A model generated the notes under the pieces. It worked only from the letters and a program-made list of their open reading frames with translations. It was not told the DNA's origin and searched no databases. From a virus, in the IMG/VR virus record IMGVR_UViG_3300032245_000585, positions 1 to 34,129 of that record: a stretch of DNA of 34,129 nucleotides; one strand, given 5' to 3'. Of the stretch, positions 1 to 34,129 are shown piece by piece; position 1 is the first letter of the stretch, and each line of letters begins with the position of its first letter. Both the position numbers and the translations under genes were made by a program.

Positions 1-123
1 ATCCAGGTACGTGCCATTGCCGTATTTGATGCGTTCGCCGACCTTCACGTCGTGAACTTTGGGGCCGATGGCCACAATTGTGCCTTCGTTAAATTTTTCC
101 TTGTTTTCCACGATCAAAACGTC
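1..123. repeat. Terminal direct repeat, left copy
   Basis: Bases 1-123 are identical to 34007-34129. The repeat lies inside one open reading frame (the GroES-like gene) that is restored when the two ends are joined. This is best read as the overlap of a circular assembly, giving a 34,006-bp unit genome. Confidence 0.97.
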
Positions 124-183
124 CGACAAACTGCGAACGATTGGTTTGACCAGGACACGATCATGCAGCGGTGTTACCAGCAT
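1..183 (-). CDS. groES: GroES-like co-chaperonin, N-terminal part (cut by window edge)
   Basis: This is a Cpn10/GroES-family protein. It would cap a GroEL-type chaperonin (the host's, since no GroEL gene is present) and help fold phage proteins, most plausibly the coat protein, as T4 gp31 does. The ATG is at 183, and 61 codons run to the window edge. The remaining 25 residues lie at 33929-34006, giving 86 aa in the circle. The N-terminus has the family pattern LHDRVLVKP, then IVENKEKFNEGTIVAIGPK, then VKVGERIKYGNG, with a slightly short mobile loop (about residues 17-28). It overlaps the upstream Cys-rich gene (161-400) by 23 bases and lies in the late block ahead of the terminase genes. The family call is strong; the coat-folding role is inferred. 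Confidence 0.9.
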   Translation of the reverse strand, partial: MLVTPLHDRVLVKPIVRSLSDVLIVENKEKFNEGTIVAIGPKVHDVKVGERIKYGNGTYLD

Positions 184-400
184 CTTTAGGCTTCCTTCCA
201 GGTTTCTTAGGGGCGGGCATCGTGGCTTCGGTGGTGGTGTCCGTCATAATGTCGTACACCGGCAGCGTCACCATTTTGATTTTGTGTTCGCCGCACCAAT
301 CGTTTTGGTGCTTGTTTTGGGGCGCCGGATACCGGCGGCAAGTCCCCATCACCTGGGCGTTGCGGAAAAATTCGCACGATAGACACGTCGGATCAACCAT
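161..400 (-). CDS. Small four-cysteine protein, probably zinc-binding
   Basis: The protein has 79 aa. Cys6 and Cys9 form a CxxC pair, followed by Cys21 in a CRRYP context and Cys36 in a WCGEHK context, so a single zinc site is likely in the first 40 residues. The C-terminal third is basic and Pro/Lys-rich (APKKPGRKPK), like a nucleic-acid-binding tail. The ATG at 400 has an AAGGGG ribosome site and overlaps the stop of the upstream 60-aa gene by 8 bases; its own end overlaps the GroES start. Small Cys4 proteins of this form are common in tailed phages and have no known function. I cannot say more than possible zinc binding. Confidence 0.75.
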   Translation of the reverse strand: MVDPTCLSCEFFRNAQVMGTCRRYPAPQNKHQNDWCGEHKIKMVTLPVYDIMTDTTTEATMPAPKKPGRKPKDAGNTAA

Positions 401-575
401 TGGGTAATTCCCCTTTTTGCACGGCTTCGTTTAAACCGCGGGCGATTGCTTCGGCCATTGCTGTGGCTTCGGCTTCGTTTCTACGGTTTTCCCGATGCTG
501 CGCGGGCGTAATCCGCTGTTCCTCGGTAAATGGCGTCACTAATGGCGCCTGACTTCTTGGCTCGTTCGAGTGCAT
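393..575 (-). CDS. Hypothetical 60-aa protein overlapping the kinase gene
   Basis: A hydrophilic, helix-rich 60-aa protein (Glu/Ala/Arg-rich, residues 20-50) with no recognised family. The start is well supported: a GGAAAGGA ribosome site lies about seven bases before the ATG at 575. The first 95 bases lie in another frame inside the 3' end of the zeta-like kinase gene. The stop overlaps the start of the next gene by 8 bases, so translation is probably coupled. Its place right after a zeta-like kinase invites the idea of a partner or antidote protein, but the sequence itself does not show this. Confidence 0.65.
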   Translation of the reverse strand: MHSNEPRSQAPLVTPFTEEQRITPAQHRENRRNEAEATAMAEAIARGLNEAVQKGELPNG

Positions 576-1398
576 CTTGTAATCCTTTCCTCACTTCATT
601 TTCCTTCAGTTTAGGCAACTTGTCAAGGCTGCTTAACTGGGCTTTGCCCGCGCCACGGCTGTTGTCTATGACGCGGATTTGAACCTGGGGGTTGTTGCGA
701 TACTTGGCTGCAATCTGCTCGATCACTTGGCGGGCGCCAAGGTGCGTTTTTATGTGTTCGGAAAGAGGTACGGTGCGGCCGGTTCCCATTGATTCTTCCA
801 TTCGCTTGGCCCGCTTCAAAGCGCCGTTTTCCAAGGCTTCAATGGGGTCGCGGTAAGTGTAAACAATGTCCACTTTACGCTTGGCGTCCAATGCCTGGCG
901 AATCTTTTTGTCGGCCGAATCAAACGAATTCATGTTGGTGTCGTACACCAGTTCCGCTTTGCCCAAACGTGGATCGACCTTTTTGGCCATTTCCATGCCG
1001 CTGGTTTTGCCAGCCCCCGTGCCGCCAGCCGTAAAAACTACGGTTGCGTTTCGGTCTTTGGGCGTTGGGTTGGCCAGTTTGTCGGCATATAAACGTTTGA
1101 CAAACGCGCTAGATGGCTCATGCACGTCGGCCGACTTCGTGCGGTCGGCGCGGTAATGTTCCGACAATTCACGGGCCACGTCGGTGTTCAACGTGCGCCC
1201 CTGGTCGGATTCCATCAATTGCTGGTACTGCTGCACCAGGCCAGGATAGTCAGTTTGCAGCCGCCCGAAATATTCCTCTGTGATAGGATTTTCAGGTTGG
1301 TCGCCCATTTGCGGCTGCGGCGCAAGCGCGGAAAGCCGGTTCCCGACCGGCATTTGACCTGGCTGCACCGCTGCCATTGCTGACAGCGGGGTGGCCAT
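481..1398 (-). CDS. Zeta-toxin-like P-loop kinase
   Basis: A 305-aa protein with a textbook Walker A motif, GGTGAGKT, at about residues 125-132. It is followed by YDTNMNSFDSADKKIRQAL, a beta-strand ending in VDIVYTYRDP, and an Arg-rich stretch ending in GRTVP. This is the layout of zeta-toxin/UNAG-kinase-like domains, which phosphorylate small molecules such as UDP-N-acetylglucosamine. The first 115 residues are an Ala/Pro/Gln-rich tail plus a helical region. The ATG at 1398 was chosen because it overlaps the upstream stop as TAATG. A TTG at 1431 in the same frame would add 11 residues. It sits in the late block, between small conserved phage genes and GroES. The substrate and biological effect are unknown, and no epsilon-type antitoxin is recognisable. 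Confidence 0.75.
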   Translation of the reverse strand: MATPLSAMAAVQPGQMPVGNRLSALAPQPQMGDQPENPITEEYFGRLQTDYPGLVQQYQQLMESDQGRTLNTDVARELSEHYRADRTKSADVHEPSSAFVKRLYADKLANPTPKDRNATVVFTAGGTGAGKTSGMEMAKKVDPRLGKAELVYDTNMNSFDSADKKIRQALDAKRKVDIVYTYRDPIEALENGALKRAKRMEESMGTGRTVPLSEHIKTHLGARQVIEQIAAKYRNNPQVQIRVIDNSRGAGKAQLSSLDKLPKLKENEVRKGLQDALERAKKSGAISDAIYRGTADYARAASGKP

Positions 1399-1613
1399 TA
1401 CATTTTGCCGTTGCGGCTGTGTGTGTAGCAAACGCCGCTGGTGCGGCCGCCGTCAAATTTCTTGTCGGCGCCAGTTGCATCGGCTTTGCCCATTGCAATG
1501 CCGTTTTTAATCATGCCCTTGCGTTCGCCACCGGCGTCGCTGGCTTTCACGCCGGAAGGTTCTTTTGAATTGCTGCCGTAGCCGTAGCCTTTGGGTTGGT
1601 TCATTGCTGACAT
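1398..1613 (-). CDS. Conserved phage protein, 71 aa, Gly/Lys-rich
   Basis: A 71-aa hydrophilic protein with a Gly/Ser/Lys-rich N-terminus and a C-terminal FDGGRTSGVCYTHSR motif. I recognise the GGRT-GVCY ending from small proteins encoded near terminase genes in many podoviruses; no function is known. The ATG at 1613 is preferred over 1628 because an AAAGGGAA ribosome site lies just upstream of it. The stop shares one base with the kinase start (TAATG), so the two genes are translationally coupled. Confidence 0.7.
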   Translation of the reverse strand: MSAMNQPKGYGYGSNSKEPSGVKASDAGGERKGMIKNGIAMGKADATGADKKFDGGRTSGVCYTHSRNGKM

Positions 1614-1624
1614 GGTTTTCCCTT

Positions 1625-1984
1625 TCATTTGAGGAATCGAAGTTTATACAACGTGGAATTGATAAGGTCGGCGATTTCGTCAACCAGGTTTTGCAATTCC
1701 GTATCTTGTGGCAAATCCTGACGGGCATTTTCCACAAAATCTTTTAGGCTGGTAAAGTATTCCACGGGGTCTTTGGCATTGTGGAATTCTTGCGGCCAAG
1801 ATTTCAACTGCTCATATCGCCCCATAAAACATTCGGCATAATCATCAACCAGGTCAATGATGTTGTTGTAGTAATGGCGAAGTGCTTTGTGTTGGGAATA
1901 CGAATTCGTGGACAAGTGCATAAAGTGTGCAACTGTCCCCGAATGCAGCAAGGCTGCAACAAATTCGGCTGATTCATTTTCCAT
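1625..1984 (-). CDS. DUF5856-like (ferritin/Dps-like) phage protein
   Basis: A 119-aa all-helical protein with the pattern MHLSTNSYSQHKALRHYYNNI, followed by DLVDDYAECFMGRY. This matches the phage DUF5856 family, whose His/Glu/Asp-bearing helix pair resembles Dps and ferritin-like proteins. It might bind metal or DNA, but no activity is established. The ATG at 1984 gives the family-like N-terminus; a longer in-frame extension to 2068 would read through the terminator hairpin and is rejected. No good ribosome site is seen. It is the first gene of the late block, only 18 bases downstream of the terminator U-tract. Confidence 0.75.
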   Translation of the reverse strand: MENESAEFVAALLHSGTVAHFMHLSTNSYSQHKALRHYYNNIIDLVDDYAECFMGRYEQLKSWPQEFHNAKDPVEYFTSLKDFVENARQDLPQDTELQNLVDEIADLINSTLYKLRFLK

Positions 1985-2002
1985 ATATTGTGATGATAGT
2001 GG

Positions 2003-2029
2003 AAAAAACGGGGGGCGCAAACCCCCCCG
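2003..2029 (-). terminator. Rho-independent terminator ending the leftward early block
   Basis: Read leftward, a G+C-only stem of about seven pairs (2023-2029 with 2009-2015) and a seven-base loop are followed at once by six Ts (2008-2003). It lies between the HNH-type gene (stop at 2041) and the Dps-like gene (start at 1984). There is no room for a promoter downstream of it, so the late genes must be reached by read-through or antitermination. Confidence 0.85.
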
Positions 2030-2040
2030 CGCAAAATGGC

Positions 2041-2418
2041 TTACTGCAAAGAAAAAAGCCGTTCCCATTCTGCCGGATCAGGCATGGGCACGTCAACTGG
2101 CCATTTGCCGCTATCAACCAGGTGTTGAACGGTCTTCATGTGCGCCACGTAAAAGGCTTGCTGGCGTTCTTTTTTTGACCATTGGGCGCCTTGGTCAATG
2201 TCGTAATGACACGACGCGCACAATGCAGCCGTAAGATTGTCGTCGGCCTTGATGCCGCGGCCCTTGCCCCCGCCCCAATTTGTGTGCGCTGCCTGGACAA
2301 AATGCCCGCTGCCGCACAATTGGCAATCCAGGCTGGCCACCAGGCGCAATAACTTTTTACTTCGAACGTAGGGGTGTTTTGGTATTTGCATAATTTGTTT
2401 TTTGCGCCAGCCGGTCAA
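2041..2418 (-). CDS. HNH-type zinc protein (YbcO/DUF1364- or DUF968-like)
   Basis: A 125-aa protein with CQLC (Cys32, Cys35), AAHTNW (His45), a GKGRGIKADD segment, and LCASCHYDID (Cys67, Cys70, His71, Asp73). The two CxxC pairs around an H-N-H-like core match small phage nuclease-like proteins found beside NinB and other recombination genes. It probably acts on DNA junctions or ends, but activity is inferred. The TTG at 2418 was chosen because TTGA overlaps the stop of the preceding zinc-ribbon gene and a GGAG site lies eight bases upstream. An ATG at 2391 is possible. It is the last gene before the terminator. Confidence 0.75.
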   Translation of the reverse strand: MTGWRKKQIMQIPKHPYVRSKKLLRLVASLDCQLCGSGHFVQAAHTNWGGGKGRGIKADDNLTAALCASCHYDIDQGAQWSKKERQQAFYVAHMKTVQHLVDSGKWPVDVPMPDPAEWERLFSLQ

Positions 2419-2576
2419 TTTTGATTCTCCAATTTTGATTTTTTGGGCCGTTGGACGGTTTCAATCGTAGTGAACCGGTGCAAATTGGCGCATTCATAGC
2501 GGCGATACCTGGCATTATTTGGCTTGCTGCGGGTTTCTTTTACGATTGTCCAAACGCCGCATTCGGGGCATTTCAT
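2415..2576 (-). CDS. NrdR-like zinc-ribbon microprotein, 53 aa
   Basis: A 53-aa protein beginning MKCPECG, with RYRRYECANLHRFTTIE at about residues 23-39. This is the zinc-ribbon pattern of the NrdR N-terminus (CPxC ... RRRECxxCxxRFTT). Here the fourth ligand would be His33 instead of Cys, giving Cys3, Cys6, Cys29 and His33. The ATP-cone of NrdR is absent, so this is a stand-alone ribbon, likely binding DNA or a protein partner. The ATG overlaps the NinB stop (ATGA) and its stop overlaps the next start (TTGA). Both junctions and the motif make it a firm call. Confidence 0.85.
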   Translation of the reverse strand: MKCPECGVWTIVKETRSKPNNARYRRYECANLHRFTTIETVQRPKKSKLENQN

Positions 2577-2974
2577 GCGTCAATCCCCTTTTCAGCACAC
2601 CAGGCCAACAGCCATTCAATGAATTCGGTGGCGTCGGGAATGGTGAATTTGTGCGTTTGCCAACCCAACTGGACGACGCGCTGGCCATCCAGGCTTGGCG
2701 ATACCTTGCCAATCTTGCGGTCGGTTTCGTGCGCCCATTGGTCAATCAACAACCTTTTCCAATCGTCGGCCGACCAGGTTGATCCAGCCGCCCGCATGGC
2801 CAAATAAATTTGGTGGATGATGGCGTGAAACATATCGTTTTGATCCGACGACCTGGTGGCGCGTTTGATTTCCAAACGCATTTTGTGGCCAGCCATTAAA
2901 TTGGCTTTCACGTCCGGCCAAATGTTATCCATCAAAACTTTGGCTTGTTGCGCATTGTGTAGTTCGTAAATCAT
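2573..2974 (-). CDS. ninB: NinB-like recombination protein
   Basis: A 133-aa protein with the NinB-family signature MRLEIKRATRSSDQNDMFHAI, followed by a conserved WSADDWKRLLIDQW segment and IPDATEFIEWLLAW near the end. Lambda NinB (Orf) binds single-stranded DNA and assists phage recombination in place of RecFOR. The length is close to that of the family (lambda 146 aa). The ATG at 2974 forms an ATGA overlap with the upstream VRR-type gene, and the stop forms ATGA with the zinc-ribbon gene. It sits with replication and nuclease genes in the leftward early block. Confidence 0.85.
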   Translation of the reverse strand: MIYELHNAQQAKVLMDNIWPDVKANLMAGHKMRLEIKRATRSSDQNDMFHAIIHQIYLAMRAAGSTWSADDWKRLLIDQWAHETDRKIGKVSPSLDGQRVVQLGWQTHKFTIPDATEFIEWLLAWCAEKGIDA

Positions 2975-3261
2975 TTGATTGCCCCCAACATTCGCAAAGC
3001 CGCTTCCACGCCGTCCACAACGGCCAAGGGGCCGCCGTGCCAGGCGCCGTGCCACCTTACCTGGTCTTCGGTCAATCGACGTTCTGACGGCGGTTTTTTG
3101 CCGTCCTTAACTTCCAATAAAAGGGTCTTCCCTTGATAACCCACCAGCAAGTCAGGAACGCCGACGCCAACACCCGCCAAACTTTGTACCGTAGCGCCAG
3201 CCGCCCGAAGTGCCGAAACAACTTGTTCCTGGTTTGCATCAATTCTTGCCGCCCTTCTCAT
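2971..3261 (-). CDS. VRR-NUC-type (PD-(D/E)XK) nuclease
   Basis: A 96-aa single-domain protein with VPDLLVGYQGKTLLLEVKDG. Asp37, Glu50 and Lys52 form the PD-(D/E)xK active site, and Glu12 in an N-terminal helix could be the fourth ligand. This fits stand-alone VRR-NUC domains, some of which cut Holliday junctions or flap structures. With NinB and the HNH-type protein it makes a junction-processing set. The ATG at 3261 overlaps the upstream stop (ATGA), and its own stop overlaps the NinB start. The exact substrate is unknown. Confidence 0.82.
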   Translation of the reverse strand: MRRAARIDANQEQVVSALRAAGATVQSLAGVGVGVPDLLVGYQGKTLLLEVKDGKKPPSERRLTEDQVRWHGAWHGGPLAVVDGVEAALRMLGAIK

Positions 3262-3514
3262 TTTTGATCCTGTTCATATCTTGCCGCAATGTATGCGCTG
3301 CACCAGGGCCGCGGATTTTCTCGATCTTCTCTATCGTGTCCGACCACCAGGCATTCGCCAGCCTGATTCCCCTCTCGCGTTGGTGATTCTTGAACCGGCG
3401 CAACCAATCCCTGGCTTCGCATTCCCGCCGCCAGGCTTCCGACCAGGTTGATTTCTCGCCATCCAGCAAGGTCGCCGGTTGCAATAAGTGCTGCGGTGAT
3501 TTGGTCGAAGTCAA
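3239..3514 (-). CDS. Small helical protein (WRRECEARDWL type), overlapping frame
   Basis: The frame gives up to 91 aa. From about residue 22 it reads STWSEAWRRECEARDWLRR, then TIEKIEKIRGPGAAHTLRQDM, a pattern I recognise from small helical proteins in Burkholderiales phages (DUF7696-like). No ATG precedes this domain. The best start in this frame is a TTG at 3514 with an AGAGGG site about eight bases upstream. Most of it overlaps the 103-aa frame at 3258-3569, shifted by one base. It may be a separate overlapping gene, or the C-terminal half of one protein made by a +1 shift (or broken by an assembly error) near 3470. Function unknown. Confidence 0.55.
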   Translation of the reverse strand: MTSTKSPQHLLQPATLLDGEKSTWSEAWRRECEARDWLRRFKNHQRERGIRLANAWWSDTIEKIEKIRGPGAAHTLRQDMNRIKNEKGGKN

Positions 3515-3569
3515 AGGTTTGGCCCTCTTGCAATTTGTTCAACAATGTATGCCCGTCTTCCCGTGTCAT
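3258..3569 (-). CDS. Hypothetical 103-aa protein, joined at both ends by ATGA overlaps
   Basis: The first ~36 residues (LLNKLQEGQTFDFDQITAALIATGDL) look like a genuine small helical domain; I recall similar ALxxTGDL proteins in related phages. After that the frame loses protein-like character while the neighbouring frame (3239-3514) gains a recognisable domain. Against this, both ends fit the operon exactly: the ATG at 3569 overlaps the upstream stop and the TGA at 3258 overlaps the next ATG. I take the start as real. Whether the full 103 aa or a frame-shifted product is made cannot be decided here. Confidence 0.5.
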   Translation of the reverse strand: MTREDGHTLLNKLQEGQTFDFDQITAALIATGDLAGWREINLVGSLAAGMRSQGLVAPVQESPTREGNQAGECLVVGHDREDRENPRPWCSAYIAARYEQDQK

Positions 3570-3955
3570 TTGGGCATCCTTAAATGCTTGGTCATTTCGC
3601 GCAATTTGGCCAATGCTTCCTGTTTTGCCTTTTCTGTGGCAATTAGTTCGTGTACGGTCGGCTGCCTGGTTATCAGCGTTTCAGACTTGTAAGGAATGCG
3701 CGGGCCATCGTTCAACAGTTTTTTGAACGCTAGGGCCGACGGTGGCCGGTCGGGGTTCATGTGCTTCAATGCGTAATCCATCTTTGGCCGGTAGGTCAGG
3801 CCGCGGCCGCATTCGTCCATCCACACCTGGCGAATCAGGTTGGGATCAACGTCGCGCCAATGGTTGGCAAAAGTGGCGCCATAAATCGCGTTCATTTTGC
3901 TGAACACGTAATCGAAACCGCTGTCGGCATCACAAAAGTCGCTTGCGTTCCACAT
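3566..3955 (-). CDS. Putative helicase-loader-like replication protein (lambda P position)
   Basis: A 129-aa protein. The core FSKMNAIYGATFANHW-RDVDPNLIRQVW and a later RPPSALAFKKLL resemble a small phage family found directly after O-like initiators, where lambda P-type helicase loaders sit. The C-terminal 40 residues are a charged helix (ATEKAKQEALAKLREMTKHL). It lacks a Walker A motif, so it is not a DnaC-type ATPase. The start at 3955 has a very strong GGAGG site, and the gene overlaps the initiator by 26 bases. The role is inferred from position and the partial motif. Confidence 0.55.
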   Translation of the reverse strand: MWNASDFCDADSGFDYVFSKMNAIYGATFANHWRDVDPNLIRQVWMDECGRGLTYRPKMDYALKHMNPDRPPSALAFKKLLNDGPRIPYKSETLITRQPTVHELIATEKAKQEALAKLREMTKHLRMPK

Positions 3956-4646
3956 CGGACACCTCCACGGTTTGTTCAGGTTTTGCCCAAAACGGGGCTG
4001 GTGCTGGCTTTGGTGTTGCCAGGCCGCGAGTAAGGGCTGCCATTTGCGCCAAACGGGCTTCTGACGCGGTTTTCTTGGCTGCCTGTTGCCGACGTACCCA
4101 ATTGCGCCAGGTGGCCGTCCAATCGGTTTTTACGCCCTTTTGGCCAGGCTGCGCGATCCAGTAATCGCGGAACCCTTCAAACGTTTCCCGCGGATCAAGT
4201 TCCGGCCGGTGTTGGCGACAAAAAGAAACCCATTCATCCGACAAAACGAAGTCAGTTGGCAAGCGCGTCCCGCGCTGCGTTTTCTTTCCCTCTCTCTCTC
4301 TCTCTCTCTCTGTCTCTGTCTCTGTCTCTGTCTCTGTCTCTAGTAGATCATCTTGATATCCGGCTGATATCACGCCGATATCATCTTGTTCCAGCCAATG
4401 AGACAACTTGTTTAAGCATTCCAAAGTTTGCTTTTCAGACATACGAAGGCGAAAAGCCAAAGTTTTTGTGTTTGGCAAATTGCCATCGTCTTCGCTGGCG
4501 ATAAGCCAGCACATCACCAAAACTTTGCTGGCGGTAGCGTCAAGTTCGTGCCATTCAATGTCGTCAAGAATGTCACGGTACAGTTTCACCCACGGTGGTT
4601 TGCGGTCTTTGAAATGTTGAAATTTCGACCAATTTTTGATCTTCAT
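3930..4646 (-). CDS. Phage replication initiator (O-like) with a repeat-encoded linker
   Basis: A 238-aa protein. Residues 1-100 form a winged-helix-like domain (WHELDATASKVLVMCWLIAS, then NTKTLAFRLRMSEKQTLECLNKL), as in phage replisome organisers. Residues 103-120 are an (ET)5-(ER)3 linker encoded by a simple repeat. Residues 128-190 form the LPTDFVLSDEWVSF...TDWTATWRNWVRRQ domain common to phage O-like and DnaT-like proteins. It should bind the origin and recruit the host helicase, with the next gene as likely loader. The start at 4646 has an AAGGGT site and overlaps the stop of the 25-aa gene (ATGA). The linker repeat makes the reading frame prone to slippage. Confidence 0.8.
   Translation of the reverse strand: MKIKNWSKFQHFKDRKPPWVKLYRDILDDIEWHELDATASKVLVMCWLIASEDDGNLPNTKTLAFRLRMSEKQTLECLNKLSHWLEQDDIGVISAGYQDDLLETETETETETEREREREGKKTQRGTRLPTDFVLSDEWVSFCRQHRPELDPRETFEGFRDYWIAQPGQKGVKTDWTATWRNWVRRQQAAKKTASEARLAQMAALTRGLATPKPAPAPFWAKPEQTVEVSDVERKRLL
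4291..4340. repeat. Simple repeat inside the replication initiator gene: (TC)10 then (TGTCTC)5
   Basis: On the + strand ten TC units (4291-4310) are followed by five perfect TGTCTC units (4311-4340). Read leftward they encode (Glu-Thr)5 then (Glu-Arg)3. A change in the six-base unit keeps frame; gain or loss of one two-base unit would shift the frame and cut off the C-terminal domain. Confidence 0.95.
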
Positions 4647-4720
4647 GTCGCACCCTTAAAAAGCCACCCAAAAAAAGGAAACAGCGGAAGGCGGGGTGGG
4701 TCGCTTTTCGGTTGGCTCAT
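4643..4720 (-). CDS. 25-aa Pro-rich/hydrophobic microprotein
   Basis: Twenty-five residues: a polar N-terminus (MSQPKSDPP) followed by RLPLFPFFGWLFKGA. The second half is strongly hydrophobic and aromatic, suggesting membrane association or a leader peptide. Its stop overlaps the initiator ATG by four bases (ATGA), the same junction used through this operon, and GGAAG lies shortly before its ATG. I recall similar PLFP-GW peptides before replication genes in other phages, but no function. It could act only as a translational leader for the initiator. Confidence 0.6.
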   Translation of the reverse strand: MSQPKSDPPRLPLFPFFGWLFKGAT

Positions 4721-4752
4721 GACTTCCAACCTATCCGTGTCTCGCAACAATT

Positions 4753-4917
4753 CTATTCCGCTTTGGCTATAAGAAACAAGTCTCCAAAATCATCCATGCA
4801 CATCACACCAAGATTGACATATTGAGTTGCGGCAGTTTTATCATCGTAAAACCATATCCACACATTCTTTTGATGGTGCAAAACGCATCGACTCCAAAAC
4901 CAATTTACTTTTTTCAT
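4753..4917 (-). CDS. Hypothetical 54-aa protein coupled to cro
   Basis: A 54-aa protein rich in Trp and Asp (KVNWFWSR, NVWIWFYDD, CMDDFGDLFL) with no family I recognise. The ATG overlaps the Cro-like stop by four bases (ATGA), which is the main evidence that it is translated. The sequence reads like a compact beta-rich domain and has no membrane segment or zinc motif. In this position (second gene after the repressor) phages often carry host-modifying or anti-repressor proteins, but nothing in the sequence shows that here. Confidence 0.65.
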   Translation of the reverse strand: MKKVNWFWSRCVLHHQKNVWIWFYDDKTAATQYVNLGVMCMDDFGDLFLIAKAE

Positions 4918-5069
4918 CTAAACCACTTCGGACGCAACGCTTTCAACTGCCACACCCGTGCCGGTGGAACATCATTCCCCCATTGACTGACTGCCGCCCT
5001 GGTGATTCCCAACAGTTCGGCAAGCGCCTTGGCCGATCCAGCCAGTTTGATTGCTTTTTCTTTGTCCAT
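4914..5069 (-). CDS. cro: Cro-like helix-turn-helix repressor, 51 aa
   Basis: A 51-aa protein: KAIKLAGSAKALAELLGITRAAVSQW is a classic Cro/YdaS-type helix-turn-helix (about residues 6-30), followed by VPPARVWQLKAL. Proteins of this class bind short palindromic operators as dimers. The ATG at 5069 falls exactly where transcription from the upstream promoter should begin, so the message is probably leaderless. The first operator copy (5079-5092) overlaps that promoter's -10, so the protein likely represses its own gene and the divergent rightward promoters. No CI-type partner or integrase is seen, so it may only turn down early transcription in a lytic cycle. Confidence 0.85.
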   Translation of the reverse strand: MDKEKAIKLAGSAKALAELLGITRAAVSQWGNDVPPARVWQLKALRPKWFR

Positions 5070-5075
5070 CTTTCG

Positions 5076-5104
5076 ATGTTAAGCGGGCTTGCGTAATCTG
5101 TCAA
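5076..5104 (-). promoter_or_regulatory. Leftward early promoter (for cro and the replication genes)
   Basis: Read leftward: -35 TTGACA (5104-5099), 17-base spacer, -10 TAACAT (5081-5076). The seventh base after the -10 is 5069, the A of the cro ATG. The -10 is overlapped by operator O1. Confidence 0.8.
5079..5092. promoter_or_regulatory. Operator O1
   Basis: TTAAG-CGGG-CTTGC, one of four copies of GTTAAGNNGGCTT (others start at 5148, 5170 and 6068). It overlaps the -10 of the leftward promoter. O1 and O2 also share the GCTTGCGT extension to the right. Confidence 0.7.
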
Positions 5105-5116
5105 CCCTTGACAAAT

Positions 5117-5130
5117 TTGTAAATTTACAA
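5117..5130. promoter_or_regulatory. Perfect 14-bp AT-rich palindrome between the divergent promoters
   Basis: TTGTAAATTTACAA is its own reverse complement. It lies between operators O1 and O2 in an AT-rich stretch and could be a second regulator's site. Its sequence is unlike the GTTAAG operators. Confidence 0.4.
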
Positions 5131-5147
5131 CACAAAAAAAATATTTG

Positions 5148-5161
5148 TTAAGGGGGCTTGC
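5148..5161. promoter_or_regulatory. Operator O2
   Basis: TTAAG-GGGG-CTTGC. It overlaps the -35 of the first rightward promoter (5158-5163) and lies 22 bases from O3, about two helical turns, which suits cooperative binding of a small HTH protein. Confidence 0.7.
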
Positions 5162-5186
5162 GTTACTTGTTAAGTTGGCTTAATAT
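5158..5186 (+). promoter_or_regulatory. Rightward early promoter 1
   Basis: -35 TTGCGT (5158-5163), 17-base spacer, -10 TAATAT (5181-5186). The predicted start, seven bases after the -10, is 5193, the A of an ATGCCCTAG mini-frame. O2 overlaps the -35, and O3 fills the spacer and reaches into the -10. Confidence 0.7.
5170..5183. promoter_or_regulatory. Operator O3
   Basis: TTAAG-TTGG-CTTAA: arms are perfectly inverted around four bases. It is identical over 14 bases to O4 at 6068-6081 and holds the same position relative to its promoter's -10. Confidence 0.75.
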
Positions 5187-5192
5187 TCACCC

Positions 5193-5201
5193 ATGCCCTA
5201 G
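5193..5201 (+). other. Met-Pro-stop mini-frame at the predicted 5' end of the transcript
   Basis: ATGCCCTAG begins on the predicted first transcribed base, with no ribosome site before it. The same element (ATGCCCTAA) sits at the same place after the second rightward promoter (6091-6099). It may be a leaderless minigene or simply a conserved start of transcript. Confidence 0.4.
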
Positions 5202-5235
5202 CAAATTGCACGGGGTCTTTTAAAAGGAAATCCAA

Positions 5236-5784
5236 ATGTCAAACGTTCAATATTTCTCTTGTGCCGAAACTGCAAAATTGGTTCGCGTTGCTCTCAAAGA
5301 ATCTTTCCCTGGTGTCAAGTTCAGCGTCAAATCCAGCGTCTATTCCGGCGGCGCCAGCATCAACATTCGTTATGAAAACGGCCCAACATACAACCAGGTT
5401 AAGGCCGTTGTCGGTATGTTCGAAGGCGCCTATTTCGACGGCATGACAGATTACAAAGGCTTGAATTACGGCAGCATGGACGGCAACGAAGTTCGGTTTG
5501 GCGCTGACTTCATTTTCGTGAATCGCAAGTTCACCAAAGCATTTTTGGAAGGCGCGGTCGAAGCGGCTTGCAAATACTACGGTTATGCAATGCCAGTTGT
5601 CACCGAAGGTTACGACGGCGCTTACATCGCCGACCGGCTCGATTACGAAACCAACCGCCGCGTCATGGCCAAGATTGAGGAAATCAGCCTTTGCGATACC
5701 AAGGAAAGCGCCACATTGGCCCGCGTCGGCTTCCTGGGCGACGACGGTTACGGTTGGAACGCTGTTGGCCGCAAGGCCGCATAA
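5236..5784 (+). CDS. LPD29-like domain protein
   Basis: A 182-aa protein. The stretch ETAKLVRVALKESFPGVKF, then SVYSGGASINIRY, and later GMFEGAYFDGMTDY match the large polyvalent-protein-associated domain LPD29. That domain is found alone in phages and fused into large phage and plasmid proteins; its biochemical role is unknown. It is the first gene of the rightward early block. An AAGGAA site lies six bases before the ATG, and a ~42-base leader separates it from promoter 1. An open frame exists on the opposite strand over the same bases but has no regulatory signals and is treated as a shadow. Confidence 0.8.
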   Translation: MSNVQYFSCAETAKLVRVALKESFPGVKFSVKSSVYSGGASINIRYENGPTYNQVKAVVGMFEGAYFDGMTDYKGLNYGSMDGNEVRFGADFIFVNRKFTKAFLEGAVEAACKYYGYAMPVVTEGYDGAYIADRLDYETNRRVMAKIEEISLCDTKESATLARVGFLGDDGYGWNAVGRKAA

Positions 5785-5794
5785 AGGGAACGCC

Positions 5795-5893
5795 ATGAAC
5801 CGCGAACCGACAGATTGGGAAGTTGTGTTGATAACGCTGGTGGCAGCACCGGTTATTTATGTGTTGATATGGCTTGCAATGGCCATCTTTTAA
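5795..5893 (+). CDS. 32-aa single-pass membrane microprotein
   Basis: A charged N-terminus (MNREPTDWE) leads into one membrane segment, about residues 10-32 (LITLVAAPVIYVLIWLAMAIF). An AAGGGAA site lies four to five bases before the ATG, and it is spaced 10 bases after the preceding stop. Early phage membrane microproteins sometimes alter host membrane functions, but the sequence gives no specific role. Confidence 0.7.
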   Translation: MNREPTDWEVVLITLVAAPVIYVLIWLAMAIF

Positions 5894-5903
5894 GGGGAAC
5901 GAA

Positions 5904-6050
5904 ATGACAGTAAGAATCACCAGGGTGCATCGCGGCGGCCGCGTGTTCTACGCCGCCACCGTCAGCGGCGTTTACCTGGAACGCGCCAGCCTGGCCGAAT
6001 TGCGGGAAGCCATCGCAGTTCGTGAAAGTTTTGCAAGAATATTTGCATAA
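5904..6050 (+). CDS. Hypothetical 48-aa basic protein
   Basis: A 48-aa protein, MTVRITRVHRGGRVFYAATVSG, then SLAELREAIAVRESF. It reads as a short beta-hairpin followed by a helix, with a net positive charge. AAGGGGAA precedes the ATG by a few bases and the gene follows the membrane microprotein by 10 bases. Not recognised; a nucleic-acid-binding role would be a guess from charge. Confidence 0.7.
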   Translation: MTVRITRVHRGGRVFYAATVSGVYLERASLAELREAIAVRESFARIFA

Positions 6051-6054
6051 AGTG

Positions 6055-6084
6055 TTGACACGGCCAGTTAAGTTGGCTTAAAAT
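6055..6084 (+). promoter_or_regulatory. Rightward early promoter 2
   Basis: -35 TTGACA (6055-6060), 18-base spacer, -10 TAAAAT (6079-6084). The seventh base after the -10 is 6091, the A of ATGCCCTAA. It is placed within the block to boost the recombination genes, and its sequence from the operator to the ribosome site copies that of promoter 1. Confidence 0.75.
6068..6081. promoter_or_regulatory. Operator O4
   Basis: TTAAG-TTGG-CTTAA, identical to O3, lying in the spacer and first -10 bases of promoter 2. Confidence 0.75.
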
Positions 6085-6090
6085 CACATC

Positions 6091-6099
6091 ATGCCCTAA
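6091..6099 (+). other. Second Met-Pro-stop mini-frame at the predicted 5' end
   Basis: ATGCCCTAA on the predicted first transcribed base of promoter 2. It repeats the element at 5193-5201 with a different stop codon (TAA for TAG). Confidence 0.4.
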
Positions 6100-6124
6100 C
6101 AGGTCTTTTAAAAAGGAAATTGAA

Positions 6125-6331
6125 ATGAATTCAACCATCACCACCGCAAACCAAATTGCGACATTTACCAACCCCAATTTTGGTATTGCCTCCCTGGTAA
6201 CCCAGGTCAAAAAAGGTTATGCCGTCACGCTGTTGGACACCGACGCCGAAATGATTGTGGCCACCCGCATTTATCCCGTGGCCATGCTTGCCCAGGCCGT
6301 CAACTACGCCAAGGCAATTGCAAATGTCTAA
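6125..6331 (+). CDS. Hypothetical 68-aa protein behind promoter 2
   Basis: A 68-aa protein, polar at the N-terminus (MNSTITTANQIATFTN), then a beta-rich middle (KKGYAVTLLDTDAEMIVATRIYP) and a C-terminal helix (AMLAQAVNYAKAIANV). An AAAAAGGAAAT site precedes the ATG. It is first after promoter 2 and overlaps the next small gene by eight bases. I do not recognise a family. Confidence 0.75.
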   Translation: MNSTITTANQIATFTNPNFGIASLVTQVKKGYAVTLLDTDAEMIVATRIYPVAMLAQAVNYAKAIANV

Positions 6332-6434
6332 CTGGCCGTTTCCACCACCAGGGGGGCCGATCCCCTGGACGCGTAAGCAAGAACGCGATTACCAAAACAA
6401 AAAGCGGGACGACTTGCCCACCGCACCTTTTTGA
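6324..6434 (+). CDS. 36-aa Pro-rich microprotein
   Basis: The N-terminus is a WPFPPPGGPIPW stretch, followed by a charged segment (RKQERDYQNKKRDD). The ATG overlaps the previous stop by eight bases with AAGGCA upstream, and its stop forms a TTGA overlap with a possible TTG start of the lipoprotein gene. The double junction supports it; function unknown. Confidence 0.6.
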   Translation: MSNWPFPPPGGPIPWTRKQERDYQNKKRDDLPTAPF

Positions 6435-6445
6435 AAGTTACTGCA

Positions 6446-6784
6446 ATGAAAAAACCAATTCGTATTGATCTTGATGGCCCTTACTACCCCAAACAAACGA
6501 CGTTCCAACGCGTTTGGAATTGGCTGGTAGTGTTGTCCATCGCTGTTGTGCTTGCTGCCTGGTTGACCGGCTGCTCTACATCGGGGCCGATCATAAACAC
6601 CAGCGGCAAACAAGATTTGGTGTTGGACAAAAATGTCCAACCCATGTCGCGGAATGAAGTCGTGTCGGCCATCGGCGATTGCCAGGCCAACGGGCTTCGC
6701 GCCGTGTTGATGTACGGAAAACGCAAAGTCAACGATTACACCGCTGACGTTGTGATTGACGTTACTTGTGCCCCCAAATGGTAA
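6446..6784 (+). CDS. Early lipoprotein, 112 aa
   Basis: A 112-aa protein. Residues 24-42 are a hydrophobic export segment ending in a lipobox (LTG-Cys43), so it should be lipid-anchored in the inner or outer membrane. The mature part carries MSRNEVVSAIGDCQANGLRAVLMYGKRKVNDYTADVVIDVTC, a conserved module I recall from small proteins of related phages, with two cysteines that could pair. The ATG at 6446 has a weak GAAAG site. A TTG at 6431 overlaps the preceding stop as TTGA and would add five residues. An early lipoprotein could act in superinfection exclusion, but that is only context. Confidence 0.7.
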   Translation: MKKPIRIDLDGPYYPKQTTFQRVWNWLVVLSIAVVLAAWLTGCSTSGPIINTSGKQDLVLDKNVQPMSRNEVVSAIGDCQANGLRAVLMYGKRKVNDYTADVVIDVTCAPKW

Positions 6785-6795
6785 AGGAAACAATC

Positions 6796-7398
6796 ATGGA
6801 AACATCATTCAGCAAAGTCGCCGCGGCCCTGGTCAAAGCGCAAAAAGAATTCGGCCCCGCGCTGAAATCATCTAGCAACCCGCATTTCAAATCACGTTAC
6901 GCCGACCTGGCCGCTTGCGTTGAAGCCGTGATCGAAGGCTTGAACAACAACGGCATCGCATTGACGCAACGCGTCAGTTCATACGATAACGGCGTGATTG
7001 TCGAAACCGTGTTCATTCACGAATCCGGTGAAATCATCAACTGCGGCCAACTGCACGTTCCGGCCACCAAACAAGATGCCCAGGGTTATGGCAGCGCGTT
7101 GACGTATGCCCGCCGGTATTCGTTGATGGCAGCCTGTGGCATTGCACCGGAAGATGACGACGGCAACGCGGCCAGCAAACGCCCAACAGCGCCAGCAATC
7201 CCGACGCCCGACATTACCGATCACCTGGCAGCCATCCAGGCCAGCGCCAACAGCGACGAATTGGCCAAAGTGTTCAAGGACGCATTTGACGCTTGCCAGG
7301 GCAACCAGGCATTGCAAGCCAAAGTGATGGCAGCCAAAAAAGAACGCGTGGCCCGTGCCAAAAAAGATCAATCAACCAAAGGAAATGAAAATGTCTGA
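6796..7398 (+). CDS. erf: ERF-family single-strand annealing recombinase
   Basis: A 200-aa protein. The N-terminal two thirds carry the ERF signature: FGPALKSSSNPHFKSRYADL (about residues 17-36) and DAQGYGSALTYARRYSL (about residues 92-108). Family members anneal complementary single strands in phage recombination and genome circularisation. The C-terminal part is a charged, Ala/Lys-rich helix. The ATG at 6796 has an AAAGGAAA site; a longer frame from 6766 lacks one. It overlaps the exonuclease gene by eight bases, giving the usual annealing protein plus 5'-3' exonuclease pair, with an SSB-like gene next. Confidence 0.92.
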   Translation: METSFSKVAAALVKAQKEFGPALKSSSNPHFKSRYADLAACVEAVIEGLNNNGIALTQRVSSYDNGVIVETVFIHESGEIINCGQLHVPATKQDAQGYGSALTYARRYSLMAACGIAPEDDDGNAASKRPTAPAIPTPDITDHLAAIQASANSDELAKVFKDAFDACQGNQALQAKVMAAKKERVARAKKDQSTKGNENV

Positions 7399-8017
7399 CG
7401 AAATCGAACAACGAACCGACGAATGGTTTGCCGCCCGCCTGGGCAAAGTCACCGCGTCCAAAGTGGCCGACGTGATGGCCCGCACAAAATCGGGTTATAG
7501 CGCCAGCCGCGAAAACTACATGGCCCAATTGGTGGTCGAACAAATCACCGGCACACGCCAGGAATCGTTCACCAACAGCGCCATGCAATGGGGAACCGAC
7601 CAGGAACCCTTTGCGTCGGGCGCCTATCAGGCTGCCACCGGCAACATGGTTGACGAAATTGGATTTGTAAACCATCCGACCATTGCGATGGCTGGCGCGT
7701 CACCCGACGGCCTGATCGGCGACGACGGATGCGTGGAAATCAAATGCCCAAACACGGCCACCATGATCGAAACGCTGCTTACCGGCGCCGTGCCACAAAA
7801 GTATTTCACGCAAATGCAAATGCAAATGGCTTGCACCGGCCGCGCCTGGTGCGATTACGTGGTTTTTGATCCACGGATGCCCGCCAAAGCGCAATTGTTT
7901 ATTAAACGCGTTCCGCGTGATGACGTGTTCATTGCCGACATGGAAGCGGAAATTATCAAGTTCCTGGCCGAAACCGCGGTCAAGGTCGATCAACTGAAAA
8001 AAATCATTGGGGAATAA
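7391..8017 (+). CDS. YqaJ/lambda-type exonuclease
   Basis: A 208-aa protein of the YqaJ recombinase nuclease family: EQRTDEWFAARLGKVTASKV at the N-terminus, WGTDQEP (Glu72), SPDG (Asp106) and VEIKCP (Glu116, Lys118). These are the PD-(D/E)xK metal-binding residues of lambda Exo. It should resect double-stranded ends to make single strands for the ERF protein just upstream. The ATG at 7391 sits six bases after AGGAA, within the end of erf. Lambda Exo is 226 aa, so the length is normal. Confidence 0.92.
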   Translation: MSDEIEQRTDEWFAARLGKVTASKVADVMARTKSGYSASRENYMAQLVVEQITGTRQESFTNSAMQWGTDQEPFASGAYQAATGNMVDEIGFVNHPTIAMAGASPDGLIGDDGCVEIKCPNTATMIETLLTGAVPQKYFTQMQMQMACTGRAWCDYVVFDPRMPAKAQLFIKRVPRDDVFIADMEAEIIKFLAETAVKVDQLKKIIGE

Positions 8018-8020
8018 ATC

Positions 8021-8290
8021 ATGGCCAAACTTATCAACGAAATCACCGTAATTACCGGCACATATAACAACGCCCAAGGCCAACAAAAAAACCGTTACCA
8101 ACGCATCGGTTCAATCATTGAAACCAAAAACGGGCCAATGCTCAAAATTGACGTGATTCCGCTGAAGGAAGGCGGTTGGGACGGTTGGGCATATATCAAC
8201 GAACCACGCGAACGCGACGAACAACCGCAGCAGCGCCGCGCCCCCCAGGGCAGCGGATTCGACGACATGAACAACGACATTCCGTTCTAA
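8021..8290 (+). CDS. SSB-like single-stranded DNA-binding protein
   Basis: An 89-aa, single-domain beta-rich protein (ITVITGTYNNAQGQQKNRYQRIG, then PMLKIDVIPLKEGGWDGWAYI), with a flexible Gln/Arg-rich linker and the C-terminus DDMNNDIPF. The acidic -DIPF tip is the mark of bacterial SSB proteins, used to recruit repair and replication partners. It is shorter than E. coli SSB (178 aa), like several phage SSB-like proteins. It follows the exonuclease by three bases, completing an annealing protein, exonuclease and SSB cassette. Confidence 0.85.
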   Translation: MAKLINEITVITGTYNNAQGQQKNRYQRIGSIIETKNGPMLKIDVIPLKEGGWDGWAYINEPRERDEQPQQRRAPQGSGFDDMNNDIPF

Positions 8291-8300
8291 GGGGCTGGCC

Positions 8301-8816
8301 ATGCAATTGGATTTTTTTGGCGACGAAGGCGATTACCTGGCGCAATTGAAAACCAACTGGCGGGCCACCATTGAAGGCGACGGGGGCAATTGCCCCTGTT
8401 GCGGGAAGTGGGGCAAGGTAAGCCCCCAGGGCATGAACGAAACCCGCGCCCTGGGGCTTTTGTGGCTTTCCAGGGCCGCTTGTGATGAAGATGGATGGAT
8501 AGATATTCCCCGCACGGCCCCGCGCTGGATGCTGCGCGGCAAAACTTACACCACAACCCAACATTGGGGGTTGGTGGAATCGGCCGGAACCAGGGAAGAC
8601 AAAACCAAAAAGTCCGACGGGCTTTGGCGCCTGACGGCCAAGGGCTTGCATTTTGTCGTTGGAAGCATTACCGTTCCAAAAAAGGCATACATTTACAAAA
8701 ATGTTGTCGAAGGCTGGTCGGACGAATGCGTTTCGTTTAGGGATTGCTTTGGCCGTCATTTTGATTATGCCGAAGTGATGGCCGACAATTTCAACTTAAA
8801 TGCGATCAAACTTTAA
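8301..8816 (+). CDS. Conserved phage protein with a CPCC zinc pair
   Basis: A 171-aa protein. Near the N-terminus CPCCGKWGK (about residues 31-39) forms a half zinc site. The middle (ETRALGLLWLSRA, WIDIPRTAPRWMLRGKTYTTTQHWGLVE) and LWRLTAKGLHFV resemble a winged-helix fold with a wing-like end. I recall similar proteins encoded after SSB in other phages, with no function assigned. AAGGGG precedes the ATG. DNA binding is plausible but not shown. Confidence 0.72.
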   Translation: MQLDFFGDEGDYLAQLKTNWRATIEGDGGNCPCCGKWGKVSPQGMNETRALGLLWLSRAACDEDGWIDIPRTAPRWMLRGKTYTTTQHWGLVESAGTREDKTKKSDGLWRLTAKGLHFVVGSITVPKKAYIYKNVVEGWSDECVSFRDCFGRHFDYAEVMADNFNLNAIKL

Positions 8817-8828
8817 GGAAGACCCACC

Positions 8829-9041
8829 ATGCAACAAGAATTGCAATCAGGGGCGGGATTGCCCGAATCGTGGGTCTGTCCTTTTTGTTATACCACCGGA
8901 TGCACCACACCAGGCCAATGCAAAGAATTGGCGCTTCGTAATCATGTCCTGGATGAAGTCGCTGCGGAATTTGACAAAATGACTAGCCTGGGCGACACCG
9001 CGGCATCGTTCGCGGTGTTTGTCAGGAACATGAAACGTTAA
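8829..9041 (+). CDS. 70-aa cysteine-containing protein, end of the rightward block
   Basis: The N-terminal half has CPFCYTTGCTTPGQC (Cys17, Cys20, Cys25, Cys31), a probable compact zinc site. The C-terminal half is helical. An AAGGAAG site precedes the ATG. The stop codon overlaps the stop of the convergent endolysin gene within TTAA (9038-9041). No terminator separates the two blocks. Not a family I recognise. Confidence 0.7.
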   Translation: MQQELQSGAGLPESWVCPFCYTTGCTTPGQCKELALRNHVLDEVAAEFDKMTSLGDTAASFAVFVRNMKR

Positions 9042-9457
9042 GCAATCACGGCGCCGGTTTTTAACTGCGCCAGCGTTTGGCCGCCGGTGTATTGAAAATG
9101 TGCCAATTCACGAAACGATTTCCAACGTCCGGCCCATTCCAGGCCCGCTTCTTCACCTAGTTCACCAATACGCGCCCAAACGGGATGTGAACCATCCCAA
9201 TCGGGCTTGCCGTTGACCAGGGGAACAACATCAACCGCGCACCGCCAGTTATGCCAGGAATCGCCAGCCTTGGCGTTGGTGACGATCTTGCCTGGTGCGT
9301 TGCGCCCTTGGGAATACAACGCGTTTTGGCTTTCCTGATCGCGGTAGGTGGAAGTCACCAAAAGGTCAATACCTTCCATGTTGCATAATTTGATGAACCG
9401 TTCCACGCGTTCTTTGACCGGTGGCAACAATTCGTCCAGGCTGCGGCTGCTTATCAC
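9038..9457 (-). CDS. M15-family endolysin (L-alanyl-D-glutamate peptidase type)
   Basis: A 139-aa single-domain peptidase. Zinc ligands are visible in SWHNWRCAVD (His69, Asp76) and AHFQY (His120), with STYRDQESQ forming the usual N-terminal motif. Such enzymes cut peptide cross-links of the cell wall, and there is no signal peptide, so it needs the holin encoded next door. The GTG at 9457 was chosen because GTGA overlaps the holin stop. The frame continues open to 9529 but lacks a good start there. It is the last gene of the late block. Confidence 0.88.
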   Translation of the reverse strand: MISSRSLDELLPPVKERVERFIKLCNMEGIDLLVTSTYRDQESQNALYSQGRNAPGKIVTNAKAGDSWHNWRCAVDVVPLVNGKPDWDGSHPVWARIGELGEEAGLEWAGRWKSFRELAHFQYTGGQTLAQLKTGAVIA

Positions 9458-9858
9458 TTGGTCACGCCTTGCACTTTTTCGTATGTTCGCAAACCGCCCA
9501 AACCCAACATTCCCAAAAGCAATTGCCAAAGGTTGTCGTCAAGGCCCACCAAAGGCGGCAAAGGATGTCCAGCGGCGGCGAAAACGCCCTGGGCAATAGG
9601 ACGTACTAGGTATTGATAAAACAGCGCCAGCGCACAAACCCATCCAATGGCGGGGCGCCAACCGGCCACAAACACGGATGCGTTTTGCGCTTCGGCTTTG
9701 TTGATTTCCAATTGACCGGTTATTTGCGCCAAATCGCCGGATTGCTGCAATTTCAACAGTTCAAGTTTTGCAGTTGCTGCCTGGCTTGGATCAGGCCACA
9801 AACGATCAATTAGTTTGCCGCCAATGTCTAACGCTGCCGAAACCGGATCGAACGCCAT
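9454..9858 (-). CDS. Holin, three-TM family
   Basis: A 134-aa protein. The N-terminal helix (LDIGGKLIDRLWPDPSQAATAKLELLKL) is followed by NASVFVAGWRPAIGWVCALAL, the signature of the 3-TM phage holin family also found in gene transfer agents, and then further hydrophobic stretches (QYLVRPIAQGVFAA and LWQLLLGMLGLGGL). It should open the inner membrane to release the endolysin. AAGGGG precedes the ATG at 9858. It overlaps the endolysin start by four bases. Confidence 0.88.
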   Translation of the reverse strand: MAFDPVSAALDIGGKLIDRLWPDPSQAATAKLELLKLQQSGDLAQITGQLEINKAEAQNASVFVAGWRPAIGWVCALALFYQYLVRPIAQGVFAAAGHPLPPLVGLDDNLWQLLLGMLGLGGLRTYEKVQGVTK

Positions 9859-9859
9859 G

Positions 9860-10096
9860 TCAATGCCCCTTCATCCAACTTATTGCAAAACCGACAGCAC
9901 TTGAAATAAACGAAACAAAAGCCATGCCAGCCCAAAAGCCACCGCGGCCCTGATTGGCCAATGCCACCAGTTTTTCCAACTGACTTTCCATTTTGTCCAT
10001 TTTCTTTTCAATCGACAAAAATTGGCGTTCGTAGTCTTCAACTTTTTGCCAAAGAACGCCGTATTTCACGGGATCAATTTCGGGTTGCGCCATCAT
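9860..10096 (-). CDS. Small coiled-coil plus C-terminal membrane anchor protein
   Basis: A 78-aa protein. Residues 10-48 form a coiled coil (VEDYERQFLSIEKKMDKMESQLEKLV), and residues 54-75 a membrane segment (FWAGMAFVSFISSAVGFAISW). The plan resembles XhlA-type lysis accessory proteins. Its position between the last ejection protein and the holin supports a role in lysis, possibly as a second membrane component. The ATG overlaps the stop of the 866-aa gene (ATGA). Confidence 0.75.
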   Translation of the reverse strand: MMAQPEIDPVKYGVLWQKVEDYERQFLSIEKKMDKMESQLEKLVALANQGRGGFWAGMAFVSFISSAVGFAISWMKGH

Positions 10097-12693
10097 TGTT
10101 GTCTTTCAAATTCGCGGTTTCTTTGATTGATTGTTGCCGTGCCAGCGCCAGCGCCAGCGACGCCAGGTTTGACCATCGTGCTGATTGGCTTGGGCGGCGG
10201 CAATGCAGCGGGATTCACGGCTTGTTCAACCATGCCGCTGGCCAGGCGTCCTTGATTCATTTGACGCAATGTGGTGGCGCCCATTGAAACACCAGGGAAT
10301 TTAATGTCGGCGATCCTGGTCAACAATTCATTCACCGCGCCGGTGTTAATTGTTCCTTTGACTAAATTTGCAGCCTGGGCCGCGGTGTTGGATTTATTGA
10401 CCGCGGAAGCAACGGGTTCAACCAACGCGTTTTCGGCAACCCTGTTTAATTGCTTCAAACCATTAATTTGTTCAGGCGACAAAAACCGCTTCAAACGTTC
10501 GCCGGTTGTGTCTGACAAAAATTCTTTCAATTGCGCTTGACTGAATTTTGCGTTGGCATCGCTGACATTGTTTGTGACGCGATTTTTAATCAAACGCATT
10601 ACGTCGTTTTGCATTTGGGCCAATGCTTCAGGGTTATTGGCCTGAAGAAATTTTGTCATTTTTTCGATTTCGGCGACGTTGCCTTGCAAGATGTGATTTT
10701 GCACAAACTTGTCAGGTTCTTTGCCTTTCAAAACATCCCTCAATGCGGGGATGCTTTCAATGGTGTTGAATCGCTTTTCGGCAGCCGCACGGGCTTCACG
10801 CGCAACTGCACCGGCTTCACCAGGTAAGTTTTTGCCAGCGTCATTGATTGCATTATTGACTGACCGGCGCAATTCGTCCAACGCGTTTCGCTGCGCCGGA
10901 TTGGATTTGTCGTAGTTTTTGTTGATGACTTTAATTAAATTTTCAGCGTCTTCAATTGTGGTCACTTTGGTTTGTGTACCTTTCAGCAATCCAAGTGATT
11001 CAAAATTGTTTCGTACGCCTGACGGCACGGTGTCGCCAAAATCATGCAAGACTTTGGCGTAATCTTGCGCCACGCCTTGCAACGGCACATCAACGTTTTT
11101 GCCGGTAGAATTTTTGAATGCGTCGTATGCGTCACGCACTTTTTGCGCTTCGGCCTGGTCGGCTTTTTTCAGCGCATTTTTTAAAGTTGATCCGCTGCTG
11201 ATTACGTCAGCGCCTTTGCTGGCGCCAAGTGCATCCAGATTTTGAATTAACGCGCTGTTTTGCTTTTGCAAAATCGCCTGGATTGGTTCTCCAACACGTT
11301 CGACGCCACGCAAATTTTGCTCAATAGCATATTGCATAGGGTCGCGCGTCAACTGGCCACGCAACAATGGCACGGGAACGGCCAAACTATTGGCCTCCAT
11401 GTAATTGGTCGCGTATTTTTGAAACCCTTTTACATCACCAGTTTGAATTGCGTTCTTTGCTTGATCTTGCAACGATTTAAAAAACTCAGGGTTTACCTTA
11501 GTCGAATCAATGCCAGCCTCGGCCATCACTTTGGCCGCGGCATCATCCAACTGATTGGAAGGAACCATATTGCCAAACTGCTGCCGAACGGATTGAATAC
11601 CTTTTGATAATGCGTTTGCCGTCAAATGCAACGCGCCACCAAATGCGCCACCAAATGCCGCACCAGTAACGCCTTGTTCAATTTTTTGCGTCGTAAATGG
11701 CTTTTCCAGGTTTTCCACGGGGGTGGTCAAAACATTTGCGGCTGCGCCTTGCAATGCGCTTTTTGTCACCGCGCCCGTCAATGATTGGGCAGCGGGGCCG
11801 CCTGGAATCACTTTGTTGATTGGATTAAAAACAAATCCTGTTACTTCACCGGCCAATGAAGATTTTGGATATTGTTCTTGCGAAGGCGCAAGGGCTTTAT
11901 TAACTTGCTGAATGTTTTTTTGTTCCGCTTTGGCAATTCGTTCGCGGGTTTCGTTCGATAACCCAGGAAAATATTGACCAATTAGTTGAGCAATGCTGCT
12001 GACCGATTTAGAAACTGTACCGGCGGCCGCGTTGCCAAAAGCGCCAAGTTCTTTTGAACCTGGAATTTCCTCAATAAAATTCATGATCTTGCGATCAAGT
12101 TCGGATTTTGGCTCAAACATCCGTTTAATTTCGGGTTGTTTGGTCGTTGCTGGTGCTGGTGCTGGTGCGGCCGGTTGATTAGGTTGCGCGGATTCACTTC
12201 CACCAAGGCCCATTGCGGATTTTAAACCACCCAAATCAAAATCACCAGTTTGTGCCGCTTCGTTTGCTGGCGCTGCGCTGGTTGTTATTGTTTGTTGCTT
12301 GGTTGGTTGCATCAACACCGCATGAACGGGGTCTTTTGCGCCCAATGGTCGATGGATGCCGTGCGCGTTTAACAGCGATTCGGGAACGCTTGCGGGAATG
12401 TCCACCGCGTCGGAATGAAACGTTTTTTGGTCAGGATAGTTGGCGGGATTTAATGGCTGATAAATACCAGGCTTTCCGGCCTTCCAATCGTCATACAGTT
12501 TTTGCTGTTCGTCACGGGTGCGGCCACCGCTGGTAATAGGCAAATCTTTGCCAAATTGGGTTTTATAGGCGTCTTTGACCTTTCCCAATGCCACGGCAAG
12601 GTCGGGGTTCATTGAACCGCCAGGAACGGCCATTTTGGCGTCCCCAACACCCATTGCGCCTTTTAGGCCCGAAAGGTCAAATTCTTCATTCAT
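10093..12693 (-). CDS. Large ejection/internal virion protein with an N-terminal M15-like domain
   Basis: An 866-aa protein. Residues 29-130 resemble an M15 peptidase: LPITSGGRTRDEQQKLYDDW, TFHSDAVDIP (His93, Asp98) and VHAVL (His124). The spacing His93 to Asp98 is two shorter than in the endolysin (His69 to Asp76), so activity needs testing. A Pro/Ala-rich linker (about 140-190) and a hydrophobic Ala/Gly-rich region (about 215-365) follow. The rest is long, mostly helical sequence, typical of phage ejection proteins. It likely leaves the capsid with the DNA and opens the cell wall. The start overlaps the 560-aa gene (ATGA). Confidence 0.75.
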   Translation of the reverse strand: MNEEFDLSGLKGAMGVGDAKMAVPGGSMNPDLAVALGKVKDAYKTQFGKDLPITSGGRTRDEQQKLYDDWKAGKPGIYQPLNPANYPDQKTFHSDAVDIPASVPESLLNAHGIHRPLGAKDPVHAVLMQPTKQQTITTSAAPANEAAQTGDFDLGGLKSAMGLGGSESAQPNQPAAPAPAPATTKQPEIKRMFEPKSELDRKIMNFIEEIPGSKELGAFGNAAAGTVSKSVSSIAQLIGQYFPGLSNETRERIAKAEQKNIQQVNKALAPSQEQYPKSSLAGEVTGFVFNPINKVIPGGPAAQSLTGAVTKSALQGAAANVLTTPVENLEKPFTTQKIEQGVTGAAFGGAFGGALHLTANALSKGIQSVRQQFGNMVPSNQLDDAAAKVMAEAGIDSTKVNPEFFKSLQDQAKNAIQTGDVKGFQKYATNYMEANSLAVPVPLLRGQLTRDPMQYAIEQNLRGVERVGEPIQAILQKQNSALIQNLDALGASKGADVISSGSTLKNALKKADQAEAQKVRDAYDAFKNSTGKNVDVPLQGVAQDYAKVLHDFGDTVPSGVRNNFESLGLLKGTQTKVTTIEDAENLIKVINKNYDKSNPAQRNALDELRRSVNNAINDAGKNLPGEAGAVAREARAAAEKRFNTIESIPALRDVLKGKEPDKFVQNHILQGNVAEIEKMTKFLQANNPEALAQMQNDVMRLIKNRVTNNVSDANAKFSQAQLKEFLSDTTGERLKRFLSPEQINGLKQLNRVAENALVEPVASAVNKSNTAAQAANLVKGTINTGAVNELLTRIADIKFPGVSMGATTLRQMNQGRLASGMVEQAVNPAALPPPKPISTMVKPGVAGAGAGTATINQRNREFERQQ

Positions 12694-14372
12694 TTAACCA
12701 CCCCATTGACCAATTGTTTGTATTTTTCAAGGACGCCCAACAAACGTTGTTGTTCCACCAAATTTATTTTGTTGGCTTTTACAAATTTGTCAAATCCTTC
12801 TTTACCGCCAAGGTCAAATGAATTTTTCATTTGCAGCGCCAGCGGATCAAACGCGTCGTTCATTTGCTGGTCAAAACGTGGTTTTACAAATTGTTTGTCA
12901 GGGCTGTTTTGCACAGCGCGATCCAAGCCAAGGGTGTAATTGTTGGCGTGTTGAAGCAATGGACGCAATTGTTCCATCGACTTGGCAATGGCTGTTGGGT
13001 TCTTTTCAGCCGAAGCCAATGACGCTTGGGCTGCGTCTAGGCTTGCAACAAACTTACCGCCAAGTGCCAAATTCTTTTGCAGCGCCAAGTCGTTGATGTT
13101 TTTCTGAATAATGTCACGCGCTGCTGCCGCCACTTCTTCAGGCTTACTTCCGGCAATGTTGCCGCCCAAAGATTGAATGGCCGCGATCAAATCTGACGAT
13201 TGACCGGTGGCAGCCATTGGCAAGTATTTCAACACCGTGTCAATGTTGTTCAAACCAATTTTTGACGGTGCGGATGCAGCACGGGCCGCATCAACTTGGG
13301 CCATGTATTCGCCGCCCATCGCCGGAGAATAACCAGGCGGCGGCATTCTTGGCGCGGCATAGGTAACGCCAGCCGGAACGCTTGGTTGCTGCGGAACGCT
13401 TGGCGTGATTTGACCAATTGGCGGCAAAGGTTGACCTTGTATTACGGATTGCGTCATAGGCCCACCAACAATTGGGGCGCCTGGCATGGGTTGTTGCGCG
13501 TTTGCTGCTGGCGCTGGTTGGCCTGGCGCTGGCGCTGCGCCAGGAATACCCGATCCAGGCTTGGCCACAACGGTTCCCTGATATGAACCATCTTTGCCGT
13601 AAGCAATCATTATGCGGTTGTTGTCTTGATCGACTTGACCAGTATCCACAAATCGACCGGATGGCGCGATTTGCGCTTGATCTAATGTTTTACCCATAGT
13701 AACTTCTGACGGCAAACCGCCAGGCGTTGCTTTAGTGGTGACTTGTTTAATGTCCGTGCCAAGATTCATTGTGCTGGTTTTTGGCCCAAACACGTTTTCC
13801 ACTTCCGATGGTGTCATCAATGACTGTGCGCCACGAATGGCCATTTGTGCAACCTGGGGGCCAGGCTGCGCCATCTTGAATGAAGTTAGCGCGGCATCAA
13901 CGTATTTGTGCAAATCAGGCTGATCGGGGTATTCTTTTTTAAGCAATTCCCCTTCGGCAATATATGCTTTAGGATCAGGAACGCCAGCATCACCCAAAAT
14001 TCGAAAACGGGTTCCGACGGTTGATTTTAAATTTTGGCTCATGCCGCGTTTTGCTTCCAACGCCGTAGTTTGAGCATTGTGCAAAGTGCTGTATTCTTGA
14101 AGATACTTTGGCGCTGTACGCGGCGCCAATTGCGGAATAATTTTGTTCACTTTGTCCATATCCAACCGGTTGTCGGTCATCAATAAACCAGGGTCTTGTT
14201 TCATTGCTTCCGCAATTTTGCGCTGTTCCTCATTTGCAATGGTTTGTTGTTCAAGGGAAATTTCGCCACTTTTAAGCGCCTGGGCGCCGCGGGCCATGTT
14301 GACCATATCAGCCAAATTGGTCGTTTGTGGCTTAACTTCCGTGCTTGGGAACGACGAAAAAAATTCAGGCAT
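12690..14372 (-). CDS. Ejection/internal virion protein
   Basis: A 560-aa protein. The N-terminal ~240 residues are helical (LADMVNMARGAQALKSGEISLEQ and onward). Residues about 270-350 are a Pro/Ala/Gln-rich low-complexity linker, and the C-terminal 190 residues are again helical. Position and composition match the middle member of a three-protein ejection set (P22 gp7, gp20, gp16 in order). No enzymatic motif is seen. AAGGGGAA precedes the ATG, and the gene overlaps the 866-aa gene by four bases. Confidence 0.7.
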   Translation of the reverse strand: MPEFFSSFPSTEVKPQTTNLADMVNMARGAQALKSGEISLEQQTIANEEQRKIAEAMKQDPGLLMTDNRLDMDKVNKIIPQLAPRTAPKYLQEYSTLHNAQTTALEAKRGMSQNLKSTVGTRFRILGDAGVPDPKAYIAEGELLKKEYPDQPDLHKYVDAALTSFKMAQPGPQVAQMAIRGAQSLMTPSEVENVFGPKTSTMNLGTDIKQVTTKATPGGLPSEVTMGKTLDQAQIAPSGRFVDTGQVDQDNNRIMIAYGKDGSYQGTVVAKPGSGIPGAAPAPGQPAPAANAQQPMPGAPIVGGPMTQSVIQGQPLPPIGQITPSVPQQPSVPAGVTYAAPRMPPPGYSPAMGGEYMAQVDAARAASAPSKIGLNNIDTVLKYLPMAATGQSSDLIAAIQSLGGNIAGSKPEEVAAAARDIIQKNINDLALQKNLALGGKFVASLDAAQASLASAEKNPTAIAKSMEQLRPLLQHANNYTLGLDRAVQNSPDKQFVKPRFDQQMNDAFDPLALQMKNSFDLGGKEGFDKFVKANKINLVEQQRLLGVLEKYKQLVNGVVK

Positions 14373-14382
14373 ATTGTTCCCC

Positions 14383-15195
14383 TTATGCTAAGTATTTGGA
14401 CAACATGGCGGCTTGCATGAAATTGTTTCCAATTCCAGCCATTGCGTTTGCGGAACCAACTTGGCCAGCACCGTAAGCCGTGGCAGCACCAACACCAAGT
14501 TGACCGGCTGCGTTAGCATAATTGGTTCCGGCTGCATTGCTTGCGTTTTGTGAAGCCTGGCCAATACCAGCAACACCGGCCAAACGGTTGTAAATGTTGC
14601 CCTGTTGATTTGTAAATTGGTTGTACCCTTGCTGCTGTTGGGTCATGTAATTATTCAGCGCATTTTGATAATTTGTCGATGCGTAGTCTTCGGCAAACTT
14701 TGTCGCGGCCATGTTGGCATTTGATCCACCACCACCAACGTTTGTGTTTTGACGTACCGCCCCCAACCCCTGGTTTTTCATAAACTCATAACTTGGGGAC
14801 AAATTGCTATACAAATCTTGCGCGGTGAAAGGTTTGTATTCGCCATATTGCTGCGTGAAGTAACCTGAACCTTCGGCCGTAGTGGTTGGGTTTCCCTGGG
14901 CGTCGTATTGCTGATAAGTGCCAGGCAGCATTGATTGAAGGGTGTTTAAAGCGCCATAACCCGCCGCACGGCCTGGGGCTTGCTGCTGGTTGATGGTGTT
15001 AAACATTCCCCGTTGAAGGTCTGTTGCGGTGTTGGCTGCGTTAACTTGGGCGCTGGCTGCGTCCCTGGCTGCGCTGGCCTGGTTCATTGAACCGCCAATC
15101 ATGCCGCCAACACCGGCGCCAATAGCCGCGCCAACCAATGTGCCGCCTACGCCGTAACCGATGGCGCCCCCAATTGCTGCTGCAACAAAAGTCAT
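14383..15195 (-). CDS. DNA-transfer protein with N-terminal glycine zipper (P22 gp7 position)
   Basis: A 270-aa protein. The first 36 residues are a glycine-zipper, membrane-active segment (GGAIGYGVGGTLVGAAIGAG and onward). The rest is rich in Asn, Gln, Ala and Gly (NQQQAPGRAAGYGAL; GVGAATAYGAGQVGSANA), typical of short-tail ejection proteins that insert into the host envelope. AAGGGGAA precedes the ATG. It stands first of the three ejection genes, after the tail accessory and cupin genes. Confidence 0.75.
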   Translation of the reverse strand: MTFVAAAIGGAIGYGVGGTLVGAAIGAGVGGMIGGSMNQASAARDAASAQVNAANTATDLQRGMFNTINQQQAPGRAAGYGALNTLQSMLPGTYQQYDAQGNPTTTAEGSGYFTQQYGEYKPFTAQDLYSNLSPSYEFMKNQGLGAVRQNTNVGGGGSNANMAATKFAEDYASTNYQNALNNYMTQQQQGYNQFTNQQGNIYNRLAGVAGIGQASQNASNAAGTNYANAAGQLGVGAATAYGAGQVGSANAMAGIGNNFMQAAMLSKYLA

Positions 15196-15196
15196 A

Positions 15197-15658
15197 TTAT
15201 TCCCCTTCCAATTTCTTCAAATCCGCAATGATTTGTTTAAGGTTGTTCCCCGAATCAAACAATGCGGTGCTGTCCGGCTCGACCAATTCTGTTTCGATTT
15301 CATCCAAGTCGGTTTTATCAGTTTTGTGGATCGTCACCCCAATGGAATCCTGGGTGGCCAATGTCACCCTTTTGGTTCCTGGTTGGCATTCCACAACGTC
15401 ACCGGCTTGCAGTTTTTTCATGCCTTTTTCCGTCCAGGCAATTATCTCGCCTTTGGCGCATAAAAAAAAGTGCGGATGCTTGTGAACCTTGCCCACAATC
15501 AACGTTCCCGCCGGACGAAATACGCGGCGGCAATACATACCAGGCACAAAGTAATGTTCGGTTTGCAATTCAACCTGGGGCATCTTGACCATTTCGGATT
15601 GCAGCCGATCAATTTGATCTTTGGTCGGAACGTCGTCGATAATTTCAATTTGGCTCAA
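15197..15658 (-). CDS. Cupin-like virion-region protein
   Basis: A 153-aa protein. The middle, VGKVHKHPHFFLCAKGEIIAW, then GDVVECQPGTKRVTLA, is a cupin-type double beta-strand pattern with HxxH, like a metal-site first motif. The C-terminus is an acidic helical tail (DLDEIETELVEPD). The TTG at 15658 was chosen because TTGA overlaps the previous stop and GGGGG lies upstream. The frame is open further to 15820 but reads there like the antiphase of the previous gene. Cupin proteins are known in phage structural regions with unclear roles. Confidence 0.72.
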   Translation of the reverse strand: MSQIEIIDDVPTKDQIDRLQSEMVKMPQVELQTEHYFVPGMYCRRVFRPAGTLIVGKVHKHPHFFLCAKGEIIAWTEKGMKKLQAGDVVECQPGTKRVTLATQDSIGVTIHKTDKTDLDEIETELVEPDSTALFDSGNNLKQIIADLKKLEGE

Positions 15659-15903
15659 AATGTACCCCCGCCAATGCCATCTAAGGCTGTCAATAACGTA
15701 AAAGTTCCCGCGGCTGGTGTAATGTTGCCAATCACGGTGTTGTTGATTTCGCCGCCATTGATGATGATGTATTGAACCGTTTGCGTTACCACTTGCGGGT
15801 TTTGCAGCCATTGAATCCACTCACGCGCTGGCCCTTGGCTGTTAGGGTCAAGGAACCTTGATTGCGGAAATGGAATGTTGCCAATGGATTGAACGACGGG
15901 CAT
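15655..15903 (-). CDS. 82-aa protein with a fibre-like C-terminus
   Basis: An 82-aa protein, N-terminus NIPFPQSRFLDPNSQGPAREWIQWLQNP, then VIGNITPAAGTFTLL and the ending DGIGGGTF. The NxxPAxGxFTxL repeat and the GGGTF end resemble the N-terminal NSPASGYFTSI repeat and the GGTGGGTF end of the 710-aa fibre (23002-25134). It could be a small virion attachment or needle-like component. TAATG joins it to the gp10-like gene and TTGA to the cupin gene. Confidence 0.65.
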   Translation of the reverse strand: MPVVQSIGNIPFPQSRFLDPNSQGPAREWIQWLQNPQVVTQTVQYIIINGGEINNTVIGNITPAAGTFTLLTALDGIGGGTF

Positions 15904-17372
15904 TAGTTATCCCCCGCCGATGCTTTCAAATTTGCCGAAACAATTACGGCATTGATTGGATCGGAAACCACGACTTCAAAAATTCGATCCCGCGACCAAC
16001 CCAAACGTCGCCACATGGCACGGTTTTGATATTGACCGATTTTGCCAATGCTCACCCAATGTTCATTCGACCAGGTACTACCACCATCATTTGACCAACG
16101 CAACATGGCCTGGGGATCGTTGCCCTGGCCATTGCTTAAACCAACACCAGGCTGAAATTGGATTTGCAATTCCTCAAAAAACTGCCGCTGTAAGTCAGTC
16201 GTCAAGTGCGGGGCGCGTCGAAGGCGGCGAATCATGCTGCCGTTATCGGTAAAAACGTGGTCGTTCAACGTGTAAATTTTGCCGTTTTCATAGTCGCCAG
16301 CATAAAAATAATCATTGAACCAGCAACCGCAATTGGTGCGGTGGCGGTTATAAACCGCGCTGTTTACATCCCAGGAAAGCCATTTGTGCCATACCTGGGT
16401 GGTGTTGTCATAAACCCAAGTCAAATTGGCCTGGGGAATGTTGACCACGTAAAATTCATGGCCTTTCAATTTGTACGAATAGGCCGTAGCATCCGACACG
16501 TCAATGCCGGAAAGGGTTTGTTCAACCGCGTGGGTTGACAGGCGCACAAAAGAATATCCCTGGATCGAACCAATCACGTTTTGGCCAAGTGTGCTTCGGC
16601 TGATAAACATGAAGTTTTCGCCAAAGCGGGCCACCGAATACTTGGCTGCACAACCGTATTGCGTCGAAGTTCCGGCAATTCGTTGAAATGGGAATGTTGT
16701 CAATCCTTGAATTTGCGAACCAACGTCCACCCAAACTTCGGATGTGACTTCCCCCAACAAAAACACTTGACGACGATCCACAATCAAAGTCACTAAATCG
16801 TCAGGTGCGCCGTCTTTTGATCCGTAGTAGGCCGACGTACTAAAAACCGAATCCAAATCCGTGGCGGCCCAATTTTGGGTTCCTGGCTGGTTATAAACAA
16901 TGTAATTGTCCACCGTGTCACACGCGTCGGCGCCTTGCCACGGGCCATCGCTTGTCGGCAAAATGGAAAACGTGTTGCTGGCTGCATACCAGTAATATCG
17001 GTTTTCGCCGTCCACAATGTACGCCGCCAAACCTTGGGTTGTGATTTGGTTGTCGGTCATATCAACAGGGCCGCTTGAAGTGGTCAACGTTCCAATTTCA
17101 ACAGCGCCACCGGCAAGGGTGATTTGCCAAACTTTATTTCCGCACACTACCAACATATATTCGCCGCCGGACAAAGCCCGCATTCCGCGAATTTCGGCAT
17201 TGTTTAATTGGTATTCCTCAACCATGCCAGGTGTCGGGTACAACGCCACAACGCCGCGGCTGCCTTGCGGCTTCATTGAATCAATTTCAGGATAGTAGTT
17301 AATACATTCCTGGTCGTCTTGATAAATCGACGGCGCCACATAGGACGCGCCAACAAAGCCAAAATCCGGCAT
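15903..17372 (-). CDS. P22 gp10-like packaged-DNA stabilisation protein
   Basis: A 489-aa protein (P22 gp10 is 472 aa). The N-terminus SYVAPSIYQDDQECINYYPE followed by VALYPTPGMVEEY is characteristic of the family. The rest is a beta-rich, repeated pattern ending in RAMWRRLGWSRDRIFEVVVSDP, as in tail hub proteins. It plugs the portal channel after packaging, binding the gp4-like protein. The ATG at 17372 was chosen for its TAATG overlap with the gp4-like stop. Confidence 0.85.
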   Translation of the reverse strand: MPDFGFVGASYVAPSIYQDDQECINYYPEIDSMKPQGSRGVVALYPTPGMVEEYQLNNAEIRGMRALSGGEYMLVVCGNKVWQITLAGGAVEIGTLTTSSGPVDMTDNQITTQGLAAYIVDGENRYYWYAASNTFSILPTSDGPWQGADACDTVDNYIVYNQPGTQNWAATDLDSVFSTSAYYGSKDGAPDDLVTLIVDRRQVFLLGEVTSEVWVDVGSQIQGLTTFPFQRIAGTSTQYGCAAKYSVARFGENFMFISRSTLGQNVIGSIQGYSFVRLSTHAVEQTLSGIDVSDATAYSYKLKGHEFYVVNIPQANLTWVYDNTTQVWHKWLSWDVNSAVYNRHRTNCGCWFNDYFYAGDYENGKIYTLNDHVFTDNGSMIRRLRRAPHLTTDLQRQFFEELQIQFQPGVGLSNGQGNDPQAMLRWSNDGGSTWSNEHWVSIGKIGQYQNRAMWRRLGWSRDRIFEVVVSDPINAVIVSANLKASAGDN

Positions 17373-18559
17373 TATGCAAATCCTCCGTCCATGATCCAAC
17401 CAGCATCTTTGGATTTGCCCATAAGCAATGCGTCAGGGTAACGCGCAATTTGAGGCGGTCGCATATTTGTGCGCTTCACCGTGGCTTTTGCTTGGGCCGC
17501 AAACGCTTCGATCTTAGCCATCATCAATTGATTTGTCTTGCCATACATGGGCATCAAACGTTCGGCCAAACACCAGCGAAGGGCGTTCACGTAACCAGGC
17601 GGCAATTCAATGTCGTTGGTTTGTGCGCTAAATGTGCGAAATTGCGTGTAAGCAAACAAGTGCATTTCGCCCTGGGCCGGATTTGGCCAAAGAAAAATGG
17701 TTCCCAAATTTTCCGAAGGTTGGTAGTAAAGTCCTTTTGGCCAAGGGCCATTCAGGCTTTTTAAACCAATCATTTCGTAAGTTTCCAGCGCAAAGATGGC
17801 CACCGGATAGTCCAGGCCGCCGCCATAGATTGGAACGCCGTTGCTGGTAGTGGTAACCCTTACAAACGCGCTTTCAATTGTCAAAGGTCTTTCGTAATAG
17901 CCGCTTATTGAAAAAGGCGTAACAGTTCCCGCCATTGCAACGCTGCCAACAGTTTGGGAAACGGAAACGGTGTAAGTCCCAACCCCGCCCGATGCCGATA
18001 TAACCGCGGTAATCGTAGTCCCGCTGGTAACGCCGCTTCCGCTGACAATACAACCGACACCCAAATAACCCGCGGAAATGGCGCTTACCGTTAGCGTGGT
18101 TCCGCTGATAGAACCGACAAAAACCGGATTGGGCGTTGCAGCATTTTTGCTCAACGTGTACGTGCCGCCTTCGTTGACGTTGCCGCCAGCGCCCGTTCCA
18201 AAGCCCACAATTGTGGTTCCGGCTGGAATGTTCATTCCCGTCAATGTTTGGCCCATCGTGATGGCGCCGGTGGTTACCGAATTGGCCGCCACGGTCAAAG
18301 TCGTGCCAATGATCGAACCGGTAAACGACGAACCAACCTGGCCATTTGGGCCAATGGTGTATTGAATTTGGTTTTGAACGCACGGAAAAATGATTTCGGT
18401 TTTGTAAAACGTCATCATGTTTTCGTTCGACCATTGGGCAACCATGTCGTTCAACATATCGTAGCCGTCTTGGGCTTCGTCAGCGGTTGGAACCTCACCG
18501 GCAGCCAACGCGCCAATGTCTTTCATGGCGCGGGTAACAATGTCAAATGGTGTAGTCAT
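17372..18559 (-). CDS. P22 gp4-like tail accessory protein carrying an inserted beta-repeat domain
   Basis: A 395-aa protein; P22 gp4 is about 166 aa. Residues 1-75 ([36 protein letters not shown]) and 217-395 ([15 protein letters not shown] to the end) together match the gp4-like fold, which sits between portal and tail hub. In between, residues about 76-216 are two copies of a GSIxGTTLTV...GTTIxxxxxxxGGxGTYTxS repeat, a surface beta-domain common in freshwater phage and bacterial proteins. The insert would project from the neck, perhaps for adhesion. AAGGA precedes the ATG at 18559; a longer frame to 18601 lacks a site. Confidence 0.8.
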
Positions 18560-18569
18560 GTCGGCATCC

Positions 18570-18788
18570 TTATGGGCTGATAAATTCCACAATGTCGCCA
18601 ACGTTTAGGCCACTTATAAACGTCACCCGTGTTGGGTTTGTTTCCAAGTAATTCAAAGCCAAAACTTGTTTGCTGCCGTTGGCATAAACCCGCAAAGTGT
18701 TTGATGCGGGGACATACGTAAACGACAAATTGAAAACAGTTTGTCCCTGGGTTGCGGTCTGATATTGTTGTTGGTTTATTTGTGACAT
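18570..18788 (-). CDS. 72-aa beta-domain protein, paralogue of its neighbour's C-terminus
   Basis: Nearly the whole protein ([22 protein letters not shown], then [15 protein letters not shown]) matches the last ~65 residues of the next gene upstream (18796-19296). It is therefore a stand-alone copy of that domain. The fold is likely a small beta-sandwich such as is used in fibre tips or capsid decorations. GAGGT precedes the ATG at 18788. Confidence 0.75.
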
Positions 18789-18795
18789 ATCGACC

Positions 18796-19296
18796 TCATG
18801 AAATATAAAATTCAACAATGTCGTCAACGTTCAAGCCGCTGGCAAACGTCACGGTTGTTGCATTGGTTTCGGTGTAATTCAGTCCAACCACTTGTTTGCT
18901 GCCGTTGACGGAAACGTTTAAAGTGTTCGTTCCGGCAATGTAAGTAAAACCCACATTAAAAACGGTTTGGCCTTGCGTCGCGGTTTGATATTGCGCCTGG
19001 TTGCCCGACGGAATTCCCGAAATGTTGTCCCAGGTTCCAATTAAATTTCCCGCGCTGTCTTTCAAAACAAATTTGTAAGATTGCGGGCTTAACCAAATTT
19101 CCTGTGGTGGCCGACCAGCCGAATCCATTACAACCGGATTGGTGTTTGGAATGTTTCCAAGCGAGGTGGCGTATGTTGACAAAGCCGTGCTGGTTCCCGC
19201 TTCATAGGTGTAAAGCAAACCGCCAGCCAGGGGGACGCCATCATTGCTAAAAAATTGCCATGCGGCCCCGCCTATTGGTGACAAATTAAGCGCCAT
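18796..19296 (-). CDS. Tailspike-type head-binding domain plus C-terminal beta-domain
   Basis: A 166-aa protein. Residues 1-95 (WQFFSNDGVPLAGGLLYTY, STYATSLGNIPNTNPVVMD, GRPPQEIWLSPQSYKFVLKD) match the N-terminal attachment domain found on many podovirus tailspikes. Residues about 101-166 are the [16 protein letters not shown] domain shared with the 72-aa gene downstream. There is no receptor-cutting domain, so it may serve as an adaptor on which the separately encoded beta-helix tailspike or fibres are mounted. AAGGAA precedes the ATG. Confidence 0.78.
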   Translation of the reverse strand: MALNLSPIGGAAWQFFSNDGVPLAGGLLYTYEAGTSTALSTYATSLGNIPNTNPVVMDSAGRPPQEIWLSPQSYKFVLKDSAGNLIGTWDNISGIPSGNQAQYQTATQGQTVFNVGFTYIAGTNTLNVSVNGSKQVVGLNYTETNATTVTFASGLNVDDIVEFYIS

Positions 19297-19305
19297 GTTT
19301 ATTCC

Positions 19306-19620
19306 TTAAATTTCCGGTGTAAAAACCTGGGGCAACCAAGGCAACACCGTTGTTTTCTGTTGTTGCAATGATTGCAATTGTTCAGCCAAACGGGCTTCAA
19401 TCATTGATTCCCCATCCCGCACGGCTTCTTTTTTTATCCAATCAATCACCAGGCTTTCGGTCACGTCATTGAACGGCACGGTCAATTTTGGCTCTTGGAA
19501 AAACCAATTTCCTTCGGTTTCAACGGTGTTGTTGCCGTCGGTCGCCGAAACAAAATAACGGGCCTGGACGATCAAATCGTCCACAGATTCCATGCTAAGA
19601 ATTTTCCATGCGGTGTTCAT
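19306..19620 (-). CDS. 104-aa protein after the tailspike, possible assembly factor
   Basis: A 104-aa protein, beta-rich N-terminus (ILSMESVDDLIVQARYFVSAT), then VTESLVIDWIKKEAV and a Gln-rich helix, ending in PWLPQVF. It has the same plan and length as the 111-aa gene at 21036-21371: a sheet domain, LTExxVxxW helix and PW near the end. The two flank the tailspike gene. I recall similar small proteins beside fibres in other phages (DUF7936-like), where an assembly role is suspected. Confidence in function is low. Confidence 0.65.
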   Translation of the reverse strand: MNTAWKILSMESVDDLIVQARYFVSATDGNNTVETEGNWFFQEPKLTVPFNDVTESLVIDWIKKEAVRDGESMIEARLAEQLQSLQQQKTTVLPWLPQVFTPEI

Positions 19621-19622
19621 TT

Positions 19623-21032
19623 TTAACTCGCCGTCACTTGGAAAAATGATAATGAAATGTTGCGTGGTACTGTTCCGCTTGTCACGCGAATTTGGTAATC
19701 GGTACTGTTAAATCTCATTTCAAAACCGGTAATCCCGTTTTGAATTTGCACCGTGCCACTTGATGAATCTCCAACAAACATTGCCATGCCGCCCAAAGTG
19801 GTGTCACGGTACAACCACATACCATTGCGCGTACCGTATCCAATTGCGTACCAAGTATTTACAACCGAACAAGCAACCACCTGGGATGTGCCACCAATAA
19901 CGTCCGACAAAACAGAACCAGCGGTAAGGCCGCCACTCATTATTTGGTTTCCAACGTTTGGAATCCAATACCAATAATTTCCGCTGCCAATCACAATTTG
20001 ATTTGCTGTCGAAACCGATGTTTGGAAATGACAACCAGCAAAAAACATTCGCGTTGCCGAATAAACAATGCCAGCGGAACGATCTGAAGCAATGCGGCCG
20101 CCGGTTAATGTCAAATAGCCATCGTTGTAAATGTAGCCTCGTGCGCCGCTTGGCGCGTTGTCAATAAAGAAACAACCGGTAACGGTCATAAATCCAATGC
20201 TGCCGTTGTAAATTGCGCCTTGGGCGTTGCCTTCAAAATGGCAGCCGGTGATCGACATATTGCCGGTGTTGTTGTAGATTTCGCGGATGCCGCTGCCATC
20301 AAACGAACAACCCCAAATGTTTACATCCGTGCCGCCACTCAATTGCTGAATTGAATACTGATCCATGCCAAAGAATGTGCCATTGCTAAACGTGATGTTT
20401 TCGCCCGAATCGGCAATTGCAGCGCCGTTGATGGCGGTGGTGGATGAATACCAACCCACGTTGCAATTGATAATGTCAAAGTGGTCAAAGAACATTAAAT
20501 AGGCGTGTTCGCCCATGCGAATGCCGTGCTTAAAACCGCGAATTGTGAAATCGCGCCAAATAGTATGCGCGGGGCCAAGATTTGAACCAACGGTTTGCTG
20601 GTTCATGTAAAAGGCCGTGCCAGTTCCTTGGCCTGGGCCTTCAATTTCAAAACCATTAAAACAAAAATCGGCCTGGCTGTAAGGGTTACCGCTGGATGGA
20701 TTGCCGCCAATGAATGTGAGGCAAGCAATGTCACCAACGCTGGTGAAATCAAGTTTGGCACGTTCGCCAAAACAAGACACCCAACCGCAATTGATGGTCA
20801 AGCCGGAATTGCATTTGTAAGTGCCAGCGGGGAAAAGCAATGTGCCAGCCTTGTTGGTGCTGACAATGTAATCGTGCGCCGCTTGGATGTACGAAGTCAC
20901 GTCCGTGCTGGAAATGTTTGTGCCTTGCGGGATGAAATCCATCACGCTGACCCAATCATTCATTTTCAGGTTGATCGGTCTGTTGACCGTTGTGGAACCT
21001 GGGCTTTCGTATTTTGGAATCATTGTTGACAT
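19623..21032 (-). CDS. Tailspike with right-handed beta-helix (pectate-lyase-like)
   Basis: A 469-aa protein. The N-terminal VSVMDFIPQGTNISSTDVTSYIQAAHDYI, then GTLLFPAGTYKC, is the standard opening of beta-helix tailspikes. Repeated short strands with INC, NGTFFG, ITGCHFEGN and VTGCFFIDN spacing form the coils up to about residue 340, and a different beta-rich C-terminal domain (about 360-469) follows, probably for trimerisation or binding. Such spikes bind and often cut surface polysaccharide. Catalytic residues cannot be named from sequence alone. AAGGAA precedes the ATG. It lacks the attachment domain found in the 166-aa gene. Confidence 0.8.
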   Translation of the reverse strand: MSTMIPKYESPGSTTVNRPINLKMNDWVSVMDFIPQGTNISSTDVTSYIQAAHDYIVSTNKAGTLLFPAGTYKCNSGLTINCGWVSCFGERAKLDFTSVGDIACLTFIGGNPSSGNPYSQADFCFNGFEIEGPGQGTGTAFYMNQQTVGSNLGPAHTIWRDFTIRGFKHGIRMGEHAYLMFFDHFDIINCNVGWYSSTTAINGAAIADSGENITFSNGTFFGMDQYSIQQLSGGTDVNIWGCSFDGSGIREIYNNTGNMSITGCHFEGNAQGAIYNGSIGFMTVTGCFFIDNAPSGARGYIYNDGYLTLTGGRIASDRSAGIVYSATRMFFAGCHFQTSVSTANQIVIGSGNYWYWIPNVGNQIMSGGLTAGSVLSDVIGGTSQVVACSVVNTWYAIGYGTRNGMWLYRDTTLGGMAMFVGDSSSGTVQIQNGITGFEMRFNSTDYQIRVTSGTVPRNISLSFFQVTAS

Positions 21033-21035
21033 GGT

Positions 21036-21371
21036 TTATTCCTTATTCCAAGGGGCATTGACGAATACTTCGGACGGGTTCAATTGTGTTTCCAATGCGA
21101 AATCCGCTTCGGCATAAAACTGTTCCAGGCTCAAAGGGTTGAAATGATCCAGCAACCATTGTTTGACTTGCGCTTCGGTCAATTGATCGAAGGGCGTGAA
21201 ATTGGCAAGATCAGCCAAAGGCAAAACGCACGTTTTTTGCAATCTGAATTGATTGCCTTGCGCGTCCGTTGAAACAACGCTGAAATTGATTTGTTTTACA
21301 ACGTCTGTTTTGCCTTCGTAATCGCTTACTTTTTGCAAATTCAAGATTTCCAAAGAATGTTTGTTTGCCAT
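21036..21371 (-). CDS. 111-aa protein between fibre and tailspike, possible assembly factor
   Basis: A 111-aa protein, beta-rich first half (SLEILNLQKVSDYEGKTDVV, FSVVSTDAQGNQFRLQ), then LTEAQVKQWLLDHFNP and NAPWNKE at the end. The plan parallels the 104-aa gene after the tailspike (19306-19620). An AAGGAAAA site precedes the ATG. It lies between the second fibre and the tailspike. An assembly or adaptor role is only suggested by position. Confidence 0.65.
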   Translation of the reverse strand: MANKHSLEILNLQKVSDYEGKTDVVKQINFSVVSTDAQGNQFRLQKTCVLPLADLANFTPFDQLTEAQVKQWLLDHFNPLSLEQFYAEADFALETQLNPSEVFVNAPWNKE

Positions 21372-21382
21372 GATGTTTTCCT

Positions 21383-23002
21383 TTATAAAGTTGTGAACGA
21401 AGCGGCCACCAATGTTTTACCGGTTGCGCTTGGGTTGGGGTTTGCCATACCGTACCAGGTAACGGTTGCAGCCGAATCGGCGGTCATGTAAGTGAAATCA
21501 ACGAATGCTGTTCCCGATCCAAACGTACCGATGTTTAACCAAATTTCAACAATTCCATTTGTTGAATCTTTATAAACTGAAACCGATAATTGGCTGGAAG
21601 GGTTGTAAGTTTCATAACCCCATGTTGTGCTTGTTGAACCCGCGCTTGATTGGCCTACGGCGCCTTCAGCGCGAACATATCCACGCAAACCGCCAGCATC
21701 ACCAGTTTGAAACGCTTGAAACCAAAACGATGAATTTCTAAACGTTTGATTTTGAGTAAATTTTGCAATCAAATATGACGTGCTGGTGGCCGTTCCAACC
21801 AAAGCGGCATTTTGAGAAACAGCCGCATACGATGCGTCCGGCAAAGTAATTCCGGTCGTTCCGTTTGTGTAGGAATACTGCCGAAAATTGTAGGTGTCCA
21901 AATTTGTGGCCACCGCCAAATTTAATGCGTTCAGCGTGTTTGAGGATGTGTTGTAACCAATGTTTGTAACGGTTGCGTTGTTTGCCAGTTTTGTGCCGTC
22001 GTAATAAACCAGGCCAGCAACGTTTCCGCTTTTTGCGGTGAACGAAGTGCCGTTTGTGCCGCCGTTGGCAATTGGCAAAGTGCCGGTCACGCCGTTGGTC
22101 AAATCAATTTGCGCCCAGGCCGGATTGTTTGATGTTCCGGTGTTGGACAAATAACGGGTGGCCGTTGTGTTTTTGGCCAAACGCGCCAAAGTGTTGGCAG
22201 CCGACGCATAAAGCAAATCGCCCTGGGTGGTCAACGTTGAAGTTGATGATGCTTGCCAGGAAGGTGCTGTGCCGCCAGCATTGACGCCCAACATTTGATA
22301 TGCGGTTCCGATGGCCAGCATTGAAGTTGCGCCAGCGCCGGTTTGATAAGGAACCGAACCCGCTGCGCCGCCCGCCAGGTTGGTGGCCGTGCCAATCGTC
22401 ACGCCGGAAGCGGCTGACCATTGTGGGGCGCTGCCGCTGCTGGTCAAAATCGTGGTGCTGGCGCCAATCGCCAACTTGGACAAAGCGGTTCCCGTGGCGT
22501 AATACACCAGGTCGCCCGCGGTGTATGTCGATAAACCCGTGCCGCCGCGGCCGGTGGCTAATTGGCCACTCCAACCCAATGTCAATGATGCGGCATTCAA
22601 CAAAGCGGTGCTGGCGCTGCCGCCCAACGTCAAAGTCACGTTGGTGTCGTCCGTTTTGGTCAATGCCGCTGGCGCCGACCATTGCGGGGCGCTTCCGCTG
22701 CTGCTAATGTAATAGCCGGTGGTTCCAATGGCCAGTTTCGACAAAACCGTTCCGCTGGTGTAATACAACATATCGCCGCCAGCATAAGTCGTCAAACCCG
22801 TGCCGCCCGCGGTTGTTGGAACAACTTTCCATCCAATTACCTGAACAGAATTGCCATTGTCTTTGTAAAACAATTTTCCATCGGTGATGTTGATGGCAAG
22901 TTCCGACCCCAACGTGCTGTTGGTCAAATTGGCAGCCAACGGCGCTTGCGAAGCCGTCGTGCTGCTGTAAATTAAAATCGGTGTGTAACCCGTTGCTGCC
23001 AT
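21383..23002 (-). CDS. Tail fibre with repeated GGTGL-TY units
   Basis: A 539-aa protein, Ser/Thr/Gly/Ala-rich. The shaft carries repeats of GGTGLxTYxxGDxxYYxxGTxLSKLAIG (about residues 66-93 and 153-180) and SGSAPQWSA units. GGTN at about 314 marks the end of the shaft. The C-terminal ~190 residues (from NFRQYSYTNGTTGITLPDASY) form a distinct, non-repeat tip, the likely receptor-binding part. TAATG joins it to the 710-aa fibre gene upstream, so the two may form one fibre in two pieces. No S74-type chaperone domain is visible. Confidence 0.75.
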   Translation of the reverse strand: MAATGYTPILIYSSTTASQAPLAANLTNSTLGSELAINITDGKLFYKDNGNSVQVIGWKVVPTTAGGTGLTTYAGGDMLYYTSGTVLSKLAIGTTGYYISSSGSAPQWSAPAALTKTDDTNVTLTLGGSASTALLNAASLTLGWSGQLATGRGGTGLSTYTAGDLVYYATGTALSKLAIGASTTILTSSGSAPQWSAASGVTIGTATNLAGGAAGSVPYQTGAGATSMLAIGTAYQMLGVNAGGTAPSWQASSTSTLTTQGDLLYASAANTLARLAKNTTATRYLSNTGTSNNPAWAQIDLTNGVTGTLPIANGGTNGTSFTAKSGNVAGLVYYDGTKLANNATVTNIGYNTSSNTLNALNLAVATNLDTYNFRQYSYTNGTTGITLPDASYAAVSQNAALVGTATSTSYLIAKFTQNQTFRNSSFWFQAFQTGDAGGLRGYVRAEGAVGQSSAGSTSTTWGYETYNPSSQLSVSVYKDSTNGIVEIWLNIGTFGSGTAFVDFTYMTADSAATVTWYGMANPNPSATGKTLVAASFTTL

Positions 23003-25134
23003 TAGAATGTTCCCCCGCCTGTACCGCCGGTCGCTGTGAAAACACCAGTTGACGGATTAAATTTAAGTTTAGTCGATGAAACCTTCATCGGCAAGTTGCC
23101 GGTGGTGTTGGTCACCCAAGACAAATACATATCAGCCGCGGTTGTGGTGTCATCCGTAATGCCGACATTTGTTGCGTTTGTTGCGTTTGTTGCGCTTCCC
23201 GCGCTGCCGTCAATGTTCACGCCGGTCAATGATTGGCTGGCGCTGCCGCGGTTTAATGCAATGGCTGTTGTGCCAATGTAAACCGTTGAATTACCTAGGA
23301 CGCCCGAAGGAATCGTGCCGGACAGTTGGCCAGCGGGAACGCTGGTCAAGTTGGCGGCCGAACCGCTGAACCCCGTGGCCGTCAAAATGCCGGTTGAAGG
23401 GTTGAATTGGTACTTGGTGGACGCGACATATTCGGTGGCCAGGCTGCCCGTTGTTTGACTGGCAAACAGCGGATAACGCACCGCGTTGGTTGTCGTGTCG
23501 TCGGTGACGGTTGCGTAAGCCGTTGGCGTCACCCAGGACGGGGCCGAAGTCCCGTTCGATTGCAGCACCTTGTTTGCGTCACCGGCTGCCGACGCTAGGA
23601 ACGCCGTGACACCCGTTGCCGATTGATAAGGAATGCTGGCCGCCGCACCGCCAGCCAAGTTTGAAGCCGTGCCGGTGATGTTGATTGCGGCCGTGCCGGT
23701 CAAGTTTGTGACTGTGCCGCTGGATGGCGTACCCAAAGCCCCGCCATTGACCACAAAAGCGCCCGCGCTGCCCGTATTTACGCCCAGGGCTGTAACCACC
23801 CCTGTTCCGGTTGTAATCGTGCTAGGGGCCAATCCAGCCCCGCCGCCAATCATCAACGCGTTGGCCGCCAAAACTGCCGACGATGCCCAAGTGGTGGCGC
23901 CCGAAAAATATGGAATGCCGCCGCTGGTTCCCGCGATTGTCAGCGCCAGCGTTCCCGATCCGGTGATTGGCGAACCGCCAACCGAAATGATCCCGCCGGT
24001 AAATGTTTGGGCCACCGATGTAACGGTTCCCGTTGTCGGTGTTGCCCAGGAAGGAACGCCCGCGGCCAAGGTAAGAACCTGACCATTTGATCCCGCTGCC
24101 AAAAATGCGGTGGTGTTGGCTGCGCTTTGATACGGAACCGAACCCGTCGCACCGTTGGCCAGGTTCGTGGCCTTTGTGGCCGTGCCAGCATTACCGGAAA
24201 CCGAACCGGTGATGGTGTTGGTCACCGTCAGGTCTGTCAAAGTTCCAATTGCCGTTATTCCGGTGTAGGAACCCGACAGCCTGGCGGTGTCAAATGTTCC
24301 GCTGGTGACTTGGTTTGCCGCAATTGCAATGCTGGTGCTTGCCGCCAAAGTCAATTGCCCCTGGGCGTTCACGGTGAACGTGGTTACCTGGGAAGCCGAA
24401 CCGTATGCGGCCGCGGTCACCGCGGTGTTGGTGATGCTGAACGTGTTGCCGATCAGGGTTAATCCTGTGCCAGCCAAATACGAACCGGCGCCCGAAAACT
24501 GCGACCAGGTAATTGGCGTGACGTTGATTGTGCCGCCTTTGTTCGAAGTGCAAACCCAACCGGTATCAGATAGGGTTGTCCCTGATTCAACAAAAGTAAA
24601 CGCGCCAGGCACTTCGGCCCAGGTGTCCATATCGGTTGTGCGCGTCCATCCGCTGGCGCTGGCGGCGTAAATGCCGTTTTCAGCCTGGGCGGTTTGGTTT
24701 TTGACTAAGATGCGGTCGCCCGCGGTCAAAGTTGAAGCCCAATCGCCACCAGCCTGAACAGCCAGGCCGGACAGCGTGATGTTGTTTGTGGTCGCGTAAA
24801 CGCACGACGCTTTAACGTCCAAACCCTGGGCAACGGAATCGACATAGGCTTTGTTTGCAATGTCAATGTCGGCCGAAGGGCTGGTGGCCACCTGGCCGGT
24901 GGTGGCATAAATACTGGTGAAGTAACCGGACGCCGGTGAATTTCCACCGATTACGCTGCTGTCAATTGTGCTGTTGGTAATTGCCAAACCCGATTGAATT
25001 GGGTTTAGCGGGGCGTAAAAGGGCGTTCCGGCGGGGCCGATAAACGTTATCAGGTCAAACGTCGGTTCAGGCTGGAAAATGCCCTGAACGGGGACGATGT
25101 TGGTTGTCTGCGTGACAGGAACGTTGTTCCCCAT
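23002..25134 (-). CDS. Large tail fibre, repeat-rich shaft
   Basis: A 710-aa protein. The N-terminus (FDLITFIGPAGTPFYAPLNPIQSGLAITNSTIDSSVIGG, in two parts) is followed by a conserved stretch DIANKAYVDSVAQGLDVKASC and GDRILVKNQTAQAENGIY, known from many freshwater and marine phage fibres. The remainder is shaft repeats (NLANGATGSVPYQSA / NLAGGAAASIPYQSA; YxFNPSTGILTATGF / KFNPSTGVFTATGG). It ends GGTGGGTF, where many relatives continue into an S74 chaperone; here the next gene starts instead (TAATG). Probably the proximal part of a two-piece fibre. Confidence 0.75.
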   Translation of the reverse strand: MGNNVPVTQTTNIVPVQGIFQPEPTFDLITFIGPAGTPFYAPLNPIQSGLAITNSTIDSSVIGGNSPASGYFTSIYATTGQVATSPSADIDIANKAYVDSVAQGLDVKASCVYATTNNITLSGLAVQAGGDWASTLTAGDRILVKNQTAQAENGIYAASASGWTRTTDMDTWAEVPGAFTFVESGTTLSDTGWVCTSNKGGTINVTPITWSQFSGAGSYLAGTGLTLIGNTFSITNTAVTAAAYGSASQVTTFTVNAQGQLTLAASTSIAIAANQVTSGTFDTARLSGSYTGITAIGTLTDLTVTNTITGSVSGNAGTATKATNLANGATGSVPYQSAANTTAFLAAGSNGQVLTLAAGVPSWATPTTGTVTSVAQTFTGGIISVGGSPITGSGTLALTIAGTSGGIPYFSGATTWASSAVLAANALMIGGGAGLAPSTITTGTGVVTALGVNTGSAGAFVVNGGALGTPSSGTVTNLTGTAAINITGTASNLAGGAAASIPYQSATGVTAFLASAAGDANKVLQSNGTSAPSWVTPTAYATVTDDTTTNAVRYPLFASQTTGSLATEYVASTKYQFNPSTGILTATGFSGSAANLTSVPAGQLSGTIPSGVLGNSTVYIGTTAIALNRGSASQSLTGVNIDGSAGSATNATNATNVGITDDTTTAADMYLSWVTNTTGNLPMKVSSTKLKFNPSTGVFTATGGTGGGTF

Positions 25135-25144
25135 AACGGCCCCC

Positions 25145-25486
25145 TTAATCTGCTGTGATGGGGGTTACATAAAGAGTATTCGTGCTGCTGCTAATCGCTT
25201 TGATATAGAACGGGCCTTTAGGACAAGCCAAAATCAAAGGAAAATTCATGCCGCCAGGTAATACAAACGAACCGCTGTTGCCGGTGGTGGCAATAGTCGG
25301 TGTTACCAGGTTGGCCGATGCTGGCGCAAATTCAACGCCAGCCAGGCCGGAACCAGTATTCAACAGCGACACGTAATTTACGTTATCGTTAACTGTTGGG
25401 GTAATCAAATAGGCGCTGCTGGCCGAAGTAGTCAAATCAATTGCAGTTGTTTGACCAGCATTTCGCTGCATTGGGGTATTTATCAT
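25145..25486 (-). CDS. 113-aa structural paralogue B
   Basis: A 113-aa beta-rich protein, IDLTTSASSAYLI, VNYVSLLNTGSGLAGVEFAP, then GSFVLPGGMNFPLILACPKGPFYIKA. It is the same length as, and aligns end to end with, the gene directly upstream (25487-25828). GGAGG precedes the ATG. Such proteins next to the coat gene may decorate the capsid or form fibre-attachment rings; no direct evidence. Confidence 0.72.
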   Translation of the reverse strand: MINTPMQRNAGQTTAIDLTTSASSAYLITPTVNDNVNYVSLLNTGSGLAGVEFAPASANLVTPTIATTGNSGSFVLPGGMNFPLILACPKGPFYIKAISSSTNTLYVTPITAD

Positions 25487-25828
25487 TTAACCAACCTCCA
25501 CGGATGTGATGAACAAGGCGTTTGTTCCGCTGCTTTTTGCCTTGATATAAAAAGGCGCGGGGGGCGCGGCAACCAGCAAAGGCATTGTCATGGCCGCGGG
25601 AAGGATAAACGAACCCGCCGTGCCGGTTGTGGCCACCGTTGGCGACACAATTCCATCGCTGGCATTGGCCAATTCGACGGCTGCAACACCAGTTCCGGTG
25701 TTCAACAAACTGACCAGGTTTGATTGGTCGTTTGTTGTGTCTTCAATCAAAAGCGTGGTGCTGGCCGAAGTGGTTAAATCCAACCGATACGTTCTGCCCG
25801 CGGGGCGCATTACCGATGTGTTTAGCAT
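25487..25828 (-). CDS. 113-aa structural paralogue A
   Basis: A 113-aa beta-rich protein, LDLTTSASTTLLI, SNLVSLLNTGTGVAAVELAN, GSFILPAAMTMPLLVAAPPAPFYIKA. It shares the LLNTGxGxAxVE, VxPTxATTG and GSFxLP segments with the next gene, showing a tandem duplication followed by divergence. Its stop (TAA) abuts the ATG of the second copy. It follows a terminator at 25874-25909, so its expression relative to coat may be reduced. Confidence 0.72.
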   Translation of the reverse strand: MLNTSVMRPAGRTYRLDLTTSASTTLLIEDTTNDQSNLVSLLNTGTGVAAVELANASDGIVSPTVATTGTAGSFILPAAMTMPLLVAAPPAPFYIKAKSSGTNALFITSVEVG

Positions 25829-25873
25829 ATTCGACCCTCGTAAATGTTTTTCAAATTATAGACCTGACCATAG

Positions 25874-25909
25874 AAAAAAAGCCACCCCTTTTGAGGGCGG
25901 CTTCTTTTT
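25874..25909 (-). terminator. Terminator after the coat and 140-aa genes
   Basis: Read leftward, GAAGCCGCCCTC and GGGGTGGCTT form a stem of about nine pairs (with one G-T pair) and a short AAAA-containing loop, followed by seven Ts. The + strand reading also ends in Ts, so it could act in both directions. Confidence 0.75.
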
Positions 25910-25924
25910 GCTTTCAATCCAATA

Positions 25925-26347
25925 TCAGGATTGGAAAGTCAGGTCGTAACCGTAAATGAACACGTCAGCGGTGGCTGCGGAACCTTGCACGGTCGTATTG
26001 CGGATATACAACGGGGTTGTAGTGATCGAATCAGTCGAAGTGGCGGCGGTCACCACAACCTTGGTTGTGCTGCTGTTACCACTCAAAGCATAAGTCGATT
26101 TCACCGCTGTGCCAGTTGCACCTGGGCCTGTATAAACGGCCAAATAGGCGTTTGTCAGGCTGGTGGATGCGTTGGCAACAATGATGCTCTGAACGCTGAC
26201 GTTACCGGCCACCAAAATGGGGGCGATAGTGTCACCGACAGAATTCAAGTTAACACCCTGGGCCGATGCAATCAGGCGCAAAGCCTGGTTCGTTGCAAGG
26301 TTGGAAGGGTGAATGGATTGGGTTGATGCTGGCCCTGGATTGCTCAT
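25925..26347 (-). CDS. 140-aa protein beside coat, possible capsid decoration
   Basis: A 140-aa, Thr/Ser/Ala-rich beta protein: NVSVQSIIVANASTSLTNAYLAVYTGPG, then ATADVFIYGYDL at the end. There are no cysteines and it has the composition of phage surface proteins. It sits right after the coat gene with an AAGGAAAA site, separated from it by a UUCG hairpin. Decoration or head-fibre roles are common for genes in this place. The similar-sized 33051-33455 protein may have a related function but aligns poorly by eye. Confidence 0.68.
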   Translation of the reverse strand: MSNPGPASTQSIHPSNLATNQALRLIASAQGVNLNSVGDTIAPILVAGNVSVQSIIVANASTSLTNAYLAVYTGPGATGTAVKSTYALSGNSSTTKVVVTAATSTDSITTTPLYIRNTTVQGSAATADVFIYGYDLTFQS

Positions 26348-26357
26348 GATGATTTTC

Positions 26358-26399
26358 CTTAAATAAGTTTAATGAAGGGCGACCGAAGCCGCCCCGCTT
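26358..26399 (-). other. UUCG-capped hairpin between coat and the next gene
   Basis: In the leftward transcript GGGCGGC-TTCG-GTCGCCC gives seven pairs closed by a C(UUCG)G tetraloop (about 26377-26394). No U-tract follows on this strand, whereas the + strand reading has seven Ts. It most likely stabilises or punctuates the coat message, or acts as a weak terminator. Confidence 0.6.
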
Positions 26400-26402
26400 T
26401 TT

Positions 26403-27641
26403 TTAGGCTGCAACGCGGCAAGCCAGTTCAGGATACAAAGGCGCCCAACCATACAAGACGTCCAAACGTGTTGGAATACTATCATTGTTAATTGTATACT
26501 GGCGTACTACACGGATGGACAATCCTAGGTCTTTATCACTAGCACGTCCAGCAAAGTGAACCCCGTCAGGCAATTCGAGATCAGCCGTAGCCACGGTCGC
26601 GAAATTCTTGTGGAAGATCAAGTTTTGTGGGCTGACGATGCCGGTGTTGTTGAACGGTGTCACAACAGCGGTGCTGCTGGAAGTTTGAACAACAACGTTT
26701 TGGAATTGACCGCCGGTGATGATCGCGGGCGATACAGTCACGGAAGTGCCAGGGGTGGTTGCAACGTTGGTCGTGGCAGTCACAACGAAATTGCGAAGTT
26801 TGCCGTATGACTGACGGTTCTGTGGGTTAACACCGTACACGCCAGCAATTTGGATCACGTCGCCTTGGTTCAAAGTCAATGCGCTAGATGCCACCAAAGT
26901 GATGGTGGAAGTCTGCGCCCAACCAGTTGAAATCCCAAAGCCGGAAGCGGTAGTGTCAACGGACAAAGTTTTGCCGCTGTACGAACCGAAGGTTTGGGAA
27001 ACAACGTTTTGATCCATATACCAGTTTGCACCAGCGGAATCGCGGCCCATCATGCCCTTGGTATATTGTTTGCCGATCACGTCGGAAGGAACAAACAAAC
27101 CTTTCAGGCTGTCAACGATGGTGGCCGATGTGAACGGCTCGATCACGATTGAACGGCGACCGTCGCGGGGTGCGCCTTCGCTGTCCAGGTACGCTTGACC
27201 GGTCAAATAGGTAATCAAACCTGTGGGTGGTGTGCCAGCCGTACCAACGATGTTGGCAACGTTGTTTTTGGCCATTGTCAGACCGTCATAATCCATCTTA
27301 TTCGCAATGGCGGCCACGGCCGGTTTGAGAATTCGATCTGAAAATGCGTCCAGGCTCAAAGCCAAGTCTTGGGTCGTAAATTGGGTGTCGACGTGAAACT
27401 GAGTGCTTAAGGTTACAGGTACGCTGGTTTCGTTGAAGTCTTCAACGTTTAGCGCGGGGCCAGTTGTACCGATGAAACGACCAGGACGACGAACGTTCAA
27501 AGTGTTACCGATTTTGGCGCCGGTGACAGCAAATTGATCGTCGTATTCGCGGGTGACGTTGTTGGTGAACGTAAGTTCGTTTTCCAAGACCATCAACGCT
27601 TCGTTGGTGATCTTGCTGATGGTAAGCAAATTGTTAGACAT
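26403..27641 (-). CDS. Major capsid protein, P22 coat (gp5) type
   Basis: A 412-aa protein (P22 coat 430 aa). The N-terminus MSNNLLTISKITNEALMVLENELTF with a following RPGRF and TFTTQDLALSLDAFSDRIL match the P22-coat family. An inserted beta-domain (about 235-330, STITLVASSALTLNQGDVIQIAGVYGVNP) corresponds to the P22 I-domain. The C-terminal DKDLGLSIRVVRQYTINNDSIPTRLDVLYGWAPLYPELACRV is highly typical. AGGA precedes the ATG. The GroES-like protein is a plausible folding helper for it. Confidence 0.93.
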   Translation of the reverse strand: MSNNLLTISKITNEALMVLENELTFTNNVTREYDDQFAVTGAKIGNTLNVRRPGRFIGTTGPALNVEDFNETSVPVTLSTQFHVDTQFTTQDLALSLDAFSDRILKPAVAAIANKMDYDGLTMAKNNVANIVGTAGTPPTGLITYLTGQAYLDSEGAPRDGRRSIVIEPFTSATIVDSLKGLFVPSDVIGKQYTKGMMGRDSAGANWYMDQNVVSQTFGSYSGKTLSVDTTASGFGISTGWAQTSTITLVASSALTLNQGDVIQIAGVYGVNPQNRQSYGKLRNFVVTATTNVATTPGTSVTVSPAIITGGQFQNVVVQTSSSTAVVTPFNNTGIVSPQNLIFHKNFATVATADLELPDGVHFAGRASDKDLGLSIRVVRQYTINNDSIPTRLDVLYGWAPLYPELACRVAA

Positions 27642-27671
27642 TTTTTAATCCTATTGAAAAGGGTTCGATTG

Positions 27672-28628
27672 TCAGCGGATTCGTCGTTGTTGTCGGGCTG
27701 CTTTCCATTGCTGATAAGTCCCGTGGTAATTGCCATCGGCATCCACGTTGTTTTCAGTCTTGGAAATCGCCCCACGAATTGGCGAAATCGGCGCTGGCGC
27801 TTTTGATTTCACGGTGGTGGTTCGCACTTCCGGTTCGTCTTCCGTTTTGGTTGGCGCTTTTTCAAAGCGGGCTTCCAACTTCCCAATTTCACGAAGGGCT
27901 GAAATGACAGATTTTTTGCCCAATTCCTGGGCAAATTCGGGATTTTCGGCCAAGTAATACAGGATTTGTGGCCCTGTTTCACTATCCATGATCGCATCGC
28001 GCACGGGGTCGGAAACCGCCACGTCGCTTGATTGGATCATTTCGTCGAAATCCGGCAATTGACTTTTCGCTGCATTCACACGGTCGGCCCAACTCTTTTC
28101 GAATTGAACCCGTTGTTCCGCGGCCTTGCGGTCGGCCTCTTGCTTATCCCGTTCCATCAACTTCTTATCAGCGGTAAATTCAGCCAACGCTTTCGCGTAT
28201 TCGAACATATCGTTGAATTCTTCAGGCTTGGGTTCCGGCCCCATGTCATCCGCGGCTTGCGCCTTTTGCGGGTTGACTTTGGCTTCCAGTTCCTTAAACC
28301 TGGCTTCCAGGGATTCCCTTGCTTCGCGTTCGCGTTGCGCTTCTTTACGCGCTTCCTCACGCTGCTTGGTTATCTCCGAAAAGCGCCTTTCGATCTTCGG
28401 GTTCGGTTTACGTTCCTTCTGATCTTCCTCTACCGTCGCCTCATTCCCTTCCCCGTCGTGTCCACTCTGATCGTCCTGGGATTCCGGCTCGGCTGCATCA
28501 TCTGCAACCGCCACGTCTTCCACGGGCTGCTTATCAACTAGACCTAACTTACGGGCGGTGAATTCCGCTAAATTGTCACTTGTCACCACGTTGGCGGCAA
28601 CTCGTTCCACTACCTGATTTTCTGACAT
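27672..28628 (-). CDS. Scaffolding protein
   Basis: A 318-aa protein (P22 gp8 is 303 aa). The N-terminal third is acidic and disordered (EDVAVADDAAEPESQDDQ), and residues about 78-115 form a charged coiled coil (FSEITKQREEARKEAQRERE). The C-terminus is a short basic helix-turn-helix (GTYQQWKAARQQRRIR), the kind that docks on coat in P22. It directs assembly of the procapsid and is released before packaging. AGG precedes the ATG. A candidate promoter lies upstream. Confidence 0.88.
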   Translation of the reverse strand: MSENQVVERVAANVVTSDNLAEFTARKLGLVDKQPVEDVAVADDAAEPESQDDQSGHDGEGNEATVEEDQKERKPNPKIERRFSEITKQREEARKEAQREREARESLEARFKELEAKVNPQKAQAADDMGPEPKPEEFNDMFEYAKALAEFTADKKLMERDKQEADRKAAEQRVQFEKSWADRVNAAKSQLPDFDEMIQSSDVAVSDPVRDAIMDSETGPQILYYLAENPEFAQELGKKSVISALREIGKLEARFEKAPTKTEDEPEVRTTTVKSKAPAPISPIRGAISKTENNVDADGNYHGTYQQWKAARQQRRIR

Positions 28629-28642
28629 AGGTTGAACCTAAG

Positions 28643-28664
28643 AATAAACCCGATGAAAACCCAT
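28643..28664 (-). other. Short hairpin in the scaffold gene leader
   Basis: CCGATG-GGTTTT-CATCGG in the leftward transcript, six perfect pairs, followed by GTTTATT. It lies between the candidate promoter and the scaffold start. Too weak a U-tract to be called a terminator with confidence. Confidence 0.4.
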
Positions 28665-28681
28665 CGGTAGGCTTTGGTCAA

Positions 28682-28710
28682 TTGTTAACCGAAATCATTT
28701 GCATTGTCAA
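28682..28710 (-). promoter_or_regulatory. Candidate promoter ahead of scaffold and coat
   Basis: Read leftward: -35 TTGACA (28710-28705), 17-base spacer, -10 TAACAA (28687-28682). It falls in the 84-base gap between portal and scaffold, the largest gap in that part of the late block. It could add transcripts for the two most abundant capsid proteins. Confidence 0.45.
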
Positions 28711-28712
28711 CA

Positions 28713-30923
28713 TTATTGCGGCATTTGCTGCGGCGCCATTTGTGGCGGCTGCATTTGCGGCGCTTGTTGCGGCATTTGGGGCGCCTGGTTAAGTCCTGAC
28801 GCCTGTTCCATACCAGTCAAAAACATTGGGGCGCCGGTGTTTACATCTTGGGCGGCCGCCTGGCTAAATGCGTATTGTTCGGCATTCATGCGGTCGATCA
28901 TGCGCTTCAATTCCATCGGGTTCATGTTGGCCAGCAACAATTTGACGATGGCGTCAATTTCCGTTTTGTTTTGGCTGGTGATCGAACGTGTGTTTTGATC
29001 GTTTGCTTTGACTTCGGCCATTGTTTCGGTGTCGTGCGCCTTAGCGTAACCTTTGATAAGTTCGCGGCGGGTTTCGCCTTCCTGGCGCACACCCTCTTTG
29101 GTGATGCCATATTTAATGTCAAGGCCCATCGCTGCCATTTGCTGCTGCTGATCCTGGACGGTTTTCTGCAATTGCATAATCATCATTTGGATTTGCGGCG
29201 GGATTGGTGATTTGTCATCAATCTTTGCCAGCGGGTTCATTGCGGCCAGGCGGTCGGCAATTATGTCGGCGCCAGGGAAATCCATGTTGCGGAACAACAA
29301 ATCGCCCGCGGCCTGGAAAATCTCGTTCTGCGCCATCAAAGGCATCATGGCTTCAACGGCTTCCTGGCGTTTGCTGTTGTAACCTGGGCCGGTGTCCATC
29401 ACCACGTCGTATTCGCCCACGGTGACATTGTTTAGAACCTCGCCGGTGGCTTGCAATTCGTTGATGGTGGTCATGTCGGGTTTGCCGTCCACGCCAATGA
29501 TTCGCAAAACGCGCTGCGTGTCGTAAATCTTGGGAATCAAGTCCAGGATGATTTTTCCCGTTTGCTTGATCGAACGCGTCATGTTGTCGTAAAAGTGGAA
29601 GTTCGACAAATCAACTTGTTGCTGCTGGCCCATCAACGCTTTGCCGGACATATTGCCAGGCATTTGCTGCGACGGGTCAAAGATGCCCAGGACGGTTTGA
29701 AGGTCGTTGGAAATCTCGGTGGCCGCTGACATGATCCCAACAGGCGGCGGTTCAGGCTGCAAACGCTGCGGCACGGGTGCGGGTTGTCCGTCAATGTCGC
29801 GTTGCTTGTATCGCAAAACAGGCGACGATTTGATGTTGGCCAATGCCCATTCGTTTTCGTGGCCTTCGTCTTGGCCTTCGGCCATCAACCATTTAGCCTT
29901 TGGCGCCAACGCAATGGATTCAGTCGTGGCGGTGCGCCAAAAGTTAAACATCCGCTGCGGGTCTTTGGCGAATCGAACCAGGCCGTATTTTTTACGCTTG
30001 CCTTCGATCACCACCTGGGCGCCGTAACACGGAACAATTGGAATGTATTTGCCAGCCCATTCTTTTTCTTCCAGGATTTGCATGGCGGTCATCTTGCACC
30101 ACTTCACCTTTTTACGGAATGAAGGGCGGCGATCCACCTCAATGATGCCCGCGTCGTCCAGCACTTCTTTGGGCGGCAGTTTGTCGGCCCAATCCTTCGT
30201 GCCGTCGGACAGCAACACCAGGTCATGTTTTTCGCGCACGATGTAGAAGTATTCCGCAATGCGTATGTCTTCCTTTGTCACCCATTCCGCGGTGCTGTCA
30301 CCGGTGGCACGGGGCAAAAATCCCACGCCATCGTCGGCGCCTGGGTACATTTCGCGGAATACGTGCTTGGCCACCACGCTGGTAATCAGGCAGCGTTCAG
30401 CATCGGAACCATCGGGGGCCACGCTGTTGGGGTCGAAATACACGGAAAACGGATCGTCAACCGGTTCGATGTAAATGTCCTGGTCGAACGAATTTTCTGC
30501 GGTGTAGTTGGTCACCACGCGCCAATATCCCCATCCCATTCGAACCGCGTAGTCAAAGGCTGTGTCGTATGCTGTGTCTGCGTTTGAATTGACTTCGATA
30601 TGGCGCGTGATTCCTTCGATCACCTGGGCGACCTTTAAATCGCCTTCATTGTTGATCGGGTGAACCTTGATTCGGGGGCGCTGCTGGCGCTGCTGGTTGC
30701 ACACCTGGCGCACGTAGGCGTCGATCTTGTTGATCGTCAGGCACGGGCGGGCTTCAATGTTGCGACTGTTTTGAATCTCCACCGGCCATTGATCGCCAGC
30801 GGCAAATTTCAGGTCTTGTAACGCTTCCTGGCGGTTGTTTGAATCGGCTTCACCGACCAGGCGCAAAAACTTAATTGCTTCCTGGATGCGTGGGTCTTCC
30901 GATTGGTCTTGGTAATCTGACAT
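28713..30923 (-). CDS. Portal protein, P22 gp1 type
   Basis: A 736-aa protein (P22 portal 725 aa). The opening (DPRIQEAIKFLRLVGEADSNNRQEALQDLKFAAGDQWP) and RPCLTINKIDAYVRQVCNQQRQQRP are highly characteristic of P22-type portals. The C-terminus has a long helical barrel-like region and ends in a Gln/Met/Pro-rich tail (residues about 715-736). It forms the dodecameric DNA channel, binds terminase, and then the gp4-like protein. AAGGGG precedes the ATG. Confidence 0.93.
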   Translation of the reverse strand: MSDYQDQSEDPRIQEAIKFLRLVGEADSNNRQEALQDLKFAAGDQWPVEIQNSRNIEARPCLTINKIDAYVRQVCNQQRQQRPRIKVHPINNEGDLKVAQVIEGITRHIEVNSNADTAYDTAFDYAVRMGWGYWRVVTNYTAENSFDQDIYIEPVDDPFSVYFDPNSVAPDGSDAERCLITSVVAKHVFREMYPGADDGVGFLPRATGDSTAEWVTKEDIRIAEYFYIVREKHDLVLLSDGTKDWADKLPPKEVLDDAGIIEVDRRPSFRKKVKWCKMTAMQILEEKEWAGKYIPIVPCYGAQVVIEGKRKKYGLVRFAKDPQRMFNFWRTATTESIALAPKAKWLMAEGQDEGHENEWALANIKSSPVLRYKQRDIDGQPAPVPQRLQPEPPPVGIMSAATEISNDLQTVLGIFDPSQQMPGNMSGKALMGQQQQVDLSNFHFYDNMTRSIKQTGKIILDLIPKIYDTQRVLRIIGVDGKPDMTTINELQATGEVLNNVTVGEYDVVMDTGPGYNSKRQEAVEAMMPLMAQNEIFQAAGDLLFRNMDFPGADIIADRLAAMNPLAKIDDKSPIPPQIQMMIMQLQKTVQDQQQQMAAMGLDIKYGITKEGVRQEGETRRELIKGYAKAHDTETMAEVKANDQNTRSITSQNKTEIDAIVKLLLANMNPMELKRMIDRMNAEQYAFSQAAAQDVNTGAPMFLTGMEQASGLNQAPQMPQQAPQMQPPQMAPQQMPQ

Positions 30924-30945
30924 ATTCGCCCCTTATTTTCTAAAA

Positions 30946-32229
30946 TTATCCCATCCAACCGGTGGTTTCGGCAACAACTCTTGCCTTTTTACGGGTTGCG
31001 GGTTCTTTAATCATCAAAGCAATATAACGGAACGCGTCGGCCCCGTGGGAATATTGATCGTGCAATGGTGATTTGCTGAATTGTCCGGTTTCGGGATCGA
31101 CTTCGTAACGGTAATGGCGAAGGCAATTCAAGCCATCGGCGCAATTTTCACGGTCAAACCAGTAATTCGGGAAAAGTGTTCGGGACGCGTTGATCGAATC
31201 AACCACGGGAACCCGCGGCATTACGCTGGTTTTAAATCCGGCGCTTCGTACAATTTCCTCAATCGTTCGACCGGCTGCCGCCAGCGTTTTGTTCTCTGCA
31301 TCATGCGGCAGCCAAATGGTGTCGTACACGTAGCCAAACGTTTGAAGTTGCGCCAGGTATGAAGTCATGGTGCGCTGGCTGCCTTCAAAGTATCGAATCA
31401 ACCTGGTTTCCATGCCAATGAATTGCACAAACCACCAGGCTGTCGCGTCCGACCAACCCAGGTCGCAAACCGCGTGAACGGGTTTGGTTGGGTCGTAATG
31501 CACTTTTGTCAGTCGCCCGTCATTCTCGGCTTGCTGTATTTCATTGCCAAAGATGGCGCCATCAACCGACTTGCGACACATTCCTTCCCAAACCTGGTTG
31601 TATGCGTTTAGGTCGCGGTCTTTCAACGCGTCTTTTTCCAGCCGTAAGGTTTCGGGAAACCAAGGGTTATCCGACCAGTTAATCCGCATCATAATGCAAT
31701 CCCGCGGGGGCTTCACAACAAACCGCTGGTAAGTTTCGTCGGTTTCCAGGTCAGGGTTGAATGAAACCCAAATCTCGCTGTTCTGTTTTCGGATGGTCGG
31801 AATCAGAATGTTCCAGGACAACCGGCTGACCGTTTGGGCTTCCTCCACCCAACAAATATCCACACCTTCGAACGACTTGATGTTGGTCGGGTTGTTCTTC
31901 AGGCCGATGAAGGCGAATTCCGTGCCGTTGAAGCCACGTATCGACGTTTGCGTAATCTCGTAAAAGGGCAGCAACCCCAAGGCTTCGATTTGATCGCATA
32001 GCAGTTTGTGGACGGAATCCTTAATGCTGGCCTGAAATTCTCGCGCACACAAAATCCGGATTTGGCTTTTGGCCCCCAGGATAAGCAAAGCGCGGGCGAT
32101 TCCCCAGGATTTTGCACCGCCGCGTCCACCCAGGCAAACTTTATATCGCGCCTTTTTGAATAATCCTTGCAACTTGACCGGAAATTCGGCCCTTGCAACG
32201 GCTTGTTCAATTGTCGAAGTTTGATCCAT
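30946..32229 (-). CDS. terL: Terminase large subunit
   Basis: A 427-aa protein. The ATPase part has Walker A GGRGGAKS (residues 34-41) and Walker B VDICWVEEA (about 123-131). The nuclease part has CDLGWSDATAWW (Asp256, Asp261) and SHGADAFRY near the C-terminus, the RNase-H-like metal site. It pumps and cuts DNA at the portal. P22-type phages package by headful, which agrees with a circular, permuted genome. The ATG at 32229 overlaps the small subunit gene by 23 bases, with no clear ribosome site. Confidence 0.95.
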   Translation of the reverse strand: MDQTSTIEQAVARAEFPVKLQGLFKKARYKVCLGGRGGAKSWGIARALLILGAKSQIRILCAREFQASIKDSVHKLLCDQIEALGLLPFYEITQTSIRGFNGTEFAFIGLKNNPTNIKSFEGVDICWVEEAQTVSRLSWNILIPTIRKQNSEIWVSFNPDLETDETYQRFVVKPPRDCIMMRINWSDNPWFPETLRLEKDALKDRDLNAYNQVWEGMCRKSVDGAIFGNEIQQAENDGRLTKVHYDPTKPVHAVCDLGWSDATAWWFVQFIGMETRLIRYFEGSQRTMTSYLAQLQTFGYVYDTIWLPHDAENKTLAAAGRTIEEIVRSAGFKTSVMPRVPVVDSINASRTLFPNYWFDRENCADGLNCLRHYRYEVDPETGQFSKSPLHDQYSHGADAFRYIALMIKEPATRKKARVVAETTGWMG

Positions 32230-32752
32230 CGGGCGTCACGAAGGTTACCTGAATTCCAGCAAAGGCGGCGCCGTCCTTACCGGTGATTTCCTGTTCAATC
32301 TTGTCGCGCCAGCCCAAAACATTCTTGGCCGTAAAAATGGCAAACGTGCTGTTGTAAGCGCCCGCTATCGTGCCTTCGACCAAGTTTGCTTCCTGTAAAT
32401 CCTTGGCCCTTTTATAGGCGTCGGAAAATTCGGGATGCTTTAGTTCGCCGGTTTCAATATTCTTGGCTGTTGCCCAATCGTGAAGGGTGTGTTTTGTCAC
32501 CCCAATGTTTGTGGCAAATCGTGCCAACGTAGGGAAAACCCCAGGTAGGGTTTGCGTGGATTCATTACCCTTGGCGTCGCGGTTGGTCACTTCCTTGGTG
32601 GGCGCCTGGCTGAAAAATTCGATCAACATATCCACGAATTCGTCCTGGTACACCGTGGGGCGACCAACTGGACGTTTGACAGGCACAACAACGCCCTGGG
32701 TTTCGGCCTTGGGCTTCCTTCCCCGTTTTTTGGGCGCTGCTGTTGATGTCAT
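32207..32752 (-). CDS. terS: Terminase small subunit
   Basis: A 181-aa protein. The N-terminus is basic (KKRGRKPK, VKRPVGRPTVY). TLPGVFPTLARFATNIGVTKHTLHDWA is a helix-turn-helix for recognising the packaging start site, and HPEFSDAYKRAKDLQEANLVEGTIAG with IFTAKNVLGWRDKIEQE are typical oligomerisation helices. It picks the pac site and stimulates the large subunit. The start overlaps the 47-aa gene (ATGA). P22 gp3 is 162 aa. Confidence 0.9.
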   Translation of the reverse strand: MTSTAAPKKRGRKPKAETQGVVVPVKRPVGRPTVYQDEFVDMLIEFFSQAPTKEVTNRDAKGNESTQTLPGVFPTLARFATNIGVTKHTLHDWATAKNIETGELKHPEFSDAYKRAKDLQEANLVEGTIAGAYNSTFAIFTAKNVLGWRDKIEQEITGKDGAAFAGIQVTFVTPDGSNFDN

Positions 32753-32892
32753 TTTTTCTTTGGCTTCTTTGCGGCTTCCCGCTTTTCAGAATAAGCAATG
32801 GCAACGGCTTGTTTGACCGGCTTACCGGCTTTCACTTCCGTAGCCACGTTCTTTTTAAACGCCTTGGGCGTCATCGACTTGATTAGCGGCAT
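32749..32892 (-). CDS. 47-aa basic protein (DUF6496-like)
   Basis: A very basic 47-aa protein, MPLIKSMTPKAFKKNVATE, then GKPVKQAVAIAYSEKR. It matches the small DUF6496-type phage family (MPL-K ... NI/NV ... GKP-KQAVAIA). The ATG at 32892 has AAGGGGAA upstream; a longer frame from 33018 runs inside another gene and is rejected. The stop overlaps the terminase start (ATGA). The role is unknown. Confidence 0.78.
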   Translation of the reverse strand: MPLIKSMTPKAFKKNVATEVKAGKPVKQAVAIAYSEKREAAKKPKKK

Positions 32893-33040
32893 CGTCTTCC
32901 CCTTTTTCAATACTGGCCTGGGCCAACACGTTTTGGTATTCCTGGATCGCGCCGCTGATTTGCAAAAGGATGGCTTCGTGCTGCTTGGCCATCCCTTGCA
33001 ATTCGACAATGCGGGCATTGATTTTGTCGGCTGTCAGCAT
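32855..33040 (-). CDS. 61-aa coiled-coil protein
   Basis: A 61-aa protein forming one long helix (ADKINARIVELQGMAKQHEAILLQISGAIQEYQNVL) with an acidic tail (EKGEDDAANQVDDAQGV). An AAGGAA site precedes the ATG at 33040. It overlaps the following 47-aa gene by 38 bases in another frame. Small coiled-coil proteins of this kind before terminase genes have no known function. Confidence 0.7.
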   Translation of the reverse strand: MLTADKINARIVELQGMAKQHEAILLQISGAIQEYQNVLAQASIEKGEDDAANQVDDAQGV

Positions 33041-33050
33041 TGCGGGTTCC

Positions 33051-33455
33051 TTATTGGCCGTGCATGATTGCGAAGTTGACTGCAACCGCTTCGGACAATG
33101 AACCGCCGGAAATGTTCCGCAAAGTGATGATGAACGAACCGGTGGTCAGGGTATCAACCCAACAGTTGTACGTGGCTGCTGTTGCAGTACCGCCGCCAAT
33201 GTTGACGATGATGACGTCATTGCTGCCAATCAGGCTGTTTGTCACGGTGAACGACACGGAAGTGTTGCTGGCCAATGCAGCGTTGTTCATGGTGATGCGG
33301 CCCATGCTGGTGTTAACAGTCACACCGGTGGATTTGCTGGTTGCCTGGGTCACGGCAGTTTGTGCTGCTGTGGTGTAGCCGATTTGGCTGCTGGCGTAGC
33401 AAGTTGTGAATTCGGGGTCAGCGTATGCGACACCAGTTGCGATTGAATTGCTCAT
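33051..33455 (-). CDS. Putative head decoration or surface beta-protein
   Basis: A 134-aa protein. QATSKSTGVTVNTSMGRITMNNAAL, then VSFTVTNSLIGSNDVIIVN and TGSFIITLRNISGGSLSEAVAVNFAI is a pattern I recognise from a common phage/prophage family annotated variously as decoration or tail-fibre-like. It is a beta-sandwich-type protein without cysteine clusters (single Cys near the N-terminus and in the middle). An AAGGAA site precedes the ATG. A virion surface location is likely but inferred. Confidence 0.72.
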   Translation of the reverse strand: MSNSIATGVAYADPEFTTCYASSQIGYTTAAQTAVTQATSKSTGVTVNTSMGRITMNNAALASNTSVSFTVTNSLIGSNDVIIVNIGGGTATAATYNCWVDTLTTGSFIITLRNISGGSLSEAVAVNFAIMHGQ

Positions 33456-33479
33456 TTTGGGTTCCTTAAAAAAAGTTGT

Positions 33480-33758
33480 TTAACAATTCCAGTTTTTTAG
33501 GCTGGCTTTGGCCCGTTCAGCGGGGCCTTTCGCGTTCTTAACCACCCCTTCCATCCTGGCACAAAACGACGCTTTTCTACCGGCGTCGGCTTTTGTTTTC
33601 GGGTTTGGTGCTGGCGGTTTCAAATTCGAATTATTCTTACGGTTATATTCTGCACGTCCTTTGGCTGTCATGCCAGCCCCCTGTTCCGTCGGGTTGTAGG
33701 TCTTGCCTTTGCCCGTGGTTTTATGGGGAATTGGTTTGTCGTGTTTCTTGGTGGCCAT
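33480..33758 (-). CDS. 92-aa basic conserved phage protein (DUF6321-like)
   Basis: A 92-aa protein with GAGMTAKGRAEYNRKNNSNLKPPAPNP, then KTKADAGRKASFCARMEGV. This string is the hallmark of the small DUF6321-like phage family, found around terminase and head genes. It is strongly basic and likely binds nucleic acid or capsid interior. TAATG joins it to the upstream 55-aa gene. Confidence 0.8.
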   Translation of the reverse strand: MATKKHDKPIPHKTTGKGKTYNPTEQGAGMTAKGRAEYNRKNNSNLKPPAPNPKTKADAGRKASFCARMEGVVKNAKGPAERAKASLKNWNC

Positions 33759-33925
33759 TATTTTTTCCTGGCTGTCTTGGCTGACTGTTTGAAGGCTTCA
33801 GCGGTCGGGGCGCCCTTTGTACCAGGCTTTCGCATTCTCTCGACCGGTTGACCTTCGGCCTTTTCCCGCTTAATGCGTTTTTGTTTGGCGTGAATGTTGG
33901 CGTAAAGCCCTTGTTTAATTGCCAT
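33758..33925 (-). CDS. 55-aa basic conserved phage protein
   Basis: A 55-aa protein, MAIKQGLYANIHAKQKRIKR, then ERMRKPGTKGAPTAEAFKQSAKT. I recognise the KGLYANIHAK...MRKPGxKGAPTA pattern from many tailed phages; function unknown. The ATG has GAGG upstream, inside the GroES end, and its stop shares one base with the next ATG (TAATG). It lies three bases after the GroES stop. A 72-aa open frame over the same bases in another register is a shadow. Confidence 0.82.
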   Translation of the reverse strand: MAIKQGLYANIHAKQKRIKREKAEGQPVERMRKPGTKGAPTAEAFKQSAKTARKK

Positions 33926-33928
33926 GAT

Positions 33929-34129
33929 TCAATCCTCAATGACGCAAGCCACGTCGCCTTCCTGGATCAATTGGTGGTCTTCACCGTCGATTTTGTGGAC
34001 GGGCCAATCCAGGTACGTGCCATTGCCGTATTTGATGCGTTCGCCGACCTTCACGTCGTGAACTTTGGGGCCGATGGCCACAATTGTGCCTTCGTTAAAT
34101 TTTTCCTTGTTTTCCACGATCAAAACGTC
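33929..34129 (-). CDS. groES: GroES-like co-chaperonin, C-terminal part
   Basis: This copy holds residues 21-86 of the protein whose start is at 183, including the 25 C-terminal residues (WPVHKIDGEDHQLIQEGDVACVIED) missing from the left end. The DHQLIQEGDVACVIED ending corresponds to the family's last strands, where bacterial GroES reads LIMSESDILAIVE. It should be merged with 1-183 in the circular map; the TTG at 34123 is an internal codon, not a start. Confidence 0.9.
   Translation of the reverse strand, partial: DVLIVENKEKFNEGTIVAIGPKVHDVKVGERIKYGNGTYLDWPVHKIDGEDHQLIQEGDVACVIED
34007..34129. repeat. Terminal direct repeat, right copy
   Basis: Exact copy of bases 1-123. Removing one copy restores a single uninterrupted GroES-like frame. 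Confidence 0.97.

What the first reader, a model, noticed from the sequence alone, without database searches (positions are those of the whole stretch)
481..1398. Zeta-toxin-like kinase among late genes, no recognised antitoxin
Zeta-family kinases poison cells by phosphorylating cell-wall precursors. Here one is coupled to a virion-block gene by TAATG. Possible roles are helping lysis by blocking wall synthesis, excluding other phages, or modifying a phage substrate. The overlapping 60-aa gene (393-575), with a strong ribosome site, is the nearest candidate for a partner.
Basis: partly seen in the sequence, partly recalled or inferred. Interest (0 to 1): 0.6.

Follow-up and report, generated by a model that had tools for sequence, protein, structure and literature searches.

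The report
Phage zeta kinase with overlapping partner
A phage carries a rearranged zeta-family sugar-nucleotide kinase, like one known toxin from Neisseria, and a 60-residue gene overlapping its end; among related phages the two are present or absent only together, which points to a kinase and its dedicated partner, probably a toxin-antitoxin-like pair.

Summary
The gene is real: window 481-1398 (-), 305 aa, Zeta_toxin at E 6e-11. It is not a standard zeta kinase. The block with the catalytic Asp (NTDxAR...VHEPSS, residues 68-109) lies before the P-loop instead of after it. This swapped order is known from gonococcal ng_zeta1 (profile E 3e-35; model TM 0.71 against 6EPH, 0.32-0.46 against classical zeta toxins). 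Catalytic Asp, P-loop Lys and both active-site Arg are invariant. The two residues that hold the lactoyl group of UDP-MurNAc in ng_zeta1 are changed (K59>R, N75>S), so the exact substrate is open.

The 60-aa overlapping gene is real too: all 52 loci found from it carry the kinase, it is under purifying selection and has a strong ribosome site, while the kinase has none. Around the conserved upstream gene, 52 phages have both genes and 27 have neither; no intact locus has one alone. The tree needs at least five switches, and empty sites are clean.

Best reading: a two-gene accessory module, a ng_zeta1-type UDP-sugar kinase with a dedicated small partner, probably its inhibitor. Toxicity, substrate, inhibition and role in infection are inferred. 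New variant of a known kind.

The parts
481..1398 (-). Zeta-type P-loop kinase, 305 aa, with blocks in swapped order (Asp block, P-loop, DTN block)
   Evidence: Pfam PF06414 E 6e-11; profile hit to ng_zeta1 6eph E 2.7e-35; AF2 model pLDDT 81, TM 0.71 to 6eph
1072..1197 (-). Catalytic-Asp block, residues 68-109 (RTLNTDVARELSEHYRADRTKSADVHEPSSAFVKRLYADKLA), N-terminal of the P-loop; holds D73, R76, S89
   Evidence: In relative L019/G004 the Pfam Zeta_toxin stretches run in the order 29-88, 9-39, 97-178 along the protein; invariant in 18 relatives
1003..1026 (-). P-loop GGTGAGKT, residues 125-132, catalytic K131
   Evidence: invariant except T/S at the last position; equals K115 of ng_zeta1
925..945 (-). 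DTN block YDTNMNS, residues 152-158 (DGT motif of classical zeta)
   Evidence: invariant in 18 relatives; the Pfam stretch 95-188 starts here
775..813 (-). Active-site arginines R196 and R208 (residues 196-208), equal to R175 and R181 of ng_zeta1
1288..1398 (-). Low-confidence Pro/Gln/Ala-rich N-terminal tail, residues 1-37
   Evidence: pLDDT below 50 for residues 1-35; length varies between relatives
393..575 (-). 60-aa overlapping gene, candidate inhibitor or partner of the kinase
   Evidence: all 52 loci found with it carry the kinase; dN/dS 0.32 beyond the overlap; strong SD in 24 of 24; predicted tail plus one helix 24-54
580..592 (-). Shine-Dalgarno stretch of the 60-aa gene (GAGGAAAGGATTA), inside the 3' coding part of the kinase
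1398..1628 (-). 76-aa upstream gene of unknown function, translationally coupled to the kinase (TAATG); stays when the pair is absent

Best explanation
The gene and the 60-aa gene that overlaps its end form a two-gene accessory module of a P22-like podophage. The first encodes a zeta-type kinase of the rewired ng_zeta1 class, which most likely uses ATP to phosphorylate UDP-activated sugars, draining precursors of the cell wall or envelope of the infected cell. The second encodes a small, mostly non-globular protein made from a strong ribosome site, most likely the dedicated partner that restrains the kinase until it is needed. SHOWN: family, swapped block order, complete catalytic set, conserved gene pair, coding selection on the small gene, joint presence and absence. 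INFERRED: activity, substrate, inhibition by the small protein, and the benefit to the phage (stopping wall synthesis late in infection or blocking competitors).
For: Zeta_toxin match. Swapped block order seen directly in a relative (profile 29-88, then 9-39, then 97-178). Full-length collinear match to ng_zeta1, E 2.7e-35; model TM 0.71 to 6eph against 0.32-0.46 to classical zeta toxins. D73, K131, R196 and R208, equal to D56, K115, R175 and R181 of ng_zeta1, invariant in 18 relatives (residue roles from PMC5923241). ng_zeta1 is a lytic UDP-sugar C4' kinase held by a small non-globular antitoxin (PMC5923241). 79 loci: 52 with both genes, 27 with neither; 5-6 switches, both genes each time. 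Clean empty site in phages with about 95% identical flanks: L164 against L161 resumes at the end of the pair. Small gene: SD median -6.8 kcal/mol in 24 of 24, kinase -1.3, random ATG -2.2; dN/dS 0.32 in the non-overlapping part.
Against: The residues that contact the lactoyl group of UNAM (K59, N75) are R76 and S89 here, so UNAM preference may be lost. The 60-aa protein has no detectable sequence likeness to any solved chain, ng_epsilon1 included. The genes overlap by 74-95 bp, so joint loss by one deletion is easier than for separate genes. The kinase comes first, unlike the G094 locus, where a small gene precedes the kinase. No tyrosine integrase was found, so classical prophage addiction is less likely. 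Nothing here shows toxicity.
Confidence: 0.55

Rival explanations
1. Virion-delivered effector: the kinase is packaged and ejected with the DNA, and acts in the next cell at entry (weakening the wall or blocking a host function), with the 60-aa protein as packaging helper or guard in the producer cell.
For: Collinear domain relatives lie inside giant proteins: 878 aa in MW202577, 1851 aa with a DdrB-ParB domain in a Rubrivivax MAG next to a protein like phrog_2534 'released from the phage upon host infection', 2681 aa with ART-PolyVal and LPD22. Iyer et al. 2017 propose such a role for zeta domains of polyvalent and MuF proteins (PMC5512222). The kinase has a low-confidence Pro/Gln-rich tail.
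Against: Here it is a free-standing gene away from the ejection genes; the window's 866-aa putative ejection protein shows no significant likeness to the giant proteins.
Confidence: 0.2
2. The kinase acts on another small molecule or on nucleic acid ends (NAD as AvrRxo1 does, nucleotides, or RNA repair as T4 Pnk does), for counter-defence or metabolism, and is not a wall poison.
For: Substrate contacts K59 and N75 of ng_zeta1 are replaced throughout the phage group; the DTN motif stands in place of the EGQ of ng_zeta1; the fold search also ranks the NAD kinase AvrRxo1.
Against: The nearest solved relative by far is ng_zeta1, with the same arginines; an Arg in place of Lys can still bind a carboxylate or phosphate.
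Confidence: 0.17
3. The 60-aa gene is an unrelated small phage gene that shares the fate of the kinase only because the two overlap and are lost by one deletion.
For: Overlap of 74-119 bp in all loci read; no likeness to a known antitoxin.
Against: No orphan of either gene at 27 empty sites and in 52 small-gene loci found independently; neighbours on both sides stay in place.
Confidence: 0.25
4. Lysis helper: the kinase is made late, uninhibited, and blocks wall synthesis so that the phage endolysin (9038-9529) and holin (9454-9858) work faster.
For: ng_zeta1 expression lyses E. coli (PMC5923241); the phage has its own M15 peptidase and holin.
Against: The gene lies upstream of packaging genes, not in the lysis block; 27 close relatives do without it; it does not explain the linked small gene.
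Confidence: 0.15

Closest known systems
ng_zeta1 / ng_epsilon1 of Neisseria gonorrhoeae conjugative plasmids (PDB 6EPG, 6EPH, 6EPI)
   Same: Swapped order of blocks, collinear over about 240 residues (profile E 2.7e-35), TM 0.71, catalytic Asp/Lys/Arg/Arg; a small non-globular partner gene
   Different: No OB domain at the C terminus, K59>R and N75>S in the substrate pocket, partner unrelated in sequence and placed after the kinase, phage not plasmid
Classical epsilon/zeta and PezAT (1GVN, 3Q8X, 2P5T)
   Same: P-loop kinase fold, catalytic Asp, DGT/DTN block, arginines
   Different: Order of blocks (classical: P-loop, then Asp block); TM only 0.32-0.46; no sign of a three-helix-bundle epsilon antitoxin here
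Zeta domains of polyvalent / MuF proteins of phages and conjugative elements (Iyer et al. 2017, PMC5512222)
   Same: The domain in MW202577, L039 and L040 is collinear with the window protein, including the swapped order
   Different: There a domain of an 878-2681 aa protein; here a free gene with a 60-aa partner
AvrRxo1 (4Z8Q)
   Same: Zeta-like fold in the structure search
   Different: E 3.5e-3 and TM 0.39 only; an NAD kinase and plant effector of Xanthomonas; no sequence match

Membership tests
Zeta_toxin superfamily (PF06414) | Score above the curated cut-off | tested here: met
   42.6 bits against 22.3
Zeta_toxin superfamily (PF06414) | Walker A, catalytic Asp, active-site Arg | tested here: met
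   K131, D73, R196, R208 invariant in 18 sequences
Classical epsilon/zeta (streptococcal) | P-loop before the Asp block | tested here: not met
   Asp block precedes the P-loop
Classical epsilon/zeta (streptococcal) | Epsilon-type three-helix-bundle antitoxin | tested here: not met
   Neighbours have no such Pfam match; the 60-aa model is a tail plus one helix
ng_zeta1 rewired subfamily | Swapped block order, collinear with ng_zeta1 | tested here: met
ng_zeta1 rewired subfamily | UNAM-contacting Lys59 and Asn75 | tested here: not met
   R76 and S89 in all 18 phage sequences; K and N kept in the Pandoraea plasmid protein
ng_zeta1 rewired subfamily | C4' phosphorylation of UDP-sugars | not testable with these tools
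   needs an enzyme assay
Type II toxin-antitoxin module | Two adjacent, co-inherited genes | tested here: met
   52 both, 27 neither, none single in intact loci; at least 5 switches
Type II toxin-antitoxin module | Toxicity of the kinase and neutralisation by the partner | not testable with these tools
   needs expression tests
Ejected polyvalent protein | Large multidomain protein | tested here: not met
   Single-domain 305-aa protein
Ejected polyvalent protein | Packaged in the virion | not testable with these tools
   needs virion proteomics

The most novel reading that the evidence does not exclude
A phage-borne toxin-antitoxin-like module in which a rewired zeta kinase with a changed substrate pocket is controlled by a new class of 60-aa inhibitor whose gene begins inside the kinase gene, exchanged as a cassette between otherwise near-identical phages to alter host wall metabolism or exclude competitors.
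Probability: 0.35. Interest if true: 0.7.

Novelty: new variant of a known kind. Interest (0 to 1): 0.5.

Why it matters
Phage zeta domains have been noted mostly as parts of large injected proteins or as bare annotations. Here a free kinase and a small overlapping gene are inherited as one unit with natural empty sites. That gives a ready genetic test of what such kinases do for a phage, a candidate new inhibitor of the ng_zeta1 class, and a substrate pocket that differs from the only solved member.

Tried and rejected
Circular permutation in the strict sense: rejected; only the first two blocks are exchanged (B-A-C), as in ng_zeta1. Loss of the catalytic Asp (suggested by the Pfam gap at positions 39-94): rejected, the block is present upstream. 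Homology of the giant zeta-bearing proteins to the window's 866-aa protein: not significant. Likeness of the 60-aa protein to any solved chain: none; it is not detected near the other rewired relatives. An integrase that would make this a prophage addiction module: none of the tyrosine family found. Named-phage relatives: only MW202577 in the phage collection, so no host could be assigned; the closest terminases are also from uncultured Manatee Spring phages. A Pseudomonas plasmid hit (L051) is a classical-order zeta and served as contrast. Not done: a search with an artificially reordered protein, because searching the pieces apart and the natural relatives answered the question.

Full report
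Observation. The frame at 481-1398 on the - strand encodes 305 aa and matches Pfam Zeta_toxin at E 6.2e-11, above the curated cut-off. PHROGs has no match. Its ATG overlaps the stop of a 76-aa gene (TAATG), and the 60-aa gene 393-575 overlaps its end by 95 bp. The window is a 34-kb record with a 123-bp direct terminal repeat, so probably a circular assembly. Portal, terminase, coat and a DNA-ejection protein are present, with a 3-TM holin and an M15 peptidase.

Swapped order. The Pfam match covers profile positions 9-38 (P-loop) and 95-188 only. The missing part, which holds the catalytic Asp, is not lost. It stands before the P-loop as GRxLNTDxARE(L/M)SxxYRxDRTxSADVHEPSSA, invariant in large part in 18 relatives. 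In the phage of locus L019 the Pfam stretches are found along the protein in the order 29-88, 9-39, 97-178; in L021 and L033 the N-terminal part alone matches positions 42-88, weakly (E 0.05-0.1). The solved relative is ng_zeta1: profile E 2.7e-35, collinear over its kinase domain. An AlphaFold2 model (pLDDT 81, pTM 0.77) fits 6eph at TM 0.71, while classical zeta toxins reach 0.32-0.46 with rmsd 8-14 A. The authors of ng_zeta1 describe the same exchange of two sequence blocks (PMC5923241). The topology is therefore known, not new.

Active site. From the printed alignment, D56, K115, R175 and R181 of ng_zeta1 correspond to D73, K131, R196 and R208, all invariant. Their roles are taken from PMC5923241. 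K59 and N75, which hold the lactoyl group of UDP-MurNAc, correspond to R76 and S89, also invariant in the phage group. The Pandoraea plasmid protein keeps K and N, as does the 399-aa protein of G094 by eye. The phage enzyme is thus expected to be an active kinase whose exact substrate may differ. This is inference.

Relatives. 35 IMG/VR contigs carry the gene at 58-97% identity. In named or bacterial records the collinear domain lies in an 878-aa protein (MW202577), an 1851-aa protein with a DdrB-ParB domain (L039) and a 2681-aa protein with ART-PolyVal and LPD22 domains (L040). It is rare in bacterial genomes: 2 full-length matches in 300 of the same order as the Rubrivivax MAG, one of them that MAG itself, and no further full-length match in a sample of 398 of the phylum.

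The pair. A search with the 60-aa family alone found 52 loci, all with the kinase upstream. A search with the upstream 76-aa family gave 80 loci. With the window, 79 usable loci split into 52 with both genes and 27 with neither, all 27 showing the GroES gene downstream; the single locus with the kinase alone (L172) comes from a contig that ends inside the kinase gene. A tree of the flanking proteins needs 6 changes, 5 on well-supported branches, and the two genes always change together; with 5 pairs the sign test cannot reach 0.05 (p 0.0625). In L164 against L161, flanks of 94-95% identity stop at the end of the 76-aa gene and resume at the end of the 60-aa gene, so the unit is just these two genes. 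Because the genes overlap, joint deletion is favoured mechanically; what speaks for function is that no orphan was seen.

Expression and coding. The 60-aa gene has a strong Shine-Dalgarno stretch in 24 of 24 loci (median -6.8 kcal/mol), the kinase none (-1.3; random ATG -2.2), so the kinase probably depends on coupling to the 76-aa gene. Outside the overlap the small gene has dN/dS 0.32, the kinase 0.20. The small protein is predicted as a loose N-terminal half and one helix, residues 24-54 (pLDDT 78, pTM 0.42). ng_epsilon1 is likewise described as extended and not globular, but there is no sequence likeness to any solved chain.

Mechanism. Most likely the kinase phosphorylates UDP-sugars and the 60-aa protein restrains it. 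The first step rests on the class of the enzyme, the second on co-inheritance, size, predicted shape and translation signals. Rivals are delivery with the virion, as proposed for the domain in giant polyvalent proteins (PMC5512222), another substrate, simple linkage of the small gene, and a role in lysis. No tool here can separate these; the experiments are listed.

Verdict. Confirmed gene, corrected class, partner supported. New variant of a known kind; interest 0.5.

Noticed in passing
window 33929-34129 and 1-183 (-), across the joined ends: A GroES (Cpn10) homologue of 86 aa runs across the ends of the record; it lies two genes downstream of the kinase pair and is kept in phages without the pair.
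   Followed up: partly
window 1-123 and 34007-34129: 123-bp direct repeat at the two ends, so the record is probably a circular assembly.
   Followed up: yes
window 1398-1628 (-): 76-aa Gly-rich gene (GYG...GGR.GVCYTH) with 389 relatives in viral contigs and no known family; a good marker for this phage group.
   Followed up: partly
window 1625-2068 (-): DUF5856 protein, PHROG 'starvation-inducible transcriptional regulator', just upstream of the 76-aa gene in this phage group.
   Followed up: no
window 5236-5784 (+): Free-standing LPD29 domain (large polyvalent protein associated domain 29) in the early region.
   Followed up: no
L154, about 629-826: In one phage without the pair a different 65-aa frame (VLHPRTFFLPEVTPIADLVGG...) fills the site, so the site may be a swapping point for small genes.
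   Followed up: no
L040 2199-10244: 2681-aa polyvalent protein with LPD22, ART-PolyVal, a GNAT-like stretch and the rewired zeta domain in a MAG contig.
   Followed up: partly
L183 1453-2652: Bacterial ng_zeta1-like kinase (399 aa) preceded by a 113-aa gene, an unannotated candidate TA pair.
   Followed up: partly
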